From the IMG/VR virus record IMGVR_UViG_3300042564_004498, positions 81,526-145,525 of that record: a stretch of 64,000 nt of DNA. The stretch is one strand, 5' to 3'. Numbering within the stretch: the stretch's first letter is position 1; every line of letters begins with the position of its first letter. The translations under genes were made by a program, and so were the position numbers. This DNA is from a virus. Below, in pieces: positions 1 through 64,000 of this stretch. The notes under the pieces are model-generated. The model ran no database searches. It was not told the DNA's origin and worked only from the letters and a program-made list of their open reading frames with translations.

Positions 1-112
1 AACCACCTACAATAGAAAACTTAATAACATCGTTACTAATAACCGTAATTCGCCCTTTCTCTCTTACAGGATGTTGTTTTGACCAATCAATTATATTTTG
101 AATTGTTATCAT
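1..112 (-). CDS. 5' end of a hypothetical protein, cut by the left window edge
   Basis: An ATG at 112 opens a frame that stays open to base 1, giving 37 residues (starting MITIQNIIDWSKQHPVREKG). The start overlaps the stop codon of the upstream gene in an ATGA arrangement, typical of translationally coupled phage genes and the main reason to believe it. I do not recognise the family from this fragment. Confidence 0.6.
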   Translation of the reverse strand, partial: MITIQNIIDWSKQHPVREKGRITVISNDVIKFSIVGG

Positions 113-402
113 TTTTGATTTCTAATTTGTTTTAACTTAACCTCTAATAAATCAATATTAAATCTGTCGTTTTTACTTTTGTTTGGTTTATTTCGTAACT
201 CCTTAATAAGCTCAATAACAGTTTCTTCCTCTGTTTTTTCTTTAACTTCCTCCTTAATCACATCCAAAGGAATGATTGGTTCAGGAATATTTTTTTTGAT
301 TTGTTTGTTAGCATGACTCTCACCAAGTTTATATGCTCCGTATAGAAGAGCTCCCGCTCCTGCGATTTTAAGGATTCCTCCTAATAATGTGTCTCTACTC
401 AT
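109..402 (-). CDS. Small hypothetical protein with N-terminal membrane segment
   Basis: This is a 97-residue protein. Residues about 6-25 (LLGGILKIAGAGALLYGAY) form a short hydrophobic, glycine-rich stretch that could anchor it in a membrane. The rest is charged, with a Glu/Lys-rich part (about 48-66) that may be helical. It overlaps the upstream gene by 4 nt and the downstream partial gene by an ATGA junction, so all three are probably one transcript. No family recognised; function unknown. Confidence 0.6.
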   Translation of the reverse strand: MSRDTLLGGILKIAGAGALLYGAYKLGESHANKQIKKNIPEPIIPLDVIKEEVKEKTEEETVIELIKELRNKPNKSKNDRFNIDLLEVKLKQIRNQK

Positions 403-680
403 TTTGTTTCTAACGCCTCCATTTTAGATTTATTAATAAGATGTTCTGCCAGTGTGTAATTATCAACATTAGTTGTGATAATTGAATTAACCAAGTGTTT
501 GTGAGGAACATGAACTAAAAAATCAGTTCCGTTAAAGAATGTTAAATCATTCTTAAGTTCAATACAACCTTGAACCATTTTCAAAAACAGTTTGAATTGA
601 GTCGCGTTTACAAATGTTTCGCTCAAAAGTACACCGAATGTTTCGTGTTGAATCTTAATGTTATGTGAGTTCATGTTCAT
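399..680 (-). CDS. Hypothetical protein, first gene of the leftmost operon
   Basis: This encodes 93 residues with no recognised domain; it looks soluble. It is preceded by a promoter-like TATCTTTG element at 699-706, giving a predicted leader of about 12-14 nt that contains AAAGGG, one of the few Shine-Dalgarno-like stretches seen. That stretch is better spaced for the in-frame ATG at 674 than for the ATG at 680, so the true start may be 674. It ends overlapping the next gene by 4 nt. Function unknown. Confidence 0.6.
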   Translation of the reverse strand: MNMNSHNIKIQHETFGVLLSETFVNATQFKLFLKMVQGCIELKNDLTFFNGTDFLVHVPHKHLVNSIITTNVDNYTLAEHLINKSKMEALETK

Positions 681-698
681 ATCCCTTTGTTTAGATTA

Positions 699-730
699 CA
701 AAGATAAACATTATTTCTTTAGTAAAAAAA
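699..730 (-). promoter_or_regulatory. Host-type promoter for the 680..1 operon
   Basis: On the minus strand the -7 box TATCTTTG (706..699) matches the Bacteroidetes consensus TAnnTTTG exactly. The -33 position 20 nt upstream reads TTTT rather than TTTG, so it is a weaker match than the promoters in the RNA island. It lies just beyond the terminator of the large RNA and just before the gene starting at 680. Confidence 0.55.
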
Positions 731-738
731 TAATTAAA

Positions 739-770
739 CAAAAAAAGGTGTTACATCACTGTAACACCTT
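739..770 (-). terminator. Intrinsic terminator of the large non-coding RNA
   Basis: A perfect 10-bp stem (AGGTGTTACA at 746-755 with TGTAACACCT at 760-769, 4-nt loop) is followed on the minus strand by seven U. The U-tract exists only in the minus orientation, so it ends leftward transcription. Nothing protein-coding precedes it on that strand for more than 1 kb. Confidence 0.85.
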
Positions 771-1729
771 CTTGGCTAATACGATGAGAATACTCGTCTT
801 ATTGAGAATCTTTAGAAGGATTATTGTTTCCCTTCGTTTCCACTATCTTTTGGATAGTAATCCTCATTGCCGATTAGTTAGACTAATCACTCCTTAAGGT
901 AATAACCACTCTCTTACTACTCTACTCTCTTCAACCTTGCGAGCTAACTCAGGATTCGACTCCTTAGAGGTTTTTGGTAAAAATACGATTGAACTTGGGA
1001 TTCTTTCGTGCCACGGACCGCCCGTGACTGTGTAGGCAACTTTCGTTATCACCTGACGAACACTTTTCCGTTTTTCTGTTAGTTTTTCACCTATTGAAAA
1101 GTTTGGTTTGTGTTGTGGATGAGTCCAAGTAGAGGTCCGTCTTAGGCTTCGTTATCTTTTGAACAACAAAATACCTGTCTACTCGGTGAGATATCCCTAT
1201 CTCCATATTTTAAGATTACTTCAAACGAACACCTTGGTAGATGTTTTGTAAGGTTAGTAGCGACACCACTCGTTCTCTAACTTACCTTTCGGTTTTAAGT
1301 CCCCTCTCATATTGGAGTCCGCAATAATATTGTTGGAACAATATTTTTTGCTTGACCCCTGTGACTTATTCTTATTGTTTTTCCAAACTCAGTTCAGGAA
1401 CCCACATTCCCAAACCATCCAACCACTTTCCCTAAAGCGTCGCCCTCAATACTCAAGGTCGGATGATATGTCACTTGTATACTCGAGTTCCATTTCTGAA
1501 ACCGCAATCCTGTTAACACAACAGGTTCACTTTATCCCCCTTTCGAGGTTTATTTGACGACCATATACAGCCGATTATCGTTTATTAAATTAGTCTCAAT
1601 GTCAACCCGAAGGTCTTGATATCAACATCTAAATGGATAATAATATTTTCAAAGAACGTAATTCATATTAATGAAGGAAAGGTCAACCTTACCGAAGTGG
1701 GATTTTAACCCTTCCTTCATTTCAATTGT
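740..1729 (-). ncRNA. Large structured non-coding RNA, about 990 nt, family unknown
   Basis: The region lies between a consensus promoter (1734-1765) and a strong terminator (739-770) on the same strand and has no credible coding frame. By eye its GC content is about 43-47% in sampled lines, against about 30% in neighbouring genes, as expected of structured RNA in an AT-rich genome. Local hairpins are dense: a 10-bp stem 1670-1679/1712-1721 closes the 5' domain; others include AATATTGTT/AACAATATT near 1325-1345, CCTGTT/AACAGG near 1510-1530, CACGG/CCGTG near 1010-1026, TTTTCA/TGAAAA near 1085-1102, GATTAGT/ACTAATC near 873-889 and ACTATC/GATAGT near 842-858. Size, phage context and adjacency to tRNA genes resemble the large ornate RNA classes GOLLD and ROOL, but I cannot assign it to either. 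Confidence 0.65.
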
Positions 1730-1733
1730 TTTA

Positions 1734-1765
1734 CAAAGGTAGATGAAAGTTTTGACACTGTCAAA
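1734..1765 (-). promoter_or_regulatory. Consensus Bacteroidetes-type promoter for the large RNA
   Basis: On the minus strand TTTG (1765..1762), a 20-nt spacer and TACCTTTG (1741..1734) match the TTTG/TAnnTTTG consensus. The predicted start site is about 1729. It shares the ACAGT after the -33 box with two other promoters of this island, a sign of copying or strong constraint. Confidence 0.8.
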
Positions 1766-1784
1766 TTTTTATAAAACTTTTTTC

Positions 1785-1864
1785 TAACAATCTTACTCTG
1801 TTACTACCGATAGTGAGATTTGATTTCGGTGATTGTTAAAGACCAAATAGTGTTACCCGTTTGG
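1785..1864 (-). ncRNA. Possible small structured RNA between two promoters
   Basis: The promoter at 1869-1900 predicts a start near 1864. The transcript can form a 5' hairpin (ACCAAA/TTTGGT, 1842-1847 with 1860-1865) and a nested stem TAACAATC/GATTGTTA (1785-1792 with 1831-1838) enclosing ACCGA/TCGGT (1806-1810 with 1826-1830). There is no open frame of useful length and no clear U-tract, so the 3' end is a guess. It could instead be a leader that reads into the large RNA. Confidence 0.35.
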
Positions 1865-1868
1865 TTTA

Positions 1869-1900
1869 CAAAGATAAGAAAGTTTTTTTGAACTGTCAAA
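1869..1900 (-). promoter_or_regulatory. Consensus Bacteroidetes-type promoter (small RNA)
   Basis: TTTG (1900..1897), exactly 20 nt, then TATCTTTG (1876..1869) on the minus strand. From the -33 box to the -7 box it is nearly identical to the promoter at 2313-2344. Confidence 0.8.
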
Positions 1901-1924
1901 TCTTTTTTTAGAAATTTTGTGTTT

Positions 1925-2002
1925 ATTTTTTTAATGACCAAAGTCAAAAACCATATTTTATAACACACCCTCTTTCATGGTCTTGGGGTTATCTCCAATT
2001 GT
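1925..2002 (-). ncRNA. Possible small RNA downstream of a third tandem promoter
   Basis: The promoter at 2007-2038 predicts a start near 2002. The following stretch can pair TTGG with CCAA close to the 5' end and GACCA with TGGTC further on, and encodes only very short peptides. No U-tract terminator is visible, so both existence and 3' end are uncertain. Confidence 0.25.
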
Positions 2003-2006
2003 TTTA

Positions 2007-2038
2007 CAAAGATATGAATAACTTTTCAATTAATCAAA
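2007..2038 (-). promoter_or_regulatory. Consensus Bacteroidetes-type promoter
   Basis: TTTG (2038..2035), a 20-nt spacer and TATCTTTG (2014..2007) on the minus strand. The spacer differs from those of the other three island promoters, but the boxes and the spacing are the same. Confidence 0.75.
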
Positions 2039-2065
2039 CACTTTTTAAAACTTTTTTTTAATTAG

Positions 2066-2138
2066 TAGCGGGAGAAGGACTCGAACCTCCGACCTTATGG
2101 TTATGAGCCACACGAGCTGCCAACTGCTCTATCCCACG
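2066..2138 (-). tRNA. tRNA with CAT anticodon (Met-type)
   Basis: A 73-nt cloverleaf can be drawn: D stem GAGC/GCTC, anticodon stem TGTGG/CCATA with loop CTCATAA (anticodon CAT), T arm GGAGG-TTCGAGT-CCTTC. The acceptor stem pairs at positions 2-7 but has a C1/U72 mismatch. CCA is not encoded. The anticodon stem lacks the three G-C pairs of initiator tRNA, so this is an elongator Met or a lysidine-dependent Ile(CAU) tRNA. Confidence 0.85.
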
Positions 2139-2153
2139 ATGTTTGTTGTTAGT

Positions 2154-2224
2154 TGCGTAGGGCCGGAAACGAACCGACTTGGACTGGCTTATGAGACCAG
2201 TGAGATACCTTACCTCCCCCTCGC
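2154..2224 (-). tRNA. Second tRNA with CAT anticodon, slightly short
   Basis: A 71-nt cloverleaf: acceptor GCGAGGG against CCTACGC with one A/A mismatch, D stem GAGG/TCTC with a 7-nt loop, anticodon stem CTGGT/GCCAG around CTCATAA, T arm GTCGG-TTCGTTT-CCGGC. Only one base appears to separate acceptor and D stem, so the fold is somewhat irregular. It lies 15 nt upstream of the other CAT tRNA on the same transcript; one of the pair may be Ile2(CAU). Confidence 0.75.
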
Positions 2225-2254
2225 GATATATCATTATTTTAAAGAACTTCAGAT

Positions 2255-2306
2255 AAAAAATCCCACAAGCTACAAGGGTTTTCTCAAACTCACACTTGCG
2301 GGATTT
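2255..2306 (-). other. Terminator-like hairpin at the 5' end of the tRNA transcript
   Basis: A 12-bp stem (2258-2269 with 2295-2306, one G-U pair) begins about 2-3 nt after the predicted transcription start and is followed on the minus strand by a run of U. It therefore looks like an intrinsic terminator placed before the tRNAs, or a very small hairpin RNA. It could limit read-through into the tRNA genes or protect the 5' end. Confidence 0.5.
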
Positions 2307-2312
2307 GTTTCA

Positions 2313-2344
2313 CAAAGATAGGAAAGTTTTTTTGAACTGTCAAA
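2313..2344 (-). promoter_or_regulatory. Consensus Bacteroidetes-type promoter for the tRNA transcript
   Basis: TTTG (2344..2341), a 20-nt spacer and TATCTTTG (2320..2313) on the minus strand, with a predicted start near 2308. The 32-nt unit is almost the same as that at 1869-1900. Confidence 0.8.
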
Positions 2345-2380
2345 TCTTTTTTTAACCGCGAAACATTTTCTGGGGTGTTT

Positions 2381-2420
2381 GTCCTTTCGGACATGAACAT
2401 ATAAATATGTCCTTTTTTTT
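2381..2420 (+). terminator. Plus-strand hairpin with U-tract and a competing upstream hairpin
   Basis: GGACAT (2389-2394) pairs with ATGTCC (2407-2412), followed by eight T. GGAC (2389-2392) can alternatively pair with GTCC (2381-2384) around TTTC, and the two pairings exclude each other, as in an attenuator. No plus-strand gene is apparent upstream, so it may insulate the DUF192 gene or end antisense transcription. Confidence 0.4.
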
Positions 2421-2483
2421 AAAAATACAATAATATTATTGAAATGTCAAATAAAAATTCAAATACTATTATGTTTTCTAAAG

Positions 2484-2490
2484 TATTTAT
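2484..2490 (+). promoter_or_regulatory. TATTTAT motif 5 nt before the DUF192 start codon
   Basis: TATTTAT ends 5 nt before the ATG at 2496. The same motif recurs before many genes in this window (see findings). If it is a -10-type element, the mRNA would be leaderless or nearly so. Confidence 0.4.
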
Positions 2491-2495
2491 TTGAT

Positions 2496-2849
2496 ATGAA
2501 GGTAAGAATTAACGATAACAGTTTTAATGTAAAAACATTAATTGATAGAGAATCCCAATCAATTGGGATGATGGGTAAAGCATTTGATGGAACTTTTAAT
2601 GGATTGTTATTCTTAATGGATGGTAAGAAACAATGTTTTTGGATGAAGGGTTGTGTAATTCCATTAGACATAATCATTATAAAGAACAATGTGATTGTAA
2701 ATATACATCACGATTGTCCTCCATGTAATAATGAATTTGATTGTCCTTCCTATTGTGGAAACGGTAATATTGTATTAGAACTTGAGGGTGGTTCTTGTGA
2801 AATCCTCAACATTCAACCGGGTGATAGTATCACTTACGACTTATCTTAA
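2496..2849 (+). CDS. DUF192 (UPF0127) family protein
   Basis: This 117-residue protein has the DUF192 signature: a Gly-Met-Met-Gly stretch, then FLMDGKKQCFWMKGCVIPLD (the family's W-M-x-x-x-x-x-PLD core), a later Pro-Cys-rich part and a C-terminal ELEGG...I.PGD segment. The family has no firmly assigned role. I start at ATG 2496 rather than an upstream TTG because the intervening codons lie in AT-rich leader and a TATTTAT box ends just before this ATG. It converges with the DHH gene, overlapping its stop by 4 nt. Finding it in a phage next to tRNAs is unusual. Confidence 0.85.
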   Translation: MKVRINDNSFNVKTLIDRESQSIGMMGKAFDGTFNGLLFLMDGKKQCFWMKGCVIPLDIIIIKNNVIVNIHHDCPPCNNEFDCPSYCGNGNIVLELEGGSCEILNIQPGDSITYDLS

Positions 2850-4258
2850 TCCTCCGAAGAATTTTTAGACTCCTCAATTTTTTTCTTTAATACTTTTTGA
2901 AATTCAGTAGCAATCATTTTTGTAAACTTAACTGATGGTGAATCATCTTTCTCAGAATCATACTTATACTTACCTTGTGGTGGTCTTTTACCTCTACCTA
3001 AATAATTAAGTCCTGAGATATTGGTAATACATTTGTGACCACCAGAATTAGACTGAATTAAATCCCAAGCATTAATACCAATTTTATCCATCAATTCAAG
3101 TTCTTGTTCAGATAATTCATTGAATGGTTTTTCCATCATTCTTTCAATTTTTCCTAAGGCTTCTTCTCCACCGTCCATGAATACAAATTTTCCACCGTAA
3201 AGAGCGTCAAAGTCTTTAAAAGTAAAACCAACACTTTCAGGTCCAGCACTTGTTTCACTAACCCATTTCATAGTTGACAAAGGAATTTTCCTATCCTTTA
3301 ATTGAGATTCCCATCTAACCAAAACTTCTTGAGCTATCTCCCCAAGATTAACCCCTTTAAGTTCTCTTTCTTTTTTAAACGGATTACAAGATGCTTGAAC
3401 AAGACCCATCGGCCAAGCCATGATAAGAAAATCCGCCTCAGGATTATTTCTGAATGGTGTATATCTGTCGTAAGACCCAGGCTTAAACATACTACCCCCA
3501 CCGTATTGAAAAATAATGTTATCAGACACTGTTGGATAGTCTGCCATTTTGTCTGCATAATCTTGTGCATTTTTTTGTAAGTCTTCAGGTTTGGCGGCAT
3601 TTGTTTTTGTCATCCAAGCTCTAATGTTATTTAGTATAGACAATAAAGAAGGTTCAGAATCCATAACCAATCCTTCTAAAAATCCTGGTTTGTTTTTAAA
3701 AGCTAAAAGTAATTTGTTTATTACTAAACCTAATAACATTTTATTCTTTTGTAATGAAGAGTCTTTATCTATTCTGTAGATATAATTAACCACTTCTTTT
3801 GGTGTAATATCATGTTTTGCATAATCCGCAGAATCCACGGTATTAATCAATAATATATCAGATGATGGGAATAAATCTGTTGGTGAAACTACTTGAGAAA
3901 TAGTCTCAACATTTGAACGAGCCCCTCTAAATTGTTTGGAGGTACCCTTTTCAACACCAACTTGTTTATCGTGATGGTCTGTGTGAATCACAAACATTGG
4001 TTTACCATGAGCAAAATCTACTAGAACAGGCATTGTATCCCCTTGAGCGTCATTCTTTTTAACCGAGAACTCCTTATCACCATATTGTATAATATGGGCA
4101 CCAACAACATCAATACCGTTGTCTTCAAGGTATTTTTTCATCGCAATCGCTGTTGTTACCCCATCAAGGTCTTGGTGAAAATAAATCTCAGCTTTTTGAT
4201 ATCTTTTCTTTAAGGCGTTGATATTTCTCAACCCTGATTCTGATATAATTCTTTTCAT
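2846..4258 (-). CDS. DHH-family phosphoesterase
   Basis: The 470-residue protein carries DHH-superfamily metal motifs in order: D30-x-D32-G, D81 in VLVDFAHG, D94-H95-H96 in IHTDHHD, and an Asp in NTVDSADYA; a GGH motif lies near residue 404, as in DHHA1-type C-terminal domains. Such proteins are RecJ-like nucleases or NrnA-like nano-RNA/cyclic-dinucleotide phosphodiesterases; which applies cannot be told. The N-terminus MKRIISES resembles a tag shared by several neighbours. The gene follows the peptidoglycan-binding gene by 3 nt and is probably co-transcribed with it from upstream of 5697. Cyclic-dinucleotide cleavage would suggest an anti-defence role, which is inference only. Confidence 0.8.
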   Translation of the reverse strand: MKRIISESGLRNINALKKRYQKAEIYFHQDLDGVTTAIAMKKYLEDNGIDVVGAHIIQYGDKEFSVKKNDAQGDTMPVLVDFAHGKPMFVIHTDHHDKQVGVEKGTSKQFRGARSNVETISQVVSPTDLFPSSDILLINTVDSADYAKHDITPKEVVNYIYRIDKDSSLQKNKMLLGLVINKLLLAFKNKPGFLEGLVMDSEPSLLSILNNIRAWMTKTNAAKPEDLQKNAQDYADKMADYPTVSDNIIFQYGGGSMFKPGSYDRYTPFRNNPEADFLIMAWPMGLVQASCNPFKKERELKGVNLGEIAQEVLVRWESQLKDRKIPLSTMKWVSETSAGPESVGFTFKDFDALYGGKFVFMDGGEEALGKIERMMEKPFNELSEQELELMDKIGINAWDLIQSNSGGHKCITNISGLNYLGRGKRPPQGKYKYDSEKDDSPSVKFTKMIATEFQKVLKKKIEESKNSSED

Positions 4259-4261
4259 AAA

Positions 4262-4609
4262 TTAAAATAATTTACTTATCCAAGCAACAGCTTTATCAAT
4301 AATGTCTTGGTCCAATCCTAATTTATGTAATGCTGTATATGTGTCAGGTCCTGGAATTCCGTCAGGGTTAATATTCTCTTTTTCTTGGAATTTTTTAAGA
4401 GCGTTAACCGTAGTTGGTCCCCATTTTTCATCCACAGGTATTTGGAATAATTTACCATTCACCCCAACTTTTTTCATTTTAAAATAATCATTAAGAGCCG
4501 TTTGTAATTCAAACACTTCTTGACTACTTAGTTGATTTTGTTCTTTAATAACTCTTCTAACTAATTTAGTTAAATCTGATTCTGTTAATCTTATAATTCT
4601 TTTTGCCAT
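4262..4609 (-). CDS. Peptidoglycan-binding domain protein
   Basis: The 115-residue protein has an N-terminal amphipathic segment (IIRLTESDLTKLVRRVIKEQ) followed by one PG_binding_1-like domain (about residues 27-100): a helical opening, DEKWGPTTVNALKKFQ, and a second copy of the pattern in DGIPGPDTYTALHKLG. Such domains bind cell-wall peptides. There is no catalytic domain and no signal peptide. The N-terminal segment matches the tag pattern of other proteins here, so it may be a packaged virion protein acting at the wall on entry. It lies between the DHH gene and a hydrophobic protein. Confidence 0.8.
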   Translation of the reverse strand: MAKRIIRLTESDLTKLVRRVIKEQNQLSSQEVFELQTALNDYFKMKKVGVNGKLFQIPVDEKWGPTTVNALKKFQEKENINPDGIPGPDTYTALHKLGLDQDIIDKAVAWISKLF

Positions 4610-4632
4610 TTTATTTTTTAATTTGTATTAAT

Positions 4633-5697
4633 TTACATTCCAGGGATTGGATTTACTTGTCCCGTGAATAAACCTCTTAAGAATTTAGCGAATGGGTCAC
4701 CTGTGACATTGTCACTTGACACACTCTGTGATATATCATCTGCGGTATTTTTGATAGGGTCTACTGGTGAGTTTCCTTCTTTAAACGATTGATTAAAATA
4801 TTCTTTAGATTCGGGAGTTTTCTGATAATCTTCCATTGACTTAATCATTTCATTTTCACTACCTAATTTTTTAATAACTTCTTCCGCTCCTACCCAATTT
4901 CCAATACCAATATAATCCAAGAACCCTAACCACCATTTGGTTTGCTGCATCATAATCTTTAATCTTCTACCTTCAGGGCTTCGGAACACTCTTGGAATTC
5001 CTCCGAAGAATGTTTGACTCAAAAATCCAGGTTTAGATAGTGCCGCAACATCAAATACTTTACTATCTTTCATCAAATCTTTAAGTGCCTGAATATCATG
5101 AATTTTAGCTTTACCTAACTTCATGTCGGCTTCTAATGATTTTGCCAAACCACTAACACCTTTACTTTTAGTACCCGCTCTACCCAATAAAGTGAAATAA
5201 TCCATAATAGTGTTCTTCATACCTTTGAATGGTCCCACAGGAAGTTCTTTTAAAAAACTATTAACTTTTTCTGCCCATCCACCAGTACCACCAGCACTTT
5301 GTAAGAATTTACCAACAGGTCCTGGGTCTTTAGCAAGACTTGAAATCATTTCAGTTGCTTTTGCAGGATTAGTTTTAGATAGTTTTATTGCCGCTTCTAA
5401 TTCTTTTGTTGCTTTGGAGCCAATTTTCATTGCTCCCATAACAGGCTTAGCGACAATGTCACCAACAAAAAATGGAACCGCAGCTACTAAACTTAAGACA
5501 CCAAAAAGGGTATCTCCTTGTATAAAATAAGAAATAGCATTGATTGAATCGGTGATTGGTGTTGGGTCTATGATACCGACAATATCCATCACATTGTTAT
5601 ACCACGCCTCATTAATTGTTTTCTCACCATTTTTATCTTTAATGATGGATTCTTTAATTAATTTTAATTGGTGTTCAGTAATTATAATTTCACTCAT
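4633..5697 (-). CDS. Hypothetical virion-type protein with hydrophobic region
   Basis: The 354-residue protein begins with a tag-like segment (about 1-31, ending TINE before A). Residues about 34-85 contain VMDIVGIIDPTPITDSINAI and a hydrophobic stretch LFGVLSLVAAVPFFVGDIVA. This layout recalls the hydrophobic pre-toxin region of polymorphic toxins and of some membrane-active virion proteins, but no toxin domain is recognisable after it. It is the first gene of a three-gene run, preceded by a TATTTAT motif and the methyltransferase terminator. A role at the membrane during entry is possible but not shown. Confidence 0.65.
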   Translation of the reverse strand: MSEIIITEHQLKLIKESIIKDKNGEKTINEAWYNNVMDIVGIIDPTPITDSINAISYFIQGDTLFGVLSLVAAVPFFVGDIVAKPVMGAMKIGSKATKELEAAIKLSKTNPAKATEMISSLAKDPGPVGKFLQSAGGTGGWAEKVNSFLKELPVGPFKGMKNTIMDYFTLLGRAGTKSKGVSGLAKSLEADMKLGKAKIHDIQALKDLMKDSKVFDVAALSKPGFLSQTFFGGIPRVFRSPEGRRLKIMMQQTKWWLGFLDYIGIGNWVGAEEVIKKLGSENEMIKSMEDYQKTPESKEYFNQSFKEGNSPVDPIKNTADDISQSVSSDNVTGDPFAKFLRGLFTGQVNPIPGM

Positions 5698-5711
5698 TTA
5701 ATCTTTTATTA

Positions 5712-5718
5712 ATAAATA
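5712..5718 (-). promoter_or_regulatory. TATTTAT motif before the 5697 gene
   Basis: TATTTAT on the minus strand ends 14 nt before the start codon at 5697. It is embedded in TATTTATTAATAAAA, which recurs upstream of 18008 and, in part, 10914. Confidence 0.4.
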
Positions 5719-5726
5719 TTCGTAGA

Positions 5727-5756
5727 AACAAAAAAAAGGGTCAATGACCCTTTTAT
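5727..5756 (-). terminator. Intrinsic terminator after the methyltransferase gene
   Basis: AAAAGGGTC and GACCCTTTT form a 9-bp stem with a 3-nt loop, followed by a run of U on the minus strand. It begins right at the stop codon of the methyltransferase gene and separates that operon from the 5697 gene. Confidence 0.8.
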
Positions 5757-6604
5757 TATAAATCTAATTCTATTTGTTTGTTTTTATCTATAAAGTGTTG
5801 AACTCTATCAGTGGCCACTTTGGTATAATTCTCACTTAATTCAATCCCTATCCATCGTCTTCCACTTACTTCAGCAGCAACTAAACTAGTACCACTACCT
5901 GTGAATGGGTCCAAAACAATATCATTCCTATATGTTAATATTTTGATTGCCTTTAATGGTATATCCATTGAGAATGTCGCTTTGGTTTGTTGTTTAGTAT
6001 CTGCAAAATATTCCCATTGTCCATATACTAAACTCATAAACTCTTTCTTATCCTCATCTTGATACATCATCTTTTGTTTAATAGTACCATCCTCTTGTTC
6101 TAAATCAACCAATTCTCCTTTCCATTGTGATTCACCCTTAACCTTTTTAATACGGTCTTTCTTATAGGCCAATACTACACACTCTTTTGGATTATAAATG
6201 TATGGACTACTTGGTGACATCCATGAACCCCAAGCTGTGGTTTTACTTCTGTGTGGTGAGTTCTCATCAAGGTCTACAAGCCCATAGAATTTAAATCCAA
6301 CTTTCTTCATCACCGCCCAAAATTCAGACATAAATAATACTCTACCACCTCTATCTTGTACATTTACTTCATAAGGTATGTTTATTGCAACTCTACCATC
6401 ATCTTTTATTAACCGATATGCCTGTGTCAACCATTGTTCTGTAAATTCCCAATACTCATCCATCATCATTCTATCGTCATGACTATCATAATCAATACCA
6501 ACATTATATGGTGGAGAGGTTACAATTAAATCAATAGTTGACTCAGGAAGTTTAGCCATCTCAACAATACAATCTCCTTGAATAATTCTTTTTGTTTCTA
6601 ACAT
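5756..6604 (-). CDS. DNA (N4-cytosine or N6-adenine) methyltransferase
   Basis: This 282-residue SAM-dependent enzyme has catalytic motif IV as TSPPY (residues 29-33) near the N-terminus and the SAM-binding motif DPFTGSGTS near residue 240, the permuted order of beta-class methyltransferases. SPPY occurs in N4-cytosine and some N6-adenine enzymes, so the base cannot be fixed. No restriction partner is adjacent, so it is probably an orphan that protects phage DNA or marks it. Its ATG overlaps the preceding stop by 1 nt, and it ends at a strong terminator, the last gene of its operon. Confidence 0.9.
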   Translation of the reverse strand: MLETKRIIQGDCIVEMAKLPESTIDLIVTSPPYNVGIDYDSHDDRMMMDEYWEFTEQWLTQAYRLIKDDGRVAINIPYEVNVQDRGGRVLFMSEFWAVMKKVGFKFYGLVDLDENSPHRSKTTAWGSWMSPSSPYIYNPKECVVLAYKKDRIKKVKGESQWKGELVDLEQEDGTIKQKMMYQDEDKKEFMSLVYGQWEYFADTKQQTKATFSMDIPLKAIKILTYRNDIVLDPFTGSGTSLVAAEVSGRRWIGIELSENYTKVATDRVQHFIDKNKQIELDL

Positions 6605-7005
6605 TATAATTTACCTTCTTGTTTTAATTGTTCTCTTATTTTGGTGGCTGAGATATCACTCACTTCTTGAGGTGGTAAATGCTCTATTATATCGTAACCA
6701 ACTCCTCTTCCAAAATTTACCGATTCAACATCAGGGATTACCATAACCTTAACTCTTCCCTCAATAATTAAATCATATAACTTGATAAGGATATTTTCAT
6801 AAACTTCTTGTGCTGTGAATGGGTTCTGTTCGTTAGGTTCTATGTCTCTAACACAGATTAAAACATTCTTACCTTGTTCAAGTCTTTGGTCTATCAACCA
6901 TCTGTGCCCATCGTGCCATGGTTGCCATCTTCCAATAAACATTGAGAATTGTTTACCAGGGTTATTTTTTAATTTTGGGTCTCCTTCTATGTGTATCTTT
7001 TCCAT
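6604..7005 (-). CDS. Cytidylyltransferase-like nucleotidyltransferase (possibly NMN adenylyltransferase)
   Basis: Starting at ATG 7005 (2 nt after the APS kinase stop, better than an upstream start overlapping that gene by about 100 nt), the protein has 133 residues. It carries the HxGH nucleotidyltransferase motif in GRWQPWHDGH (25-34) and the ISATKIR motif near the C-terminus. GRxQPxH and ISxTxIR resemble NadM/NadR-type NMN adenylyltransferases, which would support NAD supply, but phospholipid or sugar cytidylyltransferases share the fold. Coupling to an APS kinase-like gene suggests the two act in one nucleotide-activation step. Confidence 0.8.
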   Translation of the reverse strand: MEKIHIEGDPKLKNNPGKQFSMFIGRWQPWHDGHRWLIDQRLEQGKNVLICVRDIEPNEQNPFTAQEVYENILIKLYDLIIEGRVKVMVIPDVESVNFGRGVGYDIIEHLPPQEVSDISATKIREQLKQEGKL

Positions 7006-7006
7006 A

Positions 7007-7438
7007 TTATTTTTTAAATATTTTTTCAACACATTCGGCAACAGTGATGTTGTCGGTGCACATGTCAATGTAATTTTCTGTTGGTGGTTCATAGTCTTGA
7101 ACAAAGAATTGTTCCCTACCTCTTACCTCTGAAGTATAAACATAAACTTCTTTTATTGCATTTTCAAGTTTCTCTTTGAATGCATCTCTTTGTCCTTTGT
7201 AAGGAGACACTAATGATACTAAAACATTTTGTCCTTTGGAGTGAAGATATTGAGCCAAATGTTGAGCTAATTGTATATTCTTCATTCGTCCTTCTTTTGA
7301 ATAATCTTTATTATCAAATAATTCTCTAATATCATCACCATCAATATGGTACCAATTATTGAAGTACCTTAACTCCATAATTGATTTTGCCAATGTTGTC
7401 TTACCTGCACCAGGTTGTCCTGTTAACCAATAAATCAT
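7007..7438 (-). CDS. Adenylylsulfate kinase-like P-loop kinase
   Basis: This 143-residue protein opens with a Walker A motif GQPGAGKTT (7-15), followed by YHIDGDDIRELF, the D-G-D-x-x-R signature of APS kinases, and a later NVLVSLVSPYKGQRD segment where APS kinases have SPYR. APS kinase phosphorylates adenylylsulfate to PAPS, the universal sulfate donor. It is somewhat short for the family but seems complete. In a phage it could supply PAPS for sulfation or phosphorylate another substrate. It lies between DUF3310 and the nucleotidyltransferase gene with overlaps or gaps of only a few bases. Confidence 0.8.
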   Translation of the reverse strand: MIYWLTGQPGAGKTTLAKSIMELRYFNNWYHIDGDDIRELFDNKDYSKEGRMKNIQLAQHLAQYLHSKGQNVLVSLVSPYKGQRDAFKEKLENAIKEVYVYTSEVRGREQFFVQDYEPPTENYIDMCTDNITVAECVEKIFKK

Positions 7439-7665
7439 TTTTCTAAGTTTTTAATTTTTCTCTCCAAATACCATAAAGCTTTCTTTAAATCTTGGAGTTC
7501 TTTATCCGAGTCTTTTTTACCCGCTCTCGCAACATACTTAACAACATTGAAGATGTAAGCATCTTTATCAAGCCCCCAAGCCTCGCAAACTTTTACAACT
7601 TCATATGGATTATCCTGACCACCGTAATGTTCTGGGTGGTTAACCATTTCTTTATTTTTACTCAT
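7435..7665 (-). CDS. DUF3310 family protein
   Basis: The 76-residue protein fits DUF3310, common in phages: NHPEHYGG near the N-terminus, YEVVKVCEAWGL, FNVVKYVARAGKKD and an EL-x-DLKKALWYLER C-terminus. The family is sometimes annotated as nucleotide-kinase-like, but its role is not established. It overlaps the APS kinase start by 4 nt and the upstream gene stop by 4 nt, so it is translationally coupled in the nucleotide-related operon. Confidence 0.85.
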   Translation of the reverse strand: MSKNKEMVNHPEHYGGQDNPYEVVKVCEAWGLDKDAYIFNVVKYVARAGKKDSDKELQDLKKALWYLERKIKNLEK

Positions 7666-7883
7666 AATTTCACTATGTAATATTTCCCCAATTTAAGAGA
7701 CTTTTTATGGCCATTTCTAACAGAAAACAATGGTTTTGTGGTCACATTAATTCCAAACCCATTATTAAATCTAATAGACCATCCTGATGGTGAAGTACTA
7801 AATAAAATAGAATAATCAAATACTCTAATCACAGTTTGACTACAACCACTACCAATATAATATGTTTTCTTAGATATACACAT
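7662..7883 (-). CDS. Small hypothetical protein
   Basis: This encodes 73 residues rich in aromatic and beta-prone residues, with no recognised motif and no clear membrane segment. It overlaps DUF3310 by 4 nt and follows the upstream gene by 5 nt, which supports it being real. Function unknown. Confidence 0.5.
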   Translation of the reverse strand: MCISKKTYYIGSGCSQTVIRVFDYSILFSTSPSGWSIRFNNGFGINVTTKPLFSVRNGHKKSLKLGKYYIVKL

Positions 7884-7888
7884 AATGA

Positions 7889-8116
7889 TTATTGGTTATC
7901 ACTTCGTTTTCCTCTCTTAGTCGGTACTTGGTCGGTTACTTGGTCGGTTACTTGGTCGGTCTTTTTAACTTTACCTCTGTATTCTTTCCAATCTGATTTT
8001 GGTGTGTAAGCCCAGTTACCACCTTTTACTCTAATTCCAGCGTCATAGTCGGTAGTTCTCATAACTTCCCCTAATTCTCTACCTTTTGTTTGTCTAATTA
8101 ATTTAATGCACTTCAT
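7889..8116 (-). CDS. Small hypothetical protein with TDQV tandem repeats
   Basis: The 75-residue protein has a basic body followed by three tandem TDQV units and a basic tail (TKRGKRSDN). The repeats come from three copies of a 12-bp DNA unit. It overlaps the upstream gene by 14 nt. No family recognised. Confidence 0.5.
   Translation of the reverse strand: MKCIKLIRQTKGRELGEVMRTTDYDAGIRVKGGNWAYTPKSDWKEYRGKVKKTDQVTDQVTDQVPTKRGKRSDNQ
7926..7961. repeat. Three tandem 12-bp repeats inside a gene
   Basis: The unit acttggtcggtt occurs three times head to tail (last base differs), adding TDQV to the encoded protein each time. The copy number is a multiple of one codon set and could vary by slippage without a frameshift. 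Confidence 0.85.
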
Positions 8117-8318
8117 TGTTTCCTCCGTGTTTTTTATTGTTAATAATTATAAGAATTTCTTTATCTGACTTACCTTTACAATATAACTTATGAATAAAAT
8201 CACCCATCTTATCTTCAAAGATTAAAGCATCACTCTTACCATAATATTGTTTTAGCCTACCATTGTTTAAAGCATTAATACTTCCTTCAAGAGTAACCCA
8301 TCGTTTATTAAATCCCAT
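8103..8318 (-). CDS. Small hypothetical protein
   Basis: This is a 71-residue basic, soluble-looking protein starting MGFNKRWVTLEGS. It overlaps the next gene by 14 nt and lies 17 nt downstream of the 9115 gene, consistent with one operon running from 9115 to 5756. No family recognised. Confidence 0.5.
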   Translation of the reverse strand: MGFNKRWVTLEGSINALNNGRLKQYYGKSDALIFEDKMGDFIHKLYCKGKSDKEILIIINNKKHGGNNEVH

Positions 8319-8335
8319 AAGTAATTATAAGAAAC

Positions 8336-9115
8336 TTATTTTTCAGAGTCAAAGGAATTCATCTTTTCAAGGTTAACAATTTGAAAAATGTATGCCATTA
8401 GTTTTCTTTTCATGATTGGAATCATGGTTTGTTCCATTGGTAGTTTTTGAGAACATTTCATCTCAAATATTGGAAGGTCTTTATAAGAATCTGTATGATT
8501 CCATTTTGTGAAAGTATTGATAACACTAGTTAGTGTCATCCCATTCAAAGTATTATCGTAAATTAAATTAATATAAGTTTTATTATTATGAGTATCCCCT
8601 TTTGGTTTTTTTATTTCATATTCCCAAACCATTAATTTTTCATTTTCTTTATCAAAATAAAACATATAACCCATACCAGAGATTAATCCTTTTTTGTTTT
8701 TTTTAAGAAAAATGTCTGTACTATCATAGGCTAAATTCCATATTGATTTTGCAATATTAAACGCATCAAATAATTTTCCACCTGAAAATGTAAGAGTCTT
8801 ATCTAACTCACTTTCTTCATCATTTGATAATTGTCTTGGTTTTTTTGAAATAAGTTCTTTAACAAGGATTTCATCATCACACGACTCAAATTTTTTATTA
8901 GTCAGTAATAATGTATTTTCTTTAACAATAGATTGTAAGTTCGCCAAATGTAGCGACAATTCAACAAAGTCAGGATATATTTCCAACTTATCAAATCCTT
9001 TTTCACATTTTTGTAAGTAATCTAATAAAGTATATTTGTTATATTCAAAATCAATAGGCTCTTTGAACATCCACTCAGGATTTAACTTAAATGATATTTT
9101 TTTCTTTCTTCCCAT
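8336..9115 (-). CDS. Hypothetical protein
   Basis: The 259-residue protein begins with a basic stretch (MGRKKKISF). The body is mixed alpha/beta by appearance, without membrane segments. The middle contains GMGYMFYFDKENEKLMVWEY and the last third INLIYDNTLNGMTLTSVI; neither is a motif I know. It is the first gene of the operon leading to the methyltransferase; an imperfect -7-like TATTATTG lies about 5 nt upstream of the ATG. Function unknown. Confidence 0.6.
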   Translation of the reverse strand: MGRKKKISFKLNPEWMFKEPIDFEYNKYTLLDYLQKCEKGFDKLEIYPDFVELSLHLANLQSIVKENTLLLTNKKFESCDDEILVKELISKKPRQLSNDEESELDKTLTFSGGKLFDAFNIAKSIWNLAYDSTDIFLKKNKKGLISGMGYMFYFDKENEKLMVWEYEIKKPKGDTHNNKTYINLIYDNTLNGMTLTSVINTFTKWNHTDSYKDLPIFEMKCSQKLPMEQTMIPIMKRKLMAYIFQIVNLEKMNSFDSEK

Positions 9116-9141
9116 TTTTCAATAATACAATTAATGATAAA

Positions 9142-10914
9142 TTAATCAATTCTGATTACATAAAATAACTCATCTTTCACATAAATCTCATCAGCACTAC
9201 CATCATAACTACTTATAGTTGCACCATACCCATCAGCATTTATCACTCCTTGGATAAAATCATCTTTGTCAATATAATTCTCCCAATCTAACCCATAATT
9301 TTGCATGAATTCTTCCGGGTCATAATTAACATCACGAACTAACTCATTAATCTTATCTTCAATCATATCCTCAGGGAAGTCTCCGTCAGGATTGGTTTCT
9401 ATTTCTTCAATCTCTTCTTTAAATTCTTCAATAAGTTCATTTAATTCATCAATCTTGTCTTGAATACTTTCATCTCCTTCACCACCATCCATATGACTTT
9501 CCATGTCATTAATATGGTTTTCAAGTTTTTCAATTTTATTATTCAAGATTTCAATTTTTTCTTCTTGGTCTTCAGATAACATTCTATCCTCATCACTAAA
9601 ATAAGATTCAGGACTATCTCTCACATCATTTTCATAAACATCTTCCGCTTCTTTAACAATAGCTTCGGTGTCCAAATACCCTTGAGCAAATCCTGAGTTA
9701 AATCCTGTATAACCAATATCATCAATTAAATTATCCACGTAGTCATAACAACTTTTTTGCATATCATCATCATCACCAACCCCATATCTTCTACCATCTA
9801 AATCAGCATCAATAACTTCAAATTCAGTTAAGTCATAATGTTGTCCCACAGGAACAATGTTGTACACATCAATATGTCCATCATAAGTTGTTAATTCATC
9901 CTCAAGAGCTTCAATTTCATCTAATATTTCAACATTTTCATCAGGTTCTCCTTCTCTTTCATCATCATCATATCTTCTTTTAAGTACCTCTATCTCATTA
10001 TTAATTCTTAGAATATCCGCCCTGTCATCATTAGTTAATACACTAACATCTGAATTTTCAACAAGAAAGTTTAGTAATGCATGGGCCTCTAATCCTTCAT
10101 CAGGACAATCACCATTCAAATCCCATTCCTCATCTTCTCTTCTCTCTTGAGCGTCTTCCCTCATTCCTTGAACTCTCTGTTGTTCTCTTAATCTTTCAAG
10201 TCTTTCTTTTTCTTTTTTGGCAGAAGCAATATCAGAATATATTTTAAGTTGTTCTCCGTATTCTTGTTGTAAATAAGAATCAACTGAAGATATTATTTCA
10301 TTAATTTTGTTTGTGTTGAGTATCCATCCATTTTTAATTGCCTCATCTTTCGCGTCATAATAAATTGTACCCCCATCAAATTTTCTTAATAACGCAACTT
10401 TATACAATGGGTCACTGGTTGCTTTAGTTCTATCTAAAATGTAGAATAACTTTCCATCTTCATTATATCTTTTGAATTGGTAATCAGATTCTGCCGCAGT
10501 ACACCACTTGGTACCTTTACCATAATAACACGAAGCGTCATGTGTTAATGGATTAACAACAAAAAACTTTCCATCATCATAAACAACATTACCACCCTCA
10601 ACTTTTTTAACATCTCTCCGAGCCCTATTATGATAGTTCACAATTGAGTTTATTAATTCATCAGCATTTTGATATTGTGTAATATCAGTTTTTGGTAGGT
10701 TTGTTGAAATCTTATCAAACCTTTCAAGAGCATCTACTAATTTGGTAAAGTTCTCATCAAAGTTAATGTTGTCAGATACCTTGCCTACCCACTCAAAATA
10801 TTTTTGTGGTACTTTCTCAATAATTTTGTTCAAATTTTCAGGTGAAAATTTCTTTCCATACTTGGATTTAAAGTCATCAACTCTTCCTTCTTGTATTAAT
10901 TTTAAAAAATCCAT
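9142..10914 (-). CDS. Acidic WCT-domain protein with N-terminal tag
   Basis: The 590-residue protein starts with a short tag-like peptide (MDFLKLIQE before G). A globular part holds the motif CYYGKGTKWCTA (W137-C138-T139) followed by a GKLFYILDR segment; the same arrangement occurs in the 16689..18008 protein. From about residue 230 to the end it is extremely acidic, with long Glu/Asp-rich coiled-coil-like stretches. I do not know a function for this domain. The tag and the TATTTAT motif upstream suggest a virion or late protein. The acidity could mimic DNA or bind a basic partner, which is inference. Confidence 0.65.
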   Translation of the reverse strand: MDFLKLIQEGRVDDFKSKYGKKFSPENLNKIIEKVPQKYFEWVGKVSDNINFDENFTKLVDALERFDKISTNLPKTDITQYQNADELINSIVNYHNRARRDVKKVEGGNVVYDDGKFFVVNPLTHDASCYYGKGTKWCTAAESDYQFKRYNEDGKLFYILDRTKATSDPLYKVALLRKFDGGTIYYDAKDEAIKNGWILNTNKINEIISSVDSYLQQEYGEQLKIYSDIASAKKEKERLERLREQQRVQGMREDAQERREDEEWDLNGDCPDEGLEAHALLNFLVENSDVSVLTNDDRADILRINNEIEVLKRRYDDDEREGEPDENVEILDEIEALEDELTTYDGHIDVYNIVPVGQHYDLTEFEVIDADLDGRRYGVGDDDDMQKSCYDYVDNLIDDIGYTGFNSGFAQGYLDTEAIVKEAEDVYENDVRDSPESYFSDEDRMLSEDQEEKIEILNNKIEKLENHINDMESHMDGGEGDESIQDKIDELNELIEEFKEEIEEIETNPDGDFPEDMIEDKINELVRDVNYDPEEFMQNYGLDWENYIDKDDFIQGVINADGYGATISSYDGSADEIYVKDELFYVIRID

Positions 10915-10928
10915 TAATCTTTTATTTA

Positions 10929-10935
10929 ATAAATA
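10929..10935 (-). promoter_or_regulatory. TATTTAT motif before the 10914 gene
   Basis: TATTTAT on the minus strand ends 14 nt before the ATG at 10914, the same spacing as at 5712-5718. Confidence 0.4.
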
Positions 10936-10967
10936 TCATTTTTATATTATAATTAAACCATAATCAC

Positions 10968-10974
10968 TATTTAT
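10968..10974 (+). promoter_or_regulatory. TATTTAT motif before the GIY-YIG gene
   Basis: TATTTAT on the plus strand lies 22 nt before the ATG at 10997. It is 32 bp from the oppositely oriented copy at 10929-10935, so the intergenic region holds a divergent pair. Confidence 0.35.
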
Positions 10975-10996
10975 AGTAATAAAGTTATTGTTTAAT

Positions 10997-11587
10997 ATGG
11001 TAGGAGGGATTTACAAGATAGAAAATTTAATTGATGGTAAAGTTTATATCGGAAGTTCTATTAATATTATTAGCCGAAAACAAAAACATTTTTGGATGTT
11101 AAAAAAAGGGATTCACGATAATTGTCATCTCCAACATAGTTACAATAAATTTGGTGAGGATTCATTTATATTTGAAGTATTAGAAGAATGTAATAATAAA
11201 GATTTAATAATTAAAGAAAATTATCATATTTTTAAATATAAATCTAACAATAGCGAGTTTGGTTATAATTTGGCAACCGTAAATGAATTTAGAAGAAATA
11301 CATATAATAATGAAGTTAAAGTTAAATTGTCTAAATATAATTTAACCAAGAATGGTAATTTTAATACATATTCACTAACTAATATTCAAACTAATAAAGA
11401 ACACACATTTAATACATTAGTTGACGGCGCCAATTATTTAATTCAAAATGGATTTGCAAAAGGGAAATCTCGGAATGTGAGAATGAAATTATCAAACTCG
11501 CTTAGGGGGATTAAAGTTAACAATGGAAGTAAAACAGAAACAATAAGAAAAACTTGTTATAAACATAATTTTAATATAATAAACTAA
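10997..11587 (+). CDS. GIY-YIG family endonuclease (homing-type)
   Basis: The 196-residue protein has the GIY-YIG catalytic core at its N-terminus: GIYKIENLIDGKVYIGSS gives G-I-Y and Y-I-G, followed by S-R-K-xx-H and a conserved Glu and Asn further on. The C-terminal half has basic, Asn-rich segments and a NVRMKLSNSLRGI part, probably DNA-binding. I start at ATG 10997; an upstream TTG adds only three residues. Such enzymes are usually free-standing homing endonucleases in phage genomes. It opens a plus-strand island between minus-strand blocks, consistent with mobile insertion. Confidence 0.85.
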   Translation: MVGGIYKIENLIDGKVYIGSSINIISRKQKHFWMLKKGIHDNCHLQHSYNKFGEDSFIFEVLEECNNKDLIIKENYHIFKYKSNNSEFGYNLATVNEFRRNTYNNEVKVKLSKYNLTKNGNFNTYSLTNIQTNKEHTFNTLVDGANYLIQNGFAKGKSRNVRMKLSNSLRGIKVNNGSKTETIRKTCYKHNFNIIN

Positions 11588-11602
11588 AAAAAACGAATCA
11601 CT

Positions 11603-11764
11603 ATGTCGTGTGGATGCAAAAATAAGCAAAATCAAACACCTGAGCAACAAACCGCTCAAGTTCAACAGGCACAAGCTGTTAAACAACAACAAACTGAAAG
11701 CATTAAACAAGCTATCAAGAAAACTGTTGAGAAGTACTACAATGTAAATAAAACCTCTAACTAA
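11603..11764 (+). CDS. Small Gln-rich protein
   Basis: A 53-residue frame starts at ATG 11603 (MSCGCKNKQNQTPEQQ...) and ends at TAA 11764. It has a Cys-Gly-Cys near the start, a Gln/Ala-rich helical middle and a C-terminal AIKKTVEKYYNV helix. The reading frame sits between the GIY-YIG gene and a terminator, which supports expression. Function unknown. Confidence 0.6.
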   Translation: MSCGCKNKQNQTPEQQTAQVQQAQAVKQQQTESIKQAIKKTVEKYYNVNKTSN

Positions 11765-11786
11765 GGAATTTTACATAAATTAACAG

Positions 11787-11814
11787 AGGGACAATGAAAA
11801 TTGCCCCTTTTTTT
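11787..11814 (+). terminator. Intrinsic terminator after the small Gln-rich gene
   Basis: GGG-x-CAAT and ATTG-x-CCC form a stem with one A/C mismatch and a GAAA loop, followed by seven or more T on the plus strand. An ATG within the hairpin is in frame with the next gene but is unlikely to be its start. Confidence 0.8.
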
Positions 11815-11815
11815 G

Positions 11816-11822
11816 TATTTAT
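11816..11822 (+). promoter_or_regulatory. TATTTAT motif 4 nt before the 11827 start
   Basis: TATTTAT follows the terminator T-tract directly and ends 4 nt before ATG 11827, predicting an essentially leaderless mRNA if it is a -10-type element. Confidence 0.45.
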
Positions 11823-11826
11823 ACAT

Positions 11827-12819
11827 ATGGATTTTAATGATATAGTAGAAAAATTTAATAATGGAGATTTAGATGTTGAAAAATATTTTAACGACTATGA
11901 GACTTTCTTCAGTGTATTAAAGAAAAGAGGTTTAATGAGTGAAATAGACCCAAATAATGCCACTGATGGTGACCAATGGCAAAATGAATATTTGTTATGG
12001 TTATACCATAATGATAAAACCGCCTTTAACAAATGGGTACCACCTCTATTGAATGATGTTATTTTTAAAGACGGTGTTTATTATTTGGATGTTGATGATA
12101 GAGGTGAGTTAAGTAAATTATTTTGTGATGGTAGAAATGATATCTCACGAAGTACTATTGAAGGTATTCTTAGCGGTGAAAGTGATTGGGACCCTTATTG
12201 GAACACAACCGATGATGTTTACAGAGATGTTGTTGAAGAGCTTAATGAAGACAATTTAAAACTTCTTGGTGAATACATTGTATCTAATCTTGAGGGTAAA
12301 GAAATTGAACCAGAAACCGAACTTTTGTCTGACATTGCAACATCCCAAGGAACTGAAAATCCAATCATTAATTATGAGAATGTTACTCAAATAATTAGAG
12401 ACGAAGAAACATTAAAATATTTGTGGGACACTGGATTACCAGAACTACACGGAGAATTGTATAGTATTCATAGTCAATCATATAATAATGCGTATGAAGA
12501 TACTGTTTGGGAAGAAGTTTGGAATGAACTTAGTACTTACTTTATAGGTCATGGCGAATGGGTATCAAGACCTCACAGATATAAAAAAGATACCGAAGTT
12601 CAACACTTTGTCATACCAATAGCCAATTTTGAATCCGATATTGTTAAATTTTTAGAAGATAATAAAGGTTACGGTAATTCAGGTACTTTAGAGTATTGGG
12701 GTAGTTACGTAGATGTTTTAAAAGAATGGGCTGATTGTTTGGGTGTTCGCTCACCAGATTACCCTGATTTTCAAAAAGTAGATAAAAATATAAATGAATT
12801 ATTTCCTGATTATATTTAA
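11827..12819 (+). CDS. Acidic hypothetical protein
   Basis: From ATG 11827 this is a 330-residue, strongly acidic protein (MDFNDIVEKFNNGDLDVEKY...). It is rich in Asp, Glu, Trp and Tyr, lacks membrane segments and has no recognised domain. Its acidic character resembles the C-terminal half of the 9142..10914 protein, but I could not align them by eye. I reject the in-frame ATG at 11794 because it lies within a terminator hairpin. The gene is isolated between a terminator and the 12897 gene. Confidence 0.65.
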   Translation: MDFNDIVEKFNNGDLDVEKYFNDYETFFSVLKKRGLMSEIDPNNATDGDQWQNEYLLWLYHNDKTAFNKWVPPLLNDVIFKDGVYYLDVDDRGELSKLFCDGRNDISRSTIEGILSGESDWDPYWNTTDDVYRDVVEELNEDNLKLLGEYIVSNLEGKEIEPETELLSDIATSQGTENPIINYENVTQIIRDEETLKYLWDTGLPELHGELYSIHSQSYNNAYEDTVWEEVWNELSTYFIGHGEWVSRPHRYKKDTEVQHFVIPIANFESDIVKFLEDNKGYGNSGTLEYWGSYVDVLKEWADCLGVRSPDYPDFQKVDKNINELFPDYI

Positions 12820-12896
12820 TATTTTTATAATCTTCTATTCGTTTTATTTTTTAAAATCCCTATTATTCACTCAATAAATAATAATTTAACTTATTG

Positions 12897-13652
12897 ATGA
12901 ATTTAAAGAAAATCGGAAGTAATATCTTTGCAACAAATTTATTTGCAGATTTCATATTATCTAAAATACCAAAAGAAGAACAGTCTATCATAAAAGTGAT
13001 TGATTGTACCAACTTCTTTGTAATTAAAGGAAAAACAACTTATAATGAAGTTTTAGACATTTCAACTTTAACTTCAGAATTTGAAAAAAAATACAAATCA
13101 ATAATTAAAGATGTTAAAATAAGTCACTCGATTGACTTAATTGAATATGGTGTTGATATGTCATCTACATCAGAGATTACTCACACTTATTATTTTACCG
13201 ACAATTGTGCTTATAATCAAAAACAAATTGATTTATTTAAGTCTGAGGATTGTACATACACTAATGAATATGTCCCTAAAAAAATAACCAATGAAGAATT
13301 GGTTACTGTATCTGAATTTCCTCATGGATATTCTCTCGGCCAAGGTAGATTATTATATTACTACGGTAAACACATATTTTATAGTATTCCGTCAGATTAT
13401 TCAACACAATCATTAACATTCAATTTAACCACATTAAAAGATGAAGATGGTGATAACCTACTTAAAGTGTTTAACCCATATCTTGGAACCAATGACGATA
13501 GATTAGTTTCCGCAATTTTAGATGTTTTTGATTTTGATATGTCTTGGTTAAGTACTGAAATGAAAAAAGTGGATTGGAGTATAGAACTCACAAATCCACT
13601 TAAAGAATATTCTGTAATTAAAGAAAAAAATAAAGATTTAATTTTATTCTAA
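12897..13652 (+). CDS. Hypothetical protein
   Basis: The 251-residue protein (from ATG 12897) has an N-terminal part with FADFILSKIPKEEQSIIKVI and CTNFFVIKGKTT. I recognise no catalytic motif, and there are no membrane segments. It converges on the glutaredoxin gene, overlapping its 3' end by 4 nt, so the two stop codons share bases. The 77-bp gap before it is very AT-rich without a clear promoter. Function unknown. Confidence 0.6.
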   Translation: MNLKKIGSNIFATNLFADFILSKIPKEEQSIIKVIDCTNFFVIKGKTTYNEVLDISTLTSEFEKKYKSIIKDVKISHSIDLIEYGVDMSSTSEITHTYYFTDNCAYNQKQIDLFKSEDCTYTNEYVPKKITNEELVTVSEFPHGYSLGQGRLLYYYGKHIFYSIPSDYSTQSLTFNLTTLKDEDGDNLLKVFNPYLGTNDDRLVSAILDVFDFDMSWLSTEMKKVDWSIELTNPLKEYSVIKEKNKDLILF

Positions 13653-13948
13653 ATAATTCCTACGTTTTTTCTATGTTGATTAACAATATCAACCGCTTCT
13701 GTAAGTTCATAATAATTTTTATCAGGAACATATAAAAAAGATTCATGGTTTTCACCATCACCTTCAATAATTAATAATGCAGGAATCATATCGTTTTCAG
13801 TTATTTGACTGAATGTGTCATATTCATCCTTATAGACCTCAATATCTCTATCAAAAAATTCAACACCTTCTTTAGTTAATAACTCTTTGAACTCTGTACA
13901 AAATGGACAACCTTGCATCGTGTACACAATAACATTTAAATCTTTCAT
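13649..13948 (-). CDS. Glutaredoxin-like protein
   Basis: This 99-residue thioredoxin-fold protein has the active site C14-P-F-C17 near the N-terminus after a short beta strand (NVIVYTMQG), and a later MIPALLI segment providing the cis-proline. Phage glutaredoxins typically reduce ribonucleotide reductase or other disulfides. It lies 5 nt downstream of the thioredoxin gene, so the two form a redox pair. No ribonucleotide reductase is in this window. Confidence 0.85.
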   Translation of the reverse strand: MKDLNVIVYTMQGCPFCTEFKELLTKEGVEFFDRDIEVYKDEYDTFSQITENDMIPALLIIEGDGENHESFLYVPDKNYYELTEAVDIVNQHRKNVGII

Positions 13949-13953
13949 TTTAA

Positions 13954-14274
13954 TTAGTTTAACAAAGCAAGTACTTGGTCTGGTTGTAAAATCCCCGCTT
14001 GGGAGAATGTTTGCATTCCTTCCTTGAAGACTTTTATTGTTGGGACGCTTCTGATTCCTAACTCTCTCATATAATCCATATCACTTTCGATATCAAATTT
14101 ATACACCCCATATGTAGGTGTTCCTGTAGATTCTTTAATTAACGATTCATTAACTTTTTCTAAGTTAACTAACATTACTTTACATGGGCCACACCATGTT
14201 GCGAATAAATCTAATACAAAACTTTCTTTGTTAATAATTTTTTGTTTTAATTCTTCAGATGTTATTTGTTGCAT
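13954..14274 (-). CDS. Thioredoxin
   Basis: The 106-residue protein has the canonical W27-C28-G-P-C31 active site after FVLDLFAT and a SVPTI cis-proline motif. This is full length for a cytoplasmic thioredoxin without signal peptide. Thioredoxins donate electrons to ribonucleotide reductase, and in T7 the host one is a polymerase processivity factor; here it could serve either use. It overlaps the upstream gene by 20 nt and is followed closely by the glutaredoxin gene. Confidence 0.9.
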   Translation of the reverse strand: MQQITSEELKQKIINKESFVLDLFATWCGPCKVMLVNLEKVNESLIKESTGTPTYGVYKFDIESDMDYMRELGIRSVPTIKVFKEGMQTFSQAGILQPDQVLALLN

Positions 14275-14602
14275 TTTTAAATTGTTTTAATACTTGACCA
14301 ATAAATAAGTCAAATTCGTTTGATTGTTCTTGTTTATAGTGAATAGTTACTTCAATCATTTGTTGTTGACCAGTAATGTATTCATGTTCTCTAAATAAAT
14401 AAATATAAAACCCTTGTGTTGTTTTATACAATTTTTCTTTATAAATTCTTTTACCATCTGTATCCATAGTAAAATGACTATGAATTATGATTACCTTTTT
14501 ACCTCCAATAAATACATCAAATTCAATTGGTAGTGATAGAGTCATTGTTGAGAATATTTCTCCTTTCTCCTCAAGTTTTAATATGTACTTAGATATATTC
14601 AT
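14255..14602 (-). CDS. Hypothetical protein of the redox operon
   Basis: From ATG 14602 (overlapping the preceding stop by 1 nt) this is a 115-residue protein, probably mostly beta, with FDVFIGGKKVIIIHSHFTMD in the middle. The alternative upstream ATG would overlap the PcfJ-like gene more. It overlaps the thioredoxin start by 20 nt. No family recognised. Confidence 0.6.
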   Translation of the reverse strand: MNISKYILKLEEKGEIFSTMTLSLPIEFDVFIGGKKVIIIHSHFTMDTDGKRIYKEKLYKTTQGFYIYLFREHEYITGQQQMIEVTIHYKQEQSNEFDLFIGQVLKQFKNATNNI

Positions 14603-16266
14603 TAGAAAAGGTCCCACATAGATTTTTCTGCGCCATCAATATTTTTATAAGACCATTTTAATTCATTGTTTTCCCAATATGAATCAGAATTAAGTTTTAT
14701 ACCATTCTTACATTCCTTATCAATTTTAACCGTTTTGAATCTTTTGTCCTTTAAACAAGATAATACAACATCATCTAATTTAAATAGAATATCATTCCAT
14801 TCTTCCCCTAATTTATTATTAAATCTACCTAAACTTTGGATTCGTTTAATCTTAACTTTATCATCTTGTTTAGTAATATAATACTCAATAGTCGCTCTTT
14901 CGTAATTAGACTCATTTCTGAGAGATATAATGAACGAACTCGCCTTTCCAATGTATGCCTTCACACAGTTTGATTGCGTTGAGCTTTCCTCGTTATATTC
15001 GTAACTGTTGGTTAATAAGATTGGAGCGTATTCACCAATCTTATTTTGTATTTTATTCACAAAATATTCAGGGTAATTTCTTTGATAAAACCCTTGTTTA
15101 TAAAACTGAGCCTTATCCGTCCAATCCAAGTGTTCTCGTCTGAATTCATCTCTATTGTTTTCTGACAACCATCTTAAATCTCTCTCCCCGAATAATTTTA
15201 ATTCAGTGTACATTCTTATGTGGTCTTGAAAGGAATATGAATCCATCACCCCATCAACATAGACTCTTTTAAAAATAGAATAGACTCTTTTTAATTCATC
15301 ATTAGATATTAGTGTTTTAAATTCCACAGGAATATATGCATTATATTCTACTTTTGAACCTAACAATTTAGTAATTACGTCTCCATCTTGATTTAACCAA
15401 TCATCACCAAACATATCTTTAGCGTGCCGGTACAATCCAACATTCAAACTTTTACAAGTATGTAGAGCGGTCTTTAGTTTTTTACCTGATAATCCCTCAC
15501 TAATCATAAACGACTCAACAAGTTTATTACCATTTTTCTTTAATACTTTTCTTATTTTTGGACCAACAAGAATTGTTGAATAACAATCAAAGTTATTAGG
15601 ATATTTTATTTGTCTTTTATCTAAATAAAATTTAAATAATCTTTGACTAAAATCCATATCTCCAAAATCTTCTCTACCATCTAATTCAAACATGAATTTA
15701 GAAATGGCTTGGATAACAATATCATTATTACTATTACCAAAAATCATTGATAGACTGTTTTTAATCTTTGACTTCATTAAATTAATTGGGTCGTTACCAA
15801 AATAATTTCTATTAATTTTTTTAGAACACTTTATTTTATTTTGATAATTGTGAATAAATCCAGTATAAACATCACCAGTTCTTGTATTAACACTTATGTA
15901 ATCAATGTTTCTTGAAATCTTAAACCAAGTTTTACCCACTCTTCTATGTCTAAAACCATTGAAGAATTTTAAGGCAAGTTTATCCCCATTTTTTTCAACC
16001 ACAACCATTGCGGTATATTTTGTTATTTCATACATTGGATTACCATAATTCTCAACATATGTTTCCTCATCTTTTGTGGTTTTTTCAACAATAAATAATG
16101 GGTGTTTTGAAGTAGGTGGATTAAACTGATTAAAAGAAATTTCATCGTTTAACCAATCATCACTTGACGCAAGTTTTTTGTCCCCTCTCCAATTGATAGG
16201 TGATATGGATTTGTGTAAGACATTGGTATAAACTTGGTAACTTTGTTTGAATAGTTCTACTTTCAT
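14602..16266 (-). CDS. PcfJ-like protein
   Basis: From ATG 16266 this is a 554-residue protein. Its C-terminal third holds QSNCVKAY, then FIISLRN and ATIEYYI, the order of motifs in PcfJ-like proteins (an H/N-C-V-x-x-Y element, a strand, an Arg and a T-I-E strand). PcfJ-like proteins occur on conjugative elements and phages, and their function is unclear. The start is moved 36 nt inward from the longest frame because a consensus promoter (TTTG, 21 nt, TATCTTTG) occupies the upstream codons and ends 4 nt before this ATG, predicting leaderless transcription. It heads the operon that includes thioredoxin and glutaredoxin. Confidence 0.7.
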   Translation of the reverse strand: MKVELFKQSYQVYTNVLHKSISPINWRGDKKLASSDDWLNDEISFNQFNPPTSKHPLFIVEKTTKDEETYVENYGNPMYEITKYTAMVVVEKNGDKLALKFFNGFRHRRVGKTWFKISRNIDYISVNTRTGDVYTGFIHNYQNKIKCSKKINRNYFGNDPINLMKSKIKNSLSMIFGNSNNDIVIQAISKFMFELDGREDFGDMDFSQRLFKFYLDKRQIKYPNNFDCYSTILVGPKIRKVLKKNGNKLVESFMISEGLSGKKLKTALHTCKSLNVGLYRHAKDMFGDDWLNQDGDVITKLLGSKVEYNAYIPVEFKTLISNDELKRVYSIFKRVYVDGVMDSYSFQDHIRMYTELKLFGERDLRWLSENNRDEFRREHLDWTDKAQFYKQGFYQRNYPEYFVNKIQNKIGEYAPILLTNSYEYNEESSTQSNCVKAYIGKASSFIISLRNESNYERATIEYYITKQDDKVKIKRIQSLGRFNNKLGEEWNDILFKLDDVVLSCLKDKRFKTVKIDKECKNGIKLNSDSYWENNELKWSYKNIDGAEKSMWDLF

Positions 16267-16270
16267 ACCA

Positions 16271-16303
16271 CAAAGATAATGAAAAATAAAAAAGGAGAAC
16301 AAA
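16271..16303 (-). promoter_or_regulatory. Consensus host-type promoter for the PcfJ-like operon
   Basis: TTTG (16303..16300), 21 nt, TATCTTTG (16278..16271) on the minus strand, ending 4 nt before ATG 16266. It overlaps the hairpin of the terminator that ends the upstream operon. Confidence 0.75.
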
Positions 16304-16320
16304 TTTTGCTCTCCTTTTTT
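16285..16320. terminator. Intrinsic terminator after the UVR-motif gene
   Basis: GGAGA-x-CAAA and its complement form a stem around 16294-16314 with A-rich and T-rich flanks on both sides. On the minus strand it follows the stop of the UVR-motif gene by a few bases. It is nearly symmetrical and could act in both directions. Confidence 0.75.
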
Positions 16321-16326
16321 AATATT

Positions 16327-16662
16327 TTAAGACATTTTTTTTATTTCGTCTCTTATTCTTGCAGCTTCTTCATAATCTTCATTCTCAATTGCCGTATTCA
16401 GTCTATCAGTTAAGTCATAAACCGTTTCAGTATTTGAACTTTCAAGTCTTTTTTTCTCATTTAACTGAACACATATTTCAAGAATTTGTTTTCTAGTTAA
16501 AACATAGTCGTCCCCTTTTTTATAATTTTCAAATGAGAACTCTTTTAACATACGATAAAAATCTCGTTCCTTATCCTTTGGGACTAAACTAAGTAAGTCT
16601 TTTGGATTTTCTTTGAAAAATTTGACGAGTCCGCTTATGTAAACTTCAACATCAACATTCAT
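16327..16662 (-). CDS. Small protein with UVR (UvrB/UvrC) motif
   Basis: The 111-residue protein ends in a UVR motif: LTDRLNTAIENEDYEEAARI followed by RDEIKKM. In UvrB and UvrC this helical hairpin mediates their contact; in McsA-like proteins it is an accessory interaction motif. The N-terminal 80 residues match nothing I know. It is the last gene before a terminator, downstream of the WCT-LRR gene. Interaction with a host repair or protease complex is possible but unproven. Confidence 0.7.
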   Translation of the reverse strand: MNVDVEVYISGLVKFFKENPKDLLSLVPKDKERDFYRMLKEFSFENYKKGDDYVLTRKQILEICVQLNEKKRLESSNTETVYDLTDRLNTAIENEDYEEAARIRDEIKKMS

Positions 16663-16688
16663 ATTATTTTAATTTAAAAGTTAAACAA

Positions 16689-18008
16689 TTAGTCTTGAAG
16701 GTCCCACATTCCTCCACCCATGTCAGTTCCTTTCGCTTTGATTGCTTCAGGTACCTCAACATTATTACTTCCTTTTAAGTTTAAGAAATATAAGTTTGGT
16801 AAATTTACAATACATTCAGGAATTGTTCTTAATTCAGGATTGTTAATCAAAGCCAAGAATCTTAATTTAGGTAGTGTACAGATTGAATCCGGTATAGATG
16901 TTACACAATTATCCAATAAAATCATATTCAAATCTTTGAATCTTCCAATTTCTTCAGGAATTGTAATTACAATACCATTACCTTTATTATCTCTATTTTG
17001 GATTTGAAACTCTTTTAATGTATCTGGTAAATTACCAATCAAATCATCTAATCCGTAAAGAGCAATAAACTTACCAATTGCCCCGTGACTGAAACTATCA
17101 ATAACTAATTTCTCTCCACCCACAGTAAGACCTTTTGCAAATTCAGGTTTAAAGAAGTCTTTTAATTCTTGCATTGGTCCGTTTAATAACGCAACCAAAT
17201 CTTGTTGACGGTCATCTTTATCCATAAACTGAGCGTCAGGGAAATGGAATTGATATCTATTCTTAGGTAAACCTGTCATTGGGCTTACATCAGTATCATT
17301 AGGATTAAAAATAACATATAACGGACCCTTACTAATATATCTATCGAACCATGATGCGCCAGGAGCTGATGTACACCATCTTGTTTCTTGGTTATTACCA
17401 CCATAAAAACATGCTGCTTCTTTACCTACTGCGCCCTTATCATTAATTTCAATAACTCTCCAATCATCACCATCAAAAACAAGTTTACCACCAGGGTGAA
17501 CTTCCGCTTGTTTTCTTTCAGACTTAGTTGTTGTTGCCAATGTTAAGTCAAAATCTTTAACAGCATCGTATAATTGGTCAATGGTCATCTTATTGATGTC
17601 TTTCTCTCCTTTAATTCTTGCTTTAAATCTGTCAAACTTTTTAAGGTCATCAGTAACTTTATAAAGGTCTTCCATAAAGGTTGACTTTACTTGTGCCACT
17701 TCTCTATCGTATCCGTTATCACCAGGTTGTCTTTCTGTTGATGGTGTTAAATAATTTTTAATTAACCATTGAACATACTTACCAGCTTTTACTTTAGATA
17801 GGTCTTCAGATTTTGCGGTATCAATATCTACATTATTTAATTTAGTTGTAGGGTCAGCTTTAACTAAATCAATAAATTCTTTTTTACTTAATCGAGGCTT
17901 ACTTTTAACCCCACCTTTATTTTCTCCTGGTTTTGTCAAAGCATTAAATAATACTTCAAATCTTGATTGCTCGGATATAATAGTTCTTAATAACGACGTA
18001 AATTTCAT
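16689..18008 (-). CDS. WCT-domain protein with C-terminal leucine-rich repeats
   Basis: The 439-residue protein starts with a tag-like peptide (MKFTSLLRTIISE before Q). A central domain holds CFYGGNNQETRWCTS (W211-C212-T213) and GPLYVIFNP, matching the domain of the 9142..10914 protein. Residues about 330-430 are leucine-rich repeats (IPEEIGRFKDLNMILLDNC, IPDSICTLPKLRFLALINN and similar). LRRs usually bind proteins, so this could be a packaged effector or host-interaction protein; no enzymatic function is evident. A TATTTAT motif lies upstream. Confidence 0.75.
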   Translation of the reverse strand: MKFTSLLRTIISEQSRFEVLFNALTKPGENKGGVKSKPRLSKKEFIDLVKADPTTKLNNVDIDTAKSEDLSKVKAGKYVQWLIKNYLTPSTERQPGDNGYDREVAQVKSTFMEDLYKVTDDLKKFDRFKARIKGEKDINKMTIDQLYDAVKDFDLTLATTTKSERKQAEVHPGGKLVFDGDDWRVIEINDKGAVGKEAACFYGGNNQETRWCTSAPGASWFDRYISKGPLYVIFNPNDTDVSPMTGLPKNRYQFHFPDAQFMDKDDRQQDLVALLNGPMQELKDFFKPEFAKGLTVGGEKLVIDSFSHGAIGKFIALYGLDDLIGNLPDTLKEFQIQNRDNKGNGIVITIPEEIGRFKDLNMILLDNCVTSIPDSICTLPKLRFLALINNPELRTIPECIVNLPNLYFLNLKGSNNVEVPEAIKAKGTDMGGGMWDLQD

Positions 18009-18024
18009 CTATTTTGATTTATTA

Positions 18025-18031
18025 ATAAATA
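18025..18031 (-). promoter_or_regulatory. TATTTAT motif before the WCT-LRR gene
   Basis: TATTTAT on the minus strand ends 16 nt before ATG 18008 and continues as TATTTATTAATAAA, as at 5712. Confidence 0.4.
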
Positions 18032-18052
18032 TATTGTGATTGCAAAAATATG

Positions 18053-18895
18053 CTAATAATTTAAGATTAACAACTCTTCCCCCATATTTTGTGTTTTTCC
18101 TTTTTTTGCCGCCGCAGCTTTAGCAAACTCTTTCTTTTCCCATCTGTATTGAATCTGAGGAAACCAAGTGTGTAATTGAGGAAAATCATAATAAGATAAA
18201 GAGAATTTTCCTTTAATATCTTTTAAACAATCTGCTAATCTCTCGTGGTCTGTGGTATCAAAGTCGTGGTTGTTATAGTAGTTCTCTGTTTTCCAATATG
18301 GAGGGTCAGCATAAACATAAGTTGATGGACTATCATATTTCTGAATAACCTCTTGGAAGTCCATATTTTCCACTTTAGTAATCTTCAAGAAATGTTCTAC
18401 CCATTCAGGTTTAGATAACTTATCTCTAAATGTAAGGTACTTTGATTTGTACTTCCCTTTTAAGTCAATAAACGAACTTGTTTCAGGTTTAGACCCCGAG
18501 AATACTTGAGCTAACACATAAGCATATTTAGCTGCAACAACGTAATCGTAAGCTTGTACGCTGAAATTGGTTCCAAATATTTCAGCTTGAAACCTGATAA
18601 ATTGTTCTTTATAGATGTCAGGTGTTGGAAACTCGTCCCTTTGTTGACAAGGAATATTATTCACTTCCTCCAATAATCTTTCAGGATTTTGAAGACATTG
18701 GAATAAATTGTAATTAAGTGGATTAAAGTCGTTATAGACAACTTCTTTTAAATTTGGGTACTTGGCTAGGTCCATGTTAAAGAACACCCAAAACATACCT
18801 GAAAATGGTTCTACATATGTTTCAATGTCTTGAGGTATGAATGGGACAATCCATTTACCTATTTTAGATTTCCCTCCGATGTATGATAACGCCAT
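18053..18895 (-). CDS. dam: Dam-type DNA adenine methyltransferase
   Basis: From ATG 18895 this is a 280-residue alpha-class N6-adenine methyltransferase: YIGGKSKIG and VEPFSGMF form the SAM-binding N-terminal motifs, and YVYADPPYW holds the catalytic DPPY. D12-class enzymes such as Dam methylate GATC or similar sites. The upstream in-frame ATG at 18922 adds an unlikely MLYFKKNKI extension, so I prefer 18895, where the family's N-terminus begins. Together with the beta-class enzyme at 5756 the phage has at least two DNA methyltransferases, probably for protection against host restriction. Confidence 0.9.
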   Translation of the reverse strand: MALSYIGGKSKIGKWIVPFIPQDIETYVEPFSGMFWVFFNMDLAKYPNLKEVVYNDFNPLNYNLFQCLQNPERLLEEVNNIPCQQRDEFPTPDIYKEQFIRFQAEIFGTNFSVQAYDYVVAAKYAYVLAQVFSGSKPETSSFIDLKGKYKSKYLTFRDKLSKPEWVEHFLKITKVENMDFQEVIQKYDSPSTYVYADPPYWKTENYYNNHDFDTTDHERLADCLKDIKGKFSLSYYDFPQLHTWFPQIQYRWEKKEFAKAAAAKKGKTQNMGEELLILNY

Positions 18896-18984
18896 AATTT
18901 TGTTTTTTTTAAAGTATAACAAATAAAAAATAAAAAAGCAAGTTTCTCTTTCAAATATTTTTTATTATATTTTAAGTAAATTAA

Positions 18985-18991
18985 TATTTAT
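18985..18991 (+). promoter_or_regulatory. TATTTAT motif 4 nt before the 18996 start
   Basis: TATTTAT ends 4 nt before ATG 18996, the same tight spacing as at 11816 and 2484. Confidence 0.4.
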
Positions 18992-18995
18992 CACT

Positions 18996-19172
18996 ATGGA
19001 AACAGTTGAAGGACAAATTATCGAAGAACAACCTAAAGAAGGATGTAAAAAATGTAATCAAAAACCAACATCAAGAAGACAGTATGCAACAATTGCTTTA
19101 GGATTTTATTTATTAAGTTCTGCAGTATATGGCACAATCGTTATGATTAAAAATTTAATTTCTCTTTTTTAA
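18996..19172 (+). CDS. Small membrane protein with CxxC
   Basis: A 58-residue frame: an acidic N-terminus, a Cys-Lys-Lys-Cys pair near residue 17-20, then one hydrophobic segment (IALGFYLLSSAVYGTIVMI). Its TAA overlaps the DnaJ stop codon in a convergent TTAA arrangement. It lies alone on the plus strand next to dnaJ. Function unknown. Confidence 0.6.
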   Translation: METVEGQIIEEQPKEGCKKCNQKPTSRRQYATIALGFYLLSSAVYGTIVMIKNLISLF

Positions 19173-20107
19173 TCAACTCGTTCAAACTTAACATTTAATT
19201 TAACATACATATCACCACCATTATATCCTTTATTTTTAAGTCTTAATGGTTTTGATGTGTCAAATAATTTAGGCGACGCCATCTGTAAATCACCATCAGG
19301 ATGTGGTATTAAAAATTTGTCTTTTTGAACTTCTTCTAAGTTGAGGTATAGATTATAAATTAAATCATTATTTATTTTTTCATACCCGTCTTTTGGTACC
19401 ATTTGTATTTGAAGAATCAAATCCCCATACTCACCATTTTTAAAATCTCCGGCATTGGCAACTTTTAAATATTGTCCATCATCAACCCCTTTAGGTAATG
19501 TCACATTAATTTCATTTGCCACAGATTTTATACCATTTCCACTACAATTATAACATTTATGTATTAGGGTGTATCCTCTTCCAGCACATGTTGGGCATGT
19601 TTGTCTAACTTGTTGTGTCATAAATCCAGTACCAAAAACTTTAACTTGGAACCCTTGTCCTTTACAAGTTCCGCAAGTTTGTTGGTCACCACCTTTTCCA
19701 TTACAAGGTTGACAATGATTATCCTTAACATAACGAATAGTTTTTTGAATACCTTTGTAAGACTCTATTGGAGACACCATCACCTTAACAATTTTGTCAG
19801 GAGCGTTTTTTCTCATAGGTTGTTGTCTAGATTGTTGAGATGCCCCTCCAAACATTTGGTTAAACATATCCTGAAATGACGAACCACCCCCGCCGCCAGC
19901 AAATGGATTATTTTTGGCTTGGTCGTATTGTGTTCGTTTACCCTCATTACCTAAGGTGTCGTAAGCTTCCGCAATATCTTTAAATTGTTCAGCGCCTTCA
20001 GGATTTATATCCGGGTGATATTTCTTAGAGAGGGTTCTGTATGATTTTTTAATCTCATTTGCAGACGATTTCTCTTCAACTTCTAAAATTTTATAGTAAT
20101 CTTTCAT
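19169..20107 (-). CDS. dnaJ: DnaJ (Hsp40) co-chaperone
   Basis: This 312-residue type I DnaJ is complete in domain order: J domain with H31-P32-D33, a Gly/Phe-rich linker (FAGGGGGSSF), four CxxCxGxG zinc-binding repeats (CQPCNGKG, CGTCKGQG, CPTCAGRG, CYNCSGNG) and a substrate-binding C-terminal domain; it is shorter than the roughly 370 residues of bacterial DnaJ. It would stimulate host DnaK for virion folding or replication-complex remodelling. No DnaK is in this window. Its start codon is only 2 bp from the divergent 20110 start, so each gene's promoter must lie in the other's coding region. Confidence 0.95.
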   Translation of the reverse strand: MKDYYKILEVEEKSSANEIKKSYRTLSKKYHPDINPEGAEQFKDIAEAYDTLGNEGKRTQYDQAKNNPFAGGGGGSSFQDMFNQMFGGASQQSRQQPMRKNAPDKIVKVMVSPIESYKGIQKTIRYVKDNHCQPCNGKGGDQQTCGTCKGQGFQVKVFGTGFMTQQVRQTCPTCAGRGYTLIHKCYNCSGNGIKSVANEINVTLPKGVDDGQYLKVANAGDFKNGEYGDLILQIQMVPKDGYEKINNDLIYNLYLNLEEVQKDKFLIPHPDGDLQMASPKLFDTSKPLRLKNKGYNGGDMYVKLNVKFERVD

Positions 20108-20109
20108 AT

Positions 20110-20754
20110 ATGGAGAACTACCTTGTAGTCTTGTTCAAAAATAAGACAAAGAAAAAAATAATAAATAAGTTCATCACTTATAATAGAGCTAAATTATTTT
20201 ATAATAAACTTGTTAAAGAATCTCAAGACATAATATTTGATGTTGAAGTTGAGTCGGGTAAGGAATGCAAATATGAGATTGGTATCATTGAGATGAGTGG
20301 TAGACAACTCGTACCTGTGTATATGACCGATGAGTATGGTAGAAGTATTAAAGTAAAATTAAATGAAGATGGTATGACTCTTTTTGAAATATCCCCATAC
20401 AAAAAAGATGAACTCATTTACGACATTAAAGAAGGTAAAAAAATTACAACCCAAGAATTAATTAAAAAATATCTTAAGGGTGATGGTATGAAAATGATTT
20501 CCGTATTAAACAATAAAATTGTTGTACAACAAGAAGAAAAGTTTTATTTATTTACATTAAAAACAGAACAAGAATCCGCAAGATTTGTTAATTGTTTATC
20601 TTCTTACTTTTTTAAAATAAAAAGAGGAGATTGTCTTTTTGTGAAAGACTACTCCTCGGCTCAAAGAAAATACCTTTATGGTATTTTAGAATCTAATGGT
20701 TTTGATAAGAAAGTACTTTATAGAAAATTTACTTCTCTACCTCAGTCAAAATAA
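20110..20754 (+). CDS. Hypothetical protein divergent from dnaJ
   Basis: From ATG 20110 this is a 214-residue protein, mixed alpha/beta, beginning MENYLVVLFKNKTKKK. The longer frame starting at 20059 would lie within dnaJ and is less likely. The N-terminal 45 residues resemble a small strand-helix fold and the C-terminus contains KRGDCLFVKDYSSAQRKYL. I recognise no family. It converges with the 20959 gene, overlapping by 26 nt. Confidence 0.6.
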   Translation: MENYLVVLFKNKTKKKIINKFITYNRAKLFYNKLVKESQDIIFDVEVESGKECKYEIGIIEMSGRQLVPVYMTDEYGRSIKVKLNEDGMTLFEISPYKKDELIYDIKEGKKITTQELIKKYLKGDGMKMISVLNNKIVVQQEEKFYLFTLKTEQESARFVNCLSSYFFKIKRGDCLFVKDYSSAQRKYLYGILESNGFDKKVLYRKFTSLPQSK

Positions 20755-20959
20755 AATGAAAATCAGTTCCTGAAATATCAATTGTAAATTGTTTGTGATG
20801 TCTATCAACTTCTCTAAAGTGATTAATAACACTGGTGTATTCACCTTTAGGTAATTCAAAAACTATAGTCGCCTTACCACTAAAAATGGTTTGACAAGAT
20901 TCAGCAATTAATGCTAATTTTTCTAATTCCCCAAAAGGATGATTTTTATTCTCTTCCAT
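20729..20959 (-). CDS. Small hypothetical protein
   Basis: This 76-residue acidic protein starts MEENKNHPFGELEK and ends in beta-like segments (FTIDISGTDFHFIL). It overlaps the upstream small gene by 37 nt, which is long for this genome, so one of the two may be mis-started. Function unknown. Confidence 0.5.
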   Translation of the reverse strand: MEENKNHPFGELEKLALIAESCQTIFSGKATIVFELPKGEYTSVINHFREVDRHHKQFTIDISGTDFHFILTEVEK

Positions 20960-21117
20960 AAACTTATTTTTTTTGGTATAGGAAACATTTCTTCCTTCTT
21001 TAATTTAGTAATTTGTGAGATGTAATCCTGTTTAATTTTCTCAACTTGTTGTGAATCTTTTCGTTCCTCACTCTCTATCATTCTCAACAGTCTCTGTGAT
21101 TGGTCTGTCTTGCTCAT
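20923..21117 (-). CDS. Small hypothetical protein with basic C-terminus
   Basis: This frame encodes 64 residues: a charged helix followed by a basic, hydrophobic tail (ISLWKRIKIILLGN). The start at 21117 overlaps the upstream gene by 50 nt; the internal ATG at 21081 would reduce this to 14 nt and may be the true start. Function unknown. Confidence 0.4.
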   Translation of the reverse strand: MSKTDQSQRLLRMIESEERKDSQQVEKIKQDYISQITKLKKEEMFPIPKKISLWKRIKIILLGN

Positions 21118-21532
21118 ATGTTTCTAAATTTGGTTCTTCCTCCTTAATCTCTAAACTTGTGTCCCCTTCATCAAAATCAAAATATAGGTTTTGAAGTCTA
21201 TCTAAATCAGTTTTTTCAAATGTTTGTTTTAATTGGTCAACAGTTTGTTTAAACAGTCGTTCTTTTAATTCCCTTTCTTTATTTAACTTAATAATTTTGG
21301 CAATCTTTGTCAAAGTTATTGAAACATTATTTTCATTAATCTCGGAAACAAACGAAATACCTTTTAAATTTTGGTCATCTGAATCAAACCCAACGATTTG
21401 TCCCTCATCAATAATACTTTTTGGTAATGCCCATTTAGTTGGGAATAACATGTCAAAACTCAAATAAGTCTTTAATTTTCTTATTGAGTGTATGTATTCA
21501 ACAAACGGTGCTAATTCTTTATAAAAACTCAT
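21068..21532 (-). CDS. Hypothetical protein
   Basis: The 154-residue protein has a folded N-terminal half (FDMLFPTKWALPKSI, QIVGFDSDDQN) and a helical, then acidic C-terminus. Its start overlaps the upstream membrane-protein stop in an ATGA junction. No family recognised. Confidence 0.55.
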   Translation of the reverse strand: MSFYKELAPFVEYIHSIRKLKTYLSFDMLFPTKWALPKSIIDEGQIVGFDSDDQNLKGISFVSEINENNVSITLTKIAKIIKLNKERELKERLFKQTVDQLKQTFEKTDLDRLQNLYFDFDEGDTSLEIKEEEPNLETYEQDRPITETVENDRE

Positions 21533-21717
21533 TTTGCGTATAGATATGTGATTATGTAACTAATTGATAATGCAATGTAAATAAGTTCCCTGTTACTATA
21601 AACCAATGGTTTTGGTTCTCTAGATAACAGGGCTCCTATGAATTTTGTAACATTTTTCAATGATACTAATATTGTAAAAACAAATATAAAAAAATATATT
21701 GTGTCAATATTATGCAT
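21529..21717 (-). CDS. Small membrane protein, two predicted helices
   Basis: The 62-residue protein has two hydrophobic segments (about 7-21, TIYFFIFVFTILVSL, and about 46-60, LIYIALSISYIITYL) separated by a basic loop. It overlaps both neighbours by 4-8 nt. It could be holin-like by size but is far from the lysis cassette. Confidence 0.55.
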   Translation of the reverse strand: MHNIDTIYFFIFVFTILVSLKNVTKFIGALLSREPKPLVYSNRELIYIALSISYIITYLYAK

Positions 21718-21892
21718 TCTTTTCTGATTTGCTATGTTCTAAAATTTCTTTTCTGAATTGTTGAAGAGCGTCTTTCAACTCTTGAGCAGTTTTTCTAGTT
21801 CTAGTTCCCGCGCTTTTATTTCCTTTATAGAATTTAGTAGCATCAACTGATAGTAACTCAGTTAGTTCTTTAATTTTTTCTAATGTTTCCAT
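21710..21892 (-). CDS. Histone H1-like (Hc1-type) protein
   Basis: The 60-residue protein contains FYKGNKSAGTRTRKTAQELK, which matches the KGNKxAGTRxRKxxQEL core of the Hc1/histone H1-like proteins common in Bacteroidetes, then a lysine-rich helical end. Host versions are small DNA-binding proteins with unclear roles. In a phage it may compact DNA or alter host nucleoid structure; it may also be an acquired host gene. It is the first gene of a small minus-strand operon. Confidence 0.75.
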   Translation of the reverse strand: METLEKIKELTELLSVDATKFYKGNKSAGTRTRKTAQELKDALQQFRKEILEHSKSEKNA

Positions 21893-21973
21893 TTTTAATT
21901 TATAAATTAGTTTATTGTTTATTTTAGAATATTAACTTTTCTTACTCTGGTGTAAATAGAATTAAGGTTTTTT

Positions 21974-22438
21974 TTAACTAACACTTTTTTCCAACATCTT
22001 ATAAATTTGTGTTAATATGTCTAAATCAGATTTACTAAATGGTTTATAAACATCAAAAACTTCAAATAAAAAATTAGGGATAGACTCTTTTACACCCTTA
22101 TCAGGATGATTATAAAATGTGTCAATAAAAAATGATTTGAAATATTCTCGGTGTTCTCCCGATTCTTTAATAATGATATCTTCTTTTTTAAAGTCATTTA
22201 TAACTTTGCCCCAACACCAATCAAAATGTGATTCATTATCTTCTTGAGTGAGTAGTATTTTAGTCTCATAACTACTACTTGTATTACCCATGTAAGTGTC
22301 CGCGACAATATGATTCAAAGACTTGAATATATCACCGTACAACTCAATTTTTTCATAATTCATGTTATGAATATTAAACCAAATTGTTACTTCATCATTG
22401 GGGATTACCTTAGACATCCAATTAAAAAAATTCTCCAT
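21974..22438 (-). CDS. Hypothetical protein with terminator hairpin at its start
   Basis: The frame from ATG 22438 gives about 154 residues (MENFFNWMSKVIPNDEV...), a soluble protein rich in aromatic residues; an in-frame ATG at 22447 and another at 22417 are alternatives. The first codons are part of a perfect 11-bp hairpin followed by seven U, an intrinsic terminator for the upstream gene. ATG 22447 lies in the hairpin loop and 22438 in its 3' arm. Expression must come from a promoter within this region or from read-through. No family recognised. Confidence 0.6.
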   Translation of the reverse strand: MENFFNWMSKVIPNDEVTIWFNIHNMNYEKIELYGDIFKSLNHIVADTYMGNTSSSYETKILLTQEDNESHFDWCWGKVINDFKKEDIIIKESGEHREYFKSFFIDTFYNHPDKGVKESIPNFLFEVFDVYKPFSKSDLDILTQIYKMLEKSVS

Positions 22439-22458
22439 AGAGTTCATCTATGGAGAAT
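22424..22458 (-). terminator. Intrinsic terminator overlapping a start codon
   Basis: ATTCTCCATAG (minus strand, 22458-22448) pairs perfectly with CTATGGAGAAT (22440-22430) around a 7-nt loop, followed by a T run to 22424. It begins about 29 nt after the stop of the 22487 gene. Confidence 0.85.
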
Positions 22459-22486
22459 ATAATAAAATGATATTAAATGTGAATTT

Positions 22487-23794
22487 TTATTGAGTTTTTC
22501 TGTCGTAAGAAATTAGATTTTTCATCTTATTCATTTCTTCAGATACTATTTTTAACTTTTTATCTTCAACAGATTCAAGTTTGTTCATAATATTTTGAGC
22601 CTTAGCCGTAGAACTTTTACTACCTCTTTTGCTTTGTAATGAACCTGATTCCGTATTTTCCCCTGCAACATCAACAGGTTGTGATTGTCTTTTATAAGAA
22701 ACATTCATTTGTTCAGCACCATATAGATTCTCATCATAATTCTTTTTGAATTTATCTCCAAGTTTACTTTTACCTACATTACCTAATGCCTTTCCATCTT
22801 TATCAGTAACCGCATTACCCGTTGTTGAATCCCCTTTTAAGTATTTATCTATTTTCTTATCGTCGGGTTTAATTTCGTCATAAACTAAATTAGTCATACC
22901 AGGATAACTAAAAGCATCAATATACTCATCAACCGCCTCTGATGGATTATATTTCATCACTTTAGCGTCTTTATCCATTTGGTAATTACTTTGTGGGAAA
23001 TCGTCAGGATTTTCGTTGTACTCGCCACCACCCATGAACATATCCTTCATATAATCTTTCATTTTCTTAACAACCTCTTTAGAATAGTCATCATTTTCTT
23101 TTTTGTCTAAATCTAAAACTTTGTTAGTTTTTTTAAGACCTTGAGGTTCTTTAACTGAAATATTGTTTTTCTCTGCTATGTCTTTAATTTTTTGTTCAAT
23201 CACTAAAGTCTCAATCATATCAATTAATTCTTCTTCAGTTAATTTTAAAGATTTTGTACTTTCCTTAACACTTTTAAGTGTTAATGCTAAATTAACTTGT
23301 TTCAACAATGTAGAATCAGATGCCGATAATTTTTTATCTCCCTCACTTTTTTTCATTAATTCCTTTTTTAACGATTGTAATTTAGCGTTAGGGATTTTGT
23401 CACCTTCAGGTATTCCTAATTTTTTATGTAAAGCCCCTTTATTCATTTTAGTTTTTTGAATCCAATTTTTATCTTCCTTAGACTCATACATTTCGTCACC
23501 GCACTCATTACACTCATCCTCATCTATATCGTTATTATCAAAGAAAAATTCTTCAACTTCTTTCTTATGAGATTTAGCATCTCTTAATTTTTTGAAATCC
23601 GCAGCAGTGATTTTACCTTTTGGTTCGGCAACATCTATCTTTTTTTGACCACCTTTAAGTTCTTCTCCCATTTCAATTTCAGTCCATTCACCTTCATTGA
23701 TAGTTTTTGATAATTCTTTAACTTTACTCTCAATTTCTTCGTTTAGAATTCTTGAAACAAGTTTGTCAATATTTTTGTTAAAATTACTCATCAT
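22487..23794 (-). CDS. Lys/Glu-rich putative virion protein with N-terminal tag
   Basis: The 435-residue protein starts MMSNFNKNIDKLVSRILNEE, fitting the (I/L)xE-ending tag seen on other proteins. It is rich in Lys, Glu and Asp with long predicted helices and low-complexity parts. A Cys pair (DECNEC) lies near residue 95. I recognise no enzymatic motif. The next gene downstream (23817) is similarly Lys-rich, and both lie near the lysis cassette. An internal or structural virion role is inferred. A TATTTAT motif precedes it, and ATG 23791 is an alternative start. Confidence 0.6.
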   Translation of the reverse strand: MMSNFNKNIDKLVSRILNEEIESKVKELSKTINEGEWTEIEMGEELKGGQKKIDVAEPKGKITAADFKKLRDAKSHKKEVEEFFFDNNDIDEDECNECGDEMYESKEDKNWIQKTKMNKGALHKKLGIPEGDKIPNAKLQSLKKELMKKSEGDKKLSASDSTLLKQVNLALTLKSVKESTKSLKLTEEELIDMIETLVIEQKIKDIAEKNNISVKEPQGLKKTNKVLDLDKKENDDYSKEVVKKMKDYMKDMFMGGGEYNENPDDFPQSNYQMDKDAKVMKYNPSEAVDEYIDAFSYPGMTNLVYDEIKPDDKKIDKYLKGDSTTGNAVTDKDGKALGNVGKSKLGDKFKKNYDENLYGAEQMNVSYKRQSQPVDVAGENTESGSLQSKRGSKSSTAKAQNIMNKLESVEDKKLKIVSEEMNKMKNLISYDRKTQ

Positions 23795-23806
23795 TATTGT
23801 TTTCTT

Positions 23807-23813
23807 ATAAATA
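23807..23813 (-). promoter_or_regulatory. TATTTAT motif before the 23794 gene
   Basis: TATTTAT on the minus strand ends 12 nt before ATG 23794. It lies just after the stop of the 23817 gene's upstream neighbour in the same orientation. Confidence 0.4.
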
Positions 23814-23816
23814 TAT

Positions 23817-24674
23817 TTAATTGTGTCTTTTATTCATTTTTTCGTATTCATGTTCCAAAATAGTCTTAATAACATTCTCACTGATACCAATTTTACTAGA
23901 AACATTCTTGATTGCCTCTTTAACTGATTCGTTTTTACTAATTTTTACATTATTAATATCACCTTGATTACAATACGGGAATTTAGTACACTTCTTTTTT
24001 ATCTTAACAAATCCCCCACCAGGTATTTGAGTTTTTCTACTTGGACCCCAATCTTTCTTTTTAGTTGATTTAGCCCACATAGATGGTGATTCATACGCTC
24101 CACTTGAACCTGTAGTTGTGGCTTCTTTCGCCTCTACTTTTTCAACATCACTCTCTTTTAATTTTGGAGTTTCTCTTCTACTTCTTTCCCAAAATTCATC
24201 GTTACCTCCAAATACTGGTCCTGAATATGCACCTGAAGAACCTGAACCTGTGGCTTCCTTAGTTTCTTTTTTCTTACCGTCACAATGCGCTTTTTGACTA
24301 AAACCTTTTGGGTTTGAACAATTTATGGATTTTTTATATTTTTCACTCCACTTCTCGGTAACCTCGTTTTTATCACTTTTCATCCCTTTACCCATATTTG
24401 TTAATATAGTGTTTAAAACATCTGTAGTTAAACCAGGCGTTTTACCTCCAGGATAATATTTTGAATGACCTGTTTCGTCTTTAGTCTCTTTCTTTTTATT
24501 AAGTAAAAATTTCTTAATACTTCTTCTAATCATTGGTGTTTCATCTTCTGTTTCATCTTCTTTAACACCTTGTCTATAAGATGCATAATCAGTCATAGTT
24601 CCCTGATTAAGATTAACACTTGTATATGCTTTATCTAACCCGTCTTTGAATACTTCTTGTGCTGTTTTTGGCAT
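23817..24674 (-). CDS. Lys-rich putative virion protein with GSSGAY repeats
   Basis: The 285-residue protein contains two copies of a motif EAT-x-x-GSSGAY followed by a P/W-rich segment (near residues 140 and 188), embedded in Lys/Glu-rich sequence. A Cys-containing part (KKCTKFPYCNQGDIN) lies near residue 230, and the C-terminus is a short helix (VIKTILEHEYEKM). I do not recognise a family function. It is followed at 22 nt by the 23794 gene, and I infer a structural or packaged role. Confidence 0.6.
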   Translation of the reverse strand: MPKTAQEVFKDGLDKAYTSVNLNQGTMTDYASYRQGVKEDETEDETPMIRRSIKKFLLNKKKETKDETGHSKYYPGGKTPGLTTDVLNTILTNMGKGMKSDKNEVTEKWSEKYKKSINCSNPKGFSQKAHCDGKKKETKEATGSGSSGAYSGPVFGGNDEFWERSRRETPKLKESDVEKVEAKEATTTGSSGAYESPSMWAKSTKKKDWGPSRKTQIPGGGFVKIKKKCTKFPYCNQGDINNVKISKNESVKEAIKNVSSKIGISENVIKTILEHEYEKMNKRHN

Positions 24675-24676
24675 AG

Positions 24677-24922
24677 TTATGCGTTTTTAAGTCTTGGTTC
24701 CCAATAACTTCTATTCATCCACATAAATTGGTAGAACTCTCGGAACATTCTTAATGTGATGTCTTTAACATCACCTTCTAATTTACCTCTTTTGATTTCT
24801 TTACCGATTCTATCCAGTAATTTATCTTCAAATTGTTTAAGAGTATTATTTTCCATAAAGCTTTTTATTTCTTTACGAATTAATACTTCCATCTCTTTAA
24901 CTTCAGAACTAGTTAACGCCAT
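24677..24922 (-). CDS. Small hypothetical protein
   Basis: This is an 81-residue helical protein (MALTSSEVKEMEVLIRKEIK...) with an aromatic C-terminus (FYQFMWMNRSYW). It lies 2 nt before the 24674 gene and overlaps the upstream spanin-like gene by 14 nt. Function unknown; the position suggests the virion or lysis operon. Confidence 0.55.
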   Translation of the reverse strand: MALTSSEVKEMEVLIRKEIKSFMENNTLKQFEDKLLDRIGKEIKRGKLEGDVKDITLRMFREFYQFMWMNRSYWEPRLKNA

Positions 24923-25322
24923 TATTTAGTATTAGATATGTTGTTGATATTATTCCAGCAAAAGTTCCAACTTTCCATAAAAAAGTTTTAGTTCTTTGAC
25001 TTTTTAATTCTTTATGTAAACTATTAGTTAACTCTTCAGACACTTTTAATTGTTCATTTTTTTTTACAATCATGAATTGATTATTTTTATCTTTAGTTGT
25101 TAATAAATTAATAATCGTGTCTTTTTGAGAGTCTTTCTCATTAAGTTTAAAAATTTTATCATTTAATAATTTTACTTCTTCTTTATACCCATCAAATTTC
25201 AATAAATCTTTATAGATTAATCTGGCTGTTTTGGTTGGGAGTATTACTTTAGTTGTATCTTGCTGTGAGTAACTGCTCCAGCTCAACATTACCAAAGTTA
25301 TTAACATTATTAACTTTCTCAT
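24909..25322 (-). CDS. Secreted coiled-coil protein, possible outer spanin analogue
   Basis: The 137-residue protein has an N-terminal signal-peptide-like segment (MRKLIMLITLVMLSWSSYSQ), a long charged coiled-coil-like middle and a hydrophobic C-terminal segment (VGTFAGIISTTYLIL). There is no lipobox cysteine, so it is not a classic Rz1 lipoprotein. Its 5' end overlaps the upstream coiled-coil membrane gene by 74 nt in another frame, as Rz/Rz1 pairs often do. A role in disrupting the envelope at lysis is inferred from this layout and from the nearby amidase. Confidence 0.6.
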   Translation of the reverse strand: MRKLIMLITLVMLSWSSYSQQDTTKVILPTKTARLIYKDLLKFDGYKEEVKLLNDKIFKLNEKDSQKDTIINLLTTKDKNNQFMIVKKNEQLKVSEELTNSLHKELKSQRTKTFLWKVGTFAGIISTTYLILNNGVN

Positions 25323-25584
25323 TTGTTTTTTCTTTTACTATTGTTAAATTATTATCAATGTGATGAATTTCTTTTGTAATATTATTTACATTTTCTTTCA
25401 CCTCAAAAACTTTATCCTCAATTTTTTTATTTACAACCTGAACAGAGTCTACCTCTATTTGGATGTTTTCTATTTTTTCCTTGTAAGACTTAACATCAGT
25501 TTTAATACTATTTGTATTAAAAATGTTCCAAGCGACCAATACAATAACGATGATTAATAAAATGGTTTCTTTATTATCTTTCAT
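25249..25584 (-). CDS. Membrane-anchored coiled-coil protein, possible inner spanin
   Basis: From ATG 25584 this is a 111-residue protein: one N-terminal membrane segment (ETILLIIVIVLVAWNIF) and a long coiled-coil periplasmic-type domain (heptads of I/V/N). This is the shape of Rz-type inner spanins. The longer frame from 25632 would overlap the upstream gene and adds a basic extension, so I prefer 25584. Its 3' end overlaps the secreted protein gene by 74 nt. Confidence 0.6.
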   Translation of the reverse strand: MKDNKETILLIIVIVLVAWNIFNTNSIKTDVKSYKEKIENIQIEVDSVQVVNKKIEDKVFEVKENVNNITKEIHHIDNNLTIVKEKTNEKVNNVNNFGNVELEQLLTARYN

Positions 25585-25594
25585 AATTAATAAA

Positions 25595-26161
25595 TTATTG
25601 TGGTGATTCTTTAGTTTTCTTTCTATTAGCAAGTACTTTACCCCACTTAGATTTAAATTTTTGGTAAAATTGTTGTAATTTATTTAATGTGGTTAAAAAA
25701 TCTTCATCAACTTTAATCATGGTTCCATTGATGTATATTCCACTATTCTCACCTATTGATAAACTAAATTCAATGTCATCATCTATAAGCTTACCTGACC
25801 ACTCTACATTATTTTGGTAAACATTTAATGTATTAAAATCTGCTAAGTCAGAAACCTCATTAACAAACTCGTCCATAGTTTCTTGGAATGCAATTTTTTC
25901 ATCAGATGTAATATCTAATTCACTTCTATCTTTACCATGTAAAGCTAGTATACCACCAGAAATTCTGTATTTTTGGGTTTTATCTTTTTGAGTTGGATTC
26001 TCACCATTCTCAACTTCTTTGTCGGCTGTTTCATATTCGGCATCTTGTTGTATTCTACTTTCAACATCCGCGCCAACATTAACTTGTTGTTCAAACAATA
26101 ATTTAGACCTCTTTAATAGAGATTTAATTTCATCGTATCTTTCGTTATGCAAATTGCTCAT
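25595..26161 (-). CDS. Hypothetical protein of the lysis region
   Basis: The 188-residue protein starts with a helical, basic segment (DEIKSLLKRSKLLFEQQ) reminiscent of, but weaker than, the tag on other proteins. The middle is acidic and the C-terminal half contains FNTLNVYQNNVEWSGKLIDD and ends basic. It overlaps the amidase gene by 17 nt. A virion or scaffold role is possible; I do not recognise the family. Confidence 0.55.
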   Translation of the reverse strand: MSNLHNERYDEIKSLLKRSKLLFEQQVNVGADVESRIQQDAEYETADKEVENGENPTQKDKTQKYRISGGILALHGKDRSELDITSDEKIAFQETMDEFVNEVSDLADFNTLNVYQNNVEWSGKLIDDDIEFSLSIGENSGIYINGTMIKVDEDFLTTLNKLQQFYQKFKSKWGKVLANRKKTKESPQ

Positions 26162-26750
26162 TTTCTAAAAATTTTCTAAAGGTTTCAAAATTAAATGATG
26201 GGTTTAGGTCAGTAAAGTTTGAATTAAAATTACTTCTTGTAACAATCCCTTCAAACTCGGAAATACCGTCAATTTTTACATTATGACCAATACATCTTTT
26301 ATCTATTTTATAATCACTAATTAATTGGTTACACAAATCCGCAGTTGATTTAATCTGTAAATCTGTATAGGGTTGCCAAAAAAAGTAATCTCTCCATTTT
26401 TTCTCGTAAACCTGTTGATTATAAATACTTCCTTTCCAGTTAATATAATAGTTGGTTAAAGGTTTCTTTTCTAACCATCCTAAATTCTCTAAACATATAA
26501 TTATAGAATTCCTGTTAATGTTAGATTCTTGAAAAAAATTGGTGTGTGAATCGTCAGAGAGTAGTTGTAAAATTTTACCTTCTCTTGTAATAATGTAATT
26601 GGGTATCTTATCAAATTTCCCATTATACCTAAGTTTAAGGGAAGTTAAATATTCTTTAACCTCCCTTGATGTATGACATAGGATTATTTGTTTTTTTTTC
26701 TTTTGTTTACCCGTAGGTTTGAAGTTTCCATATTTTTGGATATCAATCAT
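26145..26750 (-). CDS. N-acetylmuramoyl-L-alanine amidase-like endolysin
   Basis: The 201-residue protein fits the Amidase_2/PGRP fold: IILCHTS with a zinc-ligand candidate H26, a YIITREGKILQLL strand pair, IICLENLG, a central helix, CIGHN with H156, and FTDLNPSF where D181 occupies the third-ligand region (normally C or H with a DPG motif). It would cleave the amide bond between MurNAc and the stem peptide. The replaced third ligand makes activity less certain. Neighbouring membrane and coiled-coil genes support a lysis cassette. Confidence 0.75.
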   Translation of the reverse strand: MIDIQKYGNFKPTGKQKKKKQIILCHTSREVKEYLTSLKLRYNGKFDKIPNYIITREGKILQLLSDDSHTNFFQESNINRNSIIICLENLGWLEKKPLTNYYINWKGSIYNQQVYEKKWRDYFFWQPYTDLQIKSTADLCNQLISDYKIDKRCIGHNVKIDGISEFEGIVTRSNFNSNFTDLNPSFNFETFRKFLENEQFA

Positions 26751-27477
26751 TTCTTTTTGAATAACTCAAGACTTTTTTTTCAGTCCCATTTATTTCTTCT
26801 GAAGTGGTTAATGTTGAATCATCGGGTCCATCGTTCCCTATGGGACCTTCAAGCGAACCAAACTTTTGTTGGTTTAATTTCACTAACTCTTCCTCAAGTC
26901 TTTTTAAATCATCCTCAGTTGGTGTATACTTTTGGTTTTCAATTTCTCCTTCCATTTTTCCCGCTTGGAGACTTAGAGCTTCAATATCTATTGTTGGAGT
27001 TTCTATCGGTAATTTTTTTTTATCTTCTTCTTCAAATTTAACTAACATGTGTAAGAATGAAAGTGAAATTAAAGGTAACATTCCCCCTGAAAATAACGCT
27101 AAAAATCTTTTGTGCCCCGAAATATCTCCAACTCCAAGAAAACTAACTAGTGGGTCAACTAAATCAACCCAATCTTTAAACGCTTGACTATTAATATCAA
27201 TATATTGGTATGCAAAAAATATATTACCTATAAATTGGATTAAAGTAACAATACCAAATGGGAAATACACTTTTTTCCCCATCTGAGCAGATATTGCGGC
27301 CAATGCTGACAACGCAGCAATTTCAATACCAATTGATAAGTAAATTGCCCAACTAAAAGGATTAGATAATCCATACCATTTCGTTACATGGGAAATTGAC
27401 ACAAACGCAACGGTCAATATTGGAACCAAGAATGAAATGTATATTATTGTTTTAAAATTCCTTTGGAACCAATTCAT
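26743..27477 (-). CDS. Four-helix membrane protein of the lysis region
   Basis: The 244-residue protein has about four hydrophobic segments in its first 145 residues (IIYISFLVPILTVAFVSI; AIYLSIGIEIAALSALAAI; FPFGIVTLIQFIGNIFFAY; FLALFSGGMLPLISLSFLHM), then a long charged cytoplasmic tail. Its stop overlaps the amidase start by 8 nt. It could be a holin-like pore or a membrane scaffold; it is larger than typical holins. Confidence 0.55.
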   Translation of the reverse strand: MNWFQRNFKTIIYISFLVPILTVAFVSISHVTKWYGLSNPFSWAIYLSIGIEIAALSALAAISAQMGKKVYFPFGIVTLIQFIGNIFFAYQYIDINSQAFKDWVDLVDPLVSFLGVGDISGHKRFLALFSGGMLPLISLSFLHMLVKFEEEDKKKLPIETPTIDIEALSLQAGKMEGEIENQKYTPTEDDLKRLEEELVKLNQQKFGSLEGPIGNDGPDDSTLTTSEEINGTEKKVLSYSKRND

Positions 27478-27761
27478 TATTTTTTTGTGTTTAATTTTTT
27501 TATTTCATTCTCAATTTCAGTTTGTCTTCTAACATCAATAAGTTTTCTATCAGTAGCCTGAATCATTCTTTTTTCCGCCTCAAGTCCTGATATTTGTAAT
27601 TGAATGTTTAATTCTTGTTTGGTGTATGTTGAATCTTTGATTGCCTCAATTTCTTTTTTAATTGATTTTATTTCTCTTGAATCTCCGCAACTTTTGAAGA
27701 ATCCTAATACGGCAATCACTAAAATAATTACTGTGAAGTTGTTTTCTAAAAATTTTTTCAT
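27477..27761 (-). CDS. Small membrane-anchored coiled-coil protein
   Basis: The 94-residue protein has an N-terminal membrane segment (FTVIILVIAVLGFFKSC) ending in a cysteine, followed by a charged coiled coil. It overlaps the four-helix membrane gene by 1 nt. It may be a third envelope protein of the lysis cassette. Function inferred from context only. Confidence 0.55.
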   Translation of the reverse strand: MKKFLENNFTVIILVIAVLGFFKSCGDSREIKSIKKEIEAIKDSTYTKQELNIQLQISGLEAEKRMIQATDRKLIDVRRQTEIENEIKKLNTKK

Positions 27762-27793
27762 ATTAATTTGATTTAAATTTATTATTAAAATAT

Positions 27794-27830
27794 AAAAGGT
27801 GTATTAAATAAATACACCCTTTACATCAAT
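27794..27830 (-). terminator. Terminator after the sigma factor gene
   Basis: GGTGTATT (27798-27805) pairs with AATACACC (27811-27818), followed on the minus strand by a T-rich tract. It lies directly after the sigma factor stop codon. Confidence 0.7.
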
Positions 27831-28628
27831 TTATAAGTAGTCAAATAAAATTGCCGTCTCATTTCTTAATTTTCTGAGAGCTTTTTCTTTAATCTGCCGA
27901 ACTCTTTCTTTAGTTAAATCAAAATCATTCCCAATATCTTCCAATGTTCTTGTTGAACCCGATAACCCAAAATAGTCTTGAATTATCAATTTTTCTCGTC
28001 CATCTAAAACATCTAACATAGAAAACAGTTTATCTTTTAAAGTATCTTCACTAGATAATCCAGCATCTGCCAATTCAGCATTAGGGTTGTTTAATATATC
28101 CAACAATGTATCTCCATCTTCATTCAATGGATTATCTAAATTAACGGTATATGGTAAATTCACAAACTTTTCAGGTAATTCAATACCAGCCCTTTCCAAA
28201 TCTTTTTTGGCCCTATGAAGTTCTTGAACCACATTAACAGGTAGACGAATAGTTCTAGCATTTTCATTTAATGATTGTAAAATAGATTGTCTAACCCACC
28301 AAACAGCATAAGAAATAAATCTCAGTCTTTTAGACCAATCAAAATTCTCAATTGCTTTCATTAATCCAAGATTACCTTCGGCAATTAAATCAGATAGTTC
28401 TAACCCTTGATTTTGATATTGTTTACTCACAGTAATTACAAAACGTAAATTACCCTCTAACAACTCTTTTTGAATCTCTTTTGTTTGTTTTTCGGTTACA
28501 TTTTCCGATAGCATTATTTCTGCTAACTCTCTTTCTCTTTCAGGTGTCATAACTCTTAATTTCCTAAGGTCTTTAAGATAGTGACTAATTTCTTCTTGAT
28601 TAATTGGAATTGACGATTTTTCTTTCAT
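27831..28628 (-). CDS. Primary-type sigma-70 factor
   Basis: The 265-residue protein has sigma regions 1.2 and 2 (EGNLRFVITVSKQY, LSDLIAEGNLGLMKAIENFD, RFISYAVWWVRQSIL, the -10-recognition helix), region 3 and region 4 with an HTH (TLEDIGNDFDLTKERVRQIK). Its length and lack of a long N-terminal extension resemble the RpoD of Bacteroidetes. It probably directs host RNA polymerase. Since several phage promoters match the host consensus, it may compete with or mimic host sigma rather than recognise a new sequence, or it may read the TATTTAT class. It follows the 28632 gene by 3 nt and ends at a terminator. Confidence 0.9.
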   Translation of the reverse strand: MKEKSSIPINQEEISHYLKDLRKLRVMTPERERELAEIMLSENVTEKQTKEIQKELLEGNLRFVITVSKQYQNQGLELSDLIAEGNLGLMKAIENFDWSKRLRFISYAVWWVRQSILQSLNENARTIRLPVNVVQELHRAKKDLERAGIELPEKFVNLPYTVNLDNPLNEDGDTLLDILNNPNAELADAGLSSEDTLKDKLFSMLDVLDGREKLIIQDYFGLSGSTRTLEDIGNDFDLTKERVRQIKEKALRKLRNETAILFDYL

Positions 28629-28631
28629 ATT

Positions 28632-29159
28632 TTATTTTTTACTGTATGTTTCTAAAATTTCTTTTTCAAACGCTGTTAATGAACTTACACCATCACAACA
28701 TATCTTATCTAATATTTGGTCTAAAGACGGTTCTTTAAGTTTGTCTTTTAAATTTAACCAAAATTGTGCCATAACTTCTTCATCTTCCTCTTCTTCAAAT
28801 TCTTCCATAAAATCCAAATTATTTTTAATACGAGACATCTCTAATCTCATATTAACATCCCCTGTAGGACTCTCCAAGTCAAATAAATTTTTTTTCGCCT
28901 CCTCAGGTAACGACACTGACACTTTGTCAGACATCTCTGTTAAAATAAATGAATCCGAAATACCATATAACACACCTGTTATGTAGTCAAACAATTCAAT
29001 TTTAGCAACCTCAGACGCAAAGTGATATAACATAACACCTTTAGAATACTGAAATTTTAAATTAGGGGAATCTACAATTGGTGTAATTGATAGAGCAATT
29101 TGTCTACAATCTTGTTCTGATTCAAAAAAACCGATTACGGTTAATAAGTAGTTAGTCAT
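28632..29159 (-). CDS. Hypothetical protein with DUF6576-like C-terminus
   Basis: The 175-residue protein has an unassigned N-terminal two thirds, an acidic stretch (EEFEEEEDEE), and a C-terminal motif LDQILDKIccdGVSSLTAFEKEILE, which follows the pattern D-x-ILDKI-x3-G-xx-SLT-x-x-E-x-x-x-L seen at the C-termini of Bacteroidetes rhomboid and related proteins. A promoter-like TATCTTTG (29180-29187) lies upstream. It may be part of one transcript with the sigma factor. Confidence 0.6.
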   Translation of the reverse strand: MTNYLLTVIGFFESEQDCRQIALSITPIVDSPNLKFQYSKGVMLYHFASEVAKIELFDYITGVLYGISDSFILTEMSDKVSVSLPEEAKKNLFDLESPTGDVNMRLEMSRIKNNLDFMEEFEEEEDEEVMAQFWLNLKDKLKEPSLDQILDKICCDGVSSLTAFEKEILETYSKK

Positions 29160-29179
29160 ATTAATTATTATAATTTATA

Positions 29180-29187
29180 CAAAGATA
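29180..29187 (-). promoter_or_regulatory. -7 promoter box before the 29159 gene
   Basis: TATCTTTG on the minus strand matches TAnnTTTG; no TTTG lies at the expected -33 position. It precedes the start codon at 29159 by about 20 nt. Confidence 0.5.
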
Positions 29188-29203
29188 TGAATAATTTTTG
29201 AAA

Positions 29204-29695
29204 TTATCTTAACGAATAAACAATTTCACAATTATCTTTAACCCATTTTTCACTGAATGAAATGTGATTTGAAGATTTACTCATATTTTCAATTTTAACC
29301 TTAGCCTCTTCCAACACTATACTTGTTTCACATTTCCATATTTTTTCACAAACAAGTCCACTTTCTTTATTGAATGATGCGAAAAAAAACTCATCGTTTC
29401 TTTCAATACGATGAAGATTATCTTTGTGGATTCTGTCTAATTGGAAACTACCACCTTGTTTACAAGACAAGTATTCATATTTTTTATCACCCTCTAACGA
29501 AGTTGCGTCAGGACCATGTTTAGTCTTATGACATCTATGCCCTAAAATCTCAGAGATTATCCATTCTTTTAAAAATCCTGGTGTTAAAACATCTTGGGTA
29601 AACCCATTATCATTCTTTAATTGATTAATCAACCCCAATAAAACATTCAACGGATTGTCCATTGTTTTAATCTCTTCATATATTCTTTCTTCCAT
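29204..29695 (-). CDS. Putative restriction-endonuclease-like protein
   Basis: The 163-residue protein has KTKHGPDATSLEG followed by YEYLSCKQGG and a later EFFFASFNKESG, a layout resembling PD-(D/E)xK nucleases (PD...E/S-x-K), although the acidic residue before the lysine is not canonical. A QLDRI segment follows. No methyltransferase is adjacent. A consensus host-type promoter (29714-29745) drives it as a single gene after the gp46 terminator, suggesting early expression. Alternative: a non-catalytic homologue or an unrelated protein. Confidence 0.45.
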   Translation of the reverse strand: MEERIYEEIKTMDNPLNVLLGLINQLKNDNGFTQDVLTPGFLKEWIISEILGHRCHKTKHGPDATSLEGDKKYEYLSCKQGGSFQLDRIHKDNLHRIERNDEFFFASFNKESGLVCEKIWKCETSIVLEEAKVKIENMSKSSNHISFSEKWVKDNCEIVYSLR

Positions 29696-29713
29696 AGTCT
29701 ATTGTTATACGAG

Positions 29714-29745
29714 CAAAGATAAGACAATGTTTCATAATATCCAAA
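29714..29745 (-). promoter_or_regulatory. Consensus host-type promoter for the 29695 gene
   Basis: TTTG (29745..29742), a 20-nt spacer and TATCTTTG (29721..29714) on the minus strand, with predicted start about 13 nt before ATG 29695. The -33 box overlaps the T-tract of the gp46 terminator. Confidence 0.75.
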
Positions 29746-29772
29746 AAAAAAGTCCCACATTATTGTGAGACT
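29742..29772 (-). terminator. Terminator built into the end of the gp46 gene
   Basis: AGTCTCACA and TGTGGGACT pair (one G-U) around a 4-nt loop that contains the stop codon region of the gp46-like gene, followed by eight or more U on the minus strand. Confidence 0.8.
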
Positions 29773-32138
29773 TTTGAAATGTTATCGGTCTTATTAATTT
29801 TAACCACATTATCAGCCCAATTTGAAATTAGTGGGTTATGACTAATCACAAATATTTTTTCAAAATAGTCTTTAAGTTTCATAAAGAAATCCCCAACCAT
29901 TTCAAGATTATCATTAGATACTTTACCCCAAGTCTCATCATACACTGATATGTTTGGTTTTGGTAATGAACATACTTTTGATAGTACCGCTCTAATGGCA
30001 AGTGCTCCAATTGTTTTTTCATACCCTGAACCTGCGGTCATTGGTTTTTCAACACCAGTACCATTATCAATCATTATGAAGTCAACCTCATTCTTATCGT
30101 TGATACGAATCTCCAAGTTAAAGAAACAAGAGTCCTGAAGTAACCTTTGAAGTTCAGAGTTGATTAATGGCATCATAGTTTTCATAATGATTTTACTAAT
30201 CCCGTTCTTACCATAGATGTCCACATAGATTTTATAAATCTTTTCTCTTTCAAACTCCTCGGCAATCTTAAGAATAACACTATTGTTTTTCTCAATACGT
30301 GCTTCAAGATTTTCAATTTGAGTTGAGTTGGTATTTTGAATTTTCTCATACCCTCTTTTCTCTCCAATCAATTCATCAATACGCAAACCAGCTTTAATTA
30401 ATTGACCATCAATCTCATTGTTCTTTTTGATTTTGTCCTGAACTTCTTGATACCTTCTAAGTTTGTCCTTAACCTGTTCAAGTTTTAAGTCATTTGCTTC
30501 TAAAGATAGTTCGTGTTTCTCCTTAATAAGTTTGTTTCTTTCATACTCATCAAAGTCTTTCTTAAGATTAACAAATCCTTGTTCTTTGCTGGTTAAGTCA
30601 CGCATTAACCCCTCTAATTGTCCTTTATGCGTGATAAAACCGGCAAGCTCACCTATTTTTGCGTTGGTTATTGCTGCATTCATCAGTTCAATACCACAAT
30701 GTTCGCATTTGATTCCACCATCAACCGAACTTTTAAGTTCTTCAATAGTTTTAATCTTTGCGTTGTTCTCCGCTTGTTTGGTAATCAACTCCTTAATCTC
30801 CTGTTTTACCTCATCGTGTTTGTCTTCGTGGTAAAATTCAGATGGTTCAACAACTTTAATCTCTTTGATTTGTCCTTTAATTCTATCACTTGAAGTTTCA
30901 AGGTCTGAGATATCTGACTGAAGTTTAATTGGATTTAAAATAATCAACTCTTGGTCTAAATCCGCAAACTTAGAATTAAGTAAATTGTCTTTGTAATCTT
31001 GACCTTTCTTAAGTCTTTCATCAACATCTCCAATGTTTTTGGTCATCTCTTTAATTTCATCCTTTTTTTGGATAATCTCTTCACCAGAAGTTTCATTGTC
31101 TTGTTTCAAAGACTCTGTGTTATAAACATTGGACATCATTCCTTTAGAAAATTCAGAATAAATTTCTTTACCTGTTTCTTCTTTCTTTTTAAGAAACTCT
31201 AATCCCAAAAATCTACTCAATACTTGACCACGAGCGGTTGGTTTTGATTCCAATAAGTCCTCAAGGTTGGATGCTGTTGTTACGATTGTCATTAAGAAGT
31301 CATCCATTGTTCCAATAGATTTCTTCATAAAGTCTTCCGTTTCTCTTCGTTGTTCTCCTGTAAAGTTTTGAAGTTGACCATCGGCAAGTTTCTTGAAGAA
31401 CTCAAGTTCTGTTTTAACATTCCATTCACCAGCCTTGGACTTCTTTCGTTCAATCTGACGAGCAATAATGTATTCCTCACCGTCAATTACGATGTCACCC
31501 TTAACACTAACTTTGTTAGAGTCTGTAAACCTATTAAAGATTTCTTCTGCTTTCTGGGTCTTCGTAGTGGTGTTAAAAAACAAGAACAATAGTAAGTCCA
31601 CCGTAAGTACAGTCTTACCACCAAAATTAGGTGGGTCTGACTCAACAACAGTAATACCATTACATTTCTCAAAATCAATTACTTGGTTATCACCATAAGA
31701 TAAAAAGTTACTGAACTCAATCTTTTTGATATACCATCTTTTGAATGGAGTAACCTCAACTTCGTTGGCCGCCATTCTGTTCTCCACCGCAAGGTCAATG
31801 TTCATAACTTGGTCTAAATGTTGTTCTTGCCCTTTAGACTCAAGTAATGATTTAATCAATTCCTTTTGATAATTTTTATCCATGATGTTTACAGAAACAT
31901 CAACAGTTTGTTGGGTCTCATCAGTTGTCTTCACCTTAGTGATAACATTGATGTTAGAGGAGTTATACTTCTTTATGAAGTATTGCTTTACCGACTTAAT
32001 TCTCTCTTGGGTAAAGTTTTCAGGAGTATCCTCCCAAATGACTTGGATGTAGGGATTCTCCAAAGCAGATACATCTATTTTGGTGCTCATATGGTTATAA
32101 TTAAATGTTGGTTGTGGATTGAATAAATCCCATGTCAT
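29760..32138 (-). CDS. gp46/SbcC-type recombination nuclease ATPase subunit
   Basis: The 792-residue SMC-like protein has an N-terminal ATPase part (F-x-N-F-LSYG, then the P-loop as NFGGKT, an imperfect Walker A), long coiled coils with a central zinc-hook CEHC motif, and a C-terminal part with the signature TAGSGYEKTIGALAIR, Walker B VYDETWG and H-loop ISHN. With the Mre11-like partner at 34062 it would process DNA ends for recombination-dependent replication, as gp46/47 in T4. An extra N-terminal domain of roughly 140 residues precedes the usual start; ATG at about 32090 is an alternative start. It ends at a terminator in its last codons. Confidence 0.9.
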   Translation of the reverse strand: MTWDLFNPQPTFNYNHMSTKIDVSALENPYIQVIWEDTPENFTQERIKSVKQYFIKKYNSSNINVITKVKTTDETQQTVDVSVNIMDKNYQKELIKSLLESKGQEQHLDQVMNIDLAVENRMAANEVEVTPFKRWYIKKIEFSNFLSYGDNQVIDFEKCNGITVVESDPPNFGGKTVLTVDLLLFLFFNTTTKTQKAEEIFNRFTDSNKVSVKGDIVIDGEEYIIARQIERKKSKAGEWNVKTELEFFKKLADGQLQNFTGEQRRETEDFMKKSIGTMDDFLMTIVTTASNLEDLLESKPTARGQVLSRFLGLEFLKKKEETGKEIYSEFSKGMMSNVYNTESLKQDNETSGEEIIQKKDEIKEMTKNIGDVDERLKKGQDYKDNLLNSKFADLDQELIILNPIKLQSDISDLETSSDRIKGQIKEIKVVEPSEFYHEDKHDEVKQEIKELITKQAENNAKIKTIEELKSSVDGGIKCEHCGIELMNAAITNAKIGELAGFITHKGQLEGLMRDLTSKEQGFVNLKKDFDEYERNKLIKEKHELSLEANDLKLEQVKDKLRRYQEVQDKIKKNNEIDGQLIKAGLRIDELIGEKRGYEKIQNTNSTQIENLEARIEKNNSVILKIAEEFEREKIYKIYVDIYGKNGISKIIMKTMMPLINSELQRLLQDSCFFNLEIRINDKNEVDFIMIDNGTGVEKPMTAGSGYEKTIGALAIRAVLSKVCSLPKPNISVYDETWGKVSNDNLEMVGDFFMKLKDYFEKIFVISHNPLISNWADNVVKINKTDNISKVSQ

Positions 32139-32139
32139 T

Positions 32140-32328
32140 TTATACGGTTGGAATTTGTTCTTTTAGTTTATCCTCGTCGTATTTCTTTTTTAACTCCTCC
32201 ATTTGTTCCTGCATTGACTTTTTAAATAAGTTTTGCATTGCGGTTTTTTCAGCATTAATTTTTTGGGTTCTTGCTGCCACTTTTTTTGCGTGAGCTTTAT
32301 CTCCGCCTCTTTTTTTAGATTTTGCCAT
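32140..32328 (-). CDS. Small basic protein
   Basis: The 62-residue protein starts with MAKSKKRGGDKAHAKK and continues as a charged helix. It lies 1 nt before the gp46 gene. It may bind nucleic acid; no family recognised. Confidence 0.5.
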   Translation of the reverse strand: MAKSKKRGGDKAHAKKVAARTQKINAEKTAMQNLFKKSMQEQMEELKKKYDEDKLKEQIPTV

Positions 32329-32334
32329 AGTTAT

Positions 32335-32841
32335 TTAATTGTTATTTAATTCGTTATTCATTTCTTCTTGTATTTCTTCAATTGTCGGTGTTAGTTCGTT
32401 TTCAACTTGGTCTTGAAGTTTTTGAATAATCATGTCGTTAATTCGTTGGTATTGGTTATGATTATCTTCTCGTATTTCATTCTCGTTAGGTTCCTCTTCA
32501 TCATCCATATAGGAATTTAACCATTGAGGTCTCTCAGGAACTTTAATTGAATCTATTTTTTCAATCATCAGTTGAACTTCAGTCTTACTTCCTCTCAACA
32601 TTTTACCCATTTTAACTTTATTCTCAAGTCGAGTAAAATCTTTATAAAACGCATCCCCACCAATAAAATTAATATCAATTTCGTTATTCTCCAAATACTC
32701 AATAATATCAATCATGAGTTCATCATCATCAAGAATTCCCATATTATTACATAATGTAAATAAGTCAGTTGCCTTAATAATCCATCTTTGAACTTTCTTA
32801 TCATTAAGTTGTTTAACGATAAATTCATTTAATTTTTCCAC
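32335..32841 (-). CDS. Hypothetical protein of the recombination operon
   Basis: The 168-residue acidic protein has an N-terminal helical domain and an acidic, Asn/Glu-rich C-terminus. It lies between small genes of the gp46/47 operon with gaps of 1-6 nt. No family recognised. Confidence 0.55.
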   Translation of the reverse strand: MEKLNEFIVKQLNDKKVQRWIIKATDLFTLCNNMGILDDDELMIDIIEYLENNEIDINFIGGDAFYKDFTRLENKVKMGKMLRGSKTEVQLMIEKIDSIKVPERPQWLNSYMDDEEEPNENEIREDNHNQYQRINDMIIQKLQDQVENELTPTIEEIQEEMNNELNNN

Positions 32842-32842
32842 C

Positions 32843-33040
32843 CTACAATCCTTTTGCGATTATTTTAATTTGTTCAGTTATTACTTTACCATCAGGGTCA
32901 AACATTTTCCCATTCAAGTATTTTTTTAATTGTTTTTTTCCTAATTCAATAATTTTTGTATTAACATCGGTTTCATCTGAAGTCCACATTAAGTCTTCAA
33001 TTTTCACTGATACCACATACTCCGCAGATACTCTTTGCAT
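32843..33040 (-). CDS. Small hypothetical protein
   Basis: From ATG 33040 (1 nt after the upstream stop) this is a 65-residue protein (MQRVSAEYVVSVKIED...). The longer frame starting at 33088 would overlap the upstream gene by 47 nt. Function unknown. Confidence 0.5.
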   Translation of the reverse strand: MQRVSAEYVVSVKIEDLMWTSDETDVNTKIIELGKKQLKKYLNGKMFDPDGKVITEQIKIIAKGL

Positions 33041-33041
33041 A

Positions 33042-33395
33042 TTATCCTTTTTTTGGTCGGTTTTCTTCATACCATTCAACAATTGCATTAATTGCCCATA
33101 CTGAACCTGAACCTAACATCCCGTCAAAGAACCATGATGCCCATGAACTAACTCCAAGCATTTCGTGTACTGGTGAATATAAGAAAATTCCAAATAAGAA
33201 TCCAACCCATACCGACGCACACATCATACATTTAATCATATCACTCACAAATATAAAGAACCCTCTGAAAGGAAAATGTGGTGTGTTTGATGCTTTATTA
33301 ATGGAGTTTCTTGGTCCATTAAAGATACTTCCGTAAACGATTATGTTGGTCATCCCATACGCCATAATCATCCATAATAATAGTTGTGTAATCAT
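33042..33395 (-). CDS. Membrane protein (DUF1360-like)
   Basis: The 117-residue protein has three hydrophobic segments; the central FVSDMIKCMMCASVWVGFLF resembles DUF1360, a family found in phages and bacteria without known function. It lies in the gp46/47 operon. Confidence 0.6.
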   Translation of the reverse strand: MITQLLLWMIMAYGMTNIIVYGSIFNGPRNSINKASNTPHFPFRGFFIFVSDMIKCMMCASVWVGFLFGIFLYSPVHEMLGVSSWASWFFDGMLGSGSVWAINAIVEWYEENRPKKG

Positions 33396-33403
33396 ATTTA
33401 TTT

Positions 33404-34060
33404 TTATTTATAAAGTTTATCGTCTAAATTAGACCCTTTTAAGAACATCGCTCTTTTATCGTCATTAAACTTTTGAATGTCTTCAATCGTTTTTTCGTAT
33501 TCTTTAATCTTTTTGTCTTTGTCAATGTTATCTTGTTTCAACTTTTGAACTGTATTTTGAAGGGCATCAAGTTTTGGTTTTAAACTATTATCAGTTGTCT
33601 CCTTTTCTACGACAACTTCTTTTATCACCTCTTTCTCTACAATGACTTCCTTAATAATTGGTTCTTGATTTTCCAACTGTTGTATTTTTAACAACAGTTC
33701 ATTTACTTTAGTTTCGTCCCAAATATTGTCTAAATTTGGGACAGACACTTCTTTAATTACTTCAACAACTTTTTCTACTATAACTTCCTTAATGACTTCA
33801 ATAGGTTTTTCAACATCAACATATTCAATCCTAATAACCTCTTTCTCCTCAACCACAGGAATCTCAACATACTTAATAATTTCTTTGATAACTTCTTTTT
33901 CAATAACTTCTTGGCCAGTATTCAAAAGTCCATATCTTTCTATATTAAATCCAACTGTAAAGGAATCCTTGACAACTGAACTAATCAGTAAATCATTTAG
34001 ATTACAATAAGACAATAAATCTTTATGTTCAGTAGTTGAGAGATTAAGTTTTACTTCCAT
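33404..34060 (-). CDS. Coiled-coil protein with VEK-type repeats
   Basis: The 218-residue protein has an N-terminal domain of about 55 residues, then many short repeats of the pattern (I/V)(I/E)-K-E-V-I-V-E-K, and a C-terminal coiled coil. Such extended Val/Glu/Lys repeats suggest a rod. It overlaps or abuts the gp47-like gene by 1 nt. A scaffolding role in the recombination operon is possible; no family recognised. Confidence 0.6.
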   Translation of the reverse strand: MEVKLNLSTTEHKDLLSYCNLNDLLISSVVKDSFTVGFNIERYGLLNTGQEVIEKEVIKEIIKYVEIPVVEEKEVIRIEYVDVEKPIEVIKEVIVEKVVEVIKEVSVPNLDNIWDETKVNELLLKIQQLENQEPIIKEVIVEKEVIKEVVVEKETTDNSLKPKLDALQNTVQKLKQDNIDKDKKIKEYEKTIEDIQKFNDDKRAMFLKGSNLDDKLYK

Positions 34061-34061
34061 A

Positions 34062-34841
34062 TTAATAGTTAACTAATTTCTCAGTCCCTTCAATTAAACA
34101 ATCAATTGAGTTAATGTAGAACGATAAAAATGGTTTAGGGTTTGGTAAATCAACAAAATCATATTCATCTTTTTCAATATCATACACACCGTACCCATGT
34201 TTAGTTATTTTCTCCCCAAAGTTCTGTTGGATAGTAGAGCCAATCATATACGCTTTCTTTTCACCAGGTATATCAAACACTTGTCTCTTATGAATATCTC
34301 CACATAAAACAAGGTCACATCCTTTAAATTTACTGGTGTCAAACCCATCTTCAAATTTATATCCAATATCAGTATAAAGACCTTGTATTGGTCCATGGAA
34401 TAATCCAATATTTTTGTTTGTTGATTTTTGAACATCAGGTGGAATGTTATGTTCCATTAATGAGAATACACACCAATTAACATTGTCATCCTCATACACT
34501 CCTCTGTTCTTTAAATAGACAATGTTATCATTGTTAAGTGAATCAATGATTGGAGTTAAGGCATCAAGTCTGGTGTTGTTGTTCTCAAGGAAATCGTGAT
34601 TACCAATTATAACAATAGTCTTTGCAATTTTGGCACATTCTGTTAATATCCAAGCAACAAACTCAATAAGTTCGGGTGTCATTTGATTTTTAGAATGAAC
34701 TAAATCACCAGTAAAAACAATTCTATCAGGTTGAAGTGTTTTCCATTCTTTTAATGCGGACTCAAGTATTCCACGATATAAGTCGTGGTCTTTAAATAAC
34801 CTAACATGTAAGTCTGAAAAATGAACTAATCTATTAATCAT
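34062..34841 (-). CDS. gp47/SbcD (Mre11)-type nuclease
   Basis: The 259-residue calcineurin-like phosphoesterase has all metal motifs: FSDLHV (D10, H12), TGDLVHS, IGNHDF, FHGPI and CGDIHKRQ. This is the Mre11 core without the long capping domain, as in T4 gp47. It is the nuclease partner of the gp46-like protein, separated from it here by five small genes. Its stop abuts the VEK-repeat gene, and its start overlaps the zinc ribbon gene by 8 nt. Confidence 0.92.
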   Translation of the reverse strand: MINRLVHFSDLHVRLFKDHDLYRGILESALKEWKTLQPDRIVFTGDLVHSKNQMTPELIEFVAWILTECAKIAKTIVIIGNHDFLENNNTRLDALTPIIDSLNNDNIVYLKNRGVYEDDNVNWCVFSLMEHNIPPDVQKSTNKNIGLFHGPIQGLYTDIGYKFEDGFDTSKFKGCDLVLCGDIHKRQVFDIPGEKKAYMIGSTIQQNFGEKITKHGYGVYDIEKDEYDFVDLPNPKPFLSFYINSIDCLIEGTEKLVNY

Positions 34842-35073
34842 TAATTAATGTTTTTTCGTTTTCATCAAATGGATTAAATCCTTTATTTACATGACCGCAA
34901 GATTCACATTTATAAATCGGGAATGGTACCGTAGTATCTTCTGATGAACCAGTCATAAGTGCGGGAACTCTTTTAAGATAGATTACCTCATTGAAGTAAA
35001 TCCCTTCACATTTTTCACATTTAATTGTCGGGCAATCTCTTAAATTAATTTTTGGTTGCTGTAATTCGCTCAT
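34834..35073 (-). CDS. Small zinc-ribbon protein
   Basis: The 79-residue protein has two Cys pairs, IKCEKCEG and YKCESCGH, separated by about 35 residues, forming a zinc ribbon, plus an extra Cys before the first pair. It could bind nucleic acid or act in transcription or replication. It overlaps the gp47-like gene by 8 nt. Confidence 0.65.
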   Translation of the reverse strand: MSELQQPKINLRDCPTIKCEKCEGIYFNEVIYLKRVPALMTGSSEDTTVPFPIYKCESCGHVNKGFNPFDENEKTLIND

Positions 35074-35100
35074 ATTTTTTCTTTTAAATTTAGTTATTTT

Positions 35101-35946
35101 TTACTTCTTTGTCAAATATTTTTTCATATCCATACTTAAAATCATATTGATAACCTCTTGAGGTACTTTATACTCGTCGTACTCACCATCATCTTTCAAA
35201 TGGGATATAACACAACCAAGTAGTTTGATATCTTCATATTTGGTCCCTTTTAACATCTTTATAAGTAATTTACCATAGAATGGTAATTGAAGGTAGTAGT
35301 GCCCTAATGCGGTGTCAGGGAACTTATTAAATGGGACTTTCAATCTTTTGGTATAACTGGTCTCTTGGAAATTCTTTTTCTTATTTGTTTTCCAATCCGT
35401 AATAACCAATCCAAATCCTGTTTTGTCTTTGTTCATCATTAACCATACCTTATCGGGTTGACCTGTATAACCTAATTCAGGGTCTCCTAAAACCATCTCC
35501 GTATCTAATAACACAGCCCCTCTTTCTTCCATCAATTTAATATATTTATCCCCCGCACTAATCATCGCATCTCCTTTCATAATTTGAACCGCGTCACATT
35601 CAAAGATAGGTTGTCTAACTTCTTTGTAATTTCCATTACGTTCAATAATGTTTTTCTCCAATACAAAATGGACCCTACTACCCATATTTGTGGAGTAAGT
35701 TCCTGCCGCCGCCCACTCTTCAATTAACTCTTGTTGTCTTTGCGGGTCACCACCAGCTTTATTATAAGATGCTTGTTCTAACGGAAATTCTGTGTAAAAT
35801 TTCTTAAGTACTTTTGACACAGAAGGATAATCATTCCTACCATTCATTGTGTATATGTGGTCTGCCTCTTCAAAAGTTAACCCAAGTTCATTTTGTCTTT
35901 GAGATATTAATTCTCTTATCTCTTCGACAATTTTATTTAATTTCAT
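35101..35946 (-). CDS. PD-(D/E)xK nuclease (RecB/Cas4-like)
   Basis: From ATG 35946 (281 residues) the protein has GSRVHFVLE, then TEMVLGDPELGYTGQPDKVW with the G-x-x-D element, and ITDWKTNKK with the D-x-K element, then a QLPFYGKLL helix: the motif order of RecB/Cas4-type exonucleases. The longer start at 35961 would overlap the primase gene by 29 nt. It probably acts in recombination or DNA degradation with the gp46/47 complex. The gene overlaps the primase gene by 14 nt. Confidence 0.8.
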   Translation of the reverse strand: MKLNKIVEEIRELISQRQNELGLTFEEADHIYTMNGRNDYPSVSKVLKKFYTEFPLEQASYNKAGGDPQRQQELIEEWAAAGTYSTNMGSRVHFVLEKNIIERNGNYKEVRQPIFECDAVQIMKGDAMISAGDKYIKLMEERGAVLLDTEMVLGDPELGYTGQPDKVWLMMNKDKTGFGLVITDWKTNKKKNFQETSYTKRLKVPFNKFPDTALGHYYLQLPFYGKLLIKMLKGTKYEDIKLLGCVISHLKDDGEYDEYKVPQEVINMILSMDMKKYLTKK

Positions 35947-36847
35947 AATAATATTCTTCAATTTGACCTTTTAAATCACAGATGTCTTTGTCACCAGGTA
36001 ATTTAATAATCTTTATTTTATTGTATAACCTACCACCATTTAATTCATGGTATAATTTTAATCCGTCAGCCCAAGCATCACCGTCAACACAGATGATAAT
36101 ATTTCTTAACGCCTTTTCATATAAAGTTTCAAATAACAAAGCACTCATTTTCTTACCCAACATAACAATTGAGTTATTTAAGAAAAACCCATCAAACGCA
36201 CCTTCAACCAAATAAACATCTTCAAACCAATCAATAAGACCTTCATTAAATATGATTTCATCTTTAGGTACTGTTGGGTTTTTGTATTTCATTTTGTTTG
36301 CTACCCACGCTCTTGCAACAAAATAGTTAAGAGCCCCTTCTGTATTAAATGATGGTACTATAATTCTATAGGCGAAGTCACCAGATACGGTGTATCCAAT
36401 TTTATACTTTTCAATAATTTCTTCAGTAATACCTCTTGAGGTAAGATACCTCATGGCCTCAATGTGTGGAATAAATCTTGCGTTGGAATCCTTGAAGGTG
36501 GTGTATCCTTCGGGTAATCTTAATTTAGGTCGTTTAAGTTCTTCTTTCTTTAACTCCTCAGGTTTGATTAAATTATAAAGTTTCTTTTGTGCTTTGGTTC
36601 CATGTTTGTCAAATAGTTTACCAAGAGGTCCTTGAGTTCCGAATGTTTCCCCACAAGACCAACATTTATAAACATGTTTTCCATAATTAATCTCAAGGTT
36701 ACCTTTACCATCACCCCCATCTAACCCTTTTTCATCAGCACACACAGGACAGTCAAAAGATATTTGACCTTTAGATTCGTAATGTTGTTTGGGTCTTCCC
36801 AATACATCCGTAAGTAACTCAACTAATACCTCAATTTCGTCTGACAT
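35933..36847 (-). CDS. DnaG/gp61-type DNA primase
   Basis: The 304-residue protein has an N-terminal CHC2-like zinc finger (C33-P-V-C36 and C62-W-S-C65), a linker, and a TOPRIM domain with YLVEGAFD and IICVDGDAW. It makes RNA primers for lagging-strand synthesis. It is shorter than bacterial DnaG and lacks the helicase-binding domain, as in T4 gp61. A TATATTTG box ends 4 nt before its ATG, predicting a leaderless mRNA. No helicase gene is in this window. Confidence 0.92.
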   Translation of the reverse strand: MSDEIEVLVELLTDVLGRPKQHYESKGQISFDCPVCADEKGLDGGDGKGNLEINYGKHVYKCWSCGETFGTQGPLGKLFDKHGTKAQKKLYNLIKPEELKKEELKRPKLRLPEGYTTFKDSNARFIPHIEAMRYLTSRGITEEIIEKYKIGYTVSGDFAYRIIVPSFNTEGALNYFVARAWVANKMKYKNPTVPKDEIIFNEGLIDWFEDVYLVEGAFDGFFLNNSIVMLGKKMSALLFETLYEKALRNIIICVDGDAWADGLKLYHELNGGRLYNKIKIIKLPGDKDICDLKGQIEEYYYEIK

Positions 36848-36851
36848 ATTA

Positions 36852-36859
36852 CAAATATA
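36852..36859 (-). promoter_or_regulatory. -7 promoter box before the primase
   Basis: TATATTTG on the minus strand matches TAnnTTTG and lies 4 nt before ATG 36847. No clear TTTG is found at -33. Confidence 0.5.
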
Positions 36860-36864
36860 GTAAA

Positions 36865-37029
36865 TTATTTAGGATTGTCATCTTTTTTAGTAACACCCAC
36901 AATATGTTTTCTCCACCATTTCATAACAGAACTATCTTCATCAAAATATTTCTCAATTGTAAATGCTCCGAACACAAAAAGAATTGTGACGAAAGCCAAA
37001 AATAACCAAATAAATAAAACTATTCCCAT
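36865..37029 (-). CDS. Small membrane protein
   Basis: A 54-residue frame starts at ATG 37029 (MGIVLFIWLFLAFVTILFVF) and ends at TAA 36865. It has one strong N-terminal membrane segment and a charged C-terminus (KWWRKHIVGVTKKDDNPK). It overlaps the upstream gene by 10 nt. Its function is unknown, and its length suggests a small inner-membrane protein. Confidence 0.6.
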   Translation of the reverse strand: MGIVLFIWLFLAFVTILFVFGAFTIEKYFDEDSSVMKWWRKHIVGVTKKDDNPK

Positions 37030-37385
37030 CCTACTTTATTTATAAATCCGTAATCTTTTATATCAACATTAAAATAATACATTCTGTTTTTTACTTCCCA
37101 TAACATATTTTTTCTTAAAAATCTATTTAATTTAATTTTAGATACTCTATATCCCTTATGTTCAAGAATGGATGTGTCATACCATGTTTTATTTCCATTA
37201 ACAATCTTTACAAAAATCTTACCTTCAAAAACAACATCTATTTCATCTCGTGATGTATATTTACGATAGTTTTTAATTTTTATAATACCATCAAGATTTC
37301 CATCACAAATAGGGATTTCACCCAATTTTGGAAGTAACTTCTTAATTGATTTAGTTTCGGAATTAACAATGGTGTATCTTGACAT
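37020..37385 (-). CDS. Hypothetical protein with leaderless-type start
   Basis: From ATG 37385 this is a 121-residue basic protein, probably mostly beta (SRYTIVNSETKSIKKLLPK...). The longer frame from 37400 would encode the promoter box as MYLCF and is unlikely. A consensus promoter ends 4 nt before ATG 37385. No family recognised. Confidence 0.6.
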   Translation of the reverse strand: MSRYTIVNSETKSIKKLLPKLGEIPICDGNLDGIIKIKNYRKYTSRDEIDVVFEGKIFVKIVNGNKTWYDTSILEHKGYRVSKIKLNRFLRKNMLWEVKNRMYYFNVDIKDYGFINKVGWE

Positions 37386-37389
37386 AAAA

Positions 37390-37421
37390 CAAAGATACAA
37401 AAAAGATTTTAATCTACCAAA
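37390..37421 (-). promoter_or_regulatory. Consensus host-type promoter before the 37385 gene
   Basis: TTTG (37421..37418), a 20-nt spacer and TATCTTTG (37397..37390) on the minus strand, 4 nt before the start codon. It overlaps the 3' end of the resolvase gene. Confidence 0.7.
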
Positions 37422-38022
37422 TTTCTTTCATCTTCATATAACCTAAAGCGGCACTATAAGCATCTGAAGAGTCAAAATTTTCTTTTTTAAGTGTATTGTT
37501 TCTGGTATAATTCCAAACAATTTGAGGTTCTCGTTTGGAGACTTGTTCCCATATTACGACTTTTTTATCAATGTCTTTTGGTAGACCACCGAATAAAACA
37601 TATTTTCCTTTGTCGTTGGGTTGTACTAAGTGTGGGAAGGCAAATTTTCTTGAATTGTAAGTAGAAATGAATTCTGGCACAACACCTAATATATCATATA
37701 CTTCTTTACAAACAAGGGTATTAAATCTTAATAGTGTTCCAACGGTATAAACATTATTTGAGTTTAAAAGTGGCTCCTCAATAATAACATAGGTGATTCC
37801 CATACCGACGTACGCCAAAAGTTTTTCTCTGAAGATGTTACTTTTTAACATTAACTCTTCAATCTTATTTTCAACTTTAGGTTTTGGTGTTGGAGAAACA
37901 TGAGTAAGTTCCAATAATTGTTGTGATTGAATATCAAATAACGCAAACCCAATTGTTTTTGTTGAAACATCTAACCCCAATACTTTTGGAGTATTTAATT
38001 CAATTTGTTGTCTATTTGTCAT
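37414..38022 (-). CDS. RuvC-fold (RNase H-like) Holliday junction resolvase
   Basis: The 202-residue protein has VLGLDVSTKTIGFAL with the first catalytic Asp (D18), VIIEEPL with a catalytic Glu, and DSSDAYSAALGY with the last Asp, the arrangement of RuvC/YqgF-type nucleases. It probably resolves branched DNA before packaging, as endonuclease VII does in T4. It overlaps the downstream promoter. It is the last replication/recombination gene before the virion genes. Confidence 0.8.
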   Translation of the reverse strand: MTNRQQIELNTPKVLGLDVSTKTIGFALFDIQSQQLLELTHVSPTPKPKVENKIEELMLKSNIFREKLLAYVGMGITYVIIEEPLLNSNNVYTVGTLLRFNTLVCKEVYDILGVVPEFISTYNSRKFAFPHLVQPNDKGKYVLFGGLPKDIDKKVVIWEQVSKREPQIVWNYTRNNTLKKENFDSSDAYSAALGYMKMKEIW

Positions 38023-38100
38023 AATTAGAAAATTTGGGCTTCTATTATTCTCCCGTATTGATTATAAATTAACAAAATGAAATTGATTGTAAAGTTCTTA

Positions 38101-40314
38101 TTAAAAGTCTAATTTAACAACAAACTGTTGAATCCCTTGTCTTAACTCAGGAGATTGTAATTTTGAAATGACAATAAGGTCATAATTAGAATCATAAAGA
38201 GCTATCTCGGTTACATATGATTTTGTCCCTTTTGTCCATGTTGGGTTTGAAGTATTTGTAAATTGGTTACGATTTAAGTTAATAAGGTAATTCATTTCAT
38301 AAATTGTTGCGGTGATATCTGTTTCTAAATTCCCATAGAAATAAAACTCATCTCCAAAATTCATTTGACTAGTTTGTCCATTAAGAGGTAAACTTAATAT
38401 TGGTCCTAAATTGTAATAAGTTACACCAGTAGTTGGATTATAGTTATTAGTTGTAATTTGGAATGTTGTCCCTGTTATTGCATCCTGAGTAATATATCCG
38501 TTTGTTAAAGTCATACCTGTAGTCACATCAATAACTCTCCAAGCAGTTGGTGATGGTCTTGTATCACCAGTAACTATTTGACATAACAATTTCATTGAAT
38601 TTGCCGAGTATCCTGAAAATTCTACTTGTGATAAAAAATTAAATTCTGCTCCAAATCTAACAGCAACATTTAATGTGTTAGCAGTAACAGTTACATTAGG
38701 TCTAATTAAACTGTAATAGTTACAATGTAATGAGCTTGTTGCTCCTGAATTGGTATCAAATCTATATGTCACCCACATTCTTTCATCAGGGTTTGTTAAA
38801 ACACCTGTTGCAGTTGCATTATCAAAATCACAAGTATTAGGTGTTAATAATGATAATTTTGGGGCTGGTAATGTCCAGTTTCTATTTGATTTGTATGACA
38901 TTGCTGCAATTACTTCTTCATCATCAATAACTATAGTTTCTTGGTCAGGGAATACTTTACCAATTCTATTTAAATTACCATTATCATCAGGATTTGTATC
39001 CCACAAATGATAATATCTAATACCAGGGTCATTCATATCAAGATTTTTTGTGGATTTGATATAATATGGAATACATAACCCATTATAACCAGGTGGGTCA
39101 ATCCAAAATGTTTGCCCAATAGTATTTCCTGAAGATTTATGCCACATTAAAGTAGGGATAGTTAATTTAAAGTGTCTAGCTAATCCAATATCATTGGTAG
39201 GGTTTTGAGGGTCGTAAGGTTGTGTTGCGAATTTTTCCCCATAAACATTATCAATATCTTGATTAGTATAATGAATAATTGCAATTGCCTTTTGGTCTTG
39301 AGGTCTAACTAACATTGGTTCATCAAATGAATTAAAATAGTAAACTTGACTAGTATCTGTTTGACCACTTGGTTCTTGGTAACCTAAATATTCTTTAGTT
39401 CCAATGTATGTTGCGGAATTATATTGAGTAAAATCTTCATAAGTACTTGCATAAACACCCGCAGGACTTTCACTCCATGGAATATTCATATTCCAAATTA
39501 AAGTGTTTTCACGATTTCTTACATCACAAGGAGATTCAAAATTAAGAGTGTCTGTTTGCCAAAAAGGGGCTGGTGTTATAAAATCATACAATTGAGTCAT
39601 ACCTGATGGATAAACATAAATCCTAGCGTAATAACTATCAGGAATTAATCCTGTATATGTTGGTAACTTCCTATCTAATGTTATTGTAAATGTATCACCA
39701 GTGGTCCCTGTAACAGGGTTCATCCCTTGAATTTTATAGGTTAAAATTTGATTTGTACCAAAGTTGCCACACCCTCCGTTACCATCCAAAACAATAGTTA
39801 CATAATCATTAATTTGAGGAGTTCCTGTTGTTGTTTGATTACAAGTATTAGGGTCAAACTCAATATTAATTGTTGTTTGTCCTGTCATTGTTGACATATC
39901 AATCCAATAATTTGATGTAATTGTATAAGCAGAAGATGTTTCTATTAAAGTAGATGCTGATGTAAAAAACCCTTTAGGTCCTGCTGCATTATAAACAGAT
40001 TGTATTTGGTTATCCATAAAAGGAATACCGTAGGTACCTCCATTACTTCCTTCAACATAATAAGGATATTTAACATTTTGTTTATTTGATTGTGGTGAAC
40101 CAGTATCATTTTGAGCGTTAAATGCTGGCATCAAAATATTATTATTTGTTTGGTTATAAGCAGGAGACGCCGACTTTAATGCGGTGTAATTCACCTCACT
40201 ATCTCCTATTTGAAAATAAGAAATAGTAAAATTACCTTGAGAGATATTTCTTCTTCCAACGTCGGTTAACCTTGTATTAATCAGCCCTGCTGTATTTTTA
40301 ATAATATATGCCAT
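38101..40314 (-). CDS. Large virion structural protein (baseplate or tail type)
   Basis: The 737-residue protein starts with AYIIKNTAGLINTRLTDVGR, a segment seen at the N-terminus of phage tail or baseplate proteins, and is otherwise beta-rich, Thr/Asn-rich without repeats. The C-terminus contains VTEIALYDSNYDLIVISK, typical of baseplate wedge proteins. A TATTTAT motif ends 5 nt before the start codon, predicting a very short leader. It is the most downstream gene of the adhesin block. Confidence 0.7.
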   Translation of the reverse strand: MAYIIKNTAGLINTRLTDVGRRNISQGNFTISYFQIGDSEVNYTALKSASPAYNQTNNNILMPAFNAQNDTGSPQSNKQNVKYPYYVEGSNGGTYGIPFMDNQIQSVYNAAGPKGFFTSASTLIETSSAYTITSNYWIDMSTMTGQTTINIEFDPNTCNQTTTGTPQINDYVTIVLDGNGGCGNFGTNQILTYKIQGMNPVTGTTGDTFTITLDRKLPTYTGLIPDSYYARIYVYPSGMTQLYDFITPAPFWQTDTLNFESPCDVRNRENTLIWNMNIPWSESPAGVYASTYEDFTQYNSATYIGTKEYLGYQEPSGQTDTSQVYYFNSFDEPMLVRPQDQKAIAIIHYTNQDIDNVYGEKFATQPYDPQNPTNDIGLARHFKLTIPTLMWHKSSGNTIGQTFWIDPPGYNGLCIPYYIKSTKNLDMNDPGIRYYHLWDTNPDDNGNLNRIGKVFPDQETIVIDDEEVIAAMSYKSNRNWTLPAPKLSLLTPNTCDFDNATATGVLTNPDERMWVTYRFDTNSGATSSLHCNYYSLIRPNVTVTANTLNVAVRFGAEFNFLSQVEFSGYSANSMKLLCQIVTGDTRPSPTAWRVIDVTTGMTLTNGYITQDAITGTTFQITTNNYNPTTGVTYYNLGPILSLPLNGQTSQMNFGDEFYFYGNLETDITATIYEMNYLINLNRNQFTNTSNPTWTKGTKSYVTEIALYDSNYDLIVISKLQSPELRQGIQQFVVKLDF

Positions 40315-40319
40315 TGTTA

Positions 40320-40326
40320 ATAAATA
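40320..40326 (-). promoter_or_regulatory. TATTTAT motif 5 nt before the 40314 start
   Basis: TATTTAT on the minus strand ends 5 nt before ATG 40314, the tight spacing seen at 2484, 11816, 18985 and 50625. Confidence 0.45.
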
Positions 40327-40340
40327 TTTGTTATATTTTT

Positions 40341-42911
40341 TTATTCTAAAAGACTACAATTGATTACGTCAGAAGGACAAGGGTCTAATTGAAAAACACA
40401 TCCTTGACCATAATCACAGTAGTAACCTCCACCATAAGTACAACCAACCTCAACCGCTAAACAAACAACATTTGATATGTCATTTTTGTCTCTAATTGCA
40501 ACATAGTTAAGTCCATTAGGTACTGATGTGTATGTGTTACTTCCTGTAACATCAACAAACGACCCTGCTAAAGCAGCTCCACATCCGGTGTAATAAGTAC
40601 TTGTCATTTGATATTCACCTGAACCTCCTACAAAACGATTAAAAACTACTGAAGCTTCTTCAGTGTTTGCACAATAGACATTTGATTTTGCATTTACTGA
40701 TAAAACAATATCATCAGACCCTGGAGTATAATCTAAAGTATTTTCGTTAATTGTTAAGAATTGTGAATCCGCAACCACATCACAACAAGAACATCCTAAT
40801 ATTGATGGTGTAATCAATTGTGCATATATCAGTTGTGTTAAATTAGTCAAACAATTATTAGCTTCTTGTCCATCCACAATTGACAATGTTGAGGTATCAA
40901 GAATAATCACAGGAGATGTTCTACTTACCTTTAAATTATAGGTGTCAGCTTCAGAAATTATTGTTTGTTCATTCGGACTACAATTAGGTCTTGTTGTTGC
41001 CCCATCAGATATTGATTGTGTTAAAGTTGGTGTTTTAACAACACCTCCTTGTGTTACATTGAATGTATCCGTAATTGTTCCAGTACCTGGCCCATTATAA
41101 GTTTTTTGTGATGATAACACTAATCCAAATTCTATTTCAACACCTATAGGTAATTCAGGAACTGTAATAATTTGTACTGTTGTTGTTCTTGAATTAAAGT
41201 TTGGTGTTACACTACTAACAACATTGTCAGTATTTGCGCTTACTGTTAATTGGTAAGTTACAGGTATTTCGTCATAAGATACTGTAATTGTTTGTGTAAC
41301 TACGGTACCAAGAGCATCTTGTACTGTTATTGTATAAGATTTAGGGCATAATCCACCAAAATAATTATTACTTTGATATGTGTTACCACCATCAATTGAA
41401 TACAAGTATGGAGCTGCTCCATTAAACGCTGAAACCGTGATTCCACCATTACATTTAGTTCCGGTATTACAACTACTATTTTCTGCCATTAATGAAATTT
41501 GTAAAGGTATTGTTGTAGGGCAAGTCCCTTTAGTCACTGAGATTGTTCCGATTGCTTTTCCTCCATAATAATTCCATGAAGAATTAGGTATTTCAGAAGT
41601 ATTTGTACTTGCAAGTATACTATCCTGTAATGTAAATAACTCAGTTGTACCAAGAACATAAATTTCCCATCTATTATTAGTTAAACTCCATATTATTTCA
41701 TTTCTACTATCACTCCAAGTAAATTTACCATTTTTATATCCATTACATACAAATTGATAAGGCCCTTCAGTTGCCAACCCACTACTGTCATAAGTTATTA
41801 AACAAAGGTTAACACATTTCAATGGTGACGTAGGTGTTGGAGTTGTCGTAGGTGTTGGAGTTGGAGCATTAGTTGCCGCCATTAGACTACATATTGTTGT
41901 TGCAGTATAATCACCATAGTAATCAACCACCGTTACCTCATAATCACCCTGAGCCATCCCTACCAATGTTTGGCTTCTTTGCCCACGGGCCCAATTATAT
42001 GTATAAGGACTTGTCCCTCCTGTCACAATTAAAGATAAAATACCATCTAACGACTTTGAATTACTCGGTTGTACAATAGGGTTACAAGTAATTCCCATTT
42101 CAAATAAAGTAAAAACATCACAATTATTTTTAAGTTTACGAACTTGACTATTTGTTGGTGTCTGTGTTGGAGTTCTTGTTAATGTAGGTGTGGTTGTACT
42201 TGTTGGTGTTACTGTTGGAGTATTAGTATTAGTTGGTGTTGGTGTTTGAGTTCCTGTTGGTGTTGGTGTTGGACAATTTACTGATGCCGGGCTAAATAAT
42301 TTAGTAACTCCATTAGATGAACTACCATAATTTAATGTAACCAAAATACCTACCTCAGTTCCTTGTATAAAATTCCCACAACAATCCGTGTAATAGTAAT
42401 TACCTGTTGTAACACCTTGTCCACATGATATTGGTGTTGTAGATGGTGTTGGGTTAGGTGTTCTTGTATTGGTTGGAGTACTTGTATTAGTTGGAGTATT
42501 AGTTGGTGTTCTAGTTAAAGTTGGCGTTTGAGTTGGTGTTCCTGTGTTAGTTGGAGTTTGAGTTGGTGTTTGAGTTGGTGATAACGACGGTTCTGGTTCG
42601 GGAGGAGACCCATAACAATCAATAAATGTAGTACAATTAGTTTCTAAATTTGTAAATGTTACTGCAGGTACATAAACATTTGGACCGGTAAACCCATATC
42701 GTGTTGTAGGAGTCAACCCATTACCAACACAAAGATAAAGTGTATATCCATCTGCACCGTCTATTAAAGGAAATGTGTAAAGACTACTATTAGTGTAAAA
42801 TCCATTACATTGTAAATACCCAATATACAATGGATTACCACCACTTTGAGCGTCATCTATTGGTACAAAGACTTCAAAACAATTACAAAATTCTATTGGT
42901 ACTGCTGCCAT
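40341..42911 (-). CDS. Thr/Pro-linked adhesin with SprB-type repeats
   Basis: The 856-residue protein alternates folded domains with TPT-rich linkers (about residues 105-165, 215-255, 350-365). Two SprB-like repeats are visible, one with GGTSPYTYNW and a TVVDYYGDYT end, the other with GAAPYLYSIDGG and ITVQDALGTV. SprB is the flavobacterial gliding adhesin. The protein has many Cys, no signal peptide and no enzymatic motif. It is probably a virion fibre that binds the host surface. The linkers would be good O-glycosylation targets. An imperfect TATTTAT-like box (TACTTAT) precedes it. Confidence 0.7.
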   Translation of the reverse strand: MAAVPIEFCNCFEVFVPIDDAQSGGNPLYIGYLQCNGFYTNSSLYTFPLIDGADGYTLYLCVGNGLTPTTRYGFTGPNVYVPAVTFTNLETNCTTFIDCYGSPPEPEPSLSPTQTPTQTPTNTGTPTQTPTLTRTPTNTPTNTSTPTNTRTPNPTPSTTPISCGQGVTTGNYYYTDCCGNFIQGTEVGILVTLNYGSSSNGVTKLFSPASVNCPTPTPTGTQTPTPTNTNTPTVTPTSTTTPTLTRTPTQTPTNSQVRKLKNNCDVFTLFEMGITCNPIVQPSNSKSLDGILSLIVTGGTSPYTYNWARGQRSQTLVGMAQGDYEVTVVDYYGDYTATTICSLMAATNAPTPTPTTTPTPTSPLKCVNLCLITYDSSGLATEGPYQFVCNGYKNGKFTWSDSRNEIIWSLTNNRWEIYVLGTTELFTLQDSILASTNTSEIPNSSWNYYGGKAIGTISVTKGTCPTTIPLQISLMAENSSCNTGTKCNGGITVSAFNGAAPYLYSIDGGNTYQSNNYFGGLCPKSYTITVQDALGTVVTQTITVSYDEIPVTYQLTVSANTDNVVSSVTPNFNSRTTTVQIITVPELPIGVEIEFGLVLSSQKTYNGPGTGTITDTFNVTQGGVVKTPTLTQSISDGATTRPNCSPNEQTIISEADTYNLKVSRTSPVIILDTSTLSIVDGQEANNCLTNLTQLIYAQLITPSILGCSCCDVVADSQFLTINENTLDYTPGSDDIVLSVNAKSNVYCANTEEASVVFNRFVGGSGEYQMTSTYYTGCGAALAGSFVDVTGSNTYTSVPNGLNYVAIRDKNDISNVVCLAVEVGCTYGGGYYCDYGQGCVFQLDPCPSDVINCSLLE

Positions 42912-42972
42912 TATTAATTCCTTTTATTATAAGTATAATCTTTAGTTATTTTATCTGTAGATTTTATTGTTA

Positions 42973-44259
42973 TTAACATCCTGATGGGTCTGAAGAAGTG
43001 ATTTGCCCTAACCCTCCTGTCACAACATATATCGCAGTTCCGTTTGAATAATAACCATTCACTGTAGGGATTGTTAATCCTGAATTAGAGTATAAATACT
43101 CTCCAATATTTGGTCCGATTCCTCCCGAGACTGTTCCATAAATTGTACTTGGTGATGAAATATAATCATTACAAGCATCAATTTCATTTGCACCAAAACC
43201 TAAACTATACACATAATAAGACCTTGTTGGTGTTTGAGTTTGAGTTGGAGTTTCTGTATTTGTAGGTGTATTTGTAGGAGTATTAGTTGGTGTTTCTGTA
43301 TTAGTCGGAGTTGAGGTGGGTGTTAATCCTATAGTAACCGAAGGTGTTGGTGTTATTGTTTCAGTTGGTGTTGGTGTCATTGTTTCGGTTGGTGTTGGTG
43401 TCTCTGTATTAGTTGGAGTGTTTGTTGGCGTTTCAGTATTAGTCGGAGTGTTGGTTGGTGTCTCGGTATTAGTCGGAGTGTTTGTTGATGTTTGAGTATT
43501 AGTTGGAGTACTTGTAGATGTTTGAGTTTGGGTAATAGTTGGCGTTGGCGTTTGACCAATAGTTGGAGTATTAGTCGGTGTTGACGTAATAGTTGGCGTA
43601 GGAGTAATTAAATTAGTACAAAGTACATAACTCATAATTTGACCAGATAAGTTTATTTGAACTGCGTAATAAAGACCTCCCCAATACATTAGAATAAATC
43701 TATCTTGACCATCATATGGTGTGTATAAAACTCCATCATATAAATTTTGATAAACAGTAACTCCAATAACAGGAATTAAATTCGCCTCATTTATGTAAGT
43801 GTATAATACAGTTAAAGATAATGTATCACTACAAGTGTTTGCCGAAGTGGTAAAAGTATTTTGACCAATAAAATGTGAAGAAGCAATTGGTGTTACTGAA
43901 GGAGTAGGTGTTTGAGTTGCAGTGTTTGTTGGTGTTGCAGTGTTTGTTGTAGTATTTGTTGGTGTTTGAGTTGGTGTTGATGTGCTAGTTGATGTGACTG
44001 TAGGGGTTTGTGTCATCGTAGGTGTAACACTAGCGGTCGGAGTTGGTGTGATATAAACAAATTCACCATCAATACATCCGTTAGTATCAATAATTTTAAT
44101 TAAATAAGTAGAATTGTCTACAGGGTCAGGAACTTCAAACGTAAATGGTACTACCGAGATTGTTGCAACATATACACAATCTCCGCTAGTAGGCCCGCAA
44201 TAGTAAATTTCGGCCGGTGTGTTTGCAGTTATTGATGTTATTGTTACTAGTTGTCCCAT
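42973..44259 (-). CDS. Thr/Pro-linked adhesin with the longest TPT linker
   Basis: The 428-residue protein has an N-terminal domain of about 70 residues that is paralogous to the whole 44259..44477 protein, a TPT linker, a central domain, a very long TPT/TNTPTNT linker (about residues 217-345) and a C-terminal domain with Gly/Tyr-rich sequence. It is probably a virion fibre. Its start overlaps the stop of the small paralogue by 1 nt. Confidence 0.7.
   Translation of the reverse strand: MGQLVTITSITANTPAEIYYCGPTSGDCVYVATISVVPFTFEVPDPVDNSTYLIKIIDTNGCIDGEFVYITPTPTASVTPTMTQTPTVTSTSTSTPTQTPTNTTTNTATPTNTATQTPTPSVTPIASSHFIGQNTFTTSANTCSDTLSLTVLYTYINEANLIPVIGVTVYQNLYDGVLYTPYDGQDRFILMYWGGLYYAVQINLSGQIMSYVLCTNLITPTPTITSTPTNTPTIGQTPTPTITQTQTSTSTPTNTQTSTNTPTNTETPTNTPTNTETPTNTPTNTETPTPTETMTPTPTETITPTPSVTIGLTPTSTPTNTETPTNTPTNTPTNTETPTQTQTPTRSYYVYSLGFGANEIDACNDYISSPSTIYGTVSGGIGPNIGEYLYSNSGLTIPTVNGYYSNGTAIYVVTGGLGQITSSDPSGC
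43220..43610 (-). repeat. Long Thr/Pro-coding repeat (TPT linker)
   Basis: About 390 bp of short degenerate repeats encode (T-x)n and TPTNTETPT-like units on the minus strand. The plus strand reads as GTTGGTGTT-like sequence. Similar shorter tracts lie in the neighbouring adhesin genes. Confidence 0.85.
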
Positions 44260-44477
44260 TATTGTACTATTGTTGTTCCTACTATGACACAGTTATTTGA
44301 ATCGATAACTTTTAACATATACGAAGGTGATGTATTATATGGCGCTGGTATATCAAAAACATATGGTATTACAGATGTTGTTGAATAGTAAAAACATCCC
44401 GTACCATTTGCTTGACATACGTAGATATCATAAGGTGATTGACCTGTTATTGAACTAATTGTTACCTGTACCGCCAT
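44259..44477 (-). CDS. Small stand-alone copy of an adhesin domain
   Basis: The 72-residue protein (VTISSITGQSPYDIYVCQA..., ending with a VIDSNNC segment) aligns over its whole length with the N-terminal domain of the 42973..44259 protein (VTITSITANTPAEIYYCGP..., IIDTNGC). It is therefore a duplicated domain encoded as its own gene. It could cap or nucleate the fibre. It overlaps the next gene by 1 nt on both sides. Confidence 0.65.
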   Translation of the reverse strand: MAVQVTISSITGQSPYDIYVCQANGTGCFYYSTTSVIPYVFDIPAPYNTSPSYMLKVIDSNNCVIVGTTIVQ

Positions 44478-47400
44478 TATTTATTTTTTTTTCTTCTTTT
44501 TTTAGATGTTATTAATTTATAAACCATGACAGAGAATTTATTACCAACATAATGTATCAATTTTCCAAGTTTATTATCTTCAGGTAATACTCCCATCATA
44601 TAAGCCATGTGTTCAGACCAAGGTTTAGTTATTAAATAGAAATATTTAGAATATTGTGGATGTTTAGTTAAGAAATTAACCACAGGTTTTGCCCAAGTTA
44701 AATAACCAAACAATCCTTCTCTATTTGTTTTTAACATTAATCTACCAAACTTCTCATCCGCTTCCCAAATTTCTTTAGGTAAGAATCCTTGACGATATAA
44801 TAAATCACATATGATTTTTGAACCTGTTCCACCCCCTATTGGACCTATTGGCCCAACTATAATTCCAACACAAGAATTACCTATTTCTACAATAGTACCT
44901 GTGTTATCAATTCTAAATGAACCGTAAAAAGACAAGAATGACCCCGAAGCTGCATACCAACCAGGTGTTGTCACTAATGTTGGCGACCCAAACAGTGGAT
45001 TATTATAAAGTTGGGAACCAATTGTAATTCCATTAGTAAAAGTATAAAACCCTAATACAGCTCCTGCGGAATTACCTGCAAAACAAGCTGCTGAATTACC
45101 ATCATACGGACCAACTACGTTATAAGTTTGTACAGGTGCTGGTGGAGTATAAGTTAAACAACTATTACAATCATTAAAAACATTTGAAGTATATCCCGCA
45201 AAGAAATCAACACTAGAAGTTAATGGGAAAACCGTTGATGGTGCAGCATAACCTGTATTAAATCTTCCAAGATAATTCCAACAAGTTCCATAAACATTAA
45301 AACATTGTCCTTCCGTTGTCACCAAAGGAGATTTTACATCTTGAATCATTTGTGTTTTAAGAGTATTTGGTGATATTGGATTACAACTTTCATACACATA
45401 AACATAATTAGGTGTTGTTGAAGGTGTCGGTGTTACAGTTGGTGTTGTTGTCTGAGTTGGTGTTTGAGTTAATGTTTGATTAGGTGTTGGAGGTGGTGTA
45501 GTACCTATCGTTGCTGTTGTTGTTGGTGTTACAGTATTTGTTGGAGTGTTCGTAGGTGTTTTAGTTTGGGTTGGAGTTGGCGTAGATGTAGAACTAGACG
45601 TTACTGTAGGTGTTGGTGTTGGATATACATTACAATTACTACAAACCGCATAAATCTGAAGTATACTATTAACATTTGCATTTGACGATATATTATCATT
45701 ATCACTAATATAAGTAACACAATGCAATCCACCAGCAATTTCAACTAACATACTCATTCCAATGACAACAGGTACTCCCAAATACACAAGACTATTTGTA
45801 ACATAGTATTCTTGACCTGATTGACAATCTATAAGTACTTTAACCGACACACAAGTAAATGTTTCATCTAACATTTGGAATGTTGCTTGTCCTGACGCAT
45901 TAACAGTTCTTGTTAAAGTAACCGAAGGTGTTAAAGTAACTGTTGGTGTTACGGCTGGAGTATATCCACTCATACTAAATGAAATTCCAACACCATTACA
46001 AATATCACCCGTTGGTGTAGGTGTTGGCGTCACCCCTAAAGTATCAAATGTAAAATTCACATCGTCACATGCAATACTTGGCGTTGGTGTTGGTAATGGT
46101 TCCCAATCACAATCAAAATATGCTGTAAAATCAAAAATAGAACAATTAACCGCTGTTGGCGTTGGCGTTGGACAAATACCTGTAGTAAAACTATTGGCTG
46201 AAATGTCAGGACAATCTGATTTACATGGACTAGCACCTGTTAAATAACAAGTACCTCCTAAACTATTAGATAAACACCAATATGTTGTTGTGATAGAACT
46301 ATAATAATAAATTACACCAGCACTCGTACCGTCACCTGAATAACTCGGAAAACCATTATATGTTGACCCTGCGGTATAATTTCCACTATAACCCGATAAT
46401 GATGGCAAAGTTGTGTAAAAACAAAATTGACTATATTCACATGCAAAAGGTGTTGGGGATGGTGTTGGAGTGTTACCCGGTGTTGCAGTATTTGTTGGTG
46501 TTATAGTGTTTGTTGGTGTTGTGGTGTTTGTTGGTGTTGTGGTGGGTGTAGATGTATTGGTTGGTGTTGGTGTTGGACACGCCATTTGACCAATAAACAC
46601 ACTACCAATAGATGGATATACAGTTCCAATAGCAGAATAAGTTATTACCGTGGCAATGCCATTAAAATAAGGCCCTGTAATTGAATATACATCACCAACA
46701 GATAATGTACCAGGGACATTTTCAAATCTAAATTGATTTGAAGGATTACTACATTCCTCAAATAAATAAATATCGTATGGTTCACTTGGTGTTACTGTTG
46801 GAGTCGCAGTATTAGTTGGTGTTACTGTTGGGGTTGTAGTATTAGTTGGTGTATTTGTTGGAGTTGCAGTATTAGTTGGTGTTGGACTAGGTGTCGGTGG
46901 TGGTGGCTCACAATCACCATCTGCAGTACAACCATCTCCTGCAAATATAATTGCATTTGTTAAAGTCACCGTTGACCCTAAAGGCCCATAACGAAAATAT
47001 GGATATCCCCCTGAGTCGGTACATATGTAATATGTGTTATAACCAGGATTTATTGTAGTATTATATGGCATTGATGTAACCATATTTAATAATATAGTAT
47101 CCCCAAAATTATTGAGATAATCTACATATAAATCATCAACACCATCCGTAAGCTCCGATGGATAGACTCCAGTCCCATTAGGGATTTCAAGAGTAAAACA
47201 TTTTCCAATTGTACAAGGATAATAGTCTATAAGAAGACCTGTCCCACCACTAATAGTATAACAACCATAAGGTGCAATACCTGTTGCAGAACTATAATAC
47301 CCATCTGGTAAAACATTTGTACAAGGACTATTATTATCATAAAATATTGATAGACCTACTATTGGCGGGTTATAATTTGAATATACGTCAACAGAATTAT

Positions 47401-47812
47401 CAATAGTACAGGCGGTATAACAACTAATTGTACTATAATTAAATTTCTGAAGATAAATACATCCAGCCTCTGTTTGAGTTGGTGTATTTGTTGGCGTTTG
47501 AGTCGGAGTTTCCGTTGGTGATGGTGTAGGAGGAATACAAGGGACACCAGGTGCTTCTGTACTATTAATTGCACTAACAACTATATCACTATTATAATAA
47601 TAAAGGTATGGATACCCATATGTAAAATAATCGGTACAAGCTGACGCAGTATAAGGACCTGCAACCGTAAACGGTTCCGTAACTACATTACCATAACAAT
47701 CATAATAGTCAACAAATACAGTGTTATCCAAAAAAGGATACACATTACTGTTTGATGTTGCAGCAGCAATATCAATACTACTAATCGTTAATTCTAAATA
47801 AGTACAAGCCAT
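44477..47812 (-). CDS. Giant Thr/Pro-linked adhesin
   Basis: The 1111-residue protein comprises at least six folded, Cys/Tyr-rich domains joined by TPT linkers. The C-terminal about 115 residues differ: KIICDLLYRQGFLPKEIWEA onward is helical, Trp-rich and ends in a basic tail (SKKRRKKNK), resembling a C-terminal domain of other phage tail proteins; it may be a chaperone or attachment part. A TATTTAT motif lies 17 nt before the start. No enzymatic domain recognised. Confidence 0.7.
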   Translation of the reverse strand: MACTYLELTISSIDIAAATSNSNVYPFLDNTVFVDYYDCYGNVVTEPFTVAGPYTASACTDYFTYGYPYLYYYNSDIVVSAINSTEAPGVPCIPPTPSPTETPTQTPTNTPTQTEAGCIYLQKFNYSTISCYTACTIDNSVDVYSNYNPPIVGLSIFYDNNSPCTNVLPDGYYSSATGIAPYGCYTISGGTGLLIDYYPCTIGKCFTLEIPNGTGVYPSELTDGVDDLYVDYLNNFGDTILLNMVTSMPYNTTINPGYNTYYICTDSGGYPYFRYGPLGSTVTLTNAIIFAGDGCTADGDCEPPPPTPSPTPTNTATPTNTPTNTTTPTVTPTNTATPTVTPSEPYDIYLFEECSNPSNQFRFENVPGTLSVGDVYSITGPYFNGIATVITYSAIGTVYPSIGSVFIGQMACPTPTPTNTSTPTTTPTNTTTPTNTITPTNTATPGNTPTPSPTPFACEYSQFCFYTTLPSLSGYSGNYTAGSTYNGFPSYSGDGTSAGVIYYYSSITTTYWCLSNSLGGTCYLTGASPCKSDCPDISANSFTTGICPTPTPTAVNCSIFDFTAYFDCDWEPLPTPTPSIACDDVNFTFDTLGVTPTPTPTGDICNGVGISFSMSGYTPAVTPTVTLTPSVTLTRTVNASGQATFQMLDETFTCVSVKVLIDCQSGQEYYVTNSLVYLGVPVVIGMSMLVEIAGGLHCVTYISDNDNISSNANVNSILQIYAVCSNCNVYPTPTPTVTSSSTSTPTPTQTKTPTNTPTNTVTPTTTATIGTTPPPTPNQTLTQTPTQTTTPTVTPTPSTTPNYVYVYESCNPISPNTLKTQMIQDVKSPLVTTEGQCFNVYGTCWNYLGRFNTGYAAPSTVFPLTSSVDFFAGYTSNVFNDCNSCLTYTPPAPVQTYNVVGPYDGNSAACFAGNSAGAVLGFYTFTNGITIGSQLYNNPLFGSPTLVTTPGWYAASGSFLSFYGSFRIDNTGTIVEIGNSCVGIIVGPIGPIGGGTGSKIICDLLYRQGFLPKEIWEADEKFGRLMLKTNREGLFGYLTWAKPVVNFLTKHPQYSKYFYLITKPWSEHMAYMMGVLPEDNKLGKLIHYVGNKFSVMVYKLITSKKRRKKNK

Positions 47813-47829
47813 AATTTTTCCCTTACACT

Positions 47830-47836
47830 ATAAATA
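47830..47836 (-). promoter_or_regulatory. TATTTAT motif before the 47812 gene
   Basis: TATTTAT on the minus strand ends 17 nt before ATG 47812, in the 165-bp gap between two adhesin genes. The rest of that gap is AT-rich and shows nothing else. Confidence 0.4.
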
Positions 47837-47977
47837 ACCTAATATTGGTTTTTATACAAAATAAAAGATAGAATGATTATAATTTTAATAAAGATGTTAT
47901 TTCTGTTATTTTAATTAAGACATTTAGACATAAATTAGCTCCCTCAATTGAAGTTATTAAAGAGAAACTATTGTAAA

Positions 47978-50515
47978 TTATTGTACCCAATCTATCCCGC
48001 CTTCTCCTTCTGAACCTGCATCACCAAACCAACCAAAATTTACTTGCCAATCATAAGTACCTGCTGGTAGCGTAAAACTTGTTGAATACGCATTTCCATC
48101 ATTTGGAGGTGATACTATCTCTACATATCTATTTGTTGCCGGGGTTGCGGTACCTACCCAAATATTTGTAGATGCTGACCCACCTCCAACAACAAACGGT
48201 ATGTATACATAAGCCCTAAAAGTAACAGGGTCACCTATTATTTCAACAGTCCCATTTAATTCAGTACTCCCTCCTGAAGGGTCTCCTCCATAACCAACGT
48301 ATGGGTCACCAAACCACTCTACTGAATTAGGTGGCGGCGTTGTTGAAGGTGTTGGTGTATTAGTCGGGGTTTGAGTTGGTGTTGGGACGTTTGGTGGGCA
48401 CCCAACTAAAAATGTCCATGCGGTACCTATTATCGGAGCAGTAATAACTACCAAACATGTTTCAGGTAATGCTGATGTTTTTGTAAAACTAGTACTTCCC
48501 GACCCAGGACCTGACACGTTAGGATAACCCAAAGCATTTAACTCTGAGTTATAGTATGATTCTCCTCTAAACCCTGTATCAATAACTAAACTACCGTTAT
48601 AATAAATTTGGAATTGGTCAGGCACGCTATACGCATCATATGTAAATGGAATAGTACCCGTCCCTCTTCCAAGTTGGATGGTATATTCAAAATATCCCCT
48701 TCCTCCACTACCACCATTTACAGCGACATTACATACTCCATTACCCGTAATAATCTCATATGGTGTTGCAGTTGGTGTTACTGTTGGAGTTGTAGTGTTA
48801 GTTGGGGTCGGACTAGGTGTTGGTGGTTGAAATCCACAGAAATAAACAGAATTTCCATTATATGTTACCGTTGTTGGTGTCACGCCTGTTATTTCCATTG
48901 TTGCTGTACTTGCTCCACCCGTTACTAACACATTATTAGCGGTTTCACCAGATTGTTCTAATGAATAAATCGTTATCGAGAAATCATATTGATTTGAAGG
49001 ATTATCGTCATCTTTAATATACCCTGTAACAGTGACATTTTCTGAAACAGGCCACGGGTCTAAAGCGACATTTACGCCATAGTAATTATTAATCCCAGTT
49101 TGGGGAACTGGAGATATTACAGTACCAATAAGCGATATACAATTAATAGGTATTGAAGTTGTTGAAGGTGTTGGCGTATAAGTTTGTGTGTTTGTTGGTG
49201 TTTGTGTAGGAGTTTTTGTTGGTGTTGGCGAGACACAAGCAGTCCTAATAATACCAGCTTGAGAAATAACTGATGACGCATATATCACTATTGGAGTATC
49301 ATCCCATATATTAGTAAGACTAATTAAAACACCATAATTATTATAATAATCAATATATCCCCCTGTCGGATGTGCCGGGTCTGGATTATTGTAAATCCCT
49401 ATAACATTGTAACAAGTCACAGACAATTGAGTGACTGTAGGTGTTCGGGTTGGAGTTGGTGTTAATTGAGGACAATAGGTTGGAGTTACGCAAATATTTG
49501 TATCTGACCCGTTATATCTTGTCAGTAATGCATTATAGTTACTTACAATCTCATTGGATGTTAATCCTCTATTAAAAATTTGAACTTCTGATATTATACC
49601 ATTATAATATTCAGTTGTATCTGTTAATCCTATTGTAAGATTATTGGCGTTAGGGACATTATGTCCTATTGGTAAATCAGAACCAATTAAAACACCATTA
49701 ACCCAAATACTTCTTGTTGTTCCATTAAAAGTTGCAACAGCGTTATACCAATTACCATTAGTTATTGTTGTTGTTACATTCAAATCATTTGAACCCCATG
49801 AATTAGATAAACCTGTTGTAGTAAGTTTAAACGCGTTTACTTGATTTGTAGTTCCATAATTACCCCACCCGACAAGACCTTGATTAGATGATATTGTATT
49901 TATGAAGAACCAAACACTTATTGTATAATTTGAATTACCAATAGGAATATTTGTTGGCGTAGTAAAAGAAATATATCGATTGATACCATTAAAACTTAGA
50001 TACCCTTTTGAACCTGAGTTGTAAGTAACCCCATTAACCAATGTTCCATTATTGTTGGGATTGTTAGTTAAGTCATACCATACAGTACCTGTTTTTGGGT
50101 ATGAAGAAGGTAATCCTGCGTCAAGATTTAATGTATTACCACTTGTAACAATTTGTGGATAGTTTTGATTGGTCACAAATACTCCATTTGTTATTGCCCA
50201 ATTCATCGCTGTTGATAAAGTTAGAAATGGACCTTCGGATTTTGCTCTTGCAACTCTATTAATAAGATTAATCAAACTATTATCAGACAAATCACTAGTA
50301 CAATAACATAACATAAATGCTTCCGCCTCAGTTGTCTTATTCATAAAATAAGAATCAATTAGAAGATTATAGTTATTACACACCCCACAAGTCGGACACC
50401 AATCCAAATTAGTTAAATTAACAGAATTGTTAACCGCGACTGAGACCCTACTGGTATTTAACGCCCAATCTTGATTACTACCTGCGTTATACGCCATCAA
50501 ACTAGTACATGCCAT
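47978..50515 (-). CDS. Adhesin with laminin G/concanavalin A-like domain
   Basis: The 845-residue protein has an N-terminal domain with a CPTCGVC stretch, then a LamG/ConA-like domain (about residues 125-335; motifs GTVWYDLTN, YLSFNGINRYISF, YTISVWFFIN, WYNAVATFNGTTRSIWVNG and YYNGIISEVQIFNRGLT), then several domains separated by TPT linkers. LamG domains bind sugars or proteins. It is probably a receptor-binding virion fibre. A TATTTAT motif lies upstream. Confidence 0.75.
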   Translation of the reverse strand: MACTSLMAYNAGSNQDWALNTSRVSVAVNNSVNLTNLDWCPTCGVCNNYNLLIDSYFMNKTTEAEAFMLCYCTSDLSDNSLINLINRVARAKSEGPFLTLSTAMNWAITNGVFVTNQNYPQIVTSGNTLNLDAGLPSSYPKTGTVWYDLTNNPNNNGTLVNGVTYNSGSKGYLSFNGINRYISFTTPTNIPIGNSNYTISVWFFINTISSNQGLVGWGNYGTTNQVNAFKLTTTGLSNSWGSNDLNVTTTITNGNWYNAVATFNGTTRSIWVNGVLIGSDLPIGHNVPNANNLTIGLTDTTEYYNGIISEVQIFNRGLTSNEIVSNYNALLTRYNGSDTNICVTPTYCPQLTPTPTRTPTVTQLSVTCYNVIGIYNNPDPAHPTGGYIDYYNNYGVLISLTNIWDDTPIVIYASSVISQAGIIRTACVSPTPTKTPTQTPTNTQTYTPTPSTTSIPINCISLIGTVISPVPQTGINNYYGVNVALDPWPVSENVTVTGYIKDDDNPSNQYDFSITIYSLEQSGETANNVLVTGGASTATMEITGVTPTTVTYNGNSVYFCGFQPPTPSPTPTNTTTPTVTPTATPYEIITGNGVCNVAVNGGSGGRGYFEYTIQLGRGTGTIPFTYDAYSVPDQFQIYYNGSLVIDTGFRGESYYNSELNALGYPNVSGPGSGSTSFTKTSALPETCLVVITAPIIGTAWTFLVGCPPNVPTPTQTPTNTPTPSTTPPPNSVEWFGDPYVGYGGDPSGGSTELNGTVEIIGDPVTFRAYVYIPFVVGGGSASTNIWVGTATPATNRYVEIVSPPNDGNAYSTSFTLPAGTYDWQVNFGWFGDAGSEGEGGIDWVQ

Positions 50516-50545
50516 CTATATTATTTTTTGTTTTTTGATACTATT

Positions 50546-50552
50546 ATAAATA
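50546..50552 (-). promoter_or_regulatory. TATTTAT motif before the 50515 gene
   Basis: TATTTAT on the minus strand lies 30 nt before ATG 50515, a longer distance than at other sites. Confidence 0.3.
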
Positions 50553-50624
50553 ACGCGATTTATCCTTTTTCTAAAATTTGATTAAGATTCTTTTAATAAT
50601 AAAAATAAAGTGAATGATGTGAGG

Positions 50625-50631
50625 TATTTAT
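50625..50631 (+). promoter_or_regulatory. TATTTAT motif 5 nt before the 50637 start
   Basis: TATTTAT on the plus strand ends 5 nt before ATG 50637, predicting leaderless expression. Confidence 0.4.
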
Positions 50632-50636
50632 GGTAT

Positions 50637-50816
50637 ATGAAACTTCTAAAAACCATAGAAAATATTATTAAAGAAGCTGAGGAACAATACAATGCCGCTT
50701 GTGATAATAATGTGTCAATTGAGGAACTTGATAGATTGGAAAAACATTATAAAGATTCTTTAAAATTAATGAATCTGTACAAATCAAAGGAAATAAATTC
50801 TAATGAAAACAATTAA
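50637..50816 (+). CDS. Small helical protein
   Basis: From ATG 50637 this is a 59-residue charged helical protein (MKLLKTIENIIKEAEEQYNA...). The longer frame starting at 50610 would include the TATTTAT box and is less likely. It lies alone on the plus strand between adhesin and glycan genes. Function unknown. Confidence 0.55.
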   Translation: MKLLKTIENIIKEAEEQYNAACDNNVSIEELDRLEKHYKDSLKLMNLYKSKEINSNENN

Positions 50817-50828
50817 TTTAATATAATA

Positions 50829-51671
50829 TTATTTAACCGCCTCACAAATTCCACCTTCAGAATAAGTTTGATACCCTCTTTGTTGTAACCAACTATAGAT
50901 TTCATCTTTTTTATCTTGAGGTAAATTATAATCCTCAAATATTATAAAATTTGGTAATGTAATTTTAGTTTCATCAATACCCATAATTAATTGAGCATCC
51001 AATCCTTCAACATCAAGGTGCAACCAATCTATTTGACCACCGCATTCATTTAGAATTAAGTCTGTAATACTAATTGAATCTCTTTTGGTTGAATTGATTT
51101 CTTCCGTTTCCCAATGTCTAATCACATTTTCAACAACAGTATTTGTATACCCCTCACCTCCTTCAAAAAATTCAACTTCACCACCATTTGGTGTAATTAA
51201 TTTTTGAATAGATTTAACTAATGATTTATTTTTGTAGTTATCTTTTAATTTTTGAAATTGTGTGTCGGACGCTTCAACTAATACCACATTACATTCTCTT
51301 TTTTGAACAATTGGTACCCATTCTCCAAACTCACCGTCGTGAGTCCCAATAACCAATCCTTTTGGAAACTTACCATTAGACAAAACAGATTTATTATACA
51401 TCCATAAAGATTTATAGAAATGATTTCCATGTTCCATAACATCCCATACTTTTGTGTAAATAATCCTATCTTTTGAATCCGTGATTTCAACATCAAACAT
51501 TTCAGTATTTGGGTAAGACCCAAACCAATTATCATTTAATTTGGTAGACCATTGTACCTCACCGCTAACATGTTTTTTTATTTTTAATTTTAAAGGTAAA
51601 TTTTGATTATATTTATTAATCTGACCAACATTAACCCTAATACCTTCTGAATTGTATGTTACTGTAATCAT
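50829..51671 (-). CDS. FkbM-type methyltransferase
   Basis: The 280-residue protein has an N-terminal beta-rich extension of about 100 residues, then a SAM-binding domain with GLVIGTHDGEFGEW, NVVLVEAS and IDWLHLDVEGLDAQLI, which fit the FkbM family. FkbM enzymes often O-methylate sugars. Its start overlaps the acetyltransferase stop by 4 nt. It probably modifies the glycan made by this cluster. Confidence 0.75.
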   Translation of the reverse strand: MITVTYNSEGIRVNVGQINKYNQNLPLKLKIKKHVSGEVQWSTKLNDNWFGSYPNTEMFDVEITDSKDRIIYTKVWDVMEHGNHFYKSLWMYNKSVLSNGKFPKGLVIGTHDGEFGEWVPIVQKRECNVVLVEASDTQFQKLKDNYKNKSLVKSIQKLITPNGGEVEFFEGGEGYTNTVVENVIRHWETEEINSTKRDSISITDLILNECGGQIDWLHLDVEGLDAQLIMGIDETKITLPNFIIFEDYNLPQDKKDEIYSWLQQRGYQTYSEGGICEAVK

Positions 51672-52216
51672 TTTTTATGTTTTTCTATAAAATGGTTTAT
51701 ATCTTGACTCCACAGTACCATGGCTTCTTCTTTGATTTTACTTTCTTCCCAATCCCACCAAGCAATATCTAGTAGGTTTTTAATTTGTTCTTCCTCAAAT
51801 CTATATTTTATATGTTTTGCAGGATTTCCACCAACAACAGAATAAGGTTCAACATCTTTGGTAACCAATGCACCCGCGGCAACAATTGCCCCATGTCCAA
51901 TTTTAATTCCCGACATTATTGTCGCTTTCGCACCAACCCAAACATCACTACCAACCGTAATATTACCTTTACAAGATGGATGGCCCATCTCCATGTGCAT
52001 ACTTGCAATCTCAGGAGTAACCGGTCCCCATAATTGAGAACTTGTTGTTATCCAATCAGGTCTATGATTTGCGTGTAAGAAGAAATTACAATCTCTTCCA
52101 ATGGAACAATATTTCCCAACATGAATTTCATACTCATTACTCCAAGAAATTATGTTGACATTCCTATCGTAATAAGTTCCTCTATCTGATTTCCATAAAT
52201 GTATATTCTCTATCAT
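51668..52216 (-). CDS. CatB-type hexapeptide-repeat acetyltransferase
   Basis: The 182-residue protein has left-handed beta-helix hexapeptide repeats (VGKYCSIGRDCNF, ITVGSDVWVGAKATIMSG, IKIGHGAIVAAGALVTKDV) and the family's HANHRPDW segment with the catalytic His, ending in YSVVGGNPAKHIKYRF. CatB-like enzymes O-acetylate sugars or antibiotics. Within this cluster it would acetylate a sugar. It overlaps both neighbours by 4 nt. Confidence 0.85.
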   Translation of the reverse strand: MIENIHLWKSDRGTYYDRNVNIISWSNEYEIHVGKYCSIGRDCNFFLHANHRPDWITTSSQLWGPVTPEIASMHMEMGHPSCKGNITVGSDVWVGAKATIMSGIKIGHGAIVAAGALVTKDVEPYSVVGGNPAKHIKYRFEEEQIKNLLDIAWWDWEESKIKEEAMVLWSQDINHFIEKHKK

Positions 52217-53127
52217 GATTTTATAAATGTGTTTTCTCCAATATTATTTACATGATGGCTTAAATCAAATGTTTCACCATCATTTGTGATAATTAATTCA
52301 TCTGTATTTAAAAATGGTAATTCAATTTCATCCCATTCCCTAACTTCATAATTATTTTCAAACGAATCTGTTTTAACATTAAAATGTTTTATTCCACCAA
52401 AATCATAGAAAACAATTTTCATATTATCTGTCAGAGTTTTATGAATGAAACATTTAAATTTATTGGATGGAGAACAATTAAAAAAATCTTTATTTGATAG
52501 GAGATATATTAAATCTTCAATAGGTTGTTCTTCTATTACACCTGGTATTAATTTTACCGCTCTATGTAACCACGAAAAAGCGTCAAAATCACTTTCCACT
52601 AAATAACTTTCTTTGGTTATTAACATTTTAAATTTAATCAAATGTTCCCTATCCAACGAGATTAAATGTAAACCAATTGCCCAAGTCATACCATCTCTGT
52701 AAGAAGGGAAAAAACTATTTTTTTTATTGTCATTAAAAACTGATTCAACGTATGGTGTAATGTTTATATCATATATCATTGGGAAAAATATTTCGTAGTC
52801 CATTGATAAAGCAAAATCTGCCATTCTTTTAAATTGTAATAATCCCGCATATCCGTAATCCGGATATGTTGTTGTCATGGTGAGGTTAACTCCATTAAAA
52901 TTACCGGTCCACCACTGAAAATAAGACTTTTCAGGCCAATTTAACACCGGATTTTCTTTTGAAAATATTGCATAATCACAAAGTTCAATAACTTCATCAT
53001 TTAATTTTAAAGGACTTATTATCATTACATCAACACCTAATGATTTTATTTTTTTTATATTTTCAATTAATAAATCAAGTTTTTCTTGATTATCACAAAA
53101 AGTACTTATCAATGCGATTTTTTTCAT
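52213..53127 (-). CDS. Glycosyltransferase-like protein, paralogue 1
   Basis: The 304-residue protein begins KKIALISTFCDNQEKLDLLI and has a DYAIFSKENPVL segment, then FALSMDYEIFFPMIYD, matching the layout of three other proteins in the cluster (53140, 55973, 56931): a Rossmann-like start, a DY-hydrophobic-x-K-N element and a (E/D)YD-like element near residue 120. It is probably a GT-A-like glycosyltransferase with an unusual sequence. It lacks an obvious DxD. Confidence 0.5.
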   Translation of the reverse strand: MKKIALISTFCDNQEKLDLLIENIKKIKSLGVDVMIISPLKLNDEVIELCDYAIFSKENPVLNWPEKSYFQWWTGNFNGVNLTMTTTYPDYGYAGLLQFKRMADFALSMDYEIFFPMIYDINITPYVESVFNDNKKNSFFPSYRDGMTWAIGLHLISLDREHLIKFKMLITKESYLVESDFDAFSWLHRAVKLIPGVIEEQPIEDLIYLLSNKDFFNCSPSNKFKCFIHKTLTDNMKIVFYDFGGIKHFNVKTDSFENNYEVREWDEIELPFLNTDELIITNDGETFDLSHHVNNIGENTFIKS

Positions 53128-53139
53128 TATTTTGTTTTT

Positions 53140-54138
53140 TTAAGTATAAATTGTATAATTTGTTTTTTTAAAAATTTCTCGTAAATTCTTATCAAATTTT
53201 ATTTCATTTTTCTTTTTTCCATTAACTAATGTGATTATTGAATCAATATTGTTAATATCACCAATTTCATCCATTTTCCATTCAAATTTATTAACTTCTT
53301 TAAATGTTATAATTTTTTCATTGTTAACAATAAAATTAACATTTATTGGTTCGTCATCTTTGTTGTTCCAAACTATTACAGAAACTTTATTTTCTTTTGT
53401 GTTATAAAATGGGACTGTCCAATAATTCATAGTTTCTTTAGAAGTATTATTAGATAATGCAAATTTTATATCTTTTAATTTAACATGGTCATAATTTTTA
53501 ATATGAATGGTATTACCATTCATATTCATAATGTCATTTGTAATTTTTTCATTAGTTTTTGATGTACTATTAAATAAAATTTCTAATAATTTTTCTTTAT
53601 CGTAAGATGTTAATAATTCATTTATTGAATCCACTTTGAATGACATGAAATTACCAATAGGCCATGCAATGTTTTCTTCATAACCCCTTTCTTCTTTTTG
53701 AATAACAACATTATCATATTCATCCAACAATTTTGAATTATCATATAATTCCGATAAATCATTCATAATTGTATCATACTCAATATAATGTACCTTTTTG
53801 TATTTAAACATTTTTGCAAATCCTAATCCTGCCGTAACCAATCTATAAACTGCCAAATATGTACTATTTTGACCGATATATGTTGATAGGATAGTCATTC
53901 CTTCAATTGGTGAAAACCAAGGTTGGTTTAGATATTTCAAATCAGTAATTAAATCATTATTCTTATCATAAAAAACATAATCAACTTTTTTAGTAATATA
54001 TGATGGTATTTCAGTATGACTACAAATTAAAATATCATATTCATTACGACATTTTTGTAGTGAATTAACACACTCATTTAATAGGGATTCTCTCTCGTCA
54101 TCGGGACAATGTGCACCAATTAAAATTAATTCTTTCAT
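53140..54138 (-). CDS. Glycosyltransferase-like protein, paralogue 2
   Basis: From ATG 54138 (1 nt after the PglD-like stop) this is a 332-residue protein starting MKELILIGAHCPDDERESLL. It has DYVFYDKNNDLI, FKYKKVHYIEYDTIMND with an acidic metal-binding candidate, and a beta-rich C-terminal domain. The longer frame from 54201 overlaps the PglD-like gene by 62 nt and is unlikely. It is paralogous to 52213, 55973 and 56931. Probably a glycosyltransferase. Confidence 0.55.
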   Translation of the reverse strand: MKELILIGAHCPDDERESLLNECVNSLQKCRNEYDILICSHTEIPSYITKKVDYVFYDKNNDLITDLKYLNQPWFSPIEGMTILSTYIGQNSTYLAVYRLVTAGLGFAKMFKYKKVHYIEYDTIMNDLSELYDNSKLLDEYDNVVIQKEERGYEENIAWPIGNFMSFKVDSINELLTSYDKEKLLEILFNSTSKTNEKITNDIMNMNGNTIHIKNYDHVKLKDIKFALSNNTSKETMNYWTVPFYNTKENKVSVIVWNNKDDEPINVNFIVNNEKIITFKEVNKFEWKMDEIGDINNIDSIITLVNGKKKNEIKFDKNLREIFKKTNYTIYT

Positions 54139-54139
54139 A

Positions 54140-54718
54140 TTATTTAATTTTTTTTGCAGGGCATCCAACATAAACACCACCCTCTTCAATGTGTTTAACA
54201 ACTGCGGAGTTCATACCAATCGTAGCTAAACTATGAACTGATAACTTTTCTCGTATTGATGAGTTACTACCCATATAAACTAAACTATAAATTGTAACAT
54301 TACCTGAAACAATTGCACCAGGCATTGCACTAAAATAATCTCCAATTCTACAATCGTGTCCAATGTGATTACCCCTATTTAATATTGAATGTTTCCCTAT
54401 TTTTATATTTGTTGTGAGTATTGAATAAGCCCCAACAAAACTTCCCTCCCCAATTTCAACATCTTCCATTATTAATGCGGTTGGATGTATAAAAGTGAAA
54501 AATTGAATCCCCTCGGGTAATCTTTGTGAAATGTCAAATCTATCTTTAGAATCTGAAATTGCAATCATTACAATGTGTTTGGTAGGGTCTAATTTAGACA
54601 AGGGTTGTGTATCATCATCAACATATTGTTCATCAACAAATCGGTCTAATTTACACCCCATTTGAGCCATAACTTCTCTCGCATGACCCCCATTTCCAAT
54701 TAATACTTTTATCATCAT
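54140..54718 (-). CDS. PglD/NeuD-like sugar acyltransferase
   Basis: The 192-residue protein has an N-terminal Rossmann-like part (VLIGNGGHAREVM) and a C-terminal hexapeptide beta helix (VEIGEGSFVGAYSILTTN, IGHDCRIGDYF, VTIYSLVYMGSNS), ending in GVYVGCPAKKIK. PglD- and NeuD-type enzymes N- or O-acetylate amino sugars or sialic acids. The aminotransferase-like gene at 55326 would supply an amino sugar substrate. It overlaps the methyltransferase gene in an ATGA junction. Confidence 0.85.
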   Translation of the reverse strand: MMIKVLIGNGGHAREVMAQMGCKLDRFVDEQYVDDDTQPLSKLDPTKHIVMIAISDSKDRFDISQRLPEGIQFFTFIHPTALIMEDVEIGEGSFVGAYSILTTNIKIGKHSILNRGNHIGHDCRIGDYFSAMPGAIVSGNVTIYSLVYMGSNSSIREKLSVHSLATIGMNSAVVKHIEEGGVYVGCPAKKIK

Positions 54719-55329
54719 AATTTTTTAATTATTTTACGATAGTTTGAATATAATTCAGTAATATAATCCGCAAAAGTTAACATAAAATAGTCCACCGATT
54801 CTTTTGGTCTCAAAGTAGTTGTTCTATCTAATCCCCAAGTATAGTCATCAAAAATAAGAATACCCCCTTTTTTTAATACCCCCCAAGACATTATACTATC
54901 CATCATAACATATGGGGCGGTGTGATTACCATCAATAAAAATTATATCATACATTTTTTGTTCCGTAATTAAAGATGGTAAAATCTTATTAGAAAACCCT
55001 TGTCGTATAATAACTTTATCACTATCACCACTTTCAATAATATTATGTAAAAATATTTCTTTAGTTTTTCTCTCGGTTAACATCCATTCATTGTCTTCGT
55101 TATTATAGGAATTTAAACTATCATGGTCTTGACTATAATTCATCCAAGGGTCAACACAAGTAATGGTTGAATTTTTATTTTGTAAAATATTATCCAAAAA
55201 CCATATGGTTGATTTTCCTTCAAAAGAACCAACTTCAAGAATGTGTAATTCTTTTTTAACCCCTAATTCATTTAAAATTGATAGCCCGTCATCGTTAAAC
55301 CAATTTTCTGTAAAAGTATAATTTTTCAT
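54715..55329 (-). CDS. Class I SAM-dependent methyltransferase
   Basis: The 204-residue protein has ILEVGSFEGKSTIWFL (SAM motif I), TITCVDPWM and YDIIFIDGNHTAPYVM, matching the Methyltransf_24 type often found in glycan clusters. It may methylate a sugar. It overlaps both neighbours by 4 nt. Confidence 0.8.
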   Translation of the reverse strand: MKNYTFTENWFNDDGLSILNELGVKKELHILEVGSFEGKSTIWFLDNILQNKNSTITCVDPWMNYSQDHDSLNSYNNEDNEWMLTERKTKEIFLHNIIESGDSDKVIIRQGFSNKILPSLITEQKMYDIIFIDGNHTAPYVMMDSIMSWGVLKKGGILIFDDYTWGLDRTTTLRPKESVDYFMLTFADYITELYSNYRKIIKKL

Positions 55330-55970
55330 TTTTTGTAAATTTCGTATTTTGATAAGTCAGGATATGGTAATTCTAAATCCTCATTATGTTTTTTAGTTCC
55401 GTCTAAATTATAAAATTGTGTCATCATTAATATCCCTCTTGCCGATAACTCAGGCATCATATAGAAATTCCATCCTAACATATCAAAGTTGTCATCATGA
55501 TATGAACATTCTCTTCTTCCGCTAAATCTTGCTCGTTTAAACCATAACATCGCTTGATAATCATCGGTTAAAATCGCGCCACCTTTACTTAATTTTAAAG
55601 TTTTATATGGGCCTGTGAATGAAACACACATATGTGATTTTGGGACATACATGTCAGCTGTGAATCTTAACGCTGAGTCCCAAACATTACTTGGCGATAG
55701 TTCGTAAGCCCCTTTAATCTTATCACCCTCAACCGGTGTAAAATTAACTTTTAACCCTGCGTGAATTATTTCACATGGTACCGATGGATATGTCTTTGAT
55801 GGACAATCTATGGTATCACCAGTTAATGTTTTCTTTATATTCTTTTCGTAGTATAACGCTAAGAATAATGCGTTACTCATATTATCTAACGCAATTGCGT
55901 GAGGAGCTCCTGTGTAATCGCATAATGCTTTCTCAAAATCTTCAGTTATTTTATGTACTCCTTGTGCCAT
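55326..55970 (-). CDS. DegT/DnrJ/EryC1-type aminotransferase, shortened
   Basis: The 214-residue protein resembles sugar aminotransferases: YTGAPHAIALDNMSNALFLAL near the start, CPSKTYPSVPCEI, and SFTGPYKTLKLSKGGAI, where the lysine after PY is a candidate PLP lysine. Family members have about 370 residues, so most of the C-terminal small domain is missing. It is either a minimal enzyme or a truncated remnant. Aminotransfer to a keto sugar would fit the PglD-like acyltransferase next door. Confidence 0.65.
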   Translation of the reverse strand: MAQGVHKITEDFEKALCDYTGAPHAIALDNMSNALFLALYYEKNIKKTLTGDTIDCPSKTYPSVPCEIIHAGLKVNFTPVEGDKIKGAYELSPSNVWDSALRFTADMYVPKSHMCVSFTGPYKTLKLSKGGAILTDDYQAMLWFKRARFSGRRECSYHDDNFDMLGWNFYMMPELSARGILMMTQFYNLDGTKKHNEDLELPYPDLSKYEIYKK

Positions 55971-55972
55971 TT

Positions 55973-56944
55973 TTAATTAATTGTATTCTTATTAATATAA
56001 ATATTTTTATCTGTTTTATTAAAATCTATTGAATTTCTTAGTGTATTGTTAACTAATATTATAATACTTTGAATACTGTCAATATCACCAATATCTCTTA
56101 AAATCCAATAACCAGGTTTTACCGTGTAATTAAGTATAATTGAATCATTAACAATTAGTTTAATTTCCATATTTTTTATTTCATCTTGACCCCAAGAAAA
56201 TAATACCATCTTTTTTGAATTATTATCATAAACAGGCACCACCCATTGGTATTCCGTAATATCACTATTTAATTGTATTTTTACTCCAATATTTTCTAAA
56301 AGTTTCATGTCTTTTGTTAAAACATTATCACTTTCATTTATTAACCCCATGTGATATTCTTCTGCGGCATTTGTCATATCACCATTAAAATAATTCATTA
56401 ATTTTTCTTTTGATGTATTAAACCATGAATCCGATATTTTCAATAAATTATATGAAACTGGCGCGGTTGGATACGAAAAATGTTTCCATTTATACCAAAT
56501 GATTGGGTGTATGTCTAAAAGTTTAGAATTGTCTTTAATTTCAATATCACTTTTAATTTCGCAATCGTACTCAAAAAAATGGACTTTAACATAATCTAAA
56601 TTTTTTGCGCTTTTTAATCCAAATAAAAGTAATCTTAAGCACGTAAACCCATGATTATATTTTTTACATTCAGTTGTCTTAACAGTAAAATCACTATTAG
56701 CGAAAACCATCTTATATTTTGACTTAATATCAGTTAATAACAAATTTTCCTTTTCATAAACAATGTAGTCCACTTTATCCGAAATATCTTGTGGAACAAA
56801 CGAATGTGTTGCAATCATAATATCAAATTCATCATTATTAATATCATTAACTAAAGTTCTTAATAATTCTTGTCTTTTGTTATCAGGAGAATAATTTAAT
56901 ATTAAAATCAATTCTTTATTTTTTTCCATGTTAATGAAAGTCAA
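55973..56944 (-). CDS. Glycosyltransferase-like protein, paralogue 3
   Basis: The 323-residue protein (true start perhaps at 56929, MEKNKELILILNYSPDN) shares with paralogues 2 and 4 the DYIVYEKENLLLTD element, a DYVKVHFFEYDCEIKSD acidic element and the C-terminal beta-rich domain. The FFEYDCE segment may hold metal ligands. It lies between the aminotransferase and the fourth paralogue, overlapping the latter by 14 nt if it starts at 56944. Probably a glycosyltransferase. Confidence 0.5.
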   Translation of the reverse strand: MTFINMEKNKELILILNYSPDNKRQELLRTLVNDINNDEFDIMIATHSFVPQDISDKVDYIVYEKENLLLTDIKSKYKMVFANSDFTVKTTECKKYNHGFTCLRLLLFGLKSAKNLDYVKVHFFEYDCEIKSDIEIKDNSKLLDIHPIIWYKWKHFSYPTAPVSYNLLKISDSWFNTSKEKLMNYFNGDMTNAAEEYHMGLINESDNVLTKDMKLLENIGVKIQLNSDITEYQWVVPVYDNNSKKMVLFSWGQDEIKNMEIKLIVNDSIILNYTVKPGYWILRDIGDIDSIQSIIILVNNTLRNSIDFNKTDKNIYINKNTIN

Positions 56945-57941
56945 TTACGTTTATTATGTCCTTAAAATATTCTTCAAATAATAGTTCATCTCTATCATAT
57001 ACTAACATTTTTTCAACATTATTTGGTAAAGCGATATATGACCAAGCCCCATATGACCCAAATTCTTGAATTATTTCTTTTTCAGTACCATCATTAAATT
57101 TAACAAGTATTCTTCTAAAGTCAGGTTCTGATTTTACATTTTTACTATAAATCACAATCTCATCAGGATGGTCTTGTTTTAAATAAAATTTTGTTACACA
57201 TTCTTTATATTTTTTATCATCATAAACTCTAGTTTGTTTTGTATTCCAAAGAGTACTATCAAATTCAGTAAAAAATCCTTCTTTAATATAAATCTCATTA
57301 GGATTTAATTTTTTAACATTTTCATACATGAATCTTTCCATTATTAAAAAATCACGATTACCAAATTCTGATTCTAAAAAATTAATATAATCTTGTTCGC
57401 AAGTTATATTCGAAAAATTATCTAAGAAATAATCAATCTCACAGAAAAAATAATGTACTGACATTGATGAATGGTCCCCATGATTATCAACAAAAAAAAC
57501 ACCCTTTTTACCACTTAAAATACATTCATCATTTAATCCTTTAATTTTAATTTTAGTTTTTTCAGTTAATCTAGCGTCATATTCCATTTTATAAAAATGA
57601 GTATAACCCAACTCTTTAGCCATTCTAACCGAACGAAATAAACTAATTAAAACAGATAATCCATGGTTTTGAGTATGAGGAAAACAATTTGAAACTTTAA
57701 ACCAATCGTACTGTGTCCAATAGTTTACATAATCATATTTTGAATATTTTTCTTTGAATAATTGATTTTTTTTATCATAGAAAAAATAATCAACTTTATC
57801 TTGAACTTCTTTTGAAGTTGTTGTATTAGACATTAATAATAAATCGTCACCTATTGTTTTAACCGAATCAATAAAATTTATTAAGATACCTTCTTCTTGT
57901 TTGTCAGTAACAAATGCATCTAAAATTATTATTGGTCTCAT
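56931..57941 (-). CDS. Glycosyltransferase-like protein, paralogue 4
   Basis: The 336-residue protein starts MRPIIILDAFVTDKQEEGIL and has DYFFYDKKNQLF, YTHFYKMEYDARLTEKT with the acidic element, and a FFVDNHGDHSSMS segment not present in the others. The C-terminal part is beta-rich, as in its paralogues. It is the first gene of the minus-strand glycan operon, driven by one half of a symmetrical divergent promoter. Confidence 0.55.
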   Translation of the reverse strand: MRPIIILDAFVTDKQEEGILINFIDSVKTIGDDLLLMSNTTTSKEVQDKVDYFFYDKKNQLFKEKYSKYDYVNYWTQYDWFKVSNCFPHTQNHGLSVLISLFRSVRMAKELGYTHFYKMEYDARLTEKTKIKIKGLNDECILSGKKGVFFVDNHGDHSSMSVHYFFCEIDYFLDNFSNITCEQDYINFLESEFGNRDFLIMERFMYENVKKLNPNEIYIKEGFFTEFDSTLWNTKQTRVYDDKKYKECVTKFYLKQDHPDEIVIYSKNVKSEPDFRRILVKFNDGTEKEIIQEFGSYGAWSYIALPNNVEKMLVYDRDELLFEEYFKDIINVIDFH

Positions 57942-57957
57942 TATTTTTTAGTTAGTA

Positions 57958-57991
57958 TTTGAAATATAGACAATATCCCCTATATTTCAAC
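57958..57991. promoter_or_regulatory. Symmetrical overlapping divergent promoters within an inverted repeat
   Basis: TTGAAATATAG (57959-57969) and CTATATTTCAA (57980-57990) form a perfect 11-bp inverted repeat around 10 bp. On the plus strand TTTG, 19 nt, TATATTTC reads as a promoter for the 58010 gene; on the minus strand GTTG, 19 nt, TATATTTC reads as a promoter for the 57941 gene. Each -7 box overlaps the other's -33 box, so the two cannot be used at once. Confidence 0.6.
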
Positions 57992-58009
57992 TAAAATAAT
58001 CACATAATA

Positions 58010-60283
58010 ATGAAGAAAATATTTGCACATGGTTCTTACATTGGGAACACAGGTTATAATCAACATACAAGAGACTTTTTTAGACATTTATCAAAACATG
58101 CCCAGATAAAAGTTAGAAATTTTACTGTAGGTAGTTCTTGGGATGGGATAAGTCCTGAACCACATAATAACGAGCCGTATTTTAACGATACAGATAGAAA
58201 ATTACTGTACGAACAAATCCTTTGGAATACAGATAAAACAAGAGGTAATCATAAAATTTATGAAGACCCATCAAAAGATTTTTTCCCTGATGTTAACATT
58301 GTATTATGTGAAACAAACCACCATTTATTTTACGATGAATATTATGGACCAAAAATTGCATATAATGTTTGGGAATCCACATTACAACCTGAAGGTTATT
58401 TCAACAAATTAAAAGAATTTGATGAATTATGGGTACCATCAAAATGGCAAAGAGATTGTACTATCTCTCAAGGTTATGACCCAAGTAAAATTAAAGTTGT
58501 TCCTGAAGGTGTTGATGTTAATACTTTCTTTCCTGAAGATACTTCACATGAATTAACCTCAGATGGAAGATTTAAATTCTTTTTAGCAGGTAGATGGGAT
58601 TATAGAAAATCAATTAAAGAAATTATTGAGACATTTCTTAAAACTTTTGATAAAGATGAACCAGTTGATTTAATTATTTCTGTTGATAACCCATTTTCAG
58701 GTGATGGTATGAAAACTACGGAAGAAAGATTAGAACATTACGGATTAAACGATGACAGAATTAAAATATTACATTTCCCTCCAAGAGAAGAATATATTAA
58801 AATATTAAAATCTTGTGACGCGTTTGTATCATGTGCAAGGTCTGAAGGATGGAACCTACCACTTATTGAAGCGATGGCTTGTGGTACACCATCTATCTAT
58901 TCAAACTGTTCAGGTCAATTAGAATTTGCTGAAGGTAAAGGTTTACCCGTTAAAATTGTGGGTGAAAAACCAGTTGATGCCAGTACCTATAGTCATTTTA
59001 ACGATTCTATTGGAAACTACTACGAACCTGACTTTAATGATTTAGGTAAACAGATGTGGAATGTAGTTACTAATCACCAACACTATAAACAAATAGCATT
59101 AGAAGAATCTGAAATTATTAGAAAAGAATTTAATTGGGAACATGTTGCAGAAATTGGGATAAAAACAATTAACGAATTTTTGGAAAAAACTCTTAAAGTT
59201 GAGGACACTAATAAAACAATAATTACTTACTTTGATGGACCAAGAGTTGAAATTAAAGGTAATCACAATAATAAATACTTTGTTGAATTTATTGATGGTG
59301 AAGGTAAAGTTAGATTTTCAGACACCATAACCAACAATATGTGGACTTCTTGTGGTATAAAATATTATGTTCCATGGACAATTAAAATAAATGGTAAAGT
59401 TGTTGAAAATTTTAGTTTAGACAATAAAAAAGTTTTAATCAGATTTGAATCCAAATCAATTGGTGATACTATTGCTTGGTCACCATATGCAGTTGAGTTA
59501 ATGAAACAAAGAAATTGTAAGGTAGTATTATCAACTTTTCATAATGAATGGTTCAAAGGTTTAGATTCATATAAAAATATTGAATTTATTAATCCAGGAC
59601 ATTCTTCAGATTGTGACGTTATCTATAAATTAGGATGGTTTAAAGATGATAAAACAGGATGGAAAAGATTTGATATGCACCCAAATCAAGTAAACTTAAT
59701 TCCCCTACAAAAAACAGCAACAGATATTTTAGGTTTAGATTTCAAAGAAATTAATCATGGTGTTAATTTCAAATTATCTAAAAGACCAATAAAAAACAAA
59801 TATGTTGTATTTGGTCCACAATCAACTGCCGGTTGTAAAGAATGGGTTTTAGAAAATTGGATAACATTATCTAAAATGTTAAAAGAAATTGGTTATGAAA
59901 TTATGATATTATCCCTTAATGATTATAAAATAGATGGAGTACATGTTAACACAACTAAAGATTGGAATGAAGTTATGAATTGTTTATATCATTCAGAATT
60001 TTTTGTAGGTTTAAGTTCGGGACTATCTTGGGTTAATTGGTCATTAAATAAAAAAACAGTTATGATATCAGGTTTTAGTGAAGATAGTCATGAATGTCAA
60101 ACCAATGTGACACGAGTATCAAATAATGTTTGTATTAAATGTTGGAATGACCCTGTATTAGTATTTAATCCTGGTGATTGGGATTGGTGTCCTGTTTATA
60201 AAAACACCGAAAGACAACATATTTGTCAAAAATCAATAACGCCTCTACAAGTATTTAACTCATTACCAATAATTAAAGATTAA
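58010..60283 (+). CDS. GT4 glycosyltransferase fused to a BAHT-like heptosyltransferase domain
   Basis: The 757-residue protein has two enzyme parts. Residues about 1-390 are a GT-B, GT4-type glycosyltransferase: VPEGVDVNTFFP, AGRWDYRKSI, and SEGWNLPLIEAMACGTPSI with the E-x7-E motif. Residues about 400-757 resemble the bacterial autotransporter heptosyltransferases (TibC-like): RFESKSIGDTIAWSPYAVEL, FGPQSTAGCKEW, and a C-terminal iron-finger-like set C708, C711, C727, C739 within CIKCWND and a later WCP. In the known family this enzyme transfers heptose to Ser of adhesin repeats. It ends at a bidirectional terminator before the Ser/Thr-rich fibre. Confidence 0.85.
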   Translation: MKKIFAHGSYIGNTGYNQHTRDFFRHLSKHAQIKVRNFTVGSSWDGISPEPHNNEPYFNDTDRKLLYEQILWNTDKTRGNHKIYEDPSKDFFPDVNIVLCETNHHLFYDEYYGPKIAYNVWESTLQPEGYFNKLKEFDELWVPSKWQRDCTISQGYDPSKIKVVPEGVDVNTFFPEDTSHELTSDGRFKFFLAGRWDYRKSIKEIIETFLKTFDKDEPVDLIISVDNPFSGDGMKTTEERLEHYGLNDDRIKILHFPPREEYIKILKSCDAFVSCARSEGWNLPLIEAMACGTPSIYSNCSGQLEFAEGKGLPVKIVGEKPVDASTYSHFNDSIGNYYEPDFNDLGKQMWNVVTNHQHYKQIALEESEIIRKEFNWEHVAEIGIKTINEFLEKTLKVEDTNKTIITYFDGPRVEIKGNHNNKYFVEFIDGEGKVRFSDTITNNMWTSCGIKYYVPWTIKINGKVVENFSLDNKKVLIRFESKSIGDTIAWSPYAVELMKQRNCKVVLSTFHNEWFKGLDSYKNIEFINPGHSSDCDVIYKLGWFKDDKTGWKRFDMHPNQVNLIPLQKTATDILGLDFKEINHGVNFKLSKRPIKNKYVVFGPQSTAGCKEWVLENWITLSKMLKEIGYEIMILSLNDYKIDGVHVNTTKDWNEVMNCLYHSEFFVGLSSGLSWVNWSLNKKTVMISGFSEDSHECQTNVTRVSNNVCIKCWNDPVLVFNPGDWDWCPVYKNTERQHICQKSITPLQVFNSLPIIKD

Positions 60284-60312
60284 AAAAAAAGGGACTTAGA
60301 GTCCCTTTTTTT
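60282..60312. terminator. Bidirectional intrinsic terminator between convergent genes
   Basis: GGGACT (60291-60296) and AGTCCC (60300-60305) form a 6-bp stem with a TAG loop, flanked by A9 on the left and T7 on the right. It therefore serves both the GT fusion gene (plus) and the fibre gene (minus). Confidence 0.85.
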
Positions 60313-63300
60313 ATATTATTGCTTTATATTCTAATAATACTTTTTCAACATCTTTACGTTCTGCATATATTAAGTAGAACACATTAATATTATCACAAGT
60401 ACTATCAATGAATACTTTATTATCTTTAACTTCAACTACATAGTTTTCACAAGGATATCCTATTGATGTTAAGTTTACCGTAAAACTATCTTCGTGGACT
60501 AATCCAATCCAATAATCAGGTAATTCAATTACTTTATCAGTTGCTTTACCTCTAAAATAAACTCCATGTTCTGGTCCCTCTAATACACCGTATCTTAATC
60601 TATACCCCTCTTTTGTTGGGTGGGGAATGTCAAATGATTTTGACGCCGCTGTTAATGCTCCTGTTATTGCAGTATCACCAGTAACTCTTAAAGTACTTCC
60701 ATCAAACCTTAAATTAACCTCACCATTAATAACACCTGATGTTCCAGTTGCAGTTATTACGTAATTGTCAACATTATTTAAAATAGTTGCAGAACCTGAT
60801 GTTCCTGACGAACCACTTGAACCGCTAGTTCCTGACGAACCTGATGAACCTGATGTACCACTTGAACCTGAAGAACCTGATGTACCACTTGAACCAGATG
60901 TTCCTGATGAACCAGATGTTCCTGAAGAACCGCTTGAACCGCTAGTTCCTGATGAACCTGATGTACCGCTTGAACCTGATTTACCTGAAGAACCACTTGA
61001 ACCTGAAGTTCCTGAAGAACCACTTAAACCTGATGTACCGCTTGAACCTGAACTTCCGCTAGTTCCTGACGAACCACTTGAACCGCTAGTTCCTGACGAA
61101 CCACTTGAACCGCTAGTTCCTGAAGAACCTGATGTACCGCTTGAACCTGATTTACCTGAAGAACCACTTGAACCTGAAGTTCCTGATGAACCAGATGTTC
61201 CTGAAGAACCACTTGAACCTGAACTTCCGCTAGTTCCTGAAGAACCGCTCGAACCTGATGTTCCTGATGAACCTGATGTACCGCTTGAACCAGATGTTCC
61301 TGATGAACCGCTTGAACCTGAAGTTCCTGAAGAACCACTTGAACCGCTAGTTCCTGAAGAACCTGATGTACCGCTTGAACCTGATTTACCTGAAGAACCA
61401 CTTGAACCTGAAGTTCCTGAAGAACCACTTGAACCTGAAGTTCCTGAAGAACCGCTTGAACCTGAAGTTCCTGATGAACCGCTTGAACCGCTAGTTCCTG
61501 ATGAACCTGATGTACCACTTGAACCAGATGTTCCTGATGAACCAGATGTTCCTGAAGAACCGCTTGAACCTGATGTACCGCTTGAACCTGAACTTCCGCT
61601 AGTTCCTGACGAACCACTTGAACCTGATGTACCGCTTGAACCTGATGTACCACTTGAACCAGATGTTCCTGATGAACCAGATGTTCCTGAAGAACCGCTT
61701 GAACCGCTAGTTCCTGATGAACCTGATGTACCACTTGAACCAGATGTTCCTGATGAACCAGATGTTCCTGAAGAACCGCTTGAACCGCTAGTTCCTGAAG
61801 AACCTGATGTTCCTGATGAACCTGATGTACCGCTTGAACCAGATGTTCCTGAAGAACCGCTTGAACCGCTAGTTCCTGATGAACCTGATGTACCGCTTGA
61901 ACCTGATTTACCTGAAGAACCGCTTGAACCTGAAGTTCCTGATGAACCACTTGAACCTGAAGTTCCTGAAGAACCACTTGAACCTGAAGTTCCTGAAGAA
62001 CCACTTGAACCTGAAGTTCCTGAAGAACCACTTGAACCTGATGTACCGCTTGAACCTGATGTACCGCTTGAACCAGATGTTCCTGATGAACCAGATGTTC
62101 CTGAAGAACCGCTTGAACCTGAAGTTCCTGAAGAACCACTTGAACCGCTAGTTCCTGAAGAACCTGATGTACCACTTGAACCAGATGTTCCTGATGAACC
62201 AGATGTTCCTGAAGAACCACTTGAACCTGATGTACCGCTTGAACCAGATGTTCCTGATGAACCGCTTGAACCTGAAGAACCGCTTGAACCTGAAGTTCCT
62301 GAAGAACCACTTGAACCTGATGTACCGCTTGAACCTGAACTTCCGCTAGTTCCTGACGAACCACTTGAACCGCTAGTTCCTGAAGAACCTGATGTACCAC
62401 TTGAACCAGATGTTCCTGATGAACCAGATGTTCCTGAAGAACCGCTTGAACCGCTAGTTCCTGAAGAACCTGAACTTCCGCTAGTTCCTGATGAACCTGA
62501 TGCACCGCTTGAGCCAGAGGTTCCTGAAGAACCTGATGAACCGCTTGAACCTGAACTACCACTAGTTCCAGAAGAACCATCTGTACCGTCAATACCTGAA
62601 CAACCTGTTACTCCACTAGTTCCTGATGAACCGCTTGAACCTGATGTTCCTGAAGAACCGCTTGAACCGCTAGTTCCTGATGAACCACTTGAACCAGATG
62701 TTCCTGAAGAACCTGATGTACCTGAACTTCCGCTAGTTCCTGAAGAACCGCTTGAACCGCTAGTTCCTGATGAACCTGAACTTCCGCTAGTTCCTGAAGA
62801 ACCACTTGAACCAGATGTTCCTGAAGAACCTGAACTTCCGCTAGTTCCTGAAGAACCGCTAGTTCCTGAAGAACCTGATGTACCTGAACTTCCGCTAGTT
62901 CCTGACGAACCACTTGAACCGCTAGTTCCTGAAGAACCACTTGAACCGCTAGTTCCTGAAGAACCACTTGAACCTGATGTTCCTGAAGAACCTGATGTAC
63001 CTGAACTTCCGCTAGTTCCTGAAGAACCGCTTGAACCGCTAGTTCCTGAAGAACCACTTGAACCAGATGTTCCTGAAGAACCTGAACTTCCGCTAGTTCC
63101 TGAAGAACCACTTGAACCGCTAGTTCCTGAAGAACCACTTGAACCGCTAGTTCCTGAAGAACCACTTGAACCGCTAGTTCCTGAAGAACCACTTGAACCT
63201 GATGTTCCTGAAGAACCACTTGAACCGCTAGTTCCTGAAGAACCGCTTGAACCGCTAGTTCCTGAAGAACCGCTTGAACCGCTAGTTCCTGATGAACCTG

Positions 63301-64000
63301 AACTTCCGCTAGTTCCTGAAGAACCACTTGAACCGCTAGTTCCTGAAGAACCTGATGTACCGCTTGAACCAGATGTTCCTGATGAACCTGAACTTCCACT
63401 AGTTCCTGAAGAACCGCTTGAACCGCTAGTTCCTGAAGAACCTGATGTACCGCTTGAACCAGATGTTCCTGAAGAACCTGAACTTCCGCTAGTTCCTGAA
63501 GAACCTGATGTACCGCTTGAACCAGATGTTCCTGAAGAACCGCTTGAACCGCTAGTTCCTGAAGAACCGCTTGAACCGCTAGTTCCTGAAGAACCGCTTG
63601 AACCGCTAGTTCCTGAAGAACCGCTTGAACCGCTAGTTCCTGATGAACCGCTTGAACCTGATGTTCCTGAAGAACCGCTTGAACCGCTAGTTCCTGATGA
63701 ACCACTTGAACCAGATGTTCCTGAAGAACCTGATGTACCTGAACTTCCGCTAGTTCCTGAAGAACCGCTTGAACCGCTAGTTCCTGATGAACCTGAACTT
63801 CCGCTAGTTCCTGAAGAACCACTTGAACCAGATGTTCCTGAAGAACCTGAACTTCCGCTAGTTCCTGAAGAACCGCTAGTTCCTGAAGAACCTGATGTAC
63901 CTGAACTTCCGCTAGTTCCTGACGAACCACTTGAACCGCTAGTTCCTGAAGAACCACTTGAACCGCTAGTTCCTGAAGAACCACTTGAACCTGATGTTCC
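60311..64000 (-). CDS. Collagen-like (GSS/GTS) fibre protein, 3' part
   Basis: Reading the minus strand in the frame that ends at TAA 60311 gives an uninterrupted 1229-residue C-terminal part; the start lies beyond the right edge. Residues encoded by 60791-64000 are almost purely Gly-X-Ser triplets (GSS, GTS), about 1070 residues, with one more ordinary break around 62582-62618 (GVTGCSGIDGTDG). The last about 160 residues are a folded domain with KSFDIPHPTKEGYRLRY and LEGPEHGVYFRGK, a pattern found in C-terminal domains of phage tail fibres. The protein is thus a long collagen-like fibre. It has no other enzymatic motif. Open frames in other phases of the repeat are shadows. Confidence 0.85.
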   Translation of the reverse strand, partial: GTSGSSGSSGTSGSSGSSGTSGSSGSSGTSGSSGTSGSSGTSGSSGTSGSSGSSGTSGSSGSSGTSGSSGSSGTSGSSGSSGTSGSSGTSGSSGTSGSSGSSGTSGSSGSSGTSGSSGSSGTSGSSGSSGTSGSSGSSGTSGSSGSSGTSGSSGSSGTSGSSGTSGSSGTSGSSGSSGTSGSSGTSGSSGTSGSSGSSGTSGSSGSSGTSGSSGTSGSSGTSGSSGSSGTSGSSGSSGTSGSSGSSGTSGSSGSSGTSGSSGSSGTSGSSGSSGTSGSSGSSGTSGSSGSSGTSGSSGSSGTSGSSGSSGTSGSSGSSGTSGSSGSSGTSGSSGTSGSSGTSGSSGSSGTSGSSGSSGTSGSSGSSGTSGSSGTSGSSGTSGSSGTSGSSGSSGTSGSSGSSGTSGSSGSSGTSGSSGSSGTSGSSGTSGSSGTSGSSGSSGTSGSSGSSGTSGSSGSSGTSGVTGCSGIDGTDGSSGTSGSSGSSGSSGSSGTSGSSGASGSSGTSGSSGSSGTSGSSGSSGTSGSSGTSGSSGTSGSSGTSGSSGSSGTSGSSGSSGTSGSSGSSGTSGSSGSSGSSGSSGTSGSSGTSGSSGSSGTSGSSGTSGSSGTSGSSGTSGSSGSSGTSGSSGSSGTSGSSGTSGSSGTSGSSGTSGSSGSSGTSGSSGSSGTSGSSGSSGTSGSSGSSGTSGSSGSSGKSGSSGTSGSSGTSGSSGSSGTSGSSGTSGSSGTSGSSGTSGSSGSSGTSGSSGTSGSSGTSGSSGTSGSSGSSGTSGSSGTSGSSGTSGSSGTSGSSGSSGTSGSSGSSGTSGSSGSSGTSGSSGTSGSSGTSGSSGTSGSSGSSGTSGSSGSSGTSGSSGSSGTSGSSGSSGKSGSSGTSGSSGTSGSSGSSGTSGSSGSSGTSGSSGTSGSSGTSGSSGSSGTSGSSGSSGSSGTSGSSGTSGSSGSSGKSGSSGTSGSSGTSGSSGSSGTSGSSGSSGTSGSSGSSGTSGLSGSSGTSGSSGSSGKSGSSGTSGSSGTSGSSGSSGTSGSSGTSGSSGTSGSSGSSGTSGSSGSSGTSGSSGSSGTSGSATILNNVDNYVITATGTSGVINGEVNLRFDGSTLRVTGDTAITGALTAASKSFDIPHPTKEGYRLRYGVLEGPEHGVYFRGKATDKVIELPDYWIGLVHEDSFTVNLTSIGYPCENYVVEVKDNKVFIDSTCDNINVFYLIYAERKDVEKVLLEYKAII
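60791..64000 (-). repeat. Gly-X-Ser coding repeat array
   Basis: About 3.2 kb of degenerate 9- and 18-bp units (cctgaagaaccacttgaa-like on the plus strand) encode GSS and GTS triplets on the minus strand. GC content by eye is clearly above the genome level. A 368-bp stretch (62616-62983) recurs exactly at 63633-64000, offset 1017 bp. Confidence 0.9.

What the first reader, a model, noticed from the sequence alone, without database searches (positions are those of the whole stretch)
740..1765. A roughly 990-nt orphan structured RNA with its own promoter and terminator beside phage tRNAs
Seen: on the minus strand a consensus promoter (TTTG, 20 nt, TACCTTTG) is followed about 990 nt later by a perfect 10-bp terminator stem with seven U. 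Between them there is no credible coding frame, GC is visibly higher than in flanking genes, and strong local hairpins occur throughout, including a 10-bp stem closing the 5' domain. Known: large ornate RNAs (GOLLD, ROOL) occur in phages, often next to tRNA genes, and form large RNA-only assemblies. Inference: this is a member of, or analogue to, those classes in a Bacteroidetes phage. It could be new.
Basis: partly seen in the sequence, partly recalled or inferred. Interest (0 to 1): 0.92.

Follow-up and report, generated by a model that had tools for sequence, protein, structure and literature searches.

The report
GOLLD RNA with rRNA-type leader
This is a giant phage RNA of the known GOLLD class, whose best-studied member builds hollow RNA cages; it matters mainly because it and dozens of relatives begin with what looks like the bacterium's own ribosomal-RNA "keep transcribing" signal and often sit beside a phage copy of the tRNA that starts protein synthesis.

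Summary
On the minus strand, about 990 nt of non-coding, GC-raised, structured RNA lie between a Bacteroidota-type promoter and a strong terminator, beside two tRNA-Met genes. It is not an orphan: Rfam's GOLLD model (RF02032) matches 1186-781 end to end (323 bits, cut-off 150). That model covers only the 3' domain. I collected 231 loci that also share the 5' domain (200 full-length, 112 non-redundant). They show 80 significantly covarying column pairs against tree-based nulls, 34 of them in the 5' domain, and keep two published contacts of the 14-mer GOLLD nanocage (L20 x linker; self-complementary L21a loop).

Two features appear unreported in the literature I could search. First, the leader has a conserved order: promoter, hairpin, GTTCTTTGAAAA, RNA. 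This element matches the boxA-like motif of Bacteroidota 16S rRNA leaders and follows 77% of GOLLD-leader promoters but 8% of other phage promoters, so transcription probably uses the host's rRNA antitermination machinery. Second, neighbouring tRNAs (171 of 171 on the same strand) are strongly enriched for initiator tRNAs.

Verdict: new member of a known class with a new, testable expression signature. Cage formation, Nus-factor use and function here are inferred, not shown.

The parts
1734..1765 (-). Bacteroidota-type promoter of the GOLLD gene: TTTG - 20 nt - TACCTTTG
   Evidence: read; TTG-N18-23-TANNTTTG lies within 300 nt upstream of the core in 82 of 106 non-redundant homologues against 1.5% of mononucleotide-shuffled upstreams
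1671..1720 (-). leader hairpin in the position of a boxB stem-loop, between promoter and boxA-like element
   Evidence: fold; a hairpin is predicted in this interval in homologues (56 segments, mean z -5.0, 93% below -1)
1642..1659 (-). boxA-like element ACGTTCTTTGAAAATATT (core GTTCTTTGA at 1657-1649)
   Evidence: the 18-nt string also occurs in Bacteroidota 16S rRNA leaders L583 and L608
1635..1640 (-). conserved TTATCC of the leader, complementary to GGATAA in the 5' domain; possible long-range pairing
   Evidence: WTATCC in 64 of 106 leaders, GGATA in 85 of 106 cores, both in 56; both sides hardly vary, so pairing is untested
1187..1590 (-). GOLLD 5' domain (cap domain by analogy with env-38), not covered by the Rfam model
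   Evidence: nhmmer 5'-domain profile found together with the 3' domain in 231 loci; 34 covarying pairs at E <= 0.05 in these columns
781..1186 (-). GOLLD 3' domain, Rfam RF02032
   Evidence: cmscan 323.2 bits, E 8.8e-92, model 1-416/416
1068..1068 (-). linker position covarying with L20 (998): published intermolecular bridge B7
   Evidence: alignment columns 528 x 598, C-G 57, G-C 50, A-U 4, other 1
953..963 (-). L21a hairpin with self-complementary UCGA loop: published symmetric kissing loop B8
   Evidence: loop CGCAAG in 82 and GTCGAA in 20 of 112 homologues, a GC-to-CG swap
742..773 (-). intrinsic terminator, 14-bp stem plus U-run
   Evidence: terminator-like sites within 120 nt downstream in 59 of 105 homologues against 3 in shuffles
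1869..1899 (-). second upstream promoter TTGACA-17-TATCTT(TG)
   Evidence: 70 of 101 homologues have two or more promoter matches in the 500 nt upstream
1785..1840 (-). small conserved hairpin element directly upstream of the GOLLD promoter
   Evidence: apart from one recurring unrelated sequence context, found only 180-390 nt upstream of GOLLD where the downstream DNA is held
2065..2138 (-). initiator-type tRNA-Met(CAT): C1.U72 mismatch, GAGC/GCTC D stem
   Evidence: ARAGORN and Rfam, features
2154..2224 (-). atypical tRNA-Met(CAT)-like gene, weak score
   Evidence: 30.3 bits against cut-off 29
2239..2247 (-). second boxA-like element (GTTCTTTAA) in the leader of the tRNA pair
   Evidence: same layout in L015

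Best explanation
The feature is a phage GOLLD RNA gene. SHOWN from sequence: a two-domain GOLLD RNA (5' domain 1590-1187, 3' domain 1186-781) with extensive covariation, its own Bacteroidota-type promoter, a hairpin plus boxA-like leader, and a terminator. INFERRED: host RNA polymerase, with the host or a phage sigma factor, starts at the promoter. NusB-S10 bind the boxA-like element and build the antitermination complex normally used for rRNA, which keeps polymerase on about 1 kb of untranslated, Rho-vulnerable RNA and may help it fold. The RNA then folds and self-assembles through the same loop contacts as the solved env-38 14-mer into an RNA shell. The shell is made during lytic growth, and the linkage to same-strand tRNAs and initiator tRNAs suggests that its role concerns translation or tRNA in the infected cell. 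Step likelihoods (judgement): GOLLD membership 0.99; stand-alone transcript 0.9; boxA used for antitermination 0.7; cage assembly 0.75; translation or tRNA role 0.35.
For: Rfam hit. 200 full-length relatives. 80 covarying pairs with E <= 0.05 against 20 tree-simulated nulls, 66 in the predicted nested structure and several of the rest pseudoknotted. B7 and B8 contact signatures kept as described for env-38 (PMC12286853). Promoter 82/106. boxA-like GTTCTTTRA within 150 nt after 101/131 GOLLD-leader promoters, 13/57 tRNA-leader promoters and 33/407 other promoters; 72-fold denser than in the rest of the same loci. Promoter precedes boxA in 61 loci, most often by 24-28 nt. The same motif is the most shared 8-mer other than A-rich strings in Bacteroidota 16S leaders, 44/115 against 0.85% in shuffles. 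The order hairpin-boxA behind a promoter equals rrn boxB-boxA behind P2, and boxA is reported to be necessary and sufficient for factor recruitment in E. coli (PMC10250234).
Against: No expression, binding or structural data for this RNA. In E. coli the Nus factors were reported to have a limited antitermination role at rRNA (PMC4807359), so boxA may serve RNA folding rather than Rho resistance. About a quarter of homologues lack a recognisable boxA; the Acinetobacter phage GOLLD (L123) shows none in the 320 nt inspected. Homologues are not independent.
Confidence: 0.75

Rival explanations
1. The GTTCTTTGA leader motif is a structural part of GOLLD, for example pairing with the conserved UUCAAAAG loop of the 3' domain, and has nothing to do with Nus factors.
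For: The loop UUCAAAAG is partly complementary to UUCUUUGAA, and the motif sits at a rather fixed place 32-104 nt before the core.
Against: The G/A change inside the motif is not matched by any change in the loop: all seven A-type leaders keep the loop C. The same motif with the same preceding hairpin occurs before tRNAs and in host 16S leaders without any GOLLD. GOLLDs with a divergent 5' domain still carry it (L075, L015).
Confidence: 0.2
2. The initiator-tRNA linkage only reflects that GOLLD lives in tRNA clusters in general, with no link to translation initiation.
For: GOLLD and ROOL are known to lie near tRNA islands (PMC12286853, PMC6582537); 28 of the 61 tRNA-bearing loci lack an initiator-like tRNA.
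Against: 33 of 171 nearby tRNAs are CAT tRNAs with an unpaired 1:72 position against 11 of 594 control phage tRNAs (odds ratio 12.7, p 2e-14, not corrected for phylogeny). In 33 of 61 loci CAT tRNAs are the only tRNAs. 15 of 119 initiator-tRNA contigs carried a GOLLD of this clade against 1 of the 115 newly fetched generic-tRNA contigs.
Confidence: 0.45
3. A new orphan class of large RNA, or ROOL/OLE/HEARO rather than GOLLD.
For: The 5' domain is in no Rfam model, and the fold is very strong.
Against: Full-length GOLLD model hit 173 bits above the gathering score; no other Rfam large-RNA family at E <= 1.
Confidence: 0.01
4. A decayed or unusual protein-coding region.
For: The stretch is as long as a gene.
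Against: ORFs are no longer than in shuffled sequence in 112 homologues; base-pair covariation throughout.
Confidence: 0.01

Closest known systems
GOLLD RNA, Rfam RF02032; env-38 GOLLD 14-mer nanocage (Kretsch et al. 2025, PMC12286853)
   Same: Complete 3' domain; two-domain architecture of nearly the same size (404 + 406 nt here, 420 + 413 in env-38); disordered-type linker; L20 x linker and L21a contacts; tRNA-Met upstream; phage genome.
   Different: The 5' domain could not be compared letter by letter with env-38. Here there is a long leader with promoter, hairpin and boxA-like element, which the paper does not describe. Assembly not tested.
ROOL RNA
   Same: Large phage RNA near tRNAs that forms an RNA-only cage (8-mer).
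   Different: No Rfam ROOL match at E <= 1.
rRNA operon leader, boxB-boxA antitermination site (PMC10250234, PMC4807359)
   Same: Order promoter, hairpin, boxA, long structured untranslated RNA; boxA-like sequence identical over 18 nt to some Bacteroidota 16S leaders.
   Different: It precedes a phage RNA, not rRNA; Nus-factor use is inferred only; no boxC was sought.
ICP1 phage 800-nt abundant non-coding RNA (PMC7567579)
   Same: Large, abundant phage ncRNA of comparable size.
   Different: ICP1 has no tRNAs; its class was not assigned there.

Membership tests
GOLLD (RF02032) | Covariance-model score above the curated cut-off over the conserved 3' domain | tested here: met
   323.2 bits against 150, model 1-416/416
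GOLLD (RF02032) | Covariation-supported stems of the 3' domain | tested here: met
   46 of 80 significant pairs lie at or after column 408
GOLLD (RF02032) | Separate, less conserved 5' domain giving a total of roughly 800 nt or more | tested here: met
   core 810 nt here, 785-889 nt in 200 relatives; a few 3'-domain loci have a divergent 5' part
GOLLD (RF02032) | Encoded in phage or prophage, often near tRNAs | tested here: met
   IMG/VR virus record of 145,525 bp; two tRNAs about 300 nt upstream
GOLLD (RF02032) | L20 x linker pairing (bridge B7) and self-complementary L21a loop (bridge B8) | tested here: met
   using loop positions inferred from the published description
GOLLD (RF02032) | Forms a closed 14-mer RNA cage | not testable with these tools
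   needs cryo-EM or mass photometry
GOLLD (RF02032) | Expression rises in lytic growth | not testable with these tools
   no transcriptome
ROOL, OLE, HEARO | Rfam model match | tested here: not met
   no match at E <= 1 in window 600-2450
rRNA-type boxA antitermination leader | boxA sequence like that of the host rRNA leader, downstream of the promoter and of a hairpin | tested here: met
rRNA-type boxA antitermination leader | Binding of NusB-S10 and change of elongation | not testable with these tools
   needs binding and transcription assays
Initiator tRNA (gene at 2065-2138) | Unpaired 1:72, A11-U24-type D stem, CAU anticodon | tested here: met
   C1.U72, GAGC/GCTC
Initiator tRNA (gene at 2065-2138) | Three consecutive G-C pairs in the anticodon stem | tested here: not met
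   GTGG/CCAT flank the CTCATAA loop: two G-C pairs next to the loop only (sequence)

The most novel reading that the evidence does not exclude
Bacteroidota phages make GOLLD as a pseudo-ribosomal RNA: tandem promoters, a boxB-like hairpin and the host's boxA put its synthesis and folding under the rRNA antitermination machinery, and it works with a phage initiator tRNA to shift translation initiation, or to store or protect initiator tRNA, during takeover of the host.
Probability: 0.25. Interest if true: 0.8.

Novelty: new member of a known kind. Interest (0 to 1): 0.5.

Why it matters
GOLLD has a solved structure but no known function, and how a phage makes a kilobase of untranslated, structured RNA without losing it to Rho has not been addressed in the papers I could read. 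A rRNA-type boxA leader would explain that, ties GOLLD to the ribosome-making machinery, and gives a one-mutation test. The linked initiator tRNAs point to translation initiation as a place to look for function. The 112-sequence alignment also covers a 5' domain that Rfam lacks and supports cage contacts in a large phage clade.

Tried and rejected
(1) Orphan RNA, ROOL, OLE or HEARO: rejected by Rfam. (2) Coding region: rejected. (3) The 16-bp hairpin at 1720-1671 as the closing stem of the 5' domain: rejected, it is leader and differs among relatives. (4) boxA-like motif pairing with the UUCAAAAG loop: no matching change seen. (5) First broad pattern scan: about 70 of the 119 hits were chance matches, removed by profile search. 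(6) A tRNA inside the linker, known for some GOLLDs: none in 112 loci. (7) GOLLD in Flavobacterium phage immuto, the nearest named phage by primase: none. (8) Searching 400 Bacteroidota genomes for GOLLD failed because no genome handle could serve as centre. (10) Weinberg 2009 and 2017 and the eLife paper I believed to report boxA at CRISPR arrays were not held. (11) Searches for papers joining GOLLD or ROOL with boxA returned none treating both.

Full report
Observation. The stem said to close the 5' domain belongs to the leader instead.

Identity. cmscan gives GOLLD, RF02032, at 1186-781 on the minus strand with 323.2 bits against a cut-off of 150, covering model positions 1-416 of 416. No other large-RNA family matches at E <= 1. 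The Rfam model describes only the conserved 3' domain, so 1590-1187 needed separate study. The window is bases 81526-145525 of a 145,525-bp IMG/VR virus record with a single GOLLD.

Relatives. A first blastn found only three records among 50,697 phages, two of them about 640-kb uncultured phages. At 90% identity 112 remain. Contigs carrying it reach 261-385 kb in IMG/VR and 634-642 kb among deposited phages. Nearly all loci with only the 3' domain are cut off by a contig end; five have a diverged 5' part. The size split (404 + 406 nt) is close to that published for env-38 (420 + 413; PMC12286853).

Structure. I wrote a covariation test like R-scape's (APC-corrected G statistic, 20 null alignments simulated on the FastTree tree). 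80 column pairs reach E <= 0.05, 34 with both columns in the 5' domain and 46 in the 3' domain; 66 fall in the RNAalifold nested structure and several others are crossing pairs. Two published inter-subunit contacts can be recognised. The L20 loop x linker position pair (window 998 x 1068) swaps C-G for G-C (57 and 50 of 112), as for bridge B7. The L21a loop carries GC (CGCAAG, 82) or CG (GTCGAA, 20), the palindrome swap described for bridge B8; this RNA has the UCGA form. This supports the RNA having the parts to assemble as env-38 does; it does not show that it does.

Leader. Alignment of leaders showed a conserved GTTCTTTGAAAA ahead of the core. TTCTTTGAAA is found within 160 nt upstream of the core in 50 of 106 loci against 0.24% of dinucleotide shuffles; a looser form in 75 against 3.5%. 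It lies after the promoter in 61 loci, most often by 24-28 nt, with a hairpin in between (mean z -5.0). As control, 101 of 131 promoter matches in GOLLD leaders are followed by it within 150 nt, against 13 of 57 in tRNA leaders and 33 of 407 elsewhere in the same loci. I then fetched 119 Bacteroidota 16S rRNA loci. TTCTTTGA is the most shared 8-mer apart from A-rich strings, in 44 of 115 leaders, mostly 79-200 nt before 16S, against 0.85% in shuffles. L583 and L608 contain ACGTTCTTTGAAAATATT, identical to window 1659-1642. I read this as boxA, the NusB-S10 site, from its sequence, its place and the rrn order boxB-boxA behind a promoter (PMC10250234). That Bacteroidota NusB binds it is inference. 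70 of 101 homologues have two or more promoter matches in the 500 nt upstream, again like rRNA operons. A rival, pairing of the motif with the conserved UUCAAAAG loop, finds no support from matched changes. Whether the element serves Rho resistance or RNA folding is open; in E. coli the latter has been argued (PMC4807359).

tRNA context. Of 171 tRNAs within 1.5 kb of the 112 GOLLDs, all lie on the same strand; 49 have anticodon CAT; 33 of these lack a 1:72 pair and 24 have the initiator D stem. In 594 control phage tRNAs the numbers are 38, 11 and 1. Initiators lie 10-46 nt downstream or 61-475 nt upstream in 24 loci. The window's 2065-2138 gene has the unpaired 1:72 position and the initiator D stem, but only two of the three G-C pairs in the anticodon stem. 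The 634-kb phage L122 and the divergent L015 also show initiator-type tRNA, hairpin, boxA-like element and GOLLD in a row. In the reverse direction, 119 contigs found by an initiator pattern included 15 with this GOLLD, against 1 of 115 newly fetched contigs found by a generic tRNA pattern. These counts come from capped scans and related sequences and should be read as strong but not calibrated.

Host. Promoter type, the rRNA-leader match and a primase closest to Flavobacterium phage immuto (29.5% identity), with an exonuclease gene next to primase in both, point to a Bacteroidota host. immuto itself has no GOLLD.

Mechanism and novelty. The best-supported reading is a GOLLD RNA made as its own transcription unit with rRNA-like antitermination, assembling through conserved loop contacts into an RNA cage in the lytic cycle. 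The class is known, and membership rests on tested features. The boxA-type leader and the initiator-tRNA enrichment were not found in the open papers searched, but the original GOLLD papers were not readable, so priority is unproven.

Noticed in passing
window 1840-1785 (-): Conserved ~56-nt hairpin (TTAACAATCACCGAAATCAAATCTCACTATCGGTAGTAACAGAGTAAGATTGTTA) behind its own promoter; among 24 exact IMG/VR matches plus looser ones, every structured copy with enough downstream DNA lies 180-390 nt upstream of a GOLLD, with compensatory changes in the outer stem; not in Rfam. Possibly the leader of an upstream tandem promoter.
   Followed up: partly
window 2343-2239 (-): The tRNA pair has the same leader plan as GOLLD: promoter, CCCGCAAG/CTTGTGGG hairpin with U-run, then GTTCTTTAA. 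L015 has the same two-unit layout.
   Followed up: partly
window 2154-2224 (-): Odd tRNA-Met(CAT)-like gene scoring barely above the tRNA cut-off; a similar odd CAT tRNA sits near another GOLLD.
   Followed up: no
window 2036-1920 (-): A further promoter (TTTG...TATCTTTG) followed by short hairpins and no ORF between the tRNAs and the small hairpin; L016 matches this stretch.
   Followed up: no
window 27831-28628 (-): Phage-encoded sigma-70-family factor (phrog_351, E 2.6e-50); it might read the promoters of this cluster.
   Followed up: no
window 2846-4258 (-): 470-aa protein with a weak DHH phosphoesterase match, below Pfam's cut-off.
   Followed up: no
window 2499-2849 (+): DUF192 protein (E 2.9e-18) next to the tRNA leader, on the opposite strand.
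   Followed up: no
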